From assembly GCA_900095095.1 (NCBI GenBank), contig FMBT01000371.1, positions 124,001 to 188,000 of the forward strand: 64,000 nt of DNA. The letters are read 5' to 3'. The DNA comes from Fragilariopsis cylindrus CCMP1102 (taxonomy: Eukaryota > Bacillariophyta > Bacillariophyceae > Bacillariales > Bacillariaceae). The stretch's first letter is position 1. Each line of letters begins with the position of its first letter. The notes beneath the pieces were generated by a model. It searched no databases and was not told the DNA's origin. It saw nothing but the letters and a program-made list of their open reading frames with translations. The position numbers and the translations under genes were made by a program. Shown here one piece after another: positions 1 to 64,000 of this stretch.

Positions 1-417
1 TCAGTTTTGTTATTATTGAATATTTACTCTACCGTAATTGTTATGCTCGAAGTAATATTATGTCGGGATGTAGTACTCTTGTATTTTTTATCTGTAAAAG
101 ATTGTGTTTGTGTGCTGAAATATATTTTGTGCTAAAATTGGCCGCTCTGGACAAGGGTGGCATTTAGTGAAGCCATTCCCTATACCCGTAGAAGTATACA
201 GGTCGTCGATATTATGATGATCTAGTCGTTGATATTATTATGATCTAGATGCGAATGCGATTAGAAGATACAATTGTGCATACAGGATATCTTATTCAAT
301 GGATGCGAATGTAGTAGCGGGTTAAAGTGCAGTAGTGATAGGCTACTGCTGGCTGTAATCAAGACAATTACTGCATACAGGCGTGCATACTTTTTGCATA
401 TGATGTAGAGAATATGC

Positions 418-675
418 GATACTACTATGTGTGATCGTAGAGAAGCCTATGTGTGACTATTGCATGTATGATGTTGTGTTTGTTTCTTATCTTAAAAAAA
501 TATAATATGATCTGAACGCGATGAAAACAAAGAGTATGAGGTACTACTATATATGTGATCGTAGAGAAGCCTATGTGCGACTAGTGCATGTATGATGATG
601 TTGTGTTTGTGTGTTATTTTTCTAAAAAATATGATCTGAACGCCTGAAAACAATGCGTAATACTATATGTGATCA
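418..675 (+). repeat. Direct repeat, ~122-bp unit, two copies plus a stub
   Basis: A unit beginning near 418 (shared core GTGATCGTAGAGAAGCCTAT) recurs near 540 at a spacing of about 122 bp, followed in both copies by a TGCATGTATGATG segment and an ATATGATCTGAACGC segment. A third partial copy starts near 658. Copies differ by substitutions and small indels. Confidence 0.8.
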
Positions 676-716
676 AAGAATGCGTGATAAATTTTCTATT
701 ACAATATGCATTTAAC

Positions 717-1156
717 AAAAGCAGTTGAAAGAGAAGTCTTCGCACTTCAATTACTGTAAAAAATGATACATAAATTAGTATCTATTGTAAGATGACTTTA
801 AAGAGAGTTCGCAGTTGTTCATCTTTCACTTTCACGATTAGAAGTAAGTACCGGAAGAAACTTCGAAAATAAATGTTGTAAGCGTTGCAGGAGTGTAATC
901 GAATGTATGATTATTTTTTCATTAAAAAAAAGCAGTGATAGAGACTTCACACTTCAATAATGGAATAAAAAGAGGAGTTCTTTTTGTACTTAACAATAAT
1001 TTGAAAGTTCGCATATATCTTTTCATCTTTTACAGTAGTAGCGGTTATTGTACAGTAGAAACTTCGTAACCTTAACGCGTGTGATGGAGAGAATTCACAC
1101 TTCAATACCAGTAGAATGAATAAAGAGAGGAGTTATTTTTGTACTTAACAATAATT
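717..1156 (+). repeat. Diverged direct repeats around a CACTTCAATA core
   Basis: Segments near 717-760, 938-1003 and 1085-1156 share a GAGA...TTC(G/A)CACTTCAAT core. The last two also share AGAGGAGTT followed by TTTTTGTACTTAACAATAAT. Spacing between the last two is about 145 bp. No coding potential is seen. Confidence 0.7.
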
Positions 1157-1563
1157 ACGTTACCGACGACTAGACTGGCGTTGAAAACAATTTTTGGTGC
1201 TGTCCAAGCAAACGGGAATGCTTCCATGACTAAACCTACAGTATTGTAATTAGGGCTTATATCTATCAAACTGTATGGGCAATTATTTTTCAATTTTGAG
1301 GCACGATTTTTACGCATGCATGTTTACTTCAAGTACATGAGCAAGTGGCATCAGCACGGCAAGTGCCTAATTTTCATGTTCCTTTTGTCGGAAGCGAAGG
1401 TTATATTATGTTGAACCTTGAAAATGAGGAATTTTCCTTTACAACGCAATTTAATTACATACAGCATACAGCATTTCTCTCGTCTCATCATATATCAATT
1501 CACACGAGACATCCAAATCCAAATCCAAATTACCTGTTACAGTATTGTTATTAGTTATCTACA

Positions 1564-3703
1564 ATGATGATGTTCAAGAGAATCTTCGATCGTATAGTTT
1601 TGTTGCTATCGCTGCTGTTATTGTTTCGTCCTATTATTATTGTTGGTGGTAAAGAATTATGGGAGATTGATGGTGTGACTTATTTAACGCCAGATGATAT
1701 TAATTTAAACAATAACGGCGATAATAGTAGTAGTAACTATCGTCAATCTTTTTGTGACGAATATAAATATATGATTGATAATAATCTAGAAGTGAAAGAT
1801 GCATTAAATGGTGTTAAATTGAATGTCTTGATTATTTCGGATGACGAAGAGGGGTATTTCTATTATAACGATAACAATAATGGTATTGGTGCCACTGGTA
1901 TTTACGCGAACATCCTAGAATACATTGCTCAAAGTGCAAACTTTACAATGAATGTAACAGTTGCACCATATCCAACATCAGATATGAATATGACCTTTAC
2001 AGAGCAATTAGTTTGGGGTACACACAATTATGATATTTTTGTGGCGGATTGGGAACGGTAAGTGTTCTTTTTGCTTGCTTGCTTTGTTTTGCTTTCGTCC
2101 CCTCCCCCCTCCCTCACTTTCTTCATCCATACTTTGTCTTTTACTTACTACCTTACACAACTGACGCAGATCATCGGAACGGATCAATTTGGGTATTAAT
2201 TTCGTTGATGAATTCATCGATTCCAGTTATATTATTGTCCGTAGTATCGATGATGAAACCAACAAGACGAAAGTAGTATGGACAAATTGGTTAGCACCAT
2301 TCACAATGTCTGTCTGGTTTGTGTTATTAGCTACAATCATTTGTTCCTCGTTTGTGCATCAATTCTTAGAACATTTAAGAAAAAATGCATATGATAGGAG
2401 CGACAATGGTAATACCAGTAAGAATAAATCAACAAAAGCGACTATTGATAATATTTATTTAAGTTTCCTGAATTTTACACAACAGTTTAGTTACGAACCA
2501 TCCTCATTAAGTGGAAAAATATTCTCAATCTCCTTCGTATTTTGGAGTATGCTCATTGGGGCGGCATATACTGCAAATTTGGCATCATTATTAGTGGAGC
2601 GTTCCACAGGTGGACTCGTTATTAATACCATCCAGGATGCCATCGATAATAAAATGAATATTTGTGTTCGTGGATTCAGTAATATGGACGAATATTTTAC
2701 CAAGGTATATCCAGAAAGTATCCCATTTATGGTCAAAGCTAAGTATCGAGGTGAATTATACGACTTGTTGAATGAAGAAGAATGCGATATAGGGATAGGA
2801 AACAAACAACATTATGAAACAATCATAATGAAAGAAGAATACAATCCCGACTGCAAATTACAATGGAATGGAAGAAAAATTAAGGAGGTCGGTGGCTCAT
2901 TTGCAACAAAGAGTGATCCAGGTACGTACTGTACGTCTTGATGTGTGCTGACTGATTGATTTTGTATTATAAGGTACATGTGGGATTTTTCTTTCTTCTC
3001 TTGTCGGATTGTGCAGGTCAGTCACTTTGTTCCCAAATTTGAATTCTAAAAAGGTTTCTTTCTTCTTCAATTGTTTGTAGGAATAAAATGTACATCTCTT
3101 ATTGCTGAAGTGTTCAATTTTTATACCAATAAAATGATTACAGATGGATACCTAGAAGAACTTTGGAATACTCATGAAGCACGCGAAGCAACAAGAGATA
3201 CATCATGTTATGATAATACTATTGATAATATTGATGTTCGCCGTCGGAATCTCAACGGTAAAGCCAGTAATGATTCGCATCGCAGTTTAAGTAGCATTTC
3301 CGCATCTGGTTCCATTGAAGACAATAGTGACGACATTGATGCTGAACCTTTAAATTTGAACCAAATGGCTGGTACATTCCTTTTACACGTAGTTGGTTCG
3401 ACAATTAGTATCATCGTTGGTTTACTTTCCTTCTGGAACAAAAAGAGAAGAAGAAGGAATAAAAAAAAGGCACGTCAAGGTCAAGTTGAATCGTCTCCGA
3501 TGACAAAAATACAACAGGAAGAAGAAGACGGAGAAGAAGTATATACTATCAAATATGATCAAGAATATCCGTACAGTGTTGAAGAAAATAATGGCGGCTC
3601 TAGACGCAGTCAACTACAACAGTTTAAAGAACTCACAAAACGAATGGATGATATGCACACGTTGTTATCTTTGATGGCAGCCACAAAAACAAAAGAAACA
3701 TAA
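1564..3703 (+). CDS. Ionotropic glutamate receptor-like cation channel
   Basis: Predicted plasma-membrane ligand-gated channel of the iGluR/GLR superfamily, about 622 residues. Exons 1564-2057, 2170-2921 and 3081-3703; both introns (112 and 159 nt) have GT-AG ends and join in frame. The protein begins with a hydrophobic signal peptide (MMMFKRIFDR then a Leu/Ile-rich core). The second half of the ligand-binding fold is split by M1 (about 208-228), a pore-loop segment (about 258-273) and M3 (282-307) carrying AAYTANLAS, the counterpart of the family's SYTANLAAF gate motif. M4 lies at about 513-534, followed by a basic cytoplasmic tail. The N-terminal region is shorter than in animal receptors: there is no large LIVBP-type domain, only one ligand-binding module. 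The start is the first of two adjacent ATGs with the signal peptide directly behind. The ligand cannot be read from sequence. Confidence 0.85.
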
Positions 3704-4694
3704 TATTGATACATAACTTCGTGTTCTTTGTTATTGTTTTGGATGCGACGTAAAAGCCATAGGATGCACGAGATGGGACATTCATTGTGAAGCAAAAGGA
3801 TCAACTGAACGTGAGTTACAACAAGTTGATAGGTGGTAGCCTTTAACGACAGAATGTCCAACAAAAAGAGTGAGGAGAACGATAGAACATCTATATAAAA
3901 CAACACACCTCCCAACAAGTAAAGTGAGGAGTAACGCCAACAAGATGAGTGAGTAGAAAGGCAGGACATCTAAATATAATGGAACGAAATACATCTGATA
4001 TAATATGCAGCTTTTTATGAACATATATTATTATCTTTATTCTTTTATACTTATCATTCCTAAGTGTTATTTTCCTCGTTCTCGTTCTCGTTCTCGTTCT
4101 CGTTCTCGTTCTCGTCCTCGTCCTCTTTGAGCTATGGATACACCTAAGATACTTATTTTGTTTTCTTTCATCCCTGTATTTCGTTCAATCAACGGTATTA
4201 TGTTATCAGACAAACATGATTATCATGTGCCGTGAAGGTAACGATTGCGTTACACCTATGCAATGGGATGCTATATTATTTTCACTCATCTTTTGCTTAG
4301 TTCTTAACAATTTTTCAGAAGGCCCGGCTGGAATATATGTCATCATAGTGCCTTTGATATCAGGCGCTTCTAACCCCGAAGATTCTTTCCACCAGCCTTC
4401 AGATCCACGGATGGTTTCATCTACTTGCATACCATCGGAGAAAAGATATCGGTCAGTGCATTTGCCTACAAAATACACACCTCTTCATCCTGATACAAAT
4501 GATTTTCTACCCTCCATTAATCGCACCCTCCATCAACTGAGCGTGAATTACAAAGGGAGCATCTCCACTACCATCAGACCTTCCAATAAGAAGAGTAAGG
4601 AGTATTGCAGAACGTCTAAATCTAATATACTATTCATAGGAGTATTTTGAAAGTCTACAATTTAATACTACTATACATTTTATTTATTTATCTT
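3704..4694. other. Spacer with hexanucleotide array and diverged duplication
   Basis: Convergent spacer between the channel gene and the DUF6824 gene. It holds a CTCGTT hexanucleotide array (about 4075-4125) and two diverged copies of one segment: ATCAACTGAACGTGAGTTAC at 3800 matches ATCAACTGAGCGTGAATTAC at 4532, and downstream AAGTAAAGTGAGGAG...ACATCTAAAT (3916-3976) resembles the stretch ending near 4622. An ATG-initiated 144-codon frame at 4216-4650 spans part of it. It has no recognisable domain and crosses the repeated segment, so I do not call it a gene. Confidence 0.5.
4075..4125 (+). repeat. CTCGTT hexanucleotide microsatellite
   Basis: About eight tandem hexamers, mostly CTCGTT, changing to CTCGTC at the right end. 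Confidence 0.9.
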
Positions 4695-5432
4695 TTATTT
4701 TATGCACGTTTGACTAAAAAAAGTAGATGGTGAAAAATGTAAATCATCTTCGGGGAATTCATTGTCAAAAAGAAGAAATGATGACGACCCGTTACTATCT
4801 GCGGTAGTCATCGTTGTTGATACGACCAGGCATTTTTCTTCATCCAATAGAAAGTCGCTACTACTGCAGTCGTGCGCTAACAATGATAATCGATGTTGCA
4901 GATTTTTGCCTCCAGTACCAGTAGAAAAAAAATCAACCAGCTGTTTATGTTGACGAGCCTGTCTCTTTTGTTTCTTGATGGCGATTGATGCACTTTTAAT
5001 TCTGCTATTGCTGTTGCTGTTGCTGTTGCTTTTGTTTTCTTTGACATTTGATCTAATGGTGTCTCTTAAGCAGTGACCACACTTTTGATGAGACTTTACA
5101 TCATTTAACTCATACCATCGTTTCGTTTTACTGTCAATTTTAACAATTCGTGCCCCAGAGTTACGAACCTCACATAATACATTGTCCACGATCTTGATTT
5201 TATCGGAACGATGTTCGGCATTCGAATATGCTTTCATATGATCACAGATAATTCTTTGGAAACATTGATTACCGGGGTGTAAACTATACATATTTCCTCT
5301 TCCACATAACACATCCGTCGCTTCCGGTTGATAATCCACTGGCAACATCATAAGTTTATTACGAGGCAACTTTTTTGTCCTTCTCGTTCCGATTTTATTA
5401 CTCAAGTTATTATTGTTGGTAAAGCTGTACAT
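4695..5432 (-). CDS. DUF6824-domain protein
   Basis: Protein of 245 residues from the first in-frame ATG (5430-5432); the frame stays open further upstream but only from a GTG. After a short basic N-terminus comes a DUF6824-type domain (about residues 36-140): DVLCGRGN, then HPGNQCFQ, an AYSNAEHRSDKIKIV helix, and an ARIVKIDSKTKRWYELND strand pair. The C-terminal half is low-complexity (Ser/Asn, then Lys/Arg/Gln) with an acidic end. The domain is known to me as an abundant diatom family of uncertain function, possibly nucleic-acid binding. In many homologues it follows a CRAL-TRIO-like region, as in the gene at 19334-22169; here it stands alone. Divergent from the small gene at 6078. Confidence 0.8.
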   Translation of the reverse strand: MYSFTNNNNLSNKIGTRRTKKLPRNKLMMLPVDYQPEATDVLCGRGNMYSLHPGNQCFQRIICDHMKAYSNAEHRSDKIKIVDNVLCEVRNSGARIVKIDSKTKRWYELNDVKSHQKCGHCLRDTIRSNVKENKSNSNSNSNSRIKSASIAIKKQKRQARQHKQLVDFFSTGTGGKNLQHRLSLLAHDCSSSDFLLDEEKCLVVSTTMTTADSNGSSSFLLFDNEFPEDDLHFSPSTFFSQTCIK

Positions 5433-6077
5433 TATTGTATGGGATAATACTTCAAGTAGTATCTTAGACGTAGCTTGAAAATGGTTATATTTTATTGTTT
5501 CTTGTAAACTTCGGGATTTTGTGAGAGTGTATTGCGTGTATGTTATCGAAATTGATTTTGACACTATTTCCTATTTGGCAGAACAATGTTCTTTTGGCGC
5601 CACGCGATGAATTAATGCTCAGCATTTTAGACAAGCAACAATTTCAGTACAAGTACTTCGACAAAAAGTACTTCGTCATGCGGCAAAGCAATATTCGTCA
5701 GGGCTATTTAATTTATTAATAGCGAAGTATCTAAGCGTACCAATGCGCGTGAAACACACATTCCATTACCGTTTACGGACACGCGTATTTCAATACGTCG
5801 TATTAAGTCCAAACGTGATTTACTAAGATTATTTATATTTTACTTAACATACACATTTCAACATTTTCCGAAAATGTGAAACTGCTCACAATATTACGAA
5901 GCATTTTGTTGTGGCGCCAAAAAACGCTGGTTTCGATTCATTCAATCTGCCTATTTGTATATTATCGAATACCATAGAGAATGAGACATAATCCAAAACC
6001 TTGACTAATCGTTAAAGCAAAAGCAAAGTGATCAAAACAACAATTGCTACAGTACTGTATATCCACAAAAAAATACA
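5433..6077. other. Divergent intergenic region, likely two promoters
   Basis: Lies between the starts of the minus-strand DUF6824 gene and the plus-strand gene at 6078. It contains AT-rich DNA and two similar GGCGCCA(C/A) patches (5596 and 5913) but no recognised element. Confidence 0.4.
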
Positions 6078-6470
6078 ATGACGGAGATGATGGAAGCAGC
6101 AAAGAGGATGACTACTACTAATAACACCATGGCGGTATTATTAGAGACTGATAAGAATAAGACTATTGATGTTCAGATGCAAGCTAATAATGATATTAAT
6201 CATGTAAGAAAAAGTGGTAGTAGTATAAGTTGTAGTAGACAAAAAAAAGTAGTTCAATTCAATAATATTGTTATTATTAATGAGATACCAACCCATCGAT
6301 TACTTACATTAGATGAACGATCATTAACTTGGTATACTGGTATTGACTACAGATGTTTTATTTTATTAGAACAACAACAACAACAACAAACTAGTAATAA
6401 AGTTGCGCCAGGTAATTCAAGTACAAGTACAAGTAATACAAACTACAATCATTGTAACTCTAATAACTAA
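6078..6470 (+). CDS. Small protein with VxFxxxxxxxEIPxHR-type motif
   Basis: Intronless 130-residue frame with an ATG start. The core at residues about 55-90 reads KKVVQFNNIVIINEIPTHR, then LTLDERSLTWYT, then DYR. A motif of this shape (V-x-F, a beta strand, E-I-P-x-R, an acidic helix, W-Y-x, E/D-Y) recurs in many unannotated diatom proteins as I remember them. The ends are low-complexity: Met/Thr/Asn-rich before, poly-Gln and Ser/Thr/Asn-rich after. No signal peptide or membrane segment is visible. Function unknown; a regulatory or scaffold protein would fit but is a guess. Confidence 0.6.
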   Translation: MTEMMEAAKRMTTTNNTMAVLLETDKNKTIDVQMQANNDINHVRKSGSSISCSRQKKVVQFNNIVIINEIPTHRLLTLDERSLTWYTGIDYRCFILLEQQQQQQTSNKVAPGNSSTSTSNTNYNHCNSNN

Positions 6471-6983
6471 TAGATGGTTAACAACTACTCTATGTATTCG
6501 TATTTACTTCGGCGTGGAGAAAAGCTAGAATAATGAAAGGTTTCAAATGACGAGGTCAAACAAAGAACAATATACATCTTTTCACCTTCTCGTTTGGATC
6601 GTATTGCCCTACTAGAAACATACAGTCGCTTCATCACATAAAATAGCGTCGTTTCATTTTTATTCATCGCTTCACTTCCTATTCATTCCTGTAGGAAAAA
6701 AATACATGATACTGTATAGAGCTAATCAAGTCATCCGTCATCACGTTATAAGCTTACAGCAAGTAATATTTCGGTACTATTTCTCGCGGGCCTACTCTAA
6801 TTTGTTTTATCGCATACAGTACCTCAAGCAAGTTAACGTGAATCAAATATTTTTTACTTATACTTCGACTGACCTTTCTTTTACGCATGCAGATGAAAAA
6901 TTTATGAAAGGTTTATTAGTTTCAGCAATCTTAACTTAGCTATGACTACACATATACAGAGTCGTCCATTATTAGTGTAGGAA
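6471..6983. other. Convergent spacer
   Basis: 3' flanks of the small gene and of the minus-strand sulfotransferase gene. Short open frames here have no coding character. Nothing else is recognised. Confidence 0.5.
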
Positions 6984-8675
6984 CTACGTTCGTCCTTCTA
7001 TTTTTGCTCCACATTGTTTAGGTATAGTCGTATCAATTCCTATTGATACTTCTTCATCATCCCCCTTATTATCACTACTACGTAATTCTTTTTTTAATAC
7101 ATATATACCATCAGAATCACGCCGAATTAATCGTTCGCATGGATCATATTTGTACGATTCTATAATATTCCTGAAACTATTTGTATTCGTATTGTTAAAG
7201 CCACCAGCAATAATAACATCATTACGATTAGAAACTGTTTGTGGAATGAAATAAAGTTGTAACCACATGGATAATTCATATGAATATTTCATGATTAGTG
7301 AACGAAGATAATCATGTACACTACCACACATATTAAGTTGTTCACGATCTCGTAGTCCATGTGAACCACGATATTCTTCATTTGGTATATGTGATACACC
7401 CAAGAAAGATGCGATTTCATTCCAAAAACCTACATCTGATTTCATTTGTGTCATATCATATAAAAATATTGGATTTGTTATATTAGCATTAAAAAGGTTC
7501 AAACCACCATCATCATCAGTTGGTGCTAACCATTGTCTTTCTTCTTTTGATAGAGTTGTTTTACCTAGTCTTGCTAATGGTAAATGCAATCGTGATCGAT
7601 GCAAGCATAGTGTTGATCCACATCGGCATTCACCCGAACATAGTTCATTCGGATATGAATCGGGACATTTTTTTGGACGTATTCCTGTTTGTGGATTGAC
7701 AGGACATGGACATATTTTTATATTTTCCAACAATGATTTTGGAGAATTATTACCAGCCATATTCCAAAAGGAGGTATACCAATCAATTGGATGTCGAATA
7801 CCAATAATTAATTTTGTTTTTGGAAGCAGTGCACCAAATCCCAACAAGAAATTTTGATTTAAAAATCTTGGACATTTACTACCACGCAACCAATTATTAT
7901 TGGTAGAATTACCACCCATGTTCATTCTAACTTCTTTCGTATAGGTTGGACTACTCGGCCATTCTATATACGAGTTGCGTAATGTTTGTGTGACACCCAC
8001 ACAAAAATCGATTATTCTCATCGGTGCAATTCTTTGTAAATTTGCCATGAGTGTTGTCGTACCGCATTTTGGATTGCCAGCAATCATAAAATCTAACCAT
8101 GGACCATCACCTATTGATATACCAGGATTACCATTTACTTTACTATTCCTATTGTTTTCGGAATCGGAACCATGCAATGTAGTTTTTGCAGTAGAATCAA
8201 TGGCATAATTATGATCGGGATGACCACTTCTGGAGAGTGGATCATGTTGTGCTTTTATATAAAATTGACGTAATTTATGAAAATCAATACTAGTATTAAA
8301 AATTTGCTGTCGTTTTTGGATCCATTCGATTTCTGGATCCGATAATAATAGATGTATTTTCTGTATTTTTTCTTTTTGTATCGTCATTTCACTTGTTGTT
8401 GTTGTTGTTGTTGTTGTTGCTGTTGTTGTCGTTGTTGCTGGTTGGGATAATAATATTCCTGATTTTGTAGTTGATTTTGAATTCCTCTTATTTTTTGAAT
8501 TGAATTTTTGCTTAATACTAATACTATTGTTGCCAGTGTCAGTGTCATGTATTATTGATAAATATACATTTACTCCAAATGCGAAACAAATGAGACAACG
8601 TAATACAACCAGGATATTATTACATCTTTGTTGACGTTTATTTTTACGGTTACTATTACGGCTATTATCACCCAT
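6984..8675 (-). CDS. Type II membrane sulfotransferase, Golgi-type
   Basis: 563-residue, single-exon gene. It should transfer sulfate from PAPS to a carbohydrate or protein acceptor in the Golgi lumen. A basic N-terminus is followed by one membrane anchor (about 20-42), then a stem with a poly-Thr tract (81-94, from a GTT microsatellite). The PAPS 5'-phosphosulfate loop is FMIAGNPKCGTTTL (196-209). The 3'-phosphate motif is IRHPIDWYTSFW (293-304), where the R-x-P-x-x-W/Y-x-S pattern is clear. Directly after it comes a Cys-rich insertion (322-357) with CPCP, CSGECRCG and a final Cys, which I do not recognise from standard sulfotransferases. The ATG at 8673-8675 gives a classic type II topology. 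The acceptor cannot be deduced; cell-surface or exopolymer sulfation is plausible. Confidence 0.9.
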   Translation of the reverse strand: MGDNSRNSNRKNKRQQRCNNILVVLRCLICFAFGVNVYLSIIHDTDTGNNSISIKQKFNSKNKRNSKSTTKSGILLSQPATTTTTATTTTTTTTSEMTIQKEKIQKIHLLLSDPEIEWIQKRQQIFNTSIDFHKLRQFYIKAQHDPLSRSGHPDHNYAIDSTAKTTLHGSDSENNRNSKVNGNPGISIGDGPWLDFMIAGNPKCGTTTLMANLQRIAPMRIIDFCVGVTQTLRNSYIEWPSSPTYTKEVRMNMGGNSTNNNWLRGSKCPRFLNQNFLLGFGALLPKTKLIIGIRHPIDWYTSFWNMAGNNSPKSLLENIKICPCPVNPQTGIRPKKCPDSYPNELCSGECRCGSTLCLHRSRLHLPLARLGKTTLSKEERQWLAPTDDDGGLNLFNANITNPIFLYDMTQMKSDVGFWNEIASFLGVSHIPNEEYRGSHGLRDREQLNMCGSVHDYLRSLIMKYSYELSMWLQLYFIPQTVSNRNDVIIAGGFNNTNTNSFRNIIESYKYDPCERLIRRDSDGIYVLKKELRSSDNKGDDEEVSIGIDTTIPKQCGAKIEGRT

Positions 8676-9979
8676 TTTTAGTTTAATATAGTTTGTCGTG
8701 TATACTGTATCTATCTATATCTATGGTGTTTGTCGTGCGTATCGTTGCTAATACTGTATGGTGTCTAATTATTGCTGATGTTGTTGTTGCGCCTCTTGAT
8801 CGAACGATCGCCTGTCTTTTCTTTCTCTCTACTGTTGTGAGGACGGAGGGCGGATCGTCGATCCCGACGCAAAGTAGATATATTCGTTTGGATTTTGTTC
8901 CAGTATCTTTATCTAATCATTGCTTACAGTATATTGCATATATGCATGATATGCATGTCTTCATCCATCGCATTTTTTATTTTCTAAAGGGGCTTGATTT
9001 TTATCTTCACGAGTTTAATGTCGACTGGACTCACTCGACTCACACATACGAGTCGAGTCACGATCAAGGGATATCTCGATGCTTTTACTGTACCGGTATT
9101 GAAAAATAAATTGATTGATTCAAAAGCTCATGCATGGGACTCAAACTTTAGTCGCGTCCTCTCCCAAATAAAGTACAGTAACGAAGCCAAGCAAAGACGT
9201 CGACGCATCACTGCGTTCTCGGTGAAATATATTTTCAGTCGAGTTTGCCATTCATTATTCCGTTATTTGGGTATTCATCAGGTTGTACGTGACGCTTTCT
9301 CTTCTATTCTCCTTCGTTTATCTTTCCATCCTCATCGCTTTTGTGGTTTTTATCTTCGTTAGAAGGAAAGTTTTGACAATGGATCTTCTTCGTCGGGGGG
9401 GTATCTTTTATTTATTGCGTGTTGCTTGCTTTAAAAGAAACTGGAGATGCGTCTGCCTACCTGCTTTACTATGGGACTATTGATATAAATAATGCTACAA
9501 ACTAGTCCTAACAAGCTACTGTATCTAGTGAACTAAATAGATAATGTGATGTTTACAATTGATACTCCAACTAATAGTTTTAAGTATTGTTTTATTGTTC
9601 TACTTTACAGTATACGTTTTTGTTTTTGTCTGTCTGTTAGATTATTATTATTAATCAATTCTTTCTTTGTTGTTATCCCCGTCTTTATTTGCTTTCTTTC
9701 GTTTGTTTAGTACATTCAATACTGTAGTATCGACTGCTAAAAAGTACCTAGCTGCTAGTAGGTTCCTTCTCTACTTCTACTACTGTAGTACAGCTACAGT
9801 AGTCGTTATCTTCAGTTCACACTATTATCATTATTATTATATCATTATCATTATCATTATATTTATCCTTATCATCACCACACCCCTCACGACAATGATG
9901 ATGGCGTCTGCGTCCATTTTAGTTTTGTTCCTGCCATAAATATGATTATTATTGTTGATTTTGATTATGTTTTTTTGAT
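8676..9979. other. Spacer with TACTGTA hairpin and GAGTC cluster
   Basis: Upstream region of the sulfotransferase gene. Several open frames of 60-140 codons overlap one another and look random. It holds a GACTC/GAGTC cluster (9021-9060), a perfect 9-bp inverted repeat CTACTGTAG-TACAG-CTACAGTAG (9780-9802) and an ATT/ATC-rich run (9820-9875). No gene is supported. Confidence 0.5.
9780..9802. repeat. Perfect 9-bp inverted repeat (TACTGTA family)
   Basis: CTACTGTAG, a 5-nt loop TACAG, then CTACAGTAG; the arms are exact reverse complements. It belongs to the over-represented TACNGTA motif family discussed in the findings. Confidence 0.9.
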
Positions 9980-11886
9980 TTAACGACGCAATGATGATCG
10001 TCGTCGTTCTCCTCCAGTACTATTTACTGTATTATCTTCTTTTATTAATGTGACAGATTCCACAAGAACCCACTGTGATTTGTTAGTTGATTGCCATTTG
10101 ATATTAATTTCTGTATCAGATGCCATTAAATCAGATAATGCAGTAGTAGTAGTAGTAGTTTTATTACCACCTTTATCATTATTTGTGTTTCTTTCTAATA
10201 AAGATAATACATCTGGATCAATAAGTATTGCCATATGATCAGTTCTGCCTTGTTTGACCCAACAAAGAATTGGTGTTATTTTTGTTTTTGTTACTCCTTT
10301 TTTGATTGTTGTTGTGGATGATGCCTTTGGTGGTAACGATGCCGATGCTGATGATGATGGTAATGTTTTTTTCGTGGTTGTGGTTGTGGTTGTGGTTGCT
10401 GACGACGGCTTCTTCGCAGCAGCGGTTGTTGTTGCAGTAGTAGTAGTACTTTTCTTGGGAGTGGTTGTTTTCTTCTTTGTTTTGACAGCAGCAGCAGTAT
10501 TAGTATTAGTAGTAGCAGCTGCTTTACTTCCTGTCATCACCGTCGCCTTCTCCTTCTTCTTCGTCTTCTTCTTCTCGCCAGTAGTAGCGGAAGTAGCAGC
10601 ACTTTTGTTGTCACTACTACTTTTTTTTGTAGGTGTGGATGTTTTCTTATTCTTCTTCTTTTCCTTTTCCTTCCTCGCGGAGGTTACGGCTGCTAAGATT
10701 GTTCTACTACTACTACTACAAGTAGCACTTGTACTACTACTAGTAGGCGGCGTATTAGCAGCACTATTACTTTTCTTCTCCTTTGTAACAGCAATAGGAA
10801 ATTTCGTAGCAGTACTCTTCTTCGGCGTCTTCTTGACATTAGTAGCAGTAGTATTGGCTGCTTTCGACGTTGTTGTTTTCGTTTTCTTGTTCTTCTTCTT
10901 CGTATCGTCTATTGTAACAGCACTCTTCTTTGCCGTGGCTGATGACGACTTCGTTGTATTCTTGACAGCAGCAGCAACAACAACAGCAGGAGAAGATGAA
11001 GACGACGACTCCTTTGTTTTCTTTGTCAAAGTACTCGGACCTTTTTTAGGTGTTGTGTTCGTCTTCAAAGTACTTGGACCTTTTTTAGGTGTCGTCGTCT
11101 TCGTTGTCTTCTTCTTGGTAGATAATGATGATGATGCTACTGTCAGCATTGCCACCTTTTTAGTATTAGTTTTAGTATTATTCATAGTCGTAGTCGCGGA
11201 GGATGATGATGGTGCTGTCTTCATGACAGCTGCAGATGGTGGTGTTGATGTTGATGTTTTTGTTGTTGTTGTCTTCTTTTTCTTCTTGGGATTAGTGGCA
11301 ACAACATCCACCTTAGTATTAGTAGTATTAGCATTAGTACCCCATCCAGTAACATTCGTGCTAGTACTACTAGTACTACTAGTAGTTTTTGACTGCTTCT
11401 TCAACGGTTGTTTTTGGTTGTTGTTATCATCTTCTTTTCTTGTTGATTTACCGGTGTCATTAGTTTCTCTCTTCCTTTTACTAGCACTAGTACGTTTACT
11501 TTATCAGTAGAAGTAGTATCTTTTGTTGTGTTGATTTTGATTTTGATGATGATGAATGCCGTAGCTGTAGCTGTTGCTTTTGATGCTGGTGCTGATGTTG
11601 CGGTGCTGCGGCACTACGTTGAGAACCACACGACGTCCACTACGTCCCACCACCACCATCGTCACATCAATTAATCGAATAGAGGAAACAATTACCGATT
11701 GTTCTTGACCGGTCGAGGACCATTTAATTAATATTTCTGAATCTTGTTTTAATTTAGATAAATTATTTTGGATCCACTATTGTATACCATATGTTCCGTC
11801 TTACCCTGTGTGACATAGGCAAGAACTACTGGTACTGCAGTTGCTGCTGCTACTGCTGCTGTTTTCTTCATCTTCTTCGATGGCAT
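9980..11886 (-). CDS. Highly basic Lys/Thr/Ser-rich protein with a related domain at each end
   Basis: Read from ATG 11884-11886 to a stop at 9980, about 635 residues if four single-base gaps are allowed (T run 11766-11769, CC 11626-11627, T run 11521-11524, T run 11500-11502). The N-terminal domain has VTQGKTEHM ... DSEILIKWSSTGQEQSV and then SIRLID ... GRSGRR. The C-terminal domain has VKQGRTDHM ... DTEINIKWQSTNKSQWV and then SVTLI ... GGERRRSS. The two align throughout. Between them lie several hundred residues of Lys, Thr, Ser and Ala with poly-Lys blocks and KKGPSTLK-type repeats, resembling histone H1 tails. The longest unbroken part is 9980-11404, which has no ATG start of its own; that is the reason for joining it to the upstream part. 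Probably nuclear and DNA- or RNA-associated (inference from charge). The opposite-strand 418-codon frame is a Val/Phe-rich shadow. Confidence 0.6.
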
Positions 11887-12569
11887 GGTTTTGATTTATT
11901 CGGCTGTGTGTATGTGTGTGTGTGTGTATGTGTTTGTTTGTTGTTGATGATATTATGATGATCTTATCTATCTATAATGAGATACGGTAGAACTGTATGA
12001 GAACGAGATTCGATTCGATTCGAAAGAGAAGGAAATAGGAAAATAGGAGGGGAAAGATTAGAAATGCGAAAAAAGAGAAAAAAATATGATGGATGTCGTC
12101 ATTATTGGCTTACTTTCTTGATCTAGTAATAGGCTCATGTTCGTAACTTACCTTACTACTCACTTACGTTATTGTTCGGAAGCTATTACTGTTGATGATT
12201 ATCTCTTCGTTGTTTTGGTGTGGCTTGTACTATTCTATTAGCTACGACAACTAAACGATTCATTCACTCAAACTGGAGTAACGTTACTTGTTCTATTAGT
12301 CGTAGTGTGTATTGATCATTACAGATGAAGGTCGTAAATACAAATAATCAACACAAAATGTTATGCGCATTTATTTGAATTCTAACTTTGTCTTTAGTCG
12401 CCTGTCACGCTCGATCGCGTGTGGCTGGCCCGCATTTGAATTTGAGAAGACTGGACTCACTCGACTCGACTCGACTCGATATCATAAAATTGTCCATACC
12501 GGTACTAGTAGTGCTTCTTATTATTACTAGCTACAGTAGTACAGGAACACTAATGCCAACTGGGTTTTG
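11887..12569. other. Spacer with GT microsatellite and GAGTC cluster
   Basis: Upstream region of the basic-protein gene. It contains a GTGTGTATGTGTG-type run (about 11907-11943) and a CTCGACTCGACTCGACTC cluster (12451-12480). No gene is supported. Confidence 0.5.
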
Positions 12570-13470
12570 CATTGCTGAGGTAAAGAACAGCATTGTTGGT
12601 GTATTGCTGGTGTATCTTCAAAAGATACATGCCAATTCTATTACTGTCAACCAGCATGACACCCAAGACTGGAACATACACATCTCACTAACTGCTCATT
12701 TTGTGAAATCTTTTGGATTTAAAAGATTGTAGTATTGATGTATAAAAGTTAATCTAAAAGTAAAGCTACTTTTCAAATTTGTTGTATGTATGTTTTGTGT
12801 AGGACTTTTGCAATTAGAATATTGTATTGATGTAAAGGACAAGGACAATTACACTGGTGCACCAACAATGGTGTATATACTCTCCTAATGTATGCTGATG
12901 ATCCTATTCATGCCTGCCTACCATTTTGCGAGAGTTTCTTGTGCAGTTCTTTTAAAATTTGCATCTTAATTATATTGCATTGAGAGGTAAAGGACAACAA
13001 AATTGGTATATGTCCCTGGTATATCCTCTCCTTGTAGTACATTGCATTGTACATGTATATGCTAATTATATCCCTGCCAACTATAAAAATAGGGGAAAAT
13101 TCTTCTGTGTGGAAAATATTTGTTGTGTATTGTGTGTAAACTCCTGCATGCAAAGATTGTATTGAAGTAAGAGAAAGCAATGTTGGTATATATATATATA
13201 TATATATATATATGTTATCACTGGCTGGTGGAGGATCCATTTCAGGAAGCATTCCTCTCAAGCACAAACAATGTAGAACAGCATCAACAACAAGAGCTGC
13301 TACTGGATGGGAATTTGCTGTGTATTACCTTTTAAATTCTGCAGAAAAAAAAAGGTTCTATTGAGAGGTATAGGACACAACAATGCTGGTGTATCACTGG
13401 TGGTAGATCCATTTACTGAAAGCATGCTGCTGATTCTATTCCTATCAACCAAACCAGCAGCCAACACCTC
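12570..13470 (+). repeat. Field of degenerate dispersed repeat units
   Basis: Five diverged copies of a unit resembling ATTGAGAGGTAAAGGACA followed by ACAATGTTGGTGTAT start near 12571, 12821, 12973, 13157 and 13358, at spacings of 150-250 bp. Longer copies continue with GGTGG(A/T)(G/A)GATCCATTT and CTGATTCTATTC. No intact reading frame runs through them. This looks like a decayed tandem or transposon-derived array. Confidence 0.65.
13188..13213 (+). repeat. TA dinucleotide microsatellite
   Basis: About thirteen uninterrupted TA units, inside the degenerate repeat field. Confidence 0.95.
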
Positions 13471-13514
13471 CATCACCAACAACAACCAAAAGCAAAAAAA
13501 GAAGAACAGTAAAA

Positions 13515-13828
13515 AAAAGACTTACCAATAATCTCAAAAAAGAAATTCAAAGTAGATTAATCCATCCTCTTTTTGTCTTGAGAGTTATAGATAAACATGG
13601 AGGTTTTCTCTCATATGAAGCACTTAATTATTTGTTACCAACGGTAGAAACTAAGTGTATTAAATAATATACCGAAACAATAATTCCATCTCCTGGTCTT
13701 CTGAAATAATATGCAAAGATTGTTGAAAAGGTAGGAGACAAATTGTGTCCCTTAGATCGTGATCCTAAGGGGAAATGTGGAGAAACAATTGAAGTCGAAT
13801 TTGTGTATCGAATAAAACAAAATAGATG
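13515..13828 (+). pseudogene. Coding relic with two in-frame stops, probably transposon-derived
   Basis: One frame stays protein-like for about 100 codons, from RLTNNLKKEIQSRLIHP through VIDKHGGFLSYEALNYLLP to DPKGKCGETIEVEFVYRIKQ, ending in TGA at 13826-13828. It is interrupted by TAA twice, each time in the context AAA TAA TAT, so a CAA-to-TAA change is the simplest reading. No start codon is apparent. It abuts the degenerate repeat field. I do not recognise the family. Unlike the other broken genes here, the damage is nonsense, not single-base loss. Confidence 0.5.
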
Positions 13829-14024
13829 ACCATTGATATAAAAGAAGGTTTATGTGGAAATGAAAATATCGTAGTACTATATAAAACTGGGAACTATTTT
13901 TTTGAACGTGGAACTATATTAGAATGAATCGATTGACCAAGTGTTATCTTTTTTGATCAGCCTGTATAAGTGTTTCGTGTGTAGTGATTGTTGTTGGTTG
14001 TACTACTGGTGAGAGCTGTGTCAC

Positions 14025-14966
14025 TAGATCATATTAATTTCAGAGCTATAATCTTGTAGTTCATGTTGCAGTTGATGTTGTTCAGTATCTTCACCTTCCA
14101 TATCCTTATCTGCCGTATTGGTCTCCCACGAAGAGGATCCAATAGATTCATCAGCTTTCTTCTTATCAATTTCTCTTGCACAAGCTGCTCTTGCATAACC
14201 TTTTCTCCTTCAAGTGCTTCAACTTCGTTGTCAAGTGCCAATGTCTTCATCTGCTCCTTAATCAATTCCTCTTGCATACGTCTTGCGTCCTCAAGCTGTT
14301 GCTTCTTCTTGTCTTTATTTCTGTTACCAAATACACTTTATTTGCGATGGACATTTCTTATTCCATGGCCGTCTACAGTTTTTCCAATTGAAAAGCGAAT
14401 CAACGATATTCTTTTTGTCTGTCTTGTCGTTGTCGTCGTCTTTTTCGTTCTGTTTCGTCATGCTGTTGCTATTATTACCGGTTTTCTACCATAACACCAT
14501 CCACACCCCATTCACTCAATGCGCCACCCGTTATGCCACTGACACAACCAACCGCAAATGCAATCACACCAGCTACCGGTAAACTTGCTCCCACTACTCC
14601 GATCATTAATGCACCAGTGAGGGCCTGACCAGCGACACTGCAAGTGGTGGCCGAACTAAGACCGCCAAACTTTTTACTATTTCTTTTTTATTATCATCAA
14701 TGATACCATCCCGACTATCGTTTCGCTGTGATGCACCTCCCGTGGCATAACCAGCAACAGCAGCAATAGGTCCAAAGACCGCCGTACCGGCAATCACAGC
14801 ATTCACCGTTGCCGTTCTTGCGATCGCTCTCAATATTTTTCGATCACCACCGTTGTTCGGATTGAAATCATCACTCACTGCTTTCCAAATGGCATTCTTG
14901 CTATTACTGCTATTTGTTTCGAAGACGACTTATTGACATTGCTATTACTGTTGCTGATTGAAGCCA
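14025..14966 (-). CDS. Small hydrophobic/coiled-coil protein, heavily frame-broken
   Basis: Starts at ATG 14964-14966 with a Ser/Asn-rich leader. Next come AIWKAVSDDFNPNNGGDRK and a Gly/Ala hydrophobic stretch (NAVIAGTAVFGPIAAVAGY), then a second one (GALMIGVVGASLPVAGVIAF ... GCVSGITGGALSEWG), consistent with two membrane hairpins. After an Asp/Lys-rich linker comes TVDGHGIRNVHRK, a charged coiled coil (QLEDARRMQEELIKEQ ... EALEGEKVMQEQL) and an acidic tail ending in TAG at 14025. The frame must change at least five times. Four of the changes fit one missing base (runs at 14917-14919, 14684-14689, 14482-14485 and near 14182); the part between 14310 and 14460 is not fully resolved. Alternatively the first half could end at TGA 14458-14460 as a separate ~165-residue protein. 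Function unknown. Confidence 0.5.
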
Positions 14967-15279
14967 TCTCTTTTTAAATATGTCTTATCTATTGCTCGTC
15001 TGTCTCTCGTCGCTGTCCTGTAATCAGCTGACTCACCTGCAGTAGTCCTAATAGCTTTTTCTCCATTCCTTTTGGATTCTCGTCATTAGAGGCATGACAC
15101 TTAAACTTTACGCGTTTTTGAACACACTTCAACTTTTTGAGGCATTTTAATCAATTAAAAACACTATGGACTGCCTAGCAACCAGGTATGCAAGAAGTTG
15201 GGATGACGTGTACCAACATTCTTTCTGTCGAAAACAAAAATAAAGTAATTTGTACTTATTTAGTTTTTATTTAAATAAC
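14967..15279. other. Short spacer
   Basis: Upstream flank of the preceding gene up to the edge of repeat element copy A. Nothing recognised. Confidence 0.4.
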
Positions 15280-16990
15280 CGAAAAACTAAATCATCGTAT
15301 TCCAATCCACTTTCTGGCATTCTAACCCATCCTAGCATGTATAAAGTCCCAATCAGATGGTATAATCTGAGCTTAATATGCATAAGGGGATACCTAGACC
15401 AAACTTTGGGGCGCTAGGTATGTGTTCTTCACACTGGAAGGTGGTAAAGGGGTGTGATGCAGCCTAAGAACATGGGAAAATGGCCCATTTTGGGGGTATG
15501 TGACCTAGTACACACTCAAAAAGATAAATTGTCCCAAAGTAAGCAGATGTGGTTGACCATATACACAAAAGGAAATATAAACTTGGCAAGCTATGGGCAG
15601 GACCATGCTGGTGTGACTTGTTTTGGGGCCTAAATGACCCTTTTGGGGCTTAGCACACCCTGACACCTTCCTAACCTCCCTAGAGCCCTAAGCAATAGTT
15701 GTACCTTGTACCCAGAGGTATAATGTTGAGCTCCATATAATCTTTTAAGGTTATTAGGTCTGTATTGATGGTGCATCACGCCTTGATTACACGCACACTT
15801 GGTACTTAGAGAAATGTGTGTTTTAATAGCGGTGGGTTTTGACCCGTGACACCCCAAACATATGTATGATTACCTAAACAAAGATATAAATCAGAACCTT
15901 ATGAATTAGATTGATGCCGAGCTATTTTATTTGGGACTTAGCATACCTGGTATGGGCGCAGTAGCATCTCAAATGTTTTTGCAATGTGTGCATTTTGCGC
16001 CATTTTATGTCTATTCTATTGTTCCCCGCCCCACACAACACGAATATGGCAAATATTCCACGTATTCTTGCTGTATTTTGACCATATACATATATGGAAG
16101 GTATCTGGATGTTCAAATCATGGTCCAGTTCCTTTTTTGATGTTGTGGCAGCCTATTTCTAAATGGTACTTTCAATATGACATGTTGGCCGAAATGGAAT
16201 ATTTGTGATCTGGAGACAAGAATGAGGTATGTATGAGGGATCATGACCCTTGGTCCATCTCCTATGGGTATGGATGAATGACTGGGTGGTATTTTGGTGC
16301 ACCATGCTGGTTCTAGAACCTAAGGAGAAGTTATTAATTTTACTATTCAAAGTTGTTTAATATTCTCCAATAACCAAACTCCACTGGAGAATTTGTCAGA
16401 TAAAATGATACCAATCATAATTGCTTTAGTCAAGAGATGATGAACCACCAGGGATGGTAGGAACCAAACACAATGTTCCAGTACACTATGTAGATGTTTG
16501 TGCACCCAACCCATCTGGTGTTGTCCTCTGTAACCATTTCAGATGAGATATTTTGTGGTTCATTATTTCTGATCCAAAATCATGTTTGTTTGTGTGCCTG
16601 CCATAGCAGCATAATGAATTTTGTCCTGCAACCATAGGAGATAAAGTAGTAGGAGGCAAACACAATGTTCTAGTACAATTTGTGGATGTTGTGCATGCAC
16701 CTGACCCATCTGGTGTTGTCTTATGGAACCCTTTTATATGAGATATTTTGTGGTTCATTATTTCTGATCCAAAATCATGTTGTTTGTGTGCCTGCCATAA
16801 CAGCATATAATGAGTTTTATTCCTCAACCACAGGAACAGAAAAGTTGTAGGTGGCAAACACAATGTTCTAGTACACTATGTGAATGTTTGTGCACCTGAC
16901 CCATCTGATGCTGTCCTCTGCAACCCTTTTAATTTGAGATATTTAGTGGTTCATTTCTGATCAAAAATCTTGTTCTATTTTTGTGCCTGC
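15280..16990 (-). mobile_element. Dispersed repeat element, copy A
   Basis: The reverse complement of 39569-41640. The match starts near 15280 (CGAAAAACTAAATCA against the complement of 41628) and runs through CCACTTTCTGGCATTCTAAC, CTAGCATGTATAAAGTCCC, a CACACTGGAAGGTGGTAAAG block, the GGGCCTAAATGACCCTTTTGG block (15626 against 41223), the GGTTCTAGAACCTAAGGAGAAG block, and into the minisatellite. No terminal inverted repeat, target-site duplication or intact open frame is visible, so it is most likely non-autonomous or a fragment. Boundaries are approximate. The strand is assigned relative to copy B. Confidence 0.8.
16447..16990 (-). repeat. Minisatellite of element copy A, ~195-bp units
   Basis: Two and a half units, anchored by GGAGGCAAACACAATGTTCT-type sequence near 16447, 16647 and 16843. 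Each unit carries CATCTGGTGTTGTC, GTGGTTCATTATTTCTGATC and CAAAATCATGTT. It is the same family as the array at 39569-40520. Confidence 0.85.
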
Positions 16991-17735
16991 TACATCTGCT
17001 GCACCATAATTTCCTGTCTAAGAACTTAAAATATTTATGATATTGTAGGTGGGAACAAACCAATTCGAGTTGGTGGGCTTGGGCTCCATTCTTTTTCTCC
17101 AATTTTCATCTTTTATCATTCACTCGCGTAGAATACACTACATGCAAATACCTTATAACCGGAATCCTGTTAAGCCTACAACACAAGAAAACACATGCAG
17201 CCCCATATTTTGTTATAGTTTTAGTTCCATGTAGAGCCCACAAATATACTTAACTGCCCATCATACCACATACAGCAAAATACTTTTGGAAAAACCTTAA
17301 AAAACAACGTGCACATACAACTGATACTAAGTTGTGCCATCAGCATCAACCACCAATCTATCTTGAATGAAGAGGGACACACACCTACTTGTCATTTCAT
17401 GGAAGTGAACCACTGTCACATAGTTTGTTTTCATAGCATGAACCACTGTTCTAGTATTCTAAGCTATTTGTTAACAAAAGAGATTCTATTTTTGTATATA
17501 TAGTTAAATGAAACTATCATTAATATTGTTCTTCTAAAGACCAAGAACAACTGATTGCTCTATATGATTAATTGACCAACAGTGGACTTGAGATAAACCA
17601 CTGATCCATCCAGCGCAGTGGCACTAGGGTAATCTCAAATACCTATGACTAGCTATGTCCATCCCACTTGTGTTATGTTGAAATGCAATGGGATGGAACT
17701 GGACAACTTATGTGGTCTATTGATATGCTATATAC
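16991..17735. other. Spacer between repeat element and copia relic
   Basis: AT-rich. Short open frames at 17049-17234 and 17309-17503 have no recognisable content. The right part may be decayed retrotransposon DNA leading into the RNase H relic. Confidence 0.4.
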
Positions 17736-17933
17736 AAAGATATGAGAAGTCATACTGGTGCGGTATTATTATTGGGACAATGAGAGCTTATGTCAATGTC
17801 TTTGAAACTAAAGACTAAACACTCTAAGAGTTTAACCAAGGCGGCAGAATTGTTTGCCATTGATGATGATGCAATGGACTTTGTTGAATGGATTCAATTG
17901 TTTGTGGAACAGCAGACAAAATCAAGTTGAATA
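17736..17933 (+). mobile_element. Ty1/copia RNase H relic
   Basis: One frame reads DMRSHTGAVLLLG, a stop, then LKLKTKHSKSLTKAAELFAI and DDDAMDFVEWIQLFVEQQ. This is the counterpart of the copia RNase H segment usually seen as MKSHTGG..L..G ... S.KQK...KSSTEAEL. It carries an in-frame TGA after LLLGQ and several unusual substitutions, and no protease, integrase or RT is adjacent. A decayed fragment, not a functional element. Confidence 0.75.
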
Positions 17934-19333
17934 CCAAGAGAAAATGTCGCATTAACACCAGATACTTCTATATAACTACTATAACAAGATCAAGGATGGT
18001 AGTAATTTCCTAGTTTACAGAAGTAGTGTGCGCTTTTTTTAATTGACAATAGCGTCGTTGAACAGTGAATTAAATTAAGCAATGGCGTGTTGAATGTGTT
18101 GTGTTTCTCTTTTTTAGTGTAGCCGTGCGCACCAAAATGATAATGATTGCCTATTCGCACATTCTAATGGAGATATATATGATATAATAACAGCCCTTGC
18201 ACCTTAGGCATAGTTTTGCAAAAGTTTCGTACGGTCAAAGTTGCTCACATTTTGAAACGTTATACACCAAAGCCGGGTCATCGCGCGAAGTGTTAATACG
18301 TGATCTTGTCGTATTTCTGTGATACAGTAATGTAGTCCGCTAAGTATCAAATCATATTAATTAGAAACTACTTAAGTAGAAGGACAAGAACAGCTTTACA
18401 GAACTTCTGATATTCGAGAATGCTAATTGTAGAATCAATTATAATGAATGATAAAAAGTAAGATAGATTGCATTATGTACAAAATATATCAAGATTAATC
18501 CCACTTTCTTATACTTTATCTCATCGGATTACAGATCACATACAGTACATTAATTAGAAAATAGAAGGACAAGAACAGCCAAGTTTGTACGCTTCTGATA
18601 GACTACTTCCTCCGGACAACGCATGATTCGCACGCGCTATCGTTTGAAAATTAAGACTCGCTAAAGCAAGCTCAAACCTTATTAATTCTACTCACAAAAT
18701 ACGAGATGTTACTAACGAAGAAAAAATAAATAAGCGAAGACTACGCGCTTGGGAAAACTGGGACGTACCAGTTTACGCATTTTACGTACAGTACAAAGAT
18801 TTTAAGATTCTAAGGGTTCAAAGCACTTCTAGCGCATGTTAATTCCTCACCCATAGCGCGTGCGCGAATCAAGCGTTGCACGGAGGAAGCAGAAGAACGC
18901 TAAAAGAAGAATTAATTTGAATGAATGTATAAGTAAACTATATCACAATAATTCAAGAATAACCCCCCGTTCTTATTATTTATTTCAATTGATTACGGTA
19001 TTTTGTGGATACTGATTTGTATCTATCATCTCACTTATTAATAAATTAATTAATAATTCCGGAACAAGAGAGACGCGTAGCAGTGAGTGTTACAGTGAGT
19101 CAAAATTCAGTCAGTCGGCATTATTGTAGATAACAAGGAGGAAAATTATATATAAATTATTGTTTAAAAGCGGTTGTTTAAAAGCTGCCGCTTCTCTCCT
19201 CTCTGTCTTAAGAAGACAACACATACAAAGAAGCATAATACAGTTTGCCTACAGTAGAGTACGGTAATACATATTTACTTCTCTATTAAATAATACTACT
19301 TCAAGTACAGATAGAAGAGATATATAAATAAGA
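17934..19333. other. Gene-free spacer with diverged duplicated segments
   Basis: No gene. AGAAGGACAAGAACAGC occurs at about 18379 and 18560, in each case followed by TTCTGATA. A second pair (around 18460-18535 and 18918-18997) shares TATA(C/T)(T/A)A..CAAGA.TAA.CCC and a CTTAT...ATT.CA.C.GATTAC block, suggesting an older ~450-bp duplication. The last ~150 bp before 19334 are probably a promoter and 5' leader. Confidence 0.45.
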
Positions 19334-22169
19334 ATGTTCTCCCAATTCGCTACTGCAAGTGTTGATCTCTCTCCGTTACCGATGAGATCATCCAAAAACC
19401 CGAAGGATGATGATGATAATAATTATGACAGTGCTGTTGAATATTGCAAACATCGCACTATTACGTCTCTAAGAGAAGACGACGATGATGTTGATATGGC
19501 AATGATGTTTGGTGATATATCAGAGAACGATGAAATCAATTTTATTAATGAAGAAGAAGAGGAAGAAGAAGAAGAACTAGAACAACAAGAAAATAATACA
19601 GCAGAGGAGGAGGCTGGTGCTAATGTACTGAATGATTATATGGCAATTATTTAGCAGAAGATGGTGGTATGAAACATCCACCACCCAATACTACTGTGGA
19701 AGATGATCTGAGTAGTGCATTAATGAAATTATCCATGAATCATCGAAGTGCAATGGAAGAAGAAATTCATGGTGTTAGCTGCTTTACACCGTTTGGGGAA
19801 GAAACATCGGAATTAATAGCAAAATCATTATATGAATTTGATATTGAACTATTAAAAGTAAAAAACAAAGAGGAAGAAGAAGAAGAACTAATAATAATAA
19901 AAGGCAAAATGGTAAATTTTCAACAGCGAATGATATTGCTGATGTTTTACGTAATACAATATGGATATCTGGAAGCCGTGGCAGCGGCGTCGTCGGAAGT
20001 CGCAGTGGCGGTCATAATCGTGACCATCATGATTGTGACGACCACACTACTAATACACGCCGTCAAGATCGGGATGCACATAATTATACACCTGTATCAA
20101 AGAAACGATTAAAAACAATGGAAGGACGATTTGATAATGGCATAGCAGTAGGAGAAGTTGTAGGCGGAGCAACATCGTTCTGGCGCACTCATCAAGAAGT
20201 AGAACAAGGAGAAAAGGAAGAGGAGGAGGAGGATCACGTGTTCCCTTTACTAGTACAAGTACTAGTAGTAGTACTATACCTACTTTTCCTCCTCGTACTA
20301 ATACTCCTCCTCCTCCTAGTAATGATAACTTACTGAAAGATTGTTATTTAAATGATCCAAATATACGTTTACGGTTTCTTAGAAGTGAATTCTTTGATTC
20401 GCAAAGGCAGTGGAACGATTTGTTTTATATTTAGAATTTATACAAGAATTGTTTGGTGATTTTGTGGCAGAACGACCAATATCTGTCAATGATTTTAATG
20501 ATACTAATACAAATAGTAATAATAATGATATAAAGAAAAGTACAAAAATTAAAAAGAAAAGTCACAAAAAAGAAAAGATATTGAACAAGAATCAAGTACC
20601 GAAATGAAAGCATTATTGAATTCAAGACTACAATATCTTCCGTTTCGTGATAGGAGTGGGTAAGTAAAGTAACTGTGCATCAATTAATGTGGGGCACTAT
20701 CTATTTTGGGTTTCATCTCGTGCGTGCGTCAATTATTACAATGCCATCTACTAATTTTGTTGTTCCCTTTTATTTCTGTCATTTTTTCTTTTCATTTCTA
20801 CAGACGACGCGTATGTATATTTGTTGGTGCAGTTTTAATGAATATTGAAACAGTCCTTCGATATAAAGTTATTATGTACTTGCATTGGATTGCATCAGAA
20901 GATATAGAGACACAACAAAAAGGAGTAGTATTAATTTGTTGGCCATCACTGGAATCAGATTATACAACAGGTCTAAGTGGTGGTGGTTGTAGAGAGAGAG
21001 AGGTTAACGCATCTAGTTCGAATACTGAACAAACAAGTATCTGGGATAAATATTTTACTCCTGATAAAAAGAAATAGTAGAAAATAAAGGATATGATGTC
21101 TCATTATCCTATCATAAGAAATCCTTTCTACACCAATCCGATTTTCATCCGTACATTTTTGCGGTCAAAATATACCAGCACTCCGTTTAATATCCTCCAT
21201 TTTTTATTTTGGTTTACCAAATAATATTGATTTAAAATCACGATACAAATCACATTTTGGTGAACCAATTGAATTGCGTTATCAATTGCAAGGATATGGT
21301 AAGTTATTGCATATTAAATTTATTTGCTATTTGTTATTTGTTGGCAGAAACATGCTTTGTTTTTGTTGTTGTGCTCATCAAATATTTTCGATTCTTTTTT
21401 CGGTATCATCACAAATCTTGTACCATTGCTTTTGTTTTTGAATATAGGCATTCCTGTTGATTTATTACCATTAACTTTCACTGGTGTTGTTAAAACAACA
21501 TACCATTCTCAATGTGTGAAATTTCGTAAAAAACTTGAACAGGCACAAGTACAACATGCAAAGGAAAAACAACAGCTTCGTGAAAGTATGTCAACGTCAT
21601 TACATTCTACTGTATCCAATTCATCAACTTGTACCGGTACAAGTACAATGAGTGTTTCGTCATTCTCATCAACAACAGAAGGATACATCAATACTGCTGC
21701 TACCAATAATACACCATCCAAAGAGTTGTTGGACGTTTTTTCACCATCAATAATCGAACGATTTGTAGAATGTCCAAGTTCATTTGATGTTATATTTAGA
21801 AAAGGTAAAAGTTATGGTCATCATTTAGGTAATTCTGTATTCTTTAAAAATTTAATGGAATCAACATTCCATGAATATCGTTCGTATACAACCCAGCATG
21901 AGAAGGTACAATTAACATGGCGGATTGTTCACGAGGTTGTTGAACGCCGGAAGGGACGATTCTTAGATTGGGACCGGTCACACAATATGTGGATACATAT
22001 AACTGATATACAAAAAATGAGAGAAAAAGTTGCACAATCCTATAAAGTATATGCAAAACAACAACGTCGATTCTCATTAGCAACCACCAATAATACTACC
22101 AGTACAGTAGCAGTAGTCAACAACAACAACAACAACAACATAATCAACATCAACAGTCGATATTCCTGA
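19334..22169 (+). CDS. CRAL-TRIO-like plus DUF6824 protein
   Basis: Begins at ATG 19334 with an acidic N-terminus. A first conserved region has HGVSCFTPFGEETSELIAKS...FDIELLK, then NDPNIRLRFLRSEFFD ... AVERFVLYLEFIQELFG, LLNSRLQYLPFRDRSG, a beta/alpha stretch (RRVCIFVGAVLM ... EDIETQQKGVVLICWP), RFSSVHFCG, and SHFGEPIELRYQLQGYGIPVD. This is the lipid-binding-like fold found in a large diatom family. A DUF6824 domain follows (FDVIFRKGKSYGHHLGN ... GRFLDWDRSHNMWIHI). GT-AG introns lie at 20660-20803 and 21299-21447. Seven frame changes (near 19645, 19906, 20228, 20398, 20566, 21066 and 21133) are each cured by one missing base, mostly in homopolymers, so an intact gene with sequence errors is likelier than a pseudogene. 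The stop may be 22169 or slightly downstream. Molecular function unproven. Confidence 0.75.
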
Positions 22170-23450
22170 ATAACACCAACAATAATAATAACAATAGCAA
22201 CAGCTGTATCTAAAAAGAATAAAGAAGAAGAAGAAGGAAAAACTATAGTAGCAACATTGCTGCATGACGACACAAGGAAGAGGAACGCACGTTACCTGGA
22301 AACACCACGGCACGGCACGGCACCAATTAAAAAAGAACGGTCAATGCATGTACAACGATCTTTATCAATACCTCACCTATAGCTAGCAGTGAATTGTGAC
22401 ATAGAGGTAGATTTGGAAGGCAGGAGAGTCAAAAGTAGAAGGAGAAGGAGGAATAGTAATAGTAGTAGAAGCAGTAATTTATTTTAGTCAAGATGTTCAT
22501 ATTTACTTGCTTATATGATCGGTCTCTACCACCAACTATTTATGTAATTTTTTCCAGTACATAAGTAGGCAGCAGAATAGAGATCCGTCTACACATGCAA
22601 TGCGTCACTATCAGTTTTTGCGTTGATTTTTTCTTCTTTCGGTAAAGCTATACTCATCGTACGCATAATACCGTGACAACCGTCTATCATATCTCGCAAT
22701 AAAGGAACTCCGAAAGCGCAATATTGTGACGGACATAATTTTGTACGAGTAGAGAGACCATCTTCTGTCGCTTCAACAAATACACATACATACCTCCTGC
22801 ATACCTCCTGATACCTACCTACCTACCTACATACTCATGAAGGAAGGAACTGCAAACAAGTTCTTTATACTGCGATAATGCAAGTGTGTTTTCGTCTGTC
22901 TCTTTCATAATAGATACGGTCACGCATATTAACTGCAATACAGTACCTTTCTATTAATAAATGAAGGGATCGAATTATTGCGTGCCGTTTTACCAAAACA
23001 AACTTTTAAGGGAATGATTGAATCGAATTATTGCGTGCCGTTTTACCAAAACAAGCTTTTGAGGGTACAGTATGTTGTATGTTGCAGTACTTGCGTTGTT
23101 GAAGTAGTAGATGCATCATATTGTAGACAATCAGTACTACTAAACGGTATTCACGTAAAACAGATGAGAAGACGAAAGATAAAATACGTAAAGTACGGTA
23201 TGCACGTATGAAAGAAAGGACGGCTTGTACCGATATCGTAATCTATCTAGAATAAATAATAGGAATTAATTTTGTATTTATACATTTACATTTACTTTTA
23301 TATAATATATATTGTGAGACATTTTTTTTTCGAGAGAGATGAGATAATCCGAGAAGTATAAAATTGTTGAACGAATTTTCTTCTTCACTGTCGTTTGTTC
23401 GTTAATCGTTCGTGAGTAGGAAGCAGAGCTAGACCAACACGGTTGATTGC
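22170..23450. other. Convergent spacer before the silicon transporter
   Basis: 3' flanks of the DUF6824 gene (plus) and the SIT gene (minus). It holds a CCTA/CCTC microsatellite (about 22795-22832) and a 53-bp tandem duplication (22969-23066). No gene seen. Confidence 0.5.
22969..23066 (+). repeat. 53-bp tandem duplication
   Basis: ATCGAATTATTGCGTGCCGT followed by TTTACCAAAACAA is present twice with a 53-bp period (22969 and 23022); the copies differ at a few positions. Confidence 0.9.
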
Positions 23451-25199
23451 TTACAAATCATCATCAGCCTCAAGATCCTTGACAGGTACGGCAGCAGATG
23501 CGACTGGTACACCAGCTTCAATATCAGCTTCAACATCATCATCCCCCATTGAAGCACGAAGGTCACGGATACTTCCAGATTGACGTTTGTTGACGGATTT
23601 GAGAGCATCAATTTCTAATTTCAAAGCATCTTCAAAGATCTTCTTTTCTGCATCAGTTTCAGCTAACTTGATGTGTCCACGAAGTTCACTGATGTTGTCC
23701 ATAACCTTTCCACGTTGGTTGGCGAATGATTCTTGGACTAAGTCCATGTATTCACGGGTGATAGTGTGACGTCCAACAGCATGTGCTGTCATGTTGGTTC
23801 CTACATCAAGATGTTGATTAATTTCTTCATCATCGGCGTAACCTTTGGCAGCACGTTCTTCTGGTGTTCCAACATAAACTTCGTCCATTTGGTATCCCAT
23901 TGCCTTACGTTGGATGACAGCGAATAACCAAGCAGCAGAACAGATACCGGTTGCTTCAAGGAATAATGCGGCTTGTAAAAAGATGTATACTACAGGGTTG
24001 GATAAGAAAGCAATAGGGAAGCTAGAAGCAACCAATTGCCATGCAATAGATCCAAGGATGGTTGTGGTAAGAGCACCCATAAAACCAAGATTGAACATAG
24101 CTTGGACCCAATCAGAAACACCAAAGATATTATCATCGACACCAATTTCAACATTGATCGTTGTTACACGTGCAATCACAAAGAAGCATAATGTAACAGT
24201 CATTTGACGACCACACATAAATCCTGGAAGATTCTTTCCACTGTTACGGAATAAGCAATCACATGTCTTGAGGGCCAAGGATGAATCACCACGTTCAGAC
24301 TTAGGAAGTTTGGAGACGGTAAAAAATGCAATTTGCATACCTTCAAGAAGACCAACACAACACATTAGGACAAGGAATGCAATTAATCCGACAGTGTTTG
24401 GTACACCAGCCCATATTGTAGTTTGTCCACGGTATAGAGCATCAATAGTAACGGCAAGAGCGAAACCAAGAATACCAACAGAGAATAAGATGCGTCCCCA
24501 GTAGAATACAAGGACGGCACCAGTCTTGGTAGGTTCGTTCGATTCGACAGGTTTACCTGCAGCCCAGTATGCCATCATACGGATGAGGTATGATGTGTGC
24601 ATGACACCGGTTACTTCAATACCGGCAGCAACCCAATAGGTAAAGGTCATGAAGTGGGTATTGATATAATCAAGCATACAATGTGAAGCATTAACTTGAG
24701 ACGTTAATTGACCAATGATAACATTTTGTAAGACCATGGCAATACCAGATCCAAGGAAGATATTGATAATCCATTGTGGTAGTCCCAAGACAGGTAGGGA
24801 TGCATCAATTGGTGCTCCGCATAGACCAATAGTAAAGTTAATAAAGATAACCATAAATTGACGTCCCATTAAGTAACGGTCAAGGTTATCACCCTTGTGT
24901 CCCCATCCGGTGATCTTGTATGTAATTGGATGAGATTCACGGTATAATTCACGATCAACTGGTGGTAGACCAACCATTGAACACTGTCCACCTTCAACCA
25001 TAGACATCCAGATAATGAGGACCCAAAGGATAATTCCAGCAGCAGCTGGATGGATATCACGTGCAAATTGTGTGTTACCAGTAGCAATTAATGCCAAAAC
25101 GACAACAACAGAAAAGGTTACAAGGACTGTACTGATAGCAATACGGATCTTATCAAGACCGGTATTGACGCCATGATAATGAGTTGCACCTTCCGACAT
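23451..25199 (-). CDS. SIT: Silicon transporter (SIT)
   Basis: Intronless 582-residue protein. It imports silicic acid, coupled to sodium in the diatom family, for frustule formation. About ten membrane helices form two inverted-symmetry bundles. The diagnostic motifs are all present: EGGQ (69-72) with GRQ (112-114) in the first half, and EGMQ (286-289) with GRQ (330-332) in the second half. The CMLD motif is at 174-177. The soluble C-terminus (about 450-582) is charged, contains a predicted coiled coil (about 480-555), and ends in an acidic DLEADDDL-type tail, as in other SITs. The ATG at 25197-25199 places the usual short N-terminus before helix 1. The reading frame is undamaged, and codon use looks more restricted than in neighbouring genes, as expected for high expression. 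Which SIT clade it belongs to cannot be told by eye. Confidence 0.97.
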   Translation of the reverse strand: MSEGATHYHGVNTGLDKIRIAISTVLVTFSVVVVLALIATGNTQFARDIHPAAAGIILWVLIIWMSMVEGGQCSMVGLPPVDRELYRESHPITYKITGWGHKGDNLDRYLMGRQFMVIFINFTIGLCGAPIDASLPVLGLPQWIINIFLGSGIAMVLQNVIIGQLTSQVNASHCMLDYINTHFMTFTYWVAAGIEVTGVMHTSYLIRMMAYWAAGKPVESNEPTKTGAVLVFYWGRILFSVGILGFALAVTIDALYRGQTTIWAGVPNTVGLIAFLVLMCCVGLLEGMQIAFFTVSKLPKSERGDSSLALKTCDCLFRNSGKNLPGFMCGRQMTVTLCFFVIARVTTINVEIGVDDNIFGVSDWVQAMFNLGFMGALTTTILGSIAWQLVASSFPIAFLSNPVVYIFLQAALFLEATGICSAAWLFAVIQRKAMGYQMDEVYVGTPEERAAKGYADDEEINQHLDVGTNMTAHAVGRHTITREYMDLVQESFANQRGKVMDNISELRGHIKLAETDAEKKIFEDALKLEIDALKSVNKRQSGSIRDLRASMGDDDVEADIEAGVPVASAAVPVKDLEADDDL

Positions 25200-27465
25200 G
25201 ATTTCTTTTTGTTATCTCGAATTGTTCTTTGAAGTAATAGGATATTGAAATTATGAGAGAAGTAATTGTTTTTCTTTTCTTTTGTTCTGTTTTGTTTTGT
25301 TTTCGTTAACGTTTTCGTTGTTGTTGTCGTCGTCGTTCGGGGATTGCAGATCTTAATTTGAACAATGATTTCGACACACTACTCACGGTGTTTGTTAGCT
25401 ATTTGTTTCTTGGTTAGTCACAACAATTCACGTCCCGCCACAGTCGGGGAGTTTAGTACAGTAACCGTTCGCTAACAGTCAACTTGTTTTAAACCGCGAG
25501 AGACAAGCGTATCGCTAGCCAGGTTTTTCTGTACCCGTGATGATTCGATTCATTGCTGCTTGTGAACTGTTGAACGATAGAATTAAATTTCTTTATTCAT
25601 AACGGTAAGCGTTTAAAATAGTGGAATGTGTATCTGTGTGAAGTGTTCAATATATTTTCATCAATCGTGGAAAAGTGAATATAAATTAACGGTCAACGAC
25701 ATGATGTGCGTAGATTACTAAACCCGGGGGTGATAGGAAATTAAATTCGGAAAGTCCAACACATTGCACTATCTGTCGTAAACGATAAACGGATTGGCAT
25801 TTTTCTTCTAACCCGTATGACGGCAAGTACTAAATTTTATCGCAAAAAAGTTATGTATTTCATCGCGGCACTCATGTACTACTTACTGTCCCCGTTTCGT
25901 GGGATTGAGACCGTTATGCGATTTGGTTCGCATTTTACGCCTAGTATGAGACAAAACAATTTCTTACTTTCCTTCAGCAATTGATGACGGAACTTTTGTC
26001 AGACGGTGCATCGCTAAACACGACGCTCAACTACAAATATGATGAGAGTCACGTGTTACATAAGATCACTCTTACAACAATGTACAGTATGACACATTTC
26101 CATACCCGTGGATATTCGACTTCTACGTACTAGTGGTAGTTAGATTAATGCTTCGCATCATAATATTATTCATGACTGAGAATTCATATATTCGACTATT
26201 TCGACTCAATCTATCGTTCCTTCTAGCAGCCCCTCCAAAGGGTATCTTTTTTTGCTTCATCACATAACACATATAGTAACCTCATACAGTACACAAGTAT
26301 ACCTCATACCCGTAACCATAATAAATTTTATCCCATTGCACATGCCCCCTCTCGACTGATTGTCTCATTCAGTACGGTAGACAGACACTACTATGACACG
26401 ATGATAGTCGATTTTCTGGACCCACGGGCGGATTAAAAGCTATCGAGAGAGATCATGATGCGACTTGATTTGAAGACGCTTTGTCCGCGTAATAGGCTGG
26501 CTGGTGGTTTCCCGTGAAATCTAAAACTTACTAAGGTAGAAAGACAGGAGAGAGGGAGAGGAGAGCGTCACAAAACAACTAACAAACGACTACAATTAAA
26601 AATAGAATCGGTATATCAGCCGCCATATTGATATATCGTATTGGCCGCTCAAGCTTTAATGAATCGCTAATTTGACCACGATCGACCTAATAATTCCAAA
26701 GAAACATACTGTTGCTCATTAAAGAATAATACTTCCCGAGGCGACGGTAAGTAGCAATGGTAATGGCAATGCTCCATTGAAAGAACTGGCACGGAAACCT
26801 AAGGATTTTCACAAAAAATCAAAGGCACAATTAATTAGCAAACTTTACTAAAGAAAGAGGTGATGTCAAGATAATGTTACCAAAATATTATACAGACAAT
26901 CTCAATACGAAGATTACTTTATTAGATATTGTGCAGATCCAACCGAAGCCAAGTGTGTGCCGTTGGTTGGCCTGATACCTTACATTGTCCTCACAGTGCA
27001 GATGTCGAATTGTTTTCCCATTCTTTAAGTGTTCTATTAACTGCGGTCAATGGTGGGTTACGAATGGGGGGACTAAACGATATACAATACTGATCCTACG
27101 TATCATACTAGAATATATGATATATCAAATAATTATGATTTGTAGCTCGGAATCTATCTTATTTTACGATCCAATTGCTACCTTGAGAAATCTTGAGAAG
27201 GACACATCATCTCTTTCATTCCTGAACGCAACGTATGGCACTAAAATATATAAATTACTGTAATAGCTGCGGTAGCTAGCTAGAGAATTGTTTTCTTCTA
27301 AACGACAGATCAGTCAAAGAAATCTGCCAATCGCTTTTTGAGGTATTCAGTGGTAGCCTAAAAAACGCTATTTACACGCGTATACGCGTGTACTCCTATT
27401 AAGGGATAAATAAGCCGTCGACCAAAGAACAATAAAGTAAATGAATTATGTGCGCTTTCTTGTGC

Positions 27466-27550
27466 TTTTCGAAATTCAGAGTCAATACCAGTACCGTCGC
27501 GCTCAGTAATTAAGATCGTGCTTCTGAAATTCAGAGTCAATGCCTTCGCG
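27466..27550 (+). repeat. Short direct repeat, ~66-bp spacing
   Basis: GAAATTCAGAGTCAAT occurs at about 27470 and 27526, each copy followed within 20 bp by CGCGCT...AATTAA. Confidence 0.8.
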
Positions 27551-27744
27551 CTATCATTAATTAAACTTCCAGATTAAAAATAAAAAAATCTTGTGAATTT
27601 TATTTGCACTGCCTACCACTGTATCTTATTTTTGGTATGCTTCGCTACTTTACGTAGTCACTGCATTATTACACATGCACAACAGCACAGGAACAAATTG
27701 ATTGCTTTTAACTCGTATTACTAAACAACGAGTTGCACTGCTGT

Positions 27745-27808
27745 CGACAATAATAATAGTATAATAGTAATAGTAATAGTAGTAATAATAATAATAATAA
27801 TAATAATA
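27745..27808 (+). repeat. TAA/TAG trinucleotide microsatellite
   Basis: A run of AATAATAGT, AGTAATAGT and then about eight AAT units, 35 bp upstream of the next start codon. Confidence 0.9.
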
Positions 27809-27842
27809 GGCGCGTGACAGTTTCATCCATCAAACAATCGAA

Positions 27843-29785
27843 ATGACAAGTGACGTAATGGCATCATCAGGTGCAAGATGCGACGAAAGCAAATGCGTCT
27901 CATGGCTTCTAAATGATCTTTTTGGATCTTCTTTTAATTGTTATTCTGATGACCTTTTTTCTCCTATGCAGTGTGCCCATGGGTACACTCCACGTATTGT
28001 GGATGCAGAACCTATTCTTCGTTATGCATCTCAGTGGGGTCTGAACCTTATTGTTCCTTCTCGGTATTACACGTGTTGTCCACCAGATCTACCACCCAAT
28101 AACTTCACTGTGAGTCGACACTGCTCAAATTCCTCATCAATCTTCATTAATGATGCTAACAATGATGCTAACAACGCAGAAAAGACAGATCTAATACACA
28201 ATAGCACAATTATTTGTGAAGATGAAATGCGACCGTACCCCCGCAAAATGGCAAATTTTGGTAGAAGGGAAATGTTTGTGTGTTGTGACTCTATTATTGA
28301 ACCCACGAATAATAAAACAATTAACTTTGTAGATGAAACAGAATGCGTGCCCTTTAGTGATGAACATTATCTTCCTGCCAACGTAGGGAGCTTCTATGGT
28401 ATCATCTCTCCAATCAGTTGCAACAATAAAGGCATTTATAGTGAATTTCAGTTCCCAAGAATAGTCAATGAATCAATTTACCCCAGTATGTACCACTTCG
28501 AATGCTGCAAGACAGGATCTGAGACACCCCCTTACATTAACAATTCGAGATTCAAATTAACAGTTTATCCACAGATAGCTGTTTCTGCAATCGCAGTACT
28601 TTCTTTGTTGCTATTGATTACTGCTTTATCAATTCCTTTGTGGTTGCATGCAAGAACAATTTACGAGAAATCGACAAATACAAATACCAGTGCAAATACA
28701 AATACAAGATCGCGTGTAAATGGATCTAGACCAACAAACACAAACACAAATGCAAGCACAGATCCGCTCTTTAGTGGCTACAATTTGTATCTGATATATC
28801 TTGCGATTCCTGATATGATCCTCAATACTTATCTTCTTGGGATGTTCAGTAGTTACGCCAATCAGAAATATATCCACCATTTCAGTGGAGTAATTATTCA
28901 TGATACAACAATTGAACCATTTGAAGGTGCATTTGTGATAGCATGTTCAACTGCAAATTTGGTAAGGATATTTTTTGACTCTTCTCTTCTTCTTTATTTT
29001 ATGTAGCGTCCTACGATATACCAATATATTACTCCTTGAAATTAGAGATACTCACCAAGATACTATTCTTTTCTAAAAAATTTATTGAATGCAATCCAAG
29101 TATTTAAATTGTGTCGTTTCCTATGAAGTACTTATTTTACTACAAAATTCCTATAATGCAACCCGATGTGATCCACCAAGTTTAGTAAAGGTAACATTAC
29201 AAGCAGCATCGGTATATAGCGTTGCTATACTTGTTTTTATTATTTACTATTTCATAGGCAGAGAACAACATAAATCATATTATCAGGGCGATTTTGACAC
29301 ATATCTCTATTTGAAAGATGTAAATTTATATTGGAGTCTGGTGGTAACATACATATTCCCAGTTATCTTTTTGGTTATGTGTGGATCACTATTTGGTTCT
29401 GTGGTTACATGCCATCTGCAACAGGAAGGATGAAACAATTGGTAAGGGAACTCTTGTGCTAAAGTTAAACTAGAGCATTCATAACCCCAAAGATATACTC
29501 ACCGTGCAACTTCTTGTACCACAAACTCCTGCCATGTTTTCAGGTCTGGTACTTCTTTCGTATAATTGTTGTTTTTATGTAATTTGGTTGCCAGGAATGG
29601 CCCTACTAGTCGTTGGAGCAGTAAAAAACCTTGATTATCCAGGCTTTATCTGCATTGGTTACCTCTTCTGTGGTATACAGCCAATTGTATCAACCTGCAT
29701 GGTAATGACAAAATCTGATGTGAGGAAATATACAAGAGATCTAATCACCCTTTCATATGTTAGAAAAGCAAGTGCGACTAGCTAG
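27843..29785 (+). CDS. Seven-transmembrane receptor-like protein
   Basis: Exons 27843-28961, 29101-29441 and 29544-29785; introns of 139 and 102 nt, GT-AG. The ~240-residue N-terminal part is extracellular and Cys-rich with N-glycosylation sequons and paired TCCP/FVCCDS/FECCKT motifs, but has no clear N-terminal signal peptide. Seven membrane segments follow, starting at AVSAIAVLSLLLLITALSI. Conserved family landmarks are LYLIYLAIPDMILNTYLLGM, FVIACSTANL at the first splice junction, PPSLVKVTLQAASVY, PSATGRMKQL, and GYLFCGIQPIVSTCMVMTKS near the end. I know this arrangement from a diatom family annotated loosely as G-protein-coupled receptor-like. Two single T losses (runs at 29368-29372 and 29572-29576) must be restored to join the exons in frame. 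Ligand unknown. Confidence 0.75.
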
Positions 29786-30126
29786 CTAAAACAGCCCGGC
29801 AACGATGACGACAACGACATACGTAAACAAATATATATATTAATATGAGACTGTTGAATGTAATTGTCAAATCTCCTGTTTACTATTATAATAAGGGCTA
29901 TGTTTGATTTCTCTTTTGTCGTTGTTGTTACAGTAGTTGTTATGTAGGTTTATCATGCATAACCAGATCTGATATGTATGATTATATTGCTTTCGAATCT
30001 GTTACGATTATTGTGATCGTTTATTTGAGAAGTATTTGTCGTACCATTTCCTCTATTTTCTGCTATAGCAGTTAGTGATCAATGCTGTACAGCAGGTACA
30101 TGTACACATATTCAATGATCCAATTT
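29786..30126. other. Convergent spacer
   Basis: 3' flanks of the 7TM gene and of the minus-strand Cys-rich gene; nothing recognised. Confidence 0.4.
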
Positions 30127-31141
30127 TTACGACCATCTTCCGAGACAACGTTCATCGGATTTCCTCCATACGCAGCCCTTCCGAATGCATCCGGATCGTT
30201 TCTTACCTGCACATTGTGCTGTTTCTAATGCGGTCATGCAAATACCTTGACTTTTTCTATTCTTTCTTTTCCAGCTACATCCAAAAGTTTTAATGCATGG
30301 CTTCTTCGTCTCACGATTACTACAAATGTCAGGAGTTGGTTCTTCTGTAGTAGGAGTGGTAGATGGAGCGTAGTCGGTTGATGGTTTAGTAGTCGGGATG
30401 TTGGATGGAGAGACGGTTCCTACGCGTGGACCAGCAATATTATCAAGATTACAACATTCCGGTCCACTCTTCTGTTGAATAATTGGACAGTATGTTGAAC
30501 TAAATATTCCCTCTGCAGCTGCGAGGTATAGGCCATCACAATTTTGTCTCCCGAACAAACCTGTATCCGTTAATTTTTTTCTATTGGGTTCTGGAATAAA
30601 ATCGAAATCTAAACCTGATGCTCCACAAATATCACACGATGGATTAGGATCCTTAAATACAAAAACAAATCATGATAGATTGAAAAAGAACATCGTGTGT
30701 TAGCATTTAAAAAGTATAATGATGTATTATAATTTATAAACTTCTCAAGATACTTTCAAGAGCCAAAACAGAACTTACCTTCACGTTGTCTACTGGTGAC
30801 GGAATATCAGGACCCTCACAATCGCATAGGTAAAACCATGCAAGATATTGTGTCAGTCCACACAATTCCGCTTCTCCTGGACTTCCACCAGATGGTTGTA
30901 CATCTTGAACCCACTCCTGCAATTCACCACACGTCGTTTTTCTTCCGCTCGATTGTGTGAAACTTTTACTCGGATTTATTAATACTCTCTCCCCTTCCGG
31001 AGATTCGCGACAAACATTACATGCGTATTCGTCAGGTCCTGTTAAAGGAGCTCCTTGGCAATGCAAAGCAAAGAAAGAAAGTACTAATAGGGTGATTCGT
31101 AACCACAAACAAGGAACAGACGAAACTGTAGAAGGCATCAT
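30127..31141 (-). CDS. Secreted Cys-rich protein with diatom CxxC/TCGEL-type domains
   Basis: Exon 1 is 31141-30779 and exon 2 is 30651-30127 (minus strand); the 127-nt intron has GT-AG ends and is in phase 0, giving about 295 residues. A signal peptide (LWLRITLLVLSFFALHCQGA) is followed by a first domain with CNVC, TCGELQEWV, a Cys and CDC. A second domain has CDICG ... NCDGLYLAAAEG ... YCP ... CC. Then comes a Pro/Thr-rich linker and a C-terminal pair of short repeats of the form C-x(n)-K-x-C/GC-x-x-GC-x-W (CIKTFGCSWK and GCIRKGCVWR). Such modules occur in many diatom extracellular or wall-associated proteins as far as I know. Function unknown; an extracellular structural or adhesive role is inference. 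The reading frame is clean. Confidence 0.78.
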
Positions 31142-31623
31142 TACTTTAATATATTGATCGTGAAAATTATTGTGAGTATATGGTGGAAGTTTATCTCAAG
31201 AAATTTCCTTCGATATTATGCTACATTTATGCAAAACATAAAGTAATTCTTACTGCTTTTTGTAAGATTTATTGACTGGTAACCGTTCCAAGAAGTTCCC
31301 TCGACGATTATAACCGATTAGTCAAGACAGAACAAGATGAAACAAGATTGGCAATATTAATATGACTATGCCCGTTTCGTTTTTTTTTGTCAAAGGTACT
31401 TTCTATTTATGAGTAGCTTGACGAAATTTCGAAATTTCAAGTCATAAGCACTTTAGATTTATGTAAAACTGACGAATTTTTCAAAGAAAAGGGATCGTTG
31501 AATGAAATTTAGGTTTATACGTGGACTCGAATTTCAGGTTTTGCTTTGTAAAGTCAGGTTTTGGTCGAAAGAGTCAGTCAAGACTTTGTAATACTTCGAA
31601 GTATCTATCGACTTGACCGTTTT
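31142..31623. other. Spacer
   Basis: Upstream flank of the Cys-rich gene. A GACGAA(A/T)TTT pattern occurs twice (31409 and 31471). No gene seen. Confidence 0.4.
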
Positions 31624-32242
31624 ATGGGTCGTTTGTGTGGATGTATAAGTGAATTTGTTGTAGTTGGTTCATGTTGCTGTGTCATTAATACTAACTCATT
31701 GCTGTTGTATTCATGTGATTTAATTACGATCACCAAGCCTCATAATGGAGACTACTCAGATATAACAAATACGAATCGTGGTAGTCTTGGATTGTATCGT
31801 GCTAATTTATTACCAATATTAGACGACAACGAATACAGTAGTGATAATAACGACGTAGGTGGTGCTGGTGCTGGTGCTCGCTGATATTGAAGGATCTTAT
31901 TGTGATGGTTGTACCATAATCGATAAAATACCTCGTGTGGATGATAAGAAGGATACTATAATTGAAATTGCTACTTGTAATACTAAAATACAGCAATATT
32001 GAAGCTCTTCCTCAGGATAGAATCCTCTAATTCGTTGATATTCTTGCAAGTGAAGACGATTGATTACTGTCACTGTATCTATTATCATAACATATTCCTA
32101 CTGTTTGAGAAGTTGCAGACGACTTGTATATACCATGGTGGTGTGTATTGTTGTTATCGTCGTGTTGGAAGAAGAAGAAAAAATTAAAAAAAATGATACG
32201 GAGTCCTTAAGAATAATTATTTTGGAAGGACGGACAGACTAA
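31624..32242 (+). CDS. Uncertain frame-broken gene
   Basis: From ATG 31624 one frame gives a Cys-rich, partly hydrophobic N-terminus and then SDITNTNRGSLGLYRANLLP, which looks like real coding sequence. A frame change near 31878 leads to DIEGSYCDGCTIIDKIPRVD ... DTIIEIATCNTKIQQ. After a further change near 31995 the path is ambiguous and may end with a charged tail at 32242. The first change is not a simple one-base loss. No family recognised. It could be a pseudogene or a gene with unseen introns. Confidence 0.3.
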
Positions 32243-32637
32243 TAAAGTTGTTTCTTCAACTACAGTACTTCTACTGTAGTGTTTTTTACAGTACAGTACT
32301 CTACGCGCGTGCATGCATTTTTGGGCCTTGAAGAATTTTCTTTTAGGCCTTCAATCAATCTTTAATTAGCCTGATTAATTGTTAACGTTTTCGAGCTCGT
32401 TATAAAATTGATTTTCTAATTCTAATCTGGTATTTTTCCTGTATTGTGATTTTACAGTACCATCAGTCTGTTGCATCGTAATAAGCATTGTATCTTACCT
32501 CGTTTTCATCTTTGACTATAGTCATACAATGTTGGTTGCGATGATTTTCTTTGAAAACATGTACCATCTCAAACATATTTCTGGCTGGAGGAGTTGTTTT
32601 TTAATAGAGGTGGGGAGCGGTGACAATTAAAGATGAT
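32243..32637. other. Spacer with TACAGTA hairpin
   Basis: Contains a perfect inverted repeat (32259-32280) and a following TACAGTACAGTACT cluster. No gene. Confidence 0.5.
32259..32280. repeat. Perfect 9-bp inverted repeat (TACAGTA family)
   Basis: ACTACAGTA, loop CTTC, TACTGTAGT. The arms are exact reverse complements. It is followed at 32288-32300 by TACAGTACAGTAC. It lies just downstream of the uncertain gene, so it could act as a 3' end hairpin, though the motif family is also found elsewhere. Confidence 0.9.
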
Positions 32638-33545
32638 ATGGAATCTTTAGATAATATAAAGATACCAAAGATCGCAATCCTCATCACTCGCCTATTGTTG
32701 TCGCCTTTCACTGTGAATATGGTAGGAGTAGCGTACATTACTGCCATACTACCACTTCATTTACCATTTTCCGAGGTTGGAACGTCGTGGTACTGCTTCC
32801 ATATAAAAGCTGACAGCAGTAGATTCGAACCGAAAATCCTTTTGAAAGAGGACGATATGGGAATTGAAATCAAACAGAATCGAATCAACGATATAAGTCA
32901 CGTTGAGTTTGATAGACATTCGGTAATGAAGATTGTATTGAAATGGAAGACATCTCTACAAAATTCCTATAGAATTACTCAAGCTAAAGTGGATAAAACA
33001 GTCAAACATTTGCACATCACCAAAATTAAGCAACCCGTCGAAGAATCTATTCAATATCCCAGTATCGGCCAATCATCATGCCATATATAAAGCAAAAAAA
33101 CAATTTGTTGCGGTTGCAAATCTCGCACACCCTATAACTTCGATTATACCATCTTGAAGCTTACTGCAACCATGTCAGAAATCTTATACCATGCAAATTT
33201 AGGATTTAGTTCTGTTGTTGGTTCTGGATGGATCATCACCAGAAGGTATTCGCAAAATGCAACAACATTTAATAGTACCCCCTCTAGTAGTGGAGGTGCT
33301 GGGGAGGTATGGGTATATTTAGATAACGATTATAAAAAAGTTCAGCTAATGCTGCTGATAGCTCAGCCGATGACGACAATGAAAGCGACGAAGTCAATGA
33401 CAGTAAAACAATTGAAGGCAAGTACACTCAGGGAAATTTCTGCTCTAGTAGTAGGGTTAATAACACATTAGATTTGATATGGGATATAACAAAACCAATT
33501 CCAAACGAAGAGGATGACGACGATAATGAAATGAATATACTGTAA
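32638..33545 (+). CDS. Uncertain gene with acidic C-terminus
   Basis: A single frame from ATG 32638 reads DNIKIPKIAILITRLLLSP, a hydrophobic stretch, then SSRFEPKILLKEDDMGIEIK, and a Lys-rich region. A TAA at 33088-33090 interrupts it, but the same frame continues convincingly (KTICCGCKSRTPYNFDY ... YHANLGFSSVVGSGW). One missing A at 33334-33339 leads into an acidic tail (ADSSADDDNESDEVND ... NEEDDDDNEMNIL) with a stop at 33543-33545. It may be one gene with an error or intron around 33090, or a pseudogene. Family unknown. Confidence 0.35.
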
Positions 33546-33952
33546 AAATTGAAAGTTGCGTTTGAACGAACTCAAGTTCGATCATATTAATCAACTAACG
33601 TTACTATGTGTAAAATATTGAACGTAGAAACGAAACGAAACTGAAACGCTACCTAGTAGAAGAAAGAAAGAACGATAAAAATAAGGACTACTTATCATTA
33701 TCGTGGTATTTGTATGAGCTAAAAAGTGGTTACATGTAGGTTGCTGTTATCAATCAATATATTGACCGTGGCTAAATGATTGATTGATGATGCGTGTGAA
33801 GTTATATTAATGTTTTGTTGTTATGAGTTCATTTTTGATTAAAATAGTACGTTTGAAAATTGGATTATTATTGATTATTTTGACTGACATCGACATCGAC
33901 ATCATAAAAGTAGTAGTGATGATGATTTTGATGATTGTTGCTATAGTTGCTA
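33546..33952. other. Convergent spacer
   Basis: 3' flanks of the uncertain gene and of the HMG-box gene. It includes a GACATCGACATCGACATC run at 33884. Nothing else. Confidence 0.4.
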
Positions 33953-36067
33953 CTAATAGCCGTATGAAGTAATAGGTGCACCAGCTGAATCGTCGACGTC
34001 GGCGTTTTCTCTAGAGATATCATGTTGCTGTTGCTGTTGATATTCTGTTGAACATAATGCGGTATATAGGAAAAAATGGATAAAATAAAATAAGATACGT
34101 GTGGTCAGATAATTACTTAGTTGAATAAAGAGAAACAAACAAAAAGAAAAAGGATTATACAACTGCCTATAAAATAGCTTCACTTAACGCAACGTACCAT
34201 GCGGATTGTGATAGTAAGATGATGACAACGATATTGGTTCGTATCCATACGGTTGTGATGATTGTGGTTGCGGTGGATGTTGATACGACTGTGACTGTGA
34301 CTGGTACCTGTAGTAGTTATTGTCATGAGTAGTAGCAGCAGCAGCAGTAGTGTTATCATTATCATTGTTATCACCAGCATTCGTACTGCCATTGCTATTG
34401 TAAGCAGTAGCAGCCGCAGTAGCAGCAGTTGACGATGCTGATGATGATTGATGATGATACGCGTGTGCTGCTGCTTGTGCATGTGATGCTTGATAGTATG
34501 CATAATTATTGCTATAGTGAGTATCACCACCAGACGAATACGGGTGTACTTGCTGATGATGATGATGATGAGGATCGTGGCTGTTGTAATAAGCTGACGA
34601 AGAAGACGTGGATGGTGGATGTTGTTCTTGTTGATAATATTTATAATAATCGGCATCATTTGAGGAGGACGTATTATTATAAGCAGCAGCATAATGAGGA
34701 TCACCAGGTTGTTGTTGATCTCTACTACTGCTCGATAATACTGACTGTACTTGTTGTGAATAAGAGTAGGACGACAATGGATGTGGTTGTGGTGGCGCAT
34801 AACTATTTGCGGTACTTCCAGCAGTCGTAGCAGTAGTATCGCTGCCATACTTCGTAGTACCACCAGTAGCACCTGTTCCTGAGGATGATGCTAATGCATT
34901 TTCTTCTTTATTATGATGATGAAAACTGACTGTTCTTGACCTTGAGGATGATGAATGTGAGGATGGTGCTGGTAATGGTAATCCTCCTAATGCCCCTGTT
35001 GCTAATGCCTCTTCATGATGGACCAGTATCATTGCCTCGTGTTCACGTTGATCTCGTGAGGTATCAAATTCATTTTGTTTATGTCGTTTCCATTCGCACA
35101 TTGCCACTTTATATTCTTGTCGTAATTTAAATTCGGCATCAATATATACCTTCTTATCTTCATGGGGACAGGTCTCCTTCCACAATGTGGCCAGAAGACG
35201 TGATATTTCCGCATTGGTGGAATTTTTATTTTCGGATTTAATTTTAAAACGATTGGAATTTGAAAATGACAGGAATGCGGACTGTGGACGTTTCGGTGCT
35301 AATGGGTCCTTGTAGAGCTTATTCTTTTTCGATGTCACAGGAACCTTCCATGGTCCTTTATAGATCAATTTTTCCATTTCATATCGTGCCTTATCTTTTC
35401 TGGCAGTTTCTTCCCACTTTTCACGTTCCTCTTATCTAATGCCTTCCATGCTTTAGATACAAGTTTCGCTACATCCGTTGTAGAAATCTGTTCAAAAACA
35501 AAAGGGGGGGGGGATATCAAGAAAGTAGAAACAATACGAAAGAAGAAGAGGGTTTAGGAAAAGAAACAGATTGGTAGAAGGGGGTAATATGCTCTTTACC
35601 AGCAGCAGCACACACATACATACACACACACAAGAGGCCAAAGCTTTCGCAGGCGGATGTGTGGGATGGGCACACAGCCGGGTAGGTAGAGCTATACTCT
35701 ATACGCTTCTTCTTACTGTACAATACAAGCACAGCATAGCTTCCACAGAAAGATAAAATACATGAAACTTTCAACTCACCTTTGCGCCACCGCTACCGCC
35801 ACCACCGCTACCACTTCCTTCTTCGCCATCGTCATTGTCTTCTTCTTCTTCATTCTTTGCTGCTGCTGCTGTTAATTCCGCACGTATTTCTTTATGTTTT
35901 TTAGTGGAAAAAAACATATAAGAACTTTTAAATCGCCGTGGTGCCTGTGGTGCCTTTTTATATTTGACCACTTGATGATGATGATGATGACTGTGGTGTT
36001 GTGCCGATGATGACCGTCCTCCTGATCGTCCGAATGCATTATTACTACTCATATTTGCCATCACCAT
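33953..36067 (-). CDS. Two-HMG-box DNA-binding protein
   Basis: Nuclear architectural or transcriptional factor. Exons on the minus strand: 36067-35780, 35487-34198 and 34044-33953; GT-AG introns of 292 and 153 nt join in frame. The first HMG box starts in exon 1 (APQAPRRFKSSYMFFS...KHKEIRAEL), is interrupted by an acidic/Gly loop (EEEEDNDDGEE...), and resumes in exon 2 (TTDVAKLVSKAWKAL ... EEREKWEETARKDKARYE). The second box follows (KDPLAPKRPQSAFLSFSNSN ... LLATLWKE ... YIDAEFKLRQEYK). A ~250-residue His/Ser/Gln/Tyr/Ala-rich tail with homopeptide runs is likely an activation or condensation-prone region. One missing base near 35428-35434 breaks the frame inside box 1. The splice to exon 3 uses CATG|GTACG and CAACAG|AATAT, replacing an otherwise early stop. 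The poly-His stretch near the N-terminus is unusual. Confidence 0.9.
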
Positions 36068-38214
36068 AGCACTTAATTGTCGTTTTGTGTCGTTTTGACG
36101 TTATTAGTCGTTGCCGTTATTAGGAAGGGAACTTGATATGAAAATGAATAACTATCAAGATAAAATGTGAACGCAAATTGAATTGCACTGAATTGGATTG
36201 GATTGAATTTATTTGTATTATGAAAGGATGTTGTTTGTGTTGTGAGCGAGGGTGTTATTATGTGAAGGACGCTGTTAGGTTCCGTTTTGTAGTATCCAAT
36301 ACCGTATCACAGCCAAGCCAGCGCAACACACACATAAAATAATAAAACTTGCCCAACTTAACTTGAAGAATCATGTCTTTGCTAGCTTATTCCTCTACCG
36401 CGAAGTGTTACAGTATTGTCGAGGAACAGTACTTCCGTTGATTTCGTTTCGCTTATTTAATATTTTTTAGCAAGTGGAAACGGTAATGATACTTAATAGC
36501 AAAAATAATGTTTTCCAATATAAGAATACAGTACCTTTAAATAATGTAGAACTTCAAGAATTTTAAATTTATTCTCATTCCTACAGTCCGGTATTTCGCC
36601 GATTTGTGATTGGTAATGTCAAGAATAAAGGTACTTAAGAAGATCTGATTGGTAATGTCAAAAGAGTACAATTAATTAGTTAAGGTGATCGTTGAAATAG
36701 ACTTGGAGAATTTTATTTGTTGGAACAGAAAAATGTACGTACGCTTCGAAGTACATCTATCACCTGAGGGCGATTCACCTGAGCAGTGTTTGCTTGCTTT
36801 TCTTCTCATGCGCCATCAATTAGGCCATCAAATAAGGCTATCAAATAGGCCTTTAGCGCATAAATATGAGCATTGGAATTTCACTGTTAAAGATCAGTCA
36901 ACATTTTTTGATGTGTGTAATGGAAGTAGTCCGCGAATAGAACGTTTTGGATTTATATTATTATAGTATTGAGATTTTAACGCGACTCTACCAGGGAATG
37001 TGAGCGAAAAGGAGTGTAAAAAGAAACAGCAGTATCGAAAATTGCGTAAAAAAGCATTAAGGAAACGCTACTTGAAGAATAAGAAACAAAGAGATGAAAC
37101 AAGAAACATTAGCATTTATTAAAATCAATATTTCACGTGACTTTTAAAAATAATAATAATGTCAGCTATTGTACCATCGTTGTTTCGAAAACTTTACTTA
37201 CTTATCGTTCACACAATTTATTTGTTTTTTTCTTCTCTTTGCTCATCCAGACGTCAGCATCAGCCTGACATAAGTACTCCACGCGTGGCGATTTCATTCA
37301 TTCATCCATTTTTCAAATGGCGCTTGCTTACTGTGTAATGGCTTTCTTCATTTCGCGCCCGAGAATCGAAATGGGGGAGCTGAATCAATGAGTCGAATGA
37401 GTCGAGTGAGTCGAGTCATCGATAATATTCGAATCCCATGAGCTGAATCATGAGCTGAATGATTTGAATCGAATGAATCGAATCCATCAAATCAAAACAA
37501 TCAGTCGTCAATCTCACGCAAGCAACACGCGACCCACAAAGTAAGTAAGAAATGTGAATGGATAGATAAATGGATAAGAACACAAGTCGATGTGTCGACG
37601 TCGTTAATGAGGGAAAATAATAACCATTCCCAAATGTCATGTTTACATAAGATGCTTCAGCAGACCCTGCCTTAATTAGGATGGAAAGATAGGTCCTCGG
37701 TATGGCAACGGAAAAAGGAAGAACTCGTACACGAGTTTGGGTATGCAACTATAAATGACGTTTAGGTCCTACTCGATACATAGATAATGGTGTCAACTTA
37801 TCTGCCAAACTTACAAAGCATCTCCGCTATACCAACAAATCGATGGCATGTCGACGGGTGTGTCAACTGCCAAAACTTACAAAGCTAGGATATTGTTCCA
37901 TCGATGTACTATCTGTACGTAACTGTTAGTTCTAATTCTCAGTATCAAATCAAATCACATAAGATCTAAAATTCTAATGTAATATTTTCAACCAAAAAGG
38001 TGGTGAACGTCAAACACATAACGAAGTAAGTACTAATAACTGCATAAGGTATTGAATATAATGCTCTTTTTTGTATGTGAAACGATTACGATTCATTCTG
38101 TACGTCAATTGATACTGCTATTGCACACATACCAGTTCTAATTTTCTCACTTCTTTCTCTTTTCGAATTACCAACAAACACTCTGTTGTAGCAAATATTT
38201 CATCATCGATCTTC
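36068..38214. other. Long spacer with GAGTC cluster and small duplications
   Basis: No supported gene; the 93-codon frame at 36685-36966 lacks an ATG. It holds a TGAGTCGAGTGAGTCGAGTC cluster (37390-37420), an ATGAGCTGAAT direct repeat (37438-37462), and a repeated TGTCAACT...GCCAAA/ACTTACAAAGC segment (about 37792 and 37859). A possible promoter precedes the gene at 38215. Confidence 0.5.
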
Positions 38215-38979
38215 ATGCAGCTTTCTTTTGCTTGTATCATCAGCTTGTTGTTGCTTTCTCCTGTTGTCATCACCGCTAGGTTAACGGCAACAACAAGGAA
38301 CAACAACAATTACCAACAGCATTTATTATATGAACGCCATCCCGATGGAGGACGTGGACTAGAAGATGCAACAGATGCCCAGGACGGCATTCCAGGTATC
38401 GGCGGTATCGATGGTATCGATGGGGAATCAAATATAGACGCAGAAGATGAAATAGACGCCCTGGACGGTATTCCAGGTATCGACGGTATCGATGGTATCG
38501 ATGGGGGATTAAATACTGACGCAGAAGATGCAATAGACGGCATTCCAGGTATCGATGGTATTGATGGTATCGATGGTATCGATGAAAGATCAAGTATTGA
38601 CGCAGAAGATGCAATAGACGCCGAGGACGGCATTCCAGGTATCGATGGTATCGATGGTATCGATCAGAGTTCAGATAATGACGAAGAAGATGCAATCGAC
38701 GCCGAGGATGGCATTCCAGGTATCGACGGCATCGATGGCATCGATGGTATCGATTGTGTCTGCCCCACTGTTATTATCTGCCCAACTGTATATGATGCCT
38801 CCATCTCTCTGTTTTCCTCGAACGAAACTTTTGCACCTACGGATAACACAACTAATACAGCATCAACGAATGCAACTACGGATGTCGCAGACGTTGAGGC
38901 AGTAAGTCGAGGCGAAAGTTATCCTTCAAATCCACCGAAGGGTTTCGTAGCAGTAAAGGCAGGGACAGATTCGCCCTAA
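38215..38979 (+). CDS. Secreted acidic protein with collagen-like Gly-Ile-Asp/Pro triplets
   Basis: 254 residues, one exon. A signal peptide (MQLSFACIISLLLLSPVVIT) is followed by five repeats, each made of a GIPGIDGIDGID-type block of Gly-X-Y triplets and an acidic spacer such as DAEDAIDAED, spanning about residues 55-182. After the repeats come CVCPTVIICP, a Ser/Thr/Asn-rich region with N-glycosylation sequons, and a short C-terminus. The Gly-Ile-Asp triplets match the Gly-X-Y rule of collagen-like proteins, but Pro occurs only once per block. The Asp density suggests calcium or silica-surface binding; this is inference. At DNA level the repeats are also a minisatellite (GGTATCGATGGTATCGATGG), so unequal recombination can vary their number. 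No exact family recognised. Confidence 0.75.
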   Translation: MQLSFACIISLLLLSPVVITARLTATTRNNNNYQQHLLYERHPDGGRGLEDATDAQDGIPGIGGIDGIDGESNIDAEDEIDALDGIPGIDGIDGIDGGLNTDAEDAIDGIPGIDGIDGIDGIDERSSIDAEDAIDAEDGIPGIDGIDGIDQSSDNDEEDAIDAEDGIPGIDGIDGIDGIDCVCPTVIICPTVYDASISLFSSNETFAPTDNTTNTASTNATTDVADVEAVSRGESYPSNPPKGFVAVKAGTDSP

Positions 38980-39568
38980 TAATGCATTATACTTTTTTTT
39001 GTTTGGTACTACACGTAGCTAGTATGAGAAATTTAGTAACTGCTATATATTTTTACTGTTATACTATAGCTTTGTATAACTTCTTCTTCTTCTTCCCTCT
39101 TTACAAGATAATAATCCACCACCAACTTGTCTATACATCCAAATTCCTTATTTTAAGAAAGAATAAGTGCATGAGTTGTGATGTTGAAAGTTCACATAAA
39201 ATCCAATAAGAGGAGAACTTCCAATGGAAGATATTTTTTGTCAGAAAGACTTCTTCAACCTTGCCCTGTGGGTAACAAATAATGGTTCAAAAATTTGTTG
39301 TTGGCCAACCTGCAGTAAATGCACATATTATCCATGTACAATAACTGTCCTTTAACACAAAATGTTACTAGTAAATTATTTGCGGCTATAATTATTTTTG
39401 CTAGGCAAACTTTTTGCAGAAAATAAAGACATGAAATCAATCATATATATGTTCATTATTGTATGCCTGCAGAACAGCATTGACGAAAATGGGGTTTCCT
39501 TCCAGCCAAAAAAGTTTCCGCCTCAACTGAAGTCAGAAAAAACATTAGGGAGATGGCTTAAGGTGTGT
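38980..39568. other. Spacer with an exon-like fragment next to the minisatellite
   Basis: 3' flank of the collagen-like gene. Near its right end, 39473-39561 looks like an isolated exon: preceded by TGCCTGCAG, followed by AAG|GTGTGT, and encoding NSIDENGVSFQPKKFPPQLK then SEKTLGRWLK, helix-turn-helix-like in pattern. It directly abuts the minisatellite of element copy B and may be a transposon-encoded DNA-binding fragment. Confidence 0.45.
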
Positions 39569-40520
39569 ACTAGAACATTGTGTTTGCCTCCTACCACTTT
39601 TCTATTCTTGTGGTTGAGGAATAAAATTCATTTCACTGCTGTTGCACGCACAAAAATAACATGATTTTGGATCAGAAATGGACCCAAAATATCTTATTTG
39701 AAAGGATTGCAGATAATAATACCAGATGGGTGGGGTGCACTAGCATTCACATAGTGTGCTAGAACATTGTGTTTGCCTCCTACCACTTTTCTGAATCTGT
39801 GGTTGAGGAATAAAATTCTTTTTGGTGTTGTTCCACGCACAAAATAACAAGATAGATTTTCAATCAAAATGTACCACGAAAGGGTTCAATAGGACAACAC
39901 CAGTTGGGTCAGGTGCACAAACATTCACAAAGTGTACTAAAACATTTGTTTGCTTCCTACCAATATTCTATTCTTGTAGTTGAGGAATAAAATTCATTTC
40001 ACTGCTGTTGCACGCACAAAATAACAAGATTTTCAATCAAAATGAACCACAAAATATATCATTTGAAAGGGTTGCAAATAATAATAACAGATGGGTCAGG
40101 TGCACTAGCATTCATATAGTGTGCTAGAACATTGTGTTTGCCTCCTACCACTATTCAATTTCTGTGGTTGAGGAATAAAATTCATTTCACTTTTGTGGCA
40201 GGCACACAAAAAAACATGATTTTGGATCAGAAATAAATGAACCCAAAATATCTCATTCGAAAGGATTGTAAATAATAATACCAGATGGGTCAGGTGCACT
40301 AGCATTCAGATAGTGTACTAGAACATTGTGTTTGCCTCCTACCACTATTCTATTCCTGAGGTTGAGGAAAAATAATTCATTTCATTTTTGTGGCATGCAC
40401 ACAAAAAAACATGATTTTGGGTCAGAAATGAACCTAAAATATCTTATTTGAAAGGGTTGCAAATAATAATACCAGATGGGTTGGGTGCACAAACATCTAC
40501 ATAGTGTACTAGAACATTGT
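39569..40520 (+). repeat. Minisatellite of element copy B, ~187-bp units
   Basis: Five units plus a stub, anchored by ACTAGAACATTGTGTTTGCC at 39569, 39758, 39936, 40122, 40317 and 40508 (spacing 178-195 bp). Each unit continues with GTGGTTGAGGAATAAAATTC, a CATGATTTTGGATCAGAAAT segment, and CCAGATGGGTCAGGTGCAC. Confidence 0.9.
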
Positions 40521-41640
40521 CTTTGCCTCCTACCATCCCTGGTGGTTCATCATCACTTGACTGAAGTAATTCTTATTGGTATCATTTTTGTATCTCAAAT
40601 TCTCCAGTAGAGTTTGGTTATTGGAATATTAAACAACTTTGAATAATAAGATGAATAACTTCTCCTTAGGTTCTACAGCCAGCATGGTGCACCAAGATAC
40701 CAACATGTCATATTTCCATGCACAAAAGGATCATTCAGAAATAGGCTGCTACAACATCAAAAGGAGGAATTGGACCATGGTTTCAACACCCAGATGGTCA
40801 AAAATACACCAACAATACTTAGAACATATTGGTGGGGTGGTGGGGTGGGGAACAATAGAATAGACATAAAATAGCCCAAAATGCACACATTGCAAAAATA
40901 TTTGAGATGCTACTGCGCTCATACCAGGTATGCTCTGTCCCAAATATAATAGCTAAGCATCTACCATTGTTGTAGGTAACCATGCATACATTTGGGGTGT
41001 CACGGTACAAAACCCACCGCTATTAAAACACACAATTTCTCTAAGTGCCAAGTGCGCGTATAATCAAGGCCGTGATGAACCATCAATACAGATGACAACA
41101 GACCTACTAACCTTGAAAGATTATATGGAGCTCAACATTATACCTATGGGTACAACATACAACTATTGCTTAGGGCTGTAGGGAGGTTAGGAAGGTGTCA
41201 GGGTGTGCTAAGCCCCCAAAAGGGTCATTTAGGCCCTAAAACAGGTTTCCCCCTTTAGCGCCCACATCAGCATGGTCCTACCCATAGCTTGCCAACTTTA
41301 TCTTGCCTTTGGTGTATATTTTCAACCCCATGTGCTTACTTTGGGATAATTCATCCTCTTGAGTGTGTACTAGGTCATATACCCCCCCAACCCCCCCCCC
41401 CCCCAATGGGCCATTTTCCCATGTCCTAGGCTGCATCTATAACACCCTTTACCACCTTCCAGTGTGAAGAACACATACCTAGTGCCCCAAAGTTTGGTCC
41501 AGATATTCACCCTATGCATATTAAGCTCCGATTATACCATCTGATTGGGACTTTATACATGCTAGGGATGAGTTAGAATGCCAGAAAGTGGAGTGGTGCA
41601 GGTAGCAAGTAAGTACCACAGGACATGATTTAGCTTTTTC
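39569..41640 (+). mobile_element. Dispersed repeat element, copy B (inverted relative to copy A)
   Basis: Minisatellite array (39569-40520) followed by a unique part (40521-41640) that is the reverse complement of 15280-16440. The two copies face each other across about 22 kb. Matching blocks stay in order, with scattered substitutions and indels; copy B also has a poly-C run (about 41389-41404). No open frame is conserved between copies. Boundaries are approximate and no terminal repeats were found. Confidence 0.8.
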
Positions 41641-42076
41641 GCAAATACAACTCAAATATCAGAAAGACAGGAATCTTTTAGTTTTAAATCCCAAGCAAGA
41701 ACAGGAGCATCTACAAAACTGTCGTCTTGTGCGTACGGCGCACACGCGCGGTGCATCAATGTTTAGCGAGCATTTCCCATTTTTAAAATTTCAAATCTCT
41801 TAATTTTTTTTAATTATGTTTATGCCCTTAATAAGGAGCGAGTGCGGAGAAGCAAAGAGTAATGATACTTCAAATACCGTACTAATTTATTTAGTAGGAT
41901 CAAAGAAAAAAAAAAGAAAGAAAGCAAAAATAGACAACATTTTTACCGATAGTACAACAGAGAGGCAGAACAGACTTGAGTTTGATGATTGAGTTGAGAG
42001 GCAAGAGACTACGGTAGAGGGTGCAAAGAGACAAATAATCTGAATTACTGCACAGTACCACAACAATATAATAATA
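41641..42076. other. Spacer
   Basis: From the edge of the repeat element to the subtilase start. It has a homopurine run near 41903-41930. No gene. Confidence 0.4.
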
Positions 42077-44024
42077 ATGATGCTTATACGACGACTACTA
42101 CTACTACGTATACGTGTACTTGTGGTAGCACTCATGATATGCGGCGCTGCTGCTGATGCTGCTGTTGATGCCACGATCGTTACAATGCTTCGAGGAGGAG
42201 GAGGAGAACAGCAACAACAACAACAGCATCATACTCATGTTCATGTTCATCGTTTATTGGCAACAGCGTATAATGCTGCAGATAGTGATTCTAATTCTAC
42301 TGTAACTGCTGTTATGGATACAGCAAAAGAATCTCTAAATACATTCCAACAAAATATACAAACTATTATGTCCACCAATCCAAAAGAATGGACAACTATG
42401 GAAATCATTATTGTTATTGCAGTTATTCTGTCATCTTGGACATTAGTACTATTATTCTATATTTGTTGTACACGATGTTGTAGAGCAAAAAAATTACAAA
42501 AGATGAAAACGAATACGAATTATCACAAAAAGAAACAACAACATGATATGGTACGTCCATATGTAAAAAGAATGATCGGTACACCAGGATCAATTGTTCC
42601 ACCATTAATATCCAATTTTTCATCACCATTAGATTTAGCCTATGGTAATAATTTAAATTTAGATGCCACTAATATCAATAAATTACCATTAGGTGTACGT
42701 TTACATGGTGCTGTACAATTACGTCGTAACAAATTAGAAGGACAAAATATACGTATCGCTGTTATTGATTCAGGTATTGATTCCTCCCATCCAGGTACGT
42801 TTTCGTTATATTATATGTTTAAAAAAAGCTTATAAAAAGCTTCAAATAAATAGTACAGTATTTGAAAAAGACGGAGAGAGTGCTGATGAGCGTTATTAGT
42901 CTCGGTGTGTTTGCCTAACGCACCCTTTTCTTTTTTCTAACAATAATTTCCCCAATTCATCCACCTTTTCTTGACGTTATCGATCTCCTTCCTACACCAT
43001 ACTATCTAATTTTTTTTATTGACACTGCCTACTGTATGATCCATCCATCCGCCGCGCCTTGCCTTGCCCCGCCTTCTCTTTTTTTCCTCGAACAAAAATC
43101 GTTCGTCCCCGAATCTGAAACCGCATTGATTTGAATTGAATGAATCATCCACGATTCGATGATTGATTCACGTTTGCAATTAATTTATTTCCTTGACTTT
43201 TTATTTTTTTATATTTTAACAAAAACCAAAACAACAACACAACAGGATTTCATGGTGCAATTAATTCCGAAAAATATTGGTTTCGATATGGTACACCATT
43301 AAGTCAAGATGATCATGGTACACATGTTGCTGGTACAATACATTTTATGGCACCACAAGCGGAACTATATGATTATCGTGTCTTTGGTGAAGAGGGTGAT
43401 ATCGATGGTACTATGGCTGTGGCCAAAAGTATTCGACATGCGGTGGATATCACAAAATGTCATATTATTAATATGTCATTATCGGTTGGTTATCCAGTAC
43501 GTACCGAGATACAAAAAGCTATCCAATATGCCTATAAGAAAGGTGTGCATATGGTATGTGCAGCTGGTAATGATGGTGATGGCAATCCAACCACAGATGA
43601 AATATATTGTTATCCAGCAATATATAAAGAAACTATATCCATTGCAGCGGTACAGAAAGAAGATGGTTTTCTGTTAGATGCTACAAATTTTAGTGAATCC
43701 AATTCGAGTATAAATTATAGTGGTATTGGTTCGAATGTTGTTTCCTTAAAACCAGGTGGTGGGATACAAACTATGTCTGGTACGTCAATGGCTGCACCAC
43801 ATATAACAGGATTAATTGCATGTCTGCTCAGTAATGACAATAATAATTCAACCACAAAATACAATATTACAGATAAAAAATTACGTGCCTTGCTTGATAC
43901 AACATATGTTATTGATATTGGTGAAGAAGGATATGATAAACAAACTGGTAAAGGATTTTTATCTTATTTAGCTGCGAATGATAAAGATGATTTTATTGAT
44001 TTATTATCAATGGTGGCAAATTAG
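42077..44024 (+). CDS. Membrane-anchored subtilisin-like serine protease (S8)
   Basis: Exons 42077-42794 and 43246-44024; the 451-nt intron is the longest I can place in this window and splits the conserved DSGIDSSHP|G. Protein of 498 residues. The triad is complete: Asp231 (VIDSGID), His263 (DDHGTHVAGT) and Ser420 (GTSMAAPH), with oxyanion Asn348 (AAGNDG). A signal-peptide-like N-terminus (1-28) and a second hydrophobic segment (109-131) followed by CCTRCCRAKK suggest anchoring, with possible palmitoylation of the Cys cluster (inference). If both segments are real, topology decides whether the catalytic domain faces lumen or cytosol. There is no recognisable I9 propeptide; the 70-residue stretch before the catalytic domain may take that role. 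The frame is clean. The substrate is unknown. Confidence 0.93.
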
Positions 44025-44796
44025 AAATATATATATATAAAGATGGAACGAAAAAGAAATTGGAAGAGGAATGATATTTATAAGACTTGACTTGACTTAT
44101 ACCGTCTCGATTGATTGATTGATATCATCATTCATACGGTACGATGAAAGAGTGGACGGGAGAGTCGAGAAGAGTAGAGTAGGGTAGAGCAGTTGATGCA
44201 GATATTCCAATAGCGAGGAAGGAGGAAACGAAAAAAAAGAGGGAAGGTAGGATGAAACTTTTCAAGAGTGTTGGAGGACATGATTAGGACAGGACAGAAG
44301 CATCCATGTAACGACATAATGGGCACCGCCGCGGTTTGCGATGTACTTTATTTTTTCATGAGTGGACAATGCAAATGCAGTACAGTTATTAGATTATTTG
44401 CTTGTTTTTTTGTATGAAGTACTATTTAATTTATTTATGATATGATTTATGAATTTTGTATTACAATAATAGAAAGGCAGTTTCTGACCAGAATTTGTTG
44501 CAGTTGTATTAGTAGCAAGTGTCAGCATGCCGTTTTTAATTATTATTGTAAATATGATGATGTGTGCGATCCCCCCAGAAAAAATTACTATTTGTGATGC
44601 CGTTGTTGCTGTGCTGTGCTGTGTGCTGTGTTATGTTATGCTGAAGTTGGTATGTTTTATTTTACTTTTTAGATTTCACGAACGAAAATACTGATGGTTT
44701 ATAATATTCTTGAGAAAGACAGACGCATTTTACCTATATAACATAACATACTTGTACAAAAGTGCCTACCTACCGTTCATTATTGAATTGTTTGCT
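44025..44796. other. Convergent spacer
   Basis: 3' flanks of the subtilase and of the giant repeat gene. No gene or notable repeat beyond short ATT and GTGCT runs. Confidence 0.4.
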
Positions 44797-47700
44797 TTAT
44801 TTTTTCGATGATGATGCTGCAACTCGTTGTACCATTTGTAATCCATCCCCAACGAATTTAACGAACATCCGTCCACCACTTCGGAATAAAGATGACGAGG
44901 ATGTTGATGATGATGGCATACTGCGTGTGCTTGGTGGTGGTGACGATAATGAAGAAGAATTAAGTTTGGTTGTTTTCGTTACCTTCTTTACGGCGTCATC
45001 GTTCCATCCTGTAGCAGAAGTAGCGGCAAAGAATGGTATCGGAGAAGAGTCAGCAGTGGCGGTGGTAGCGGATGATGCAGCAGTGGTAGCAATAGGCGTT
45101 GCTATGTTGTTATCATGGTTTGTTGAAGAAGAAGAATCCATTTTAGTTGTTGCAGCTTCCTTCTTCACGGTATCGCCATTGACCTCAGTAGTAGAGGCGA
45201 AAAATGGTTTCGGAGAGTGTCGTGGTTTCGAGGAGACGTCAGCAGCAGCAGTATTGTATGTGGCAGATTTACTATTTTTATTCGCCTTTTCTTCTGCCGC
45301 CACAGCAGCTGACGAAGCGATGTATTCCTTCGTTTGTTTCTCGGCTACACGGTAAACCATTTGTAATCCATCGAAAGCAAACTTAGCGACATTCTTTCCA
45401 CCCTCCATCAATTGGGTTGCTATAATTTCTTCGGATGACTTTATACCGGCGTCTTTAATTTTCTCATCCTTCTTATCTCTATCGATGTCGAATCCAAAAA
45501 TATCCTTTAATTCTCGTTGCTTACTATTTCGTCTAGCTTCTGCCGGCGTTACAGCAGTTGCCTTTTCCATCTTTTGTGCATCATCGCTAACCATTTGTAA
45601 TCCATCACTAACAAATTGTGCAAATTTTCGAATATCAGAGGCAGTTTTCTTGGCCGAATTCATATCCATCTTCGACGATTGTTGAATACCCTTCAAACCT
45701 CCCACTACTGATTGCTTACGTAGCTCGGTCCCAATAGAACTAAGCATTTTCATACTTCCGTTATTATTAGTACTAGAATTGGGAGGTGATACTCGTGGTA
45801 GGTCGTCGGATGATACAACAGGACCATCACCTTTCGTATTCAAACGAGGAGAAGAATTAGTACTCGCCGTAGCTGCTGTTGGTTGTTTAACTCGTTTCGT
45901 AATAACCATATTCATACCTGTGTCATCCGTGACGAAATGCGCAGGTGAATTTTTCCTAGTTCCAAACATTTCTGCCATTTTCTTATATTCCGCCATTTTC
46001 TTAGCATACTGTAACCGTTCTTTCTGGAAATCCGATTGATCTGTTGTTACAAATTGCGAACCGTCACTCTCAAACACAGCCGGCCTCTTTGCACGTTGGA
46101 ACAAACCATATCCAGGAGACGACGAAGGATCGTTCGATATCTCTGTGGCAACTACCTTTGGTTGTGTTTCTACCTGAACACTAGCACCACCATTGACTTG
46201 TGCTTCTTCGGCTCGTTTCCTCTCTTGTACGATTCGCGCTATTTCCAATCGCTTCTTCTCAGTAGCGAGAATAGATAGTAATCTATTTTCTTGGGAAATT
46301 TCTTTCTCGATCTCTCTAGCTATACGTGATATTCCATCGGTCGCGGAATCAGCCTTTTCTCTTTCGGGTGCTGTAGTTCGAGATGGGCGACGTGCTTCAA
46401 ATGACATACCATCACTCTCACCTTGGAACACCTTCGAGGTAGGTGATTCTTTTTTCTCTGTCATCTTTACGATCCTTTGAGTTGGTGTAGTTCTTTTCGG
46501 CGCTTGCGATTCAAATGACATACCGCTGTTAGCACTTTCAAAAGTTGATGGTGCGGCTTCCTTCTTTTCTGCCATTCTTACAATTCTTTGAGTTGGTGCA
46601 GTCCGTTTCGGCGCTTGCGCTTCAAATGACATACCGCTGTTAGCACTTTCAAATGTTGATGGTGCGGCTTCTTTCTTTTCTGCCATCTTCACGATTCTTT
46701 GAGTTGGTGGCTCACTTGCTCTGGAAACTCGAGTCTCGAATGACATACCGCTGTTAGCACTTTCAAACGTTGATGGTGCGGCTGCTATATTTTCTGCCAT
46801 TCTTACAATTCTTTGAGTTGGCGCAGTCCGTTTCGGCGCTTGCGATTCAAATGACATACCGCTGTTAGCACTTTCAAAAGTTGATGGTGCGGCTTCTTTC
46901 TTTTCTGCCATCTTCACGATTCGTTGAGTTGATGGCTCACTTGCTTTGGAAACTCGAGCCTCGAATGACATACCGCTGTTAGCACTTTCAAATGTTGATG
47001 GTGCGGCTGCTTTATTTTCTTCCATCTTCACGATTCGTTGAGTTGGTGCGGTCCGTTTCGGCGCTTGTGTTTCGAACGATATTCCTGCATTTGCTGTCTC
47101 AAAGATTTTGGAAGGTGGTGGTGCATCTTTTTCTTCCATCTTTACGATTCGTTGAGTTGGTGCGGTCCGTTTCGGCGCTTGTGTTTCGAACGATATTCCT
47201 GCATTTGCTGTCTCAAAGATTTTGGAAGGTGGTGGTTCATCTTTTTCTTCCATCTTTACGATTCGTTGAGTTGGCGCAGTCCGTTTCGGCGCTTGTGCTT
47301 CGAACGATATTTCTGCATTTGCTGTTTCAAAGATTTTGGAAGGAGGTGGTTCATCTTTTTCTTCCATCTTTACGATTCGCTGAGTCGGTGGTTCACTCGA
47401 TTTGGGTACACGAGCCTCAAATGACATACCATTATTAGCACTATTAAAAGTAGAGGGTGCATGCTCTTTCTTTTGTTCCATCCTTACGATTCGCTGAGTC
47501 GGCGGATCGCTTGATTTGGGAACACGAGCCTCAAATGACATACCACTATTAGCGCTATCAAACGTTGATGGTGCATCCATTTTCTTTTCTGCCATCTTCA
47601 CGATTCTTTGAGTCGGTGGTTCACTTGATTTCGGTGCTTTTGCCTCGAAAGAGATTCCAGCATTTTCCGTCTCAAACATCTTTGATGGAGGTGGCTCATT

Positions 47701-50700
47701 TTTTTCTTTCATTTTCACAACCCGTTCAGTCAGAACATTCGGTTTGGGTACACGTGGCTCAAATGACATACCGCTGTTAGCGCTTTCAAACGAAGATTGT
47801 GCAGATTCTTGCTCTACTGCCATCCTTACGATTCTTTGAGTTGACGGATCGCTTGATTTGGGTGGTCGAGCTTCAAACGATATTCCAGCGTTATCTGTCT
47901 CAAAAATCTTCGATGTAGGCGGTTCATTCTTTTCTTCCATTTTCACGATCCTTTGAGTTGGTTCACGTACTTTAGGTGCTCGTGCCTCGAAAGAAATACC
48001 GCTGTTGGTACTCTGGAAGACTTTAGATGGAGGTGGTTCCTTCTTTTCTGCCATATTTACAATCCGTTGCGACGATGTAGCACTTCGGCCTGCTACGCTG
48101 ACTTCAACGGACACACCATTGTCTTTACTTTGAAGCGACTTCTTCGATACTGTATTAGTTCCTTCCTGCACTTTTACAGGTACCGTTGTTTCTGTCGATG
48201 AACGATCATCTTCGATTGTAGCGCTTTCCACACTTTCTGGCATCTCCACCTCCTTTCTTTGCTCTTGTTTTTCCAGTGCTTCTTCGGCCAAACGAACTTC
48301 TTCCGCAAGCTTTTTATTCTCCTCCTCAGCTACCCGTACTTCCTCCGCAATCCGAGCTTCTTCTACCAAACGAGCTTCTTCCGCAAGTCTAACATTTTCT
48401 TTAGCACGTTGTTGTTCTTCATCCTCGGCAATTCGACGAGATTCATCGGCTAAACGTAGTTGTTCTTCCGCAACTCGAGCGTCCTCGACCAAATGGGCTT
48501 CTTCTGCAAGTCTAGCCTCTTCTTTTAGTCGTGTTTCTTCTGATAGACGCATTTTTTCTGTCACCCGTGCTTTTTCGGCCGAACGAGCTTCTTCTGCCGC
48601 GATCTGTTGTGCATTTGGCCCTGCAGGTGCCACTTGACTACGTACTGCTCGGAACATCGAACCACCAAATGTAGCAACCTTCGAGATAGCTGCACCGGTA
48701 CCTTCTGCTGCCTTTCTAAAAGGGACGAGTCTCTTCTTGGATGGTTGAGAAGATTCTGCCTTGAACATCATCCCACCATCATCACTTTGGAAAATGTTTC
48801 GTCTCTTTGGTACTGGAGCGTCGAGTTCGGTATCTGGTGAAATTCTAGCACGACGAGCGGCGTTAGTAGGCGGTCGCACACGTGCCTCGAACATCATACC
48901 GTTATCATCATTTCGGAATGTCGATGGTGCAGTTTCTTTCTTTTCGACCATTTGTACTATTCTTTGTTTTGGTGGTGCAGTAGATGCAACTAATTTTGGT
49001 TCAAATGACATACCACTATTAGCACTTTCAAATTTTGATGGTGCTGCATCTTTCTTTTCGGCCATCTTGACAACCTTTTGCTTTGGTGGTGATGCAGAAG
49101 ATACAACCGATTTTGGTTCAAATGACATACCACTATTAGCACTTTCAAATGTTGATGGTGCTATCTTTTTTCTTTTCCGCCATCTTGACAACCTTTTGCT
49201 TCGGTGGTGATGCAGAAGATGCAACTGATTTTGGTTCAAATGACATACCATTATTAGCACTTTCAAATGTGGATGGTGCCGAGTCTTTGTTTTCTTCCAT
49301 CTTAACAATACGTTGTTTTAGCGGTGGCACAGTCGATTGCTTAGGTTCAAATGACATACCGCTATTAGCACTTTCAAATGTTGATGGTGCTGTCTCTTTG
49401 TTTTCGGCCATCTCTATAATCTTTTGCTTCTGTGGTGATGCAGAAGATACTGCTGATTTTGTTGGTTCAAACGACATACCACTATTAGCACTTTCAAAAG
49501 ATGACGGTGCTGTCTCTTTGATTTCTTCCATTTTAACAATACGTTGTATTGGCGGTGGCACAGTCAATTGCTTAGGTTCAAACGACATACCGTTACTAGC
49601 ACTTTCAAATGTTGATGGTGTTGTCTCTTTGTTTTCCGCCATCTTTACAACCTTTTGTTTCGGTGGTGGCACAGTCGATTGCTTAGGTTCAAATGACATA
49701 CCACTATTAGCACTTTCAAATGTTGATGGTGCTGTCTCTTTGTTTTCGGCCATCTTGGCAACCTTTTGCTTTGGTGGTGATGCAGAAGATGCAACCGATA
49801 TCTTTGATTCAAACGACATACCACTATTAGCACTTTCAAATGTTGATGGTGTTGTCTCTTTGTTTTCTTCCATCTGAACAATTTCTTTGTTTTGGTGGTG
49901 GCATAGTCGATTTTTTTGGTTCAAACGACATACCACTATTAGCACTTTCAAATGTTGATGGTGCTATCTCTTTCTTTTCCGCATCTCTACAATCTTTTGC
50001 TTCGGTGGTGATGCTGCTGCTGCTGCTGATTTTTTTGGTTCAAATGACATGCCGCTATTAGCGCTTTCAAATGTTGATGGTGCCGTATCTTTCTTTTCTG
50101 CCATCTTGACAACCTTTTGCTTTGGTGGCGATGCAGATGCTGCTGCTGCTGATCTTGGTTCAAATGACATACCACTATTTGCACTCTCAAATGATGATGG
50201 CGCTGTCACTATATTTTCTTCCATTTGAACAATTCGTTGTTTTGTTGATGGAGGTGCTGATTTAGCTTCATATGACATGCCACTATTTGCACTTTCAAAT
50301 GATGATGGTGCTTTCTCTTCGTTTTCTTCCATTTGAACGATTCGTTGTTTTGTTGATGAAGGTGCTGGTTTAGCATCAAACGACATACCGCTATTCGCAC
50401 TCTCAAATGATGATGGAGCCGTCCGTTTATTTTCTGCCATCTTCACCATCCGTCGTGTCGTCGATGTCGTCGCTTGTTTCGCTTCAAATGACATATCACT
50501 ATTAGCACTTGCTTTAAACGTAGATGGTGCTGTCACTTTATTTTCTGCCATCTTCACAATCCGTTGTTTTATTGGTGGTGATTGTTTTGCTTCAAATGAC
50601 ATACCATTATTACCACTCTCAAATGATGATGGTGCTTTTTCTTTAATTTCATCCATTCGAGCCATTATACCACTCCGTGTATATGGTACTAATCGTTTCT

Positions 50701-51262
50701 TTGTTGGACGACCACTAATATCAATTCTTGAATCATAATTATTGTTATTTGAACCACCATAAATGACATACCACCATCATTACTTCTAAATATGGATGAA
50801 AATGGTATATCAGCAACAAGTTCCACTTCCACAACAGGGGGTGACTTTGCTGCTGCAATAGCTGCATCAAGATCATCTAATGGATCATCAACAGTATCCT
50901 TCTTCTTCTCCTTTTCTTCCTCCTTACTTGTATTACTCCCATCCTCGTCGTCCTTAGTATCATCGGAAGATGATGATGATGATGTTAGGGGTAGTAATCC
51001 AATATCGATTGGTGAATTATTATTCGATGATGATGACGATGATGAATAAATGATGGAACTGATGTCCTTTTCTTCTTCCTCCAGAAGAAATCCCGTAATT
51101 CCTTCTATTATTATTAAGAATATTATTGTTGGTGCTGCTGGAATGGAATGCATGGACATTATTATTGTCAACAACAAATAATAATCCTGCTGATAACAAC
51201 AATAGGACAGTAACGGATGACGCGAAAACCACAACGTTCATCGTCGTTCTTAAAGATGCCAT
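44797..51262 (-). CDS. Giant repetitive protein, probably plastid-targeted
   Basis: Read from ATG 51260-51262 to a stop at 44797, about 2150 residues, no intron seen. The N-terminus is a signal peptide ending VHA|FHSS, the A|F junction of diatom plastid presequences. Next come an acidic Ser-rich region and a first FRSNDGGMSF, then about 35 copies of a 25-35-residue repeat whose consensus is Q-R-I-V-K-M-x-E-K-K, P-S-x-F-E-S, then ANSGMSFEA. A coiled coil of AEEARLAEE-type heptads (around nt 48210-48620) interrupts the array. The C-terminal 350 residues carry five related FVSDGLQMV-type motifs. The frame changes near 51110, 50757, 49977, 49876 and 49165. Three fit one lost base; the first and last need one extra or two lost bases. 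The intact 44797-49308 part alone is 1503 residues. No known family is recognised. A structural or scaffolding role is inference. Confidence 0.8.
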
Positions 51263-52195
51263 AATTATAATCGATTTTGATTGATGTGATTGATGTCGAT
51301 GTCGATCTTGTGTCTGTCTTATTATCGTCCCGAAGAAGTACTGCTTGCGTTGTTGTCTGTTGTTCGTTTGCTCTTGTGGTGGCAATTGTAGGGCCAGTCT
51401 ATTCTTTCTTGCTTGGATTGAGTGGCAAACTAATGCATCAACTTAAAGTACCTCTCTTTCGTGTATAGTAGCTACTAGTATTGCACTTGTGTCCTCCCTC
51501 CATGGATCTTTCTACTGTACCGCCGTATGTATCATTGATTGTTTGTGTACCGTATGCGCATTTGTTTGTGATTTGTGCATTATTTTTTGAATTGTTGAAC
51601 CAGAGTTCCGAAAAATCTGGCAGACGTCATCATTTCAAATCGCGCGTTTTTGATTGGTCTGATCGTCCTTCCGTCGGCTCACACCAACTGTAGTGATGGC
51701 TTAGAAAACAAAAGAAACTATTTAGTATGTAAAAGTGACTAAATCGAATGAATCAATCATGATCGAACAATTAATCTCCTCTTCAATCACAAACTTCTCT
51801 TTCTAAACTGCCGAAGCGGGATCGACGACAAATCAAATCAAATAATAATACCGTAATGATGATGTAAAAGCACAAATGCACATCACAATCAGAACATACC
51901 ACAACCTGCGCCCCCTAGACGAACAACCGTCTCCGTCCTTGTTAATGCGACAGCAACAACAACAACAACAACCACTAGCACAACACTTACTGTATCACAC
52001 GGACGTGAATTTGTAAGTGATCAAAACAAGTAGAAAAGAAAAAAGGGAAAGAAAGGTAGATTGATTGTTGTCGTACTACTGTTGTACTTCATTCAATTCA
52101 TTCGGCTTATCTAGTATTTCTGTTCTCTCGAACACAAAAGAAGAAGAAAAGGAACAACAGCAACAGCAATAGCAACAGCAACAGCAACAGCAACA
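51263..52195. other. Divergent intergenic region
   Basis: Between the starts of the giant repeat gene and the Na+/H+ antiporter gene. It has a CAACAG run just before the antiporter ATG and an ACAACAACAACAACAACA run at about 51955. Presumed promoters for both genes; no element is recognised. Confidence 0.5.
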
Positions 52196-55100
52196 ATGGC
52201 TACCAATAGTAGTATAGTCCATACGTTTCGTCGGAATTTGCGATCCTCCACCACTCTTAGTAGTACGAAAAGAAGAAGAAAAAAAATACGACAACGAACT
52301 ACTACGGGGAAACAGAAACATCTTTTCCCATCATCCTTCATTTTTTTGGGATTGGTGTTTGTGATTTGTTTTTGTTGTGGTGGTTGGACGGAACAAGTAC
52401 AAGTGTCAGCACAGTTTGCGGAACTATTTGATGCGATAGGTGTGGTAAATGATGCCATGACGAAAAACAATACAACTGCAAATGCAAATGCAAACATCAC
52501 CAACATCACCAACATTACAGATACAAACACAACAATAATAGACACAAACACAAATACAACAATAACACAACCACCAATAGTAGAATCGGGTGGTGATATC
52601 GTCCAACGACCCTCCAATGCAGTGGCAGCGGATTCTATTTTATATCCTTGGTTTATTCAATTATTAGGTTGTTGTTCCTTATTTGTCCTAACCAGATTTA
52701 ATTGTCCCATACCGTATGCGGCTATTATGTTTATTTGGGGTGCGATATTCGGCATCATTGCTTCTACGAATGAAGAAGATGCAATCTATCAGGATCCAAA
52801 TCGGAATTATATCCAAGATTCGATCACCGCATGGATTAATATTGATAGTGCAACATTATTATTAGTTTTTTTACCTGGTTTGATTTTAAGGATGCGGTAG
52901 AAATTCCAATTAATTTATTTCAAGTGGCAATCGGTAAGAAGTGTTTGTGTATTGTATGCTTTAAGGTGGGATTGGTATTTTGATGATGTGCTTTTTTCTA
53001 AAAAAAATCTAACAATCAATTTTTTGCCATTTTTTTTGCGAACAAATAAATGTAAAATAAACAGTACAAATTTGGATCCTATCCTTTCCAATGGTCTTGG
53101 TCGGAACGGCTATTACAGGTGTGGTAGCAATGTATTGTCTCCCCTACGAGTCCGATGATCCGGATGTGTATGGTATTTGGAGTTGGTTGACACTGGGAGC
53201 AATTCTTGCCTCCACGGATCCGATTGCCGTGTCCAGTGTATTAAAAACAGCCGGTGCCTCACCTCGTTTAGTGATGCATATTTCTGGCGAGTCATTATTA
53301 AATGATGGGAGTTCGTATGTATTTTTACCATTGCTGCTAATAAATGGTACCAGGATCTAGGTCTTACACCCAATGTTACCTATGATACTGCATGGGAATG
53401 GACGGGATATTTCTTCCAAATGTCCTTAGGTGGTAGCTTAATGGGAATGGTGTTTGGATTTGGTTTGTTAGGAGTATTATGGGAACTCGACCGAAGGATG
53501 GAAAAAGATTTCGATATCGTGCAGGTCGTCATGGGTCTAACTGCTGCGTACTTATGTTATTACGTGTGTGATCAAATGTTAACGATGTCGGGTGTGGTGG
53601 CCACGGTCGCATTAGGTGTGGTCGTGAATCGATTTGGAAGAGGTATGATTAACGACGAAGGACTGATGTCATCCTATTTAGCATTGGTACGTATATATCT
53701 ATTCGAGTGAAAACAAAAATGAATGGAAATGCTGCCATCACAAAATACCGAAAACAATTCCTCAACCAATCACACATATTCTCTCTCTCTTTCTCTCATT
53801 ATACCTATTGTTGAATTGTATAAACTCCCGACCATTCTTTCCAGGCTGACTTCTTGCTCAATACACTTTTATTCGCCCTTGGTGGAACGATCTGGGGTGC
53901 GGCATCCTTTTCGGAATATAGAAGTGCGAGAATTACATCCACGGATATTGGATGGTTGTTGGTATTTTACATCCTATGCTTTGTTATTCGTTTCATTCAG
54001 GTAGGACTTTTCTATCCAATTATCTCTCGAATTGGACTGAAATCGAATTGGAAAGAAGGCGTATTTTTAGCCTATGGAGGACTGCACGGAAGTGTGGGGG
54101 TTGCATTAGGTCTATCACTTCTCCAGTATGTGTTCCAAAATTCTTCAGAAGAAGATACTGACAAACGAAAAGCGGCGACTATAATACAATTTTTGGGAGG
54201 TGGAGCTACACTATTGACTCTAACAATAAATGGTACAAGTGCTGGTTTCATTTTAAAACAGCTCGGTCTTGTTAAACCTAAAGTTTCTGGCGATCATACC
54301 AAACATTTGTTTGAAGGGACCGCGAAAGATTTTGTTTACAATCAAATTGTGAACCTACTTCGAGAACCACGTTTTCGTCATATCAGCTTTCCTGTATTGA
54401 AGGAACTCGTGCCGTTTGTAACAAAGCAACCACGAAGAAGAACAAACTACTCTTTCGATGCCAATGCCCACACGGGGGAGGCGGTCGAAAACTTTAATCA
54501 GTGCATCATTGGGGGAGGTCAACAATATATGAATCTATTGCAGGCGACTCGGCGTGCATCAGATCACATATCAGAAACGGCCGAAATTGAATACAAACAT
54601 CAATTATTAATTGAGATGAGACAGATCTTTTTAGAACTTTTACGGGAAGCATATAAGTTTTCAATTGAAGTTGGCGAATTAGATGCAAAAAATCATGGTG
54701 GATTTTTATCTGACGTATTGATGCAGAGTGTGGACTTGGCCTTAAACGATGTTAGATACGACGATTTGCCTATTGATGATTGGAAACACACCGAAATATT
54801 TTTCCGATGGGATAGATTGACGAGAGAATATTCGGGATCCATCAATATGACGGCTAATCAAGGACAGCATTCGGGATCCATCAGAATGAATTCTAATCGA
54901 GGACCTATTAATTCCGGCATCGGTTCAAGCAATTTACATAAACGAAAATCATCAAGAAAGGTATCCTTAGAATCGGCCGAAAAGAAAAATGATATTCACG
55001 CAAATAGAGTATCAAACATATCTTTTACGTCGTCGTTACTATCAATTATTTCTGCTGAGAATAGTAACACAGAACGCAAGGCCGAGACGACTAAACTAAG

Positions 55101-55950
55101 TGCGAAGAGAATACGAGTAGACGTGCTTCGTGCAATAGCATTTAAACATGGCCATAGTATGGCAGAAGCGAAGTTGCAACTCTATGTGAGCCGCTTTTAT
55201 GATGAGGACAACCAGAGCATGCGGGAAAGGCATCAATTAAGCCAATCCACATTGGAAACTGTTCTATCGGAATCCCGTGATCAGGTTACCTTTGCGGACG
55301 AAATGCTTGAAAAAGAAGTAGATGATAGAGATTTGCATATAATTCTTTCCCATTACTGTGCAAAAATTCTAATTAGAAGACTCCGTAAATTTACTGAACA
55401 GAAGGCCGCAGACGGACTCATTGGAAAGCAAGAAGCCCGAACGTATTTACGTGGCATGAAAGACAAAATTAATGAAATCGAAGCAATTATGGTACAGCGA
55501 TTGGCCGAATCCGCATCTGAACATGGTACAAATTCTCGACCAGTTTCTGACCTGAGGAGTGTTCGAGTTCGAGAAGATGATAGTGACAATGCATCACAAT
55601 CTCGGGCAGTTTCTGACCTAGGGAGTATTCGAGAAAATGATAATGGTCAAAACACGTCACGATTGAAGCGTTTATTTGAATCTGATGCTTCCATCGATCC
55701 CGAGAATGCCGACACAATTGGTGCGAGCAACGCCAAAAGCAATGGCAAGATTCTATCCTCGACTCCATTAACTGAATTGTTCAGAACGCCATCAAGAATA
55801 AGCGAAGAACTTGCCATGCCCGAGATAGAGAAATGTGAAGACGAGATAGCGGAGAAGAAGAAAGACCATGGTGATGAAACTCGCATTGGCAACCACAACG
55901 AGACGAGCAATGGTGATGGCGATGTCGATGTCGATGTGCCCAATTGGTAG
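52196..55950 (+). CDS. Na+/H+ antiporter (CPA1/NhaP-SOS1 type) with long cytoplasmic tail
   Basis: Exchanges cytosolic Na+ (or K+) for protons across plasma or organelle membrane. Exons 52196-52933, 53065-53686 and 53845-55950; GT-AG introns of 131 and 158 nt. A signal-like N-terminus and a Thr/Asn-rich loop with many glycosylation sequons precede the transporter core: SATLLLVFLPGLI...KDAVEIP, then LGAILASTDPIAVSSVLK with the ion-binding Asp-Pro, SGESLLNDGSS, MSGVVATVALGVVVNR, and AYGGLHGSVGVALGLSL. The ~550-residue tail is soluble, SOS1-like in length, with SGSIxM repeats and VSDLxSVR/VSDLGSIR repeats rich in phosphorylatable Ser. I see no cyclic-nucleotide-binding domain. Two lost T's (runs at 52884-52887 and 53322-53326) break the frame in exons 1 and 2; both sit inside conserved motifs, so sequence error is likely. 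Confidence 0.92.
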
Positions 55951-56329
55951 TAGTAGTACTGTAGCTTGCTAGCACCTAGAAATAAATCTGAAAGTGCGTG
56001 ATGTCGAGATACGTCTAAATAATTTCAACAAGAAAATAAACACGTAGTAATCTTAATGAATCTATCATTAACACGATATATAATATTTTTGTAATAGGAC
56101 CTACATACTGTATAAGTCCTTATCTTTAGTTTGCATCCGCCCCATTACTTCTCCTCTCTCGATTGATATTAATCTATTTCGTTGTTTCGTTGCTTGTTAC
56201 GGTATCACCATCTTCTCTTTCTTCGCCATCAACCAAAAACCTATTATTATTAGCTTGACTCAACTCATCTTTTTAGAGGGAGGTGCAGTGTATCAGGTGG
56301 TTTACTTTGTTTACTGAGTATGTGTGCTG
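55951..56329. other. Spacer
   Basis: 3' flank of the antiporter up to the copia fragment. No recognisable LTR was found at this edge. Confidence 0.4.
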
Positions 56330-57830
56330 GGTGTGGTTCTTGTGGTATTCCAACTAAGTCTCATGTTGCCATTGCCAATTATTTTGTTGTTGATGCTGTT
56401 GGCATATCTACTTTTTCTGGGAAGAATTCAATGGTATGTGTTGTTCGGATGCCTTTTGTTTCCGGTAAGTAAATGTTGTAGTTCCGGTAATGCTTCATTG
56501 GTGGTCCTATGTAGTATCCAACTACACCATGACAGGCCCATGCTCCTCTTTCTATTGGTCTTCCATGGACAACTACTTTACATCTGGTGGTGCTAGTGGT
56601 GTCTTGTTGAAGTCAAAGTTACCCCATACTTGTTGATGTGCAGATAATTTTCAGTTTATATGGGAAGGTCAACACATATTCAGTGTCATTACAGCTTGTT
56701 TTATTAGTCGATCCCATTGTTTTGCAGGGAAGCTGCTGGTTGTTCCATACAATATGGCAATGAAGTGGCAATTGAATGTTTGGATTGCTCTTTCAGCACG
56801 ATTGAGTTGATGATTGCTATTTGGTATGGTAGTCTAATTCATTCTTTTCAATCTCCTTTCTTAATTCCTTCGATGTTTCATTGTCTAATTGATGGAGTAA
56901 TGGATTGATTCCTGCTTTGTGGAGGTCTGCATACAGCTTCATTAAACCCTGTTCTAATGAGGCTGTCTTTCTATTCTTTATTCTAACTGCATAAATTGAA
57001 GGCACAGATGCATTTCTATGTCCTGATATGGTGGGGAACCGACCTGGTAAGTCTGCTGCTATAATTCCCTTTAATTCCTCAAATGTTATTTTTGTTACAC
57101 CTACGTAGTGTTCTGGAGGATCCAATTCTGGTTCATTTTCTTATTCCTCATTCATGATTTCATTTAATGATGGATTGTTTGTTGATCTAATACCTTTTCT
57201 GACTATATGCATGTGTCCCATTGTTGTCAATATTGATTCTGGTAGGTGTTTTCTGACTGCCTTGCTTTTTAGACCGGGAGATGAGGTCAACCAATCATTG
57301 TTGATGGCATTACACAGTGTTTTTACCAGAAGGGATCCTATTGTTGCATTGAGGTATGCCATCAATTTTGCTACTGTTGGTTGATGGTATGCACTATTTA
57401 CTGCATGTACCACTGGTACTGGAGGTAGTGCTTGTGCTAATAGATTTATATTCTTGTGGTGTTTTATTGGTATCATCCACAGTGTGGATATTTTGTCTCG
57501 AATTCCCTCTAATATGATTTCATCATTTTTTGTTACCACAATATTGTCCTTAGTTAGCTAGATCATCTGCTAGTACCAGTATTGATAGAAGTGGCTGTTC
57601 CAATTCATTGAAATGGTATGCTGTTTTCTCTTTTCCATTTAGTTGAGTGGTTGTTTGCACAGATCACTTTGATTTCATTGTGGCTATTCCATTTACTATT
57701 TGGGAAGAAGTATCTTGTTGCACCTGAATCAGCTACTGTATCGGTGTATATGGCATCTTCTAGTATTGTTTCTAGTTCTGTTATAGTGGTTCTATATTAA
57801 TCATTATTTTGTCATTCCCCCAGTCAGTAC
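56330..57830 (-). mobile_element. Truncated Ty1/copia retrotransposon polyprotein (protease-integrase part)
   Basis: Reading on the minus strand: an aspartic protease segment with ADSGATRYFF (57700-57735), then a pre-integrase region (VTKNDEIILEGIRDKISTLW ... VAKLMAYLNATIGS ... HLPESILTTMGHMHIVRKG, ending RSTNN), then integrase with ADLPGRFPTISG (first Asp), LDNETSKEL (second Asp) and NRAERAIQTF (Glu), and the integrase C-terminal end YYIGPPMKHYRNYN ... IEFFPEKVDMP. The frame shifts several times and has internal stops. Gag, reverse transcriptase, RNase H and LTRs are absent. A dead internal fragment. Confidence 0.88.
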
Positions 57831-58673
57831 AGGAAATCGGAAACTCTAGACTCGACTGATTCGACTGACTCGACTCACTCATTCATTTAAATAATAATGT
57901 TTCTTTACTCGTTTTTGATTGGACCAAAAAAAACACGCGATTTGCTGAGAAATTCGGCGAAATGAGAAGGCCGAGGCTTCTCAATTTTTTATGTACAGTA
58001 CCGGTATGCTCACAATTCACATTGTCTTTTGGATCTTCCGAATTTTCTTTTGGATTCTCCGAATGAGAAAACAAAAATATGACTGACGCATACACATATC
58101 GTACAGTACGTCATTTACTTCTTGTGTTATATATTCATTATTATTACTTGACTCACATACTGTTACACATACACTACATAGCACGCTAACGGTGATATAC
58201 TGGTCCATCCCTCTAGATTCCCTCACTCTTTGGATCTTTGGAACGACTCTCTTGTACTACATGTGTATGACGGGCGGCGGCGAAGCTGTTGAGCTGGTCG
58301 ATGACATTACATCACATCCACGAGTTAAATATAGTATATGCATCTACGAATGTTTATGACGGGTGAGGCGGCGGCGAATAATGTTGAGCTGGTCGATGAC
58401 ATGTCATGATATTAAATGACATTGCAACACATCCACGAGTTATAAGTACATACGCAACCATGCATACCGTATTCTGAAGATTATTTAGCACGATCGATCC
58501 GACGAAATCGATCGTTGCATTGTTTGAATCTTTTACGTAGTTTGTTGTCGCACCTCATCACAACGTGAGCAATCTATTAGTCTCATAAAATAAGAAATTT
58601 GTTGAAACAAAACAAACGGAAGTCAAGTTCACAACAAGCATTCCTTATTCATTCTATTCATAATCCATTAACG
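57831..58673. other. Spacer with GAGTC cluster and ~89-bp duplication
   Basis: Contains a CTCGACTGATTCGACTGACT cluster (57848-57880), the duplication at 58264-58455, and the presumed promoter of the fasciclin gene. No gene. An in-frame upstream extension of the fasciclin frame exists but lacks signal-peptide character. Confidence 0.5.
58264..58455 (+). repeat. ~89-bp direct duplication
   Basis: TATGACGGG(C/T)GGCGG-type sequence followed by TTGAGCTGGTCGATGACAT and then ACATCCACGAGTTA occurs at 58266 and 58355. The second copy has an insertion repeating the GACATG/AATGACATT part. Confidence 0.9.
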
Positions 58674-60839
58674 ATGAAATTGTCATTCTCACCTACTCTC
58701 ACCGCTTCTCTTGCTGCTGTTGCCTTAATTGGTACAACAGTCCAAGTCCAAGTCCAAGCGCTAGAAGATATTCCTACAACAGCAATTGAGAATGGATCCT
58801 TTACAACATTAGTTGCAGCATTAGGTGCAGCGGACCTTGTGGATGCATTAAGTGAACCGAATGGTCCATTCACTGTATTCGCTCCAACGGATGAAGCATT
58901 TGATGCATTACCTAATGGACTAGTAGAATGTTTACTAGAACCTGAAAACAAAGATTCATTAGCAGCCATTTTGACGTATCACGTTGTTAGTGGTCAAGTT
59001 TTATCGTCTGATTTAATGGATGGTATGACAGCAACTACCCTTCAAGGTGAAGATGTTACTGTTGATCTATCCGATGGTGTTAAAATTAATGATTCGATTG
59101 TTGTCGCAGCGGATGTATCTGCTACGAATGGTGTCATACATGTTATTAGTTCAGTATTAGTTCCACCATCTCTTGATGTCGAGGCATTCCTCGAAACATG
59201 TGGTGATTCTAGTGACTCTAGTGACTCTAGTGATGATATTGATCTTGACATTCCTGGTACTGCAATCGCAGCTGGTACATTTAATACGTTAGTTGCAGCA
59301 TTAGGTGCAGCAGATCTTGTGGATGCATTAAGTGATCCAAATGGACCATTTACTGTATTTGCACCGACCGATGATGCATTTGCTGCATTACCTGAAGGAT
59401 TAGTTACTTGTTTACTAGAACCAGATAACAAAGGAGCGTTATCAGCTATTTTAACATATCACGTCGTTCCTTTTCAAGTTTTATCAAATGCATTAATTGA
59501 TGGAAGGATACTTACTACACTTCAAGGTGAAGAGGTTACTGTTGATTTATCGGATGGTGTTAAGATTAATGAGTCGACTGTTGAAACAGCTGATGTATTA
59601 GCCAAGAATGGTGTTATTCATATCATTGATGCTGTTTTAGTACCACCATCCATTGATGTCAATGCCTTCCTGAAGTCATGCAGTGGTGAAGATGATGAAC
59701 CAGAACCCGCTGCACCAGCTGAATCTACACTTGTAGATATTCCTAGTACCGCCATTGAAGCTGGTATGTTTAATACATTAGTTGCTGCATTAGGTGCCGC
59801 CGACCTCGTTGGTGCATTACAAGGAGACGGACCATTTACCGTATTTGCACCAACTGATGATGCATTTGCTGCATTACCTGAAGAACTTGTTACTTGTTTA
59901 TTAGAACCAGATAACAAAGGAGTATTACAGTCCATCTTAACATACCACGTCGTAAGTGGTCAAGTTTTATCCACTGATTTAGAGGATGGTATGGAAGCTG
60001 CTACTCTTCAAGGAGAAGAAGTCGTTGTTGATCTATCAGATGGTGTTAAGATTAACGAATCTAACGTTATTATAGCCGATGTCCTTGCTACTAATGGTGT
60101 CATTCATGTTATTGATGCTGTTTTAGTACCACCATCTATCAGCGTCGCTGAATTCCTTGAAACATGTGGTGACGATAGTGACTCTAGTGATTCTAGTGAC
60201 GATGAACCTGATGTGTGTACATACTTAGGTGTATCACGATCAGCTGGACAATACTTGACAGGACCATCCCATACATGTTTATGCCAATCTGGTGGACATT
60301 GGATTGAATGTAAAAGCAATGGAAATTTATTACAAACAACACAAGAATTTATTTTAACGTCTGATTCATTTACAACATTAGAAGCAGCAGTTGTACAGGC
60401 AGATTTAGTTGGGTTTTTAGATGGTGACGCGGACCAACCGTACACTTTATTTGCACCAACTGATGCTGCATTTGCTGACGTACCTGCTGCCGTATTAGCG
60501 TTCTTACTAGACAATGATAATAAGGCTGTACTACTACAAGTATTATCATACCATGTACTATCTGGTATTGTTGATGCTGATGATGTTCCAGCGGGAACAA
60601 CAGATAACATTCTAACATTACTTGAACCTGAAGTTATTGTTGCAAAAAAGACATGCTTTACAGCAACAAAAGTTGAAACTGGTACGCCACCATGTGACGA
60701 GTTCAGTCTATTATTGAATGGTAATAGTAATGTCATTGTTACTGATATTGAAACAGCCAATGGTATTGTTCATGTTATTGACACGGTATTAATCCCACCA
60801 TCCTTAGTTGAAGCTGTTACTAAAATTGTTGAAGGTTAA
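58674..60839 (+). CDS. Secreted protein with four fasciclin (FAS1) domains
   Basis: 721 residues, no intron. The ATG at 58674 is chosen because a signal peptide (MKLSFSPTLTASLAAVALIG) starts there; an upstream in-frame ATG at 58599 would bury it. FAS1 domains lie at about 30-170, 191-335, 355-495 and 555-715. Each has the H1 motif (TVFAPTDEAF, TVFAPTDDAF twice, and TLFAPTDAAF), a YHV motif (LTYHVV or LSYHVL), and the H2 end (NGVIHVI..VLVPPS). Domains 1-3 are near-identical recent duplications. Linkers are SSDSSDD-type acidic Ser runs. Before domain 4 lies a small Cys-rich insert (CTYLGVSRSAG ... CLCQSGGHWIEC), and domain 4 has its own Cys pair. An extracellular adhesion or matrix protein; there is no C-terminal GPI or membrane segment. 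Confidence 0.97.
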   Translation: MKLSFSPTLTASLAAVALIGTTVQVQVQALEDIPTTAIENGSFTTLVAALGAADLVDALSEPNGPFTVFAPTDEAFDALPNGLVECLLEPENKDSLAAILTYHVVSGQVLSSDLMDGMTATTLQGEDVTVDLSDGVKINDSIVVAADVSATNGVIHVISSVLVPPSLDVEAFLETCGDSSDSSDSSDDIDLDIPGTAIAAGTFNTLVAALGAADLVDALSDPNGPFTVFAPTDDAFAALPEGLVTCLLEPDNKGALSAILTYHVVPFQVLSNALIDGRILTTLQGEEVTVDLSDGVKINESTVETADVLAKNGVIHIIDAVLVPPSIDVNAFLKSCSGEDDEPEPAAPAESTLVDIPSTAIEAGMFNTLVAALGAADLVGALQGDGPFTVFAPTDDAFAALPEELVTCLLEPDNKGVLQSILTYHVVSGQVLSTDLEDGMEAATLQGEEVVVDLSDGVKINESNVIIADVLATNGVIHVIDAVLVPPSISVAEFLETCGDDSDSSDSSDDEPDVCTYLGVSRSAGQYLTGPSHTCLCQSGGHWIECKSNGNLLQTTQEFILTSDSFTTLEAAVVQADLVGFLDGDADQPYTLFAPTDAAFADVPAAVLAFLLDNDNKAVLLQVLSYHVLSGIVDADDVPAGTTDNILTLLEPEVIVAKKTCFTATKVETGTPPCDEFSLLLNGNSNVIVTDIETANGIVHVIDTVLIPPSLVEAVTKIVEG

Positions 60840-61638
60840 GAAGGAGAATAACATCGATTATCGTCTATCGATATCCTCGTCGCCGCGCCGCCGAACACTA
60901 CAAGCAGAAAAAAAAACAATGTACTACACACACACAATATAATACTCACTCATACATGTAAATAAAATAAGATAATAGTATAAAGATAAAACAATATCAC
61001 AAAAAGAATACACGTTTATGAACATACATTCTATAGATAAAAATAAACACCTCTGTGTAGTACTTTTATCTTAAACAAATTCAAATAATCGTCCTTCTAG
61101 CTAGCTATCTGACTAGTACTGCAAAAAAGAAGGAATCGAATCCTTACTGTCCCCGCAATTCGCTCTCCCCCCTTCAGATGCGTTCTTTCGTCGTCGTGGT
61201 CGTCGAATCATCATTTTTGTTTTTGGATGAGATCCAGCTAACGATAAAATGAAATAAGAGTTATGGGTTGTATTTTATGTTCAATCCCGGCAAGACTAGG
61301 AAAAAGCACCGAAAAATTTTCGACACACAATTTCGACAAGGGATCTAATTCCAAATAAAAAAGAAGTTTTCAAACTTAACGAATGATTGCTCAGAAGAAC
61401 CGCAAAAACAACATTATTATAAACATTACAGTATGCCATCCACTCGCAACTTGAAAATAACGAGGGATTTATAGTATGTTCATGTCCCGATATCTTCTAT
61501 TATCGGCGTGAACGTGAAGTAGCGAGATTCGAGGTCCGTTCGTATCGTCTCGCATCAGATAGATCCAAATAAAGATCCAGATTTAGATAAAGATTCGTTC
61601 AGATAACGGTTCAGTTTCATTCGTTCGTTGGATTCGAT
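60840..61638. other. Spacer carrying one copy of a duplicated segment
   Basis: 3' flank of the fasciclin gene. The stretch 61205-61240 (TCGTCGAATCAT, then GAGATCCAGCTAACG) recurs at 62038-62080. A GATCCA/AGAT(C/T)CAGAT-type run is at 61560-61580. No gene. Confidence 0.45.
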
Positions 61639-62022
61639 TCATTCAATTCGCCATACATATAGTATACATCTCAGCAACTTATTAGGGTGATTGACTGATG
61701 ACTGATGACTCCACAATAAAAGATACAACAATACCGTATCTTCATTATCATCATCCTCGTCATAATCATCCTCATCCTTATAGTCATAATCGTTATCGCA
61801 ACGACTACCGTCAACATCAAGACCTTTTTCAATATCGATAGAGATACCGCCCAATAATATTGCATAGAGGGAGCGATAAAACATTTTACATACTTTTAAC
61901 ATAGCAGACAATGTTTTAGTATTAGCTGCGGAACGAACATCATAATATTGGATCTTCCATTTCTCGTCTATAGGCAGTAGATAAATAAACTGACAATTTC
62001 GTTCTTCCCATAAGTTAATTGT
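61639..62022 (-). CDS. Possible gene or 3' exon, unknown product
   Basis: An open minus-strand frame reads TTINLWEERNCQFIYLLPID, then EKWKIQYYDVRSAANTKTLS, KVCKMFYRSLYAILLGG, and an acidic Asp/Glu/Tyr run before TGA/TAA at 61639. The composition looks coding. There is no start ATG at the left of the protein-like part; a CAG|TACGACGAC junction near 62022 could be a splice acceptor, making this a terminal exon, but no upstream exon was found. It could equally be a remnant. Family unknown. Confidence 0.3.
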   Translation of the reverse strand, partial: TINLWEERNCQFIYLLPIDEKWKIQYYDVRSAANTKTLSAMLKVCKMFYRSLYAILLGGISIDIEKGLDVDGSRCDNDYDYKDEDDYDEDDDNEDTVLLYLLLWSHQSSVNHPNKLLRCILYVWRIE

Positions 62023-62367
62023 CGTCGTACTGTAATCGTCGTCGAATCATTTTTTTTGTGTTTGGAAGAGATCTAGCTAACGTTATAGTCCTATGATAAA
62101 GTAATAATTAAATTAAATTAAATCTGATTTGATTTAAATATAATAACATGTATTTCTGATTTGAATTATTATATGTAATGGTAAATTGTATAGTGACTGA
62201 CTGACTGACTCTCTCTCTCTCTCTCTCTTCGTTAATAAGGTCCTTTTTTAGATGTATATCTCTCTTTTCATTTCTTTTATTGATTGGTTGATGTGATGTG
62301 ATGTGATGAATAAATAATGCATGTTGGTCTTACTTTTTTTTTCTTTCTAGTTTTTTTTCTTATTTTT
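62023..62367. other. Spacer with CT microsatellite
   Basis: Contains the second copy of the 61205 segment, a GACTGACTGACT run, a CT microsatellite (about 62210-62228) and T-rich DNA at the 3' end of the dirigent-like gene. Confidence 0.5.
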
Positions 62368-63231
62368 TTAAGGAGCTACAGGAAGAGGAACATTTGTTAC
62401 CACATTAATCTTTTGGGTAATATATCCAGCTTGAGGGAAGTTGGCATCGATTGAACCGGAATTAGGGTTAGACTCATCAGGAAAACGTTCTGCTGGAGTT
62501 AAAGTACTACCAGTAATAGTTGTAACATCAATATATCCAACAGCACCAACAAACAAACCAGTACCACCAATGATAGTTCCTGGATAGCTTGGCGGCAATG
62601 AAGGTACAACATTTTTGCCCCCTTCAAACGTAGCAACAAGAGTTTGTTCAAATGGATTAAAAACAAATTTAGATCCAGCATAAATGGCTAAACAATTGTA
62701 TCCACCACCACCTAAACATAAGTTTAGTAAACATGAATGTCCTAGAATTTGTGCTCCTGCAACCTGTGTTGCAACACATTCACCATTAAAAAAGAATCCT
62801 GGATCCTTTTGTGGAATAAATTTAGGTTGACGTTGTCCAGCAAATTGTCCTCGTTTGTCGGTAAGAAAATTATCAGCTGCAGATGTACCCAAACGATCAA
62901 TAATTTGTACATCCGCTGGATCATAAATACCACCTGATTGGATTGTTGATGAACCTAACAAATTTAGTTCACCCAATTGTCCAGGTGTGGGAACAATACT
63001 CTGTTGTTGAGGAATAACAAAAGCAAAATCTTGTTGTCTAGTAATACAAACATATCCACGTGAAAAGACTAGACCAGCATCATTTGCTTGAAGTTGACGT
63101 TCCACTTTATCTTTGCGCATCTTTTCTCGTGCACGTAACTTCAGTTCATTTGCCTCAACACCTTTGACAGTGGAGCAACAGAAGGCAGTAAGACCAAATA
63201 CAGTGATCGCAGCAGCAGCAGTAAACTTCAT
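62368..63231 (-). CDS. Secreted dirigent/allene-oxide-cyclase-like barrel protein
   Basis: 287 residues, one exon. It has a signal peptide (MKFTAAAAITVFGLTAFCCS) and a short Lys/Arg-rich helix (LKLRAREKMRKDKVERQ), then FSRGYVCITRQQDFAF. The middle includes FFFNGECVATQVAG and a Cys-rich patch (HSCLLNLCLGGGGYNC). The landmark is IIGGTGLFVGAVGYIDV (about 224-240), which matches the GGTG-x-F-x-G-A-x-G strand of dirigent and allene oxide cyclase barrels. Similar secreted diatom proteins exist to my knowledge, without assigned chemistry. The function here may be structural; enzyme activity is not implied by the fold. The frame is clean and codon use is restricted (many GGT/CCA/ACA), suggesting good expression. 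Upstream a GATTTGATTTGATTTGATTT run precedes the ATG. Confidence 0.75.
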   Translation of the reverse strand: MKFTAAAAITVFGLTAFCCSTVKGVEANELKLRAREKMRKDKVERQLQANDAGLVFSRGYVCITRQQDFAFVIPQQQSIVPTPGQLGELNLLGSSTIQSGGIYDPADVQIIDRLGTSAADNFLTDKRGQFAGQRQPKFIPQKDPGFFFNGECVATQVAGAQILGHSCLLNLCLGGGGYNCLAIYAGSKFVFNPFEQTLVATFEGGKNVVPSLPPSYPGTIIGGTGLFVGAVGYIDVTTITGSTLTPAERFPDESNPNSGSIDANFPQAGYITQKINVVTNVPLPVAP

Positions 63232-64000
63232 GATTGTTTGGTTTGATTTGATTTGATTTGATTTGATTTTCTTTAATGACTCTATTTAATGTGTTGTGCT
63301 TACAGATATATCAGTAGGTAAAATTCAAAATCTGCTGCGTTGCATTACTTTTACTCGTTGTTCTTGTTCGGACAAGAAGAAAAATACAATTATTTCCGCT
63401 CTTTCATGTTCTGATTGATACCAATGCCGTATTTTGGATCGGGCCCTTAATCATCGCTCACCGCACACGTTTTGTTGAATTCATTGCTCGTCCATTTTTA
63501 TTGCTTTTATACGCGCACGGAAATGAAGAACAGAACGACAGACTGTCACTCCATCATCAAGTATCAAGAACCTCCTCCTCTATTTTTTTATGAGACCCCC
63601 TCTCTTCTCTCTCTCCCCCCCCCCCCAAGAGAGTTTTCCATTATTTGTGTGTGTTTAAAAAAGAGAGAGGGAAAAACAACGTGTTACTACTCACAGTGGT
63701 ACTTCTTCCTCCGTGCAACAGAAAGCACGAAGAATGAGTGATTTGAGAGGAAAATAATAAATAAAAGTACACGGTACTGTAGATCTCGTTTCGTCAGTAA
63801 AAAGGGGATTGATTCGATTCATTCATTATTCATTCATTTATTCCCCGTAACTTCTGATCCCCCAAAATAGGCCCAACGACATCTCCTTTTTTTAAATCTT
63901 CGTGAAAAATGTGGAATAAATCTTCGTGAAAGAATGTAGAACGTATCAATGTGTATCAATGATGTACCAGTATTCGCATTAGACTTGTACAATAATAGTT
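63232..64000. other. Gene-free window end
   Basis: Upstream flank of the dirigent-like gene. It contains an ATTTGATTTG run next to the start codon, a poly-C run (about 63614-63627) and an ATTCATTCATTATTCATTC stretch near 63820. No gene recognised. Confidence 0.45.

Follow-up and report, generated by a model that had tools for sequence, protein, structure and literature searches.

The window analysed here, a 64,000-nucleotide stretch of contig C50 in the 67.9-Mb, 818-contig genome assembly of Fragilariopsis cylindrus CCMP1102, carries on its minus strand a gene whose predicted product displays 34 motifs of the FESANSGMSFEA type (all positions given are those of the window). An ORF at 52196–52900 (plus) lies head-to-head with this gene; it has no Pfam match at E 0.01, and its end reads like what we take to be a Na+/H+ exchanger. 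Immediately beyond the repeat gene's 3' end lies a subtilase-family ORF (PF00082, E 2e-27; 43347–44024, plus), and because this ORF begins inside the domain the subtilase gene probably extends upstream or is broken. Further away are a silicon transporter (PF03842, E 9.9e-228) at 23454–25199 (minus), a gene that is diagnostic of a diatom genome, and a 746-residue ORF with four fasciclin domains (PF02469, E 2e-135) at 58599–60839 (plus). The features of the repeat gene are as follows.

51624–51629, no strand assigned: ACGTCA, a possible CO2/cAMP element, 362 bases before the ATG, and present at the corresponding place in the second copy of the gene
44797–51262, minus: coding region of about 2,150 codons, ATG at 51262 and stop at 44797–44799, with about five one-base shifts
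51149–51262, minus: predicted signal peptide of 38 residues, MASLRTTMNVVVFASSVTVLLLLSAGLLFVVDNNNVHA (translation; cleavage by the -3/-1 rule)
51040–51148, minus: transit-peptide-like stretch starting with F (FHSSSTNNNILNNNRRNYGISSGGRRKG...) (translation and presequence features)
50764–51060, minus: stretch rich in Ser and Asp/Glu that leads up to array I and ends in its first motif (lower boundary approximate)
48763–50793, minus: array I, 18 motifs, the first IFRSNDGGMSF and the last IFQSDDGGMMF (motif mapping)
48244–48618, minus: charged predicted helix of 125 residues, hexad period, rod-like (AlphaFold model and periodicity)
46396–48138, minus: array II, 16 motifs, subtypes FESANSGMSF and IFETANAGISF (motif mapping)
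46189–46365, minus: predicted helix of 59 residues after array II (block pLDDT 68–86 over most of it)
46048–46074, minus: FESDGSQFV, a loose tail motif (translation and profile)
45907–45936, minus: FVTDDTGMNM, the tail motif nearest the array motif (translation and profile)
45589–45615, minus: FVSDGLQMV, in a low-confidence predicted helix (pattern scan and model)
45355–45381, minus: FAFDGLQMV, in a low-confidence predicted helix (pattern scan and model)
44830–44856, minus: FVGDGLQMV, in a low-confidence predicted helix (pattern scan and model)

An earlier note, made from the letters of the sequence, had described a protein of about 2150 residues with about 35 repeats; motif mapping counts 34, and the start, the stop and the length of about 2,150 codons stand, while the single open frame does not. 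The longest intact ORF comprises 1,503 codons (49308–44797), and the frame changes near 51040, 50765, 49985, 49890 and 49160. Four of these five breaks fall inside motif steps of 167, 119, 112 and 118 bases, none of them a multiple of three.

The array motif can be written F-x-S-x-N-x-G-M/I-S-F, with QRIVKM about 15 residues earlier in most units. Nearly all motif steps measure 108–120 bases (36–40 residues), the exceptions being the first (167), that into the last array I motif (126) and that across the central helix (657). The layout runs from 18 motifs through the 125-residue charged helix to 16 further motifs and the tail; the AEEARLAEE-rich helix between two arrays and the repeated C-terminal motifs that had been noted earlier are indeed present. 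The first unit of array II (SLQSKDNGVSVE, 48097–48210, minus) shows the same degeneracy in both copies of the gene and may for this reason be a kept relic or serve a separate function. Read piecewise across the breaks, the mature part has a pI of 9.18, a net charge of +29, no Cys and, in 2,124 residues, a single Trp (in GWNDD).

The second copy lies on contig C811 (12.4 kb), which is collinear with positions 41306–54474 of the window at 81–87% DNA identity and is therefore probably the other haplotype of the locus. The corresponding divergence of 13–19% is high for two haplotypes of one strain and may point to a hybrid or a mixed sample. One end of this contig matches both 15302–15572 (reverse) and about 41306–41590, at about 87%, so that a dispersed repeat seems to occupy these two places. 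The C811 copy has 29 motifs (16 + 13) against 34 (18 + 16) in the window copy; its mapping gave 30 rows, from which EEKEKKKDINVD was dropped as a non-motif. Here too the frame is interrupted, with motif steps of 110, 113, 118 and 113 bases that are not divisible by three and further breaks at the N-terminus. Seven breaks other than the N-terminal ones were viewed at base level and proved to be small indels, most of them within or next to base runs, and the sequence contexts of the breaks differ between the two copies, from which we regard the breaks as likely assembly errors. What speaks against this is their clustering toward the 5' half of the gene, which applies to every break of the window copy and to most of those in the C811 copy.

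Comparison of the two copies shows that the motifs are under purifying selection, with a dN/dS of 0.144 (132 codons), compared with 0.354 over the remaining 608 codons of that middle stretch; the tail gives 0.503 (532 codons, including S/T-rich low-complexity parts). Among the units within each array pN/pS is 0.236 for window array I (17 of 18 units), 0.220 for window array II (16 of 16) and 0.231 for C811 array II (13 of 13), the weakest constraint being that of C811 array I at 0.432 (15 of 16 units); one misaligned array I unit per copy, one residue longer, is excluded from these values, which with it become 0.366 (window) and 0.614 (C811). The protein sequence, and the motif above all, is conserved while copy number varies, and the locus is supported as a real coding gene under selection.

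The central helix had been taken for a coiled coil. Its spectral power is 117 at a hydrophobic period of 6.0 and 6.3 at the heptad period of 3.5, which makes a coiled coil doubtful; its hydrophobic moment is close to zero, E-R/K pairs are numerous, and the sequence looks like a lone charged rod instead. Single α-helix rods of the ER/K type are charged, Glu/Arg-rich helices without a hydrophobic stripe, and the central helix resembles them in these respects, with the difference that here it forms only the 125-residue middle part of a longer protein. At a rise of 0.15 nm per residue the rod would be roughly 19 nm long.

Two AlphaFold models, computed from two-row alignments of low depth, cover 15 of the 34 motifs. 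In the 718-residue model, which runs from the last three array I motifs through the central helix to the eleventh motif of array II, 588 residues lie under pLDDT 50, and 105 residues of the helix (model residues 164–288) reach 90 or above. The 568-residue model of the last motif and the tail has a mean pLDDT of 45.3, with 408 residues under 50. None of the 15 modelled array motifs is ordered in these predictions and no helix is placed at them; the modelled parts of the arrays are thus predicted to be disordered, a prediction more in keeping with a condensate linker than with a rigid structural protein. The new structural component that the earlier note had in mind is a possibility.

Five FVSDGLQMV-type motifs had been proposed for the tail, of which three share DGLQMV as described, FVTDDTGMNM and FESDGSQFV being looser. 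By eye the array and tail motifs have F-x-S/T-D...M in common, with FVTDDTGMNM as an intermediate, and the earlier note saw in the tail motifs an ancestral form of the repeat. An array-motif profile built without two of the 34 units (SLQSKDNGVSV and the one-residue-longer FKASANSDMSF) lends this idea no statistical support when compared with shuffles. FVTDDTGMNM is the best tail window, yet its score of 8.1 is equalled by 162 of 2000 shuffles; FVSDGLQMVS and FAFDGLQMVY score -0.65 and FVGDGLQMV is outside the 12 best tail windows. The third-best tail score is equalled by 8 of 2000 shuffles, its window, SSTNNNGSMK, being none of the proposed motifs, and the fifth-best by 369 of 2000. It seems preferable to regard the three DGLQMV motifs as a separate, second class. 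The tail also holds, at about 44960–45220 (minus), a two-copy repeat of roughly 55–60 residues beginning SPxPFFA.

The N-terminus reads MASLRTTMNV...DNNNVHA/FHSSSTNNN in translation (the slash marks the predicted cleavage), and NVDA/FHSSS in the C811 copy, so that A/FHSSS is common to both. The marks of a diatom plastid presequence are F at +1, hydroxylated residues, a low content of acidic residues and a net positive charge (PMC4329603). The predicted presequence has F at +1 and no acidic residue among the next 27, the stretch being basic and hydroxyl-rich, and the suggestion of a signal peptide ending VHA/F of the diatom plastid type fits these features. Bipartite plastid presequence features are thus supported at the level of sequence, and we infer a plastid location for the protein.

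Beyond the two copies, the motifs appear to be without close company in this genome. The strict motif pattern gives 40 genome matches, of which 22 fall on motifs of the window copy (34 in all) and 18 on motifs of the C811 copy (29 in all), and its reversed control gives none; confinement to the two copies with an empty control indicates that the array is not a product of chance. FxxDGLQMV matches six times, three per copy, again with a control of 0. A looser motif pattern added one match, in a 131-residue ORF on C420 that resembles a clathrin light chain, and this was taken as chance since the control pattern also gave one. Genome protein searches with tail and array queries, whose match counts are lower bounds, found no significant paralogue outside this gene and its C811 copy, the weak matches lying on C549, C80, C262 and C679 (E 0.5 to 4.3).

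The pieces scanned against Pfam and NCBIfam gave nothing above a curated cut-off. HTH_Tnp_IS1 (E 0.00013, 22 bits, cut-off 24.9) was rejected as a repeat or composition artefact, as were the weak family matches PH_FAN, Fer4_13, BAF1_ABF1 and SR-25 and, from a scan of the pieces after the N-terminal one, HscA (E 6.6e-5, 21.7 bits, cut-off 743), Geo26A (E 0.00039, 20.3 bits, cut-off 40) and c_cpa1. The PDB returned nothing credible (two matches listed, best E 0.41). The absence of a family match that had been noted earlier therefore holds for Pfam, NCBIfam, the PDB and the genome's own proteins. In IMG/VR the tail query gave 5 pattern matches and two array units gave 17, and a single scan of contigs from bacteria and archaea, with a portion of array II as query, gave 192, of which none was confirmed in any case. 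No paper describing the array motif is among the literature matches listed, though such a protein may be described in 2024 work on the diatom pyrenoid or in further papers. The Rubisco large subunit has no match in the assembly, as is expected if plastid contigs were left out. The genome does encode PsbO, whose best PDB matches are photosystem II chains, which we take to be those of Thalassiosira and Chaetoceros; together with the silicon transporter this identifies the assembly as the nuclear genome of a photosynthetic diatom.

TGACGT, ACGTCA and TGACGC are the CO2/cAMP elements of carbonic anhydrase genes in Phaeodactylum tricornutum, where they sit 42–86 bases before the transcription start (PMC7378808). 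The upstream DNA of the two gene copies is identical at 799 of 921 positions. The ACGTCA upstream of the repeat gene is a weak lead to a CO2/cAMP element, since it occurs there just once per gene copy and the hexamer and its complement are found 25 times in the window.

We tentatively favour, as the likeliest reading, that the gene encodes a multivalent, disordered plastid scaffold and is a candidate Rubisco (pyrenoid) linker. The nuclear-encoded protein would be imported into the diatom plastid, where two long disordered arrays joined by a stiff charged helix would display 34 short stickers, the tail adding three helical DGLQMV motifs after them. Every sticker would dock onto a site of some enzyme complex that is abundant in the plastid, and with its flexible spacers a single chain could link many such complexes and condense them. 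The likeliest client would be Rubisco, the protein then being a pyrenoid linker that works like EPYC1 or PYCO1 without kinship to either; we infer the multivalent binding, the client and the condensation from the layout as a whole. FLIPPer seeks largely disordered proteins with repeating structured elements 20–120 residues apart (PMC11570498). The spacing here is 36–40 residues and disorder is predicted at the 15 of 34 motifs modelled; on the other side, no helix is predicted at these array motifs, unlike the structured elements FLIPPer looks for, and the helices of the DGLQMV tail motifs are of low confidence. Also counted against a linker are the want of a Trp sticker as in PYCO1, the modest net charge and the clustering of breaks toward the 5' half of both copies. 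In favour of a linker are also the constraint on the motifs, the presequence features, the basic, Cys-free composition and the retention of the motif while its number varies between the two copies. There is no sequence homology among EPYC1, PYCO1 and CsLinker (PMC13159521), so that a lack of relatives is expected here. Exact KWSPxGG, the PYCO1 sticker, is absent from the genome, which argues, if weakly, that the role is not contested by an obvious homologue of PYCO1.

The client may possibly be another one, although we hold this with some doubt: a plastid scaffold could tether thylakoids, the nucleoid or the pyrenoid shell, or crosslink another enzyme, with the long helix as spacer and the tail helices as anchors. 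Presequence, arrays and conservation would suit such a scaffold too, and the long charged helix and the helical tail motifs are features not reported for PYCO1 in the source cited below. The searches point to no specific partner, however, and to our knowledge the well-studied plastid proteins with such a multivalent layout are Rubisco linkers. It is unlikely that the protein stops short of the plastid after entry into the ER and is secreted or placed in the cell wall in association with silica. A signal peptide is present, and diatom wall proteins are often repetitive and rich in Ser and Lys, but A/FHSSS is kept in both copies, and a basic stretch free of acidic residues behind an F at +1 belongs to the plastid type (PMC4329603). 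Least probable is a decaying pseudogene or an assembly product, in which the breaks would be real or the array mis-assembled. Both copies are broken, mostly toward the 5' half, as such a reading would have it; the differing contexts of the breaks and the nature of the seven inspected, small indels largely within or next to base runs, speak against it, as does the protein-level constraint on both arrays and the tail, weakest as it is in C811 array I.

If the Rubisco linker reading is followed further, the protein may, though with some doubt, represent a second kind of diatom Rubisco linker, unrelated to PYCO1, with 34 stickers in two arrays, a helical rod and helical tail stickers. It would then be more multivalent than the linkers in the cited papers and would differ in sticker number between gene copies. 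Up to 20% of the CO2 fixed globally is attributed to diatoms (PMC10288592), and PYCO1 is the sole diatom Rubisco linker in the papers cited here. An explicit sticker sequence makes Rubisco condensation in other diatoms testable with short peptides, and if the client is not Rubisco a plastid scaffold with 34 stickers would be a new component in its own right.

PYCO1 (Phatr3_J49957), the Rubisco linker of P. tricornutum, is a tandem-repeat protein with stickers for the small subunit and a second class, for the large subunit, near its C-terminus; BLAST is reported to have given no homologue in other species (PMC10288592). The protein described here resembles it in coming from a diatom and in being plastid-addressed, disordered and basic, with tandem repeats of conserved short motifs and a second motif class near the C-terminus; the pI is 10.03 for PYCO1 and 9.18 for the mature part here. 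As described in that source, PYCO1 comprises six repeats, each about 80 residues long, with the motifs KWSPR/Q and GTGYNP and helices of the AAEWGSMNQ type, whereas here 34 motifs about 38 residues apart and a long charged helix make up a protein of about 2,150 residues. The single Trp, in GWNDD, means that there is no KWSP, and membership of the PYCO1 family was rejected for want of the KWSPR/Q sticker. EPYC1, which has five evenly spaced stickers (PMC10288592), and CsLinker share with our candidate a disordered chain with evenly spaced stickers at distances usable for bridging Rubisco (PMC11570498, PMC10288592); compared by description only, they differ in having few, helical stickers and in belonging to the green lineage with its Form IB Rubisco. 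CsoS2, the α-carboxysome linker, likewise combines several motif classes in one disordered chain with a distinct C-terminal part, but it is bacterial, has about 10–13 repeats and makes known contacts with the shell (PMC13159521).
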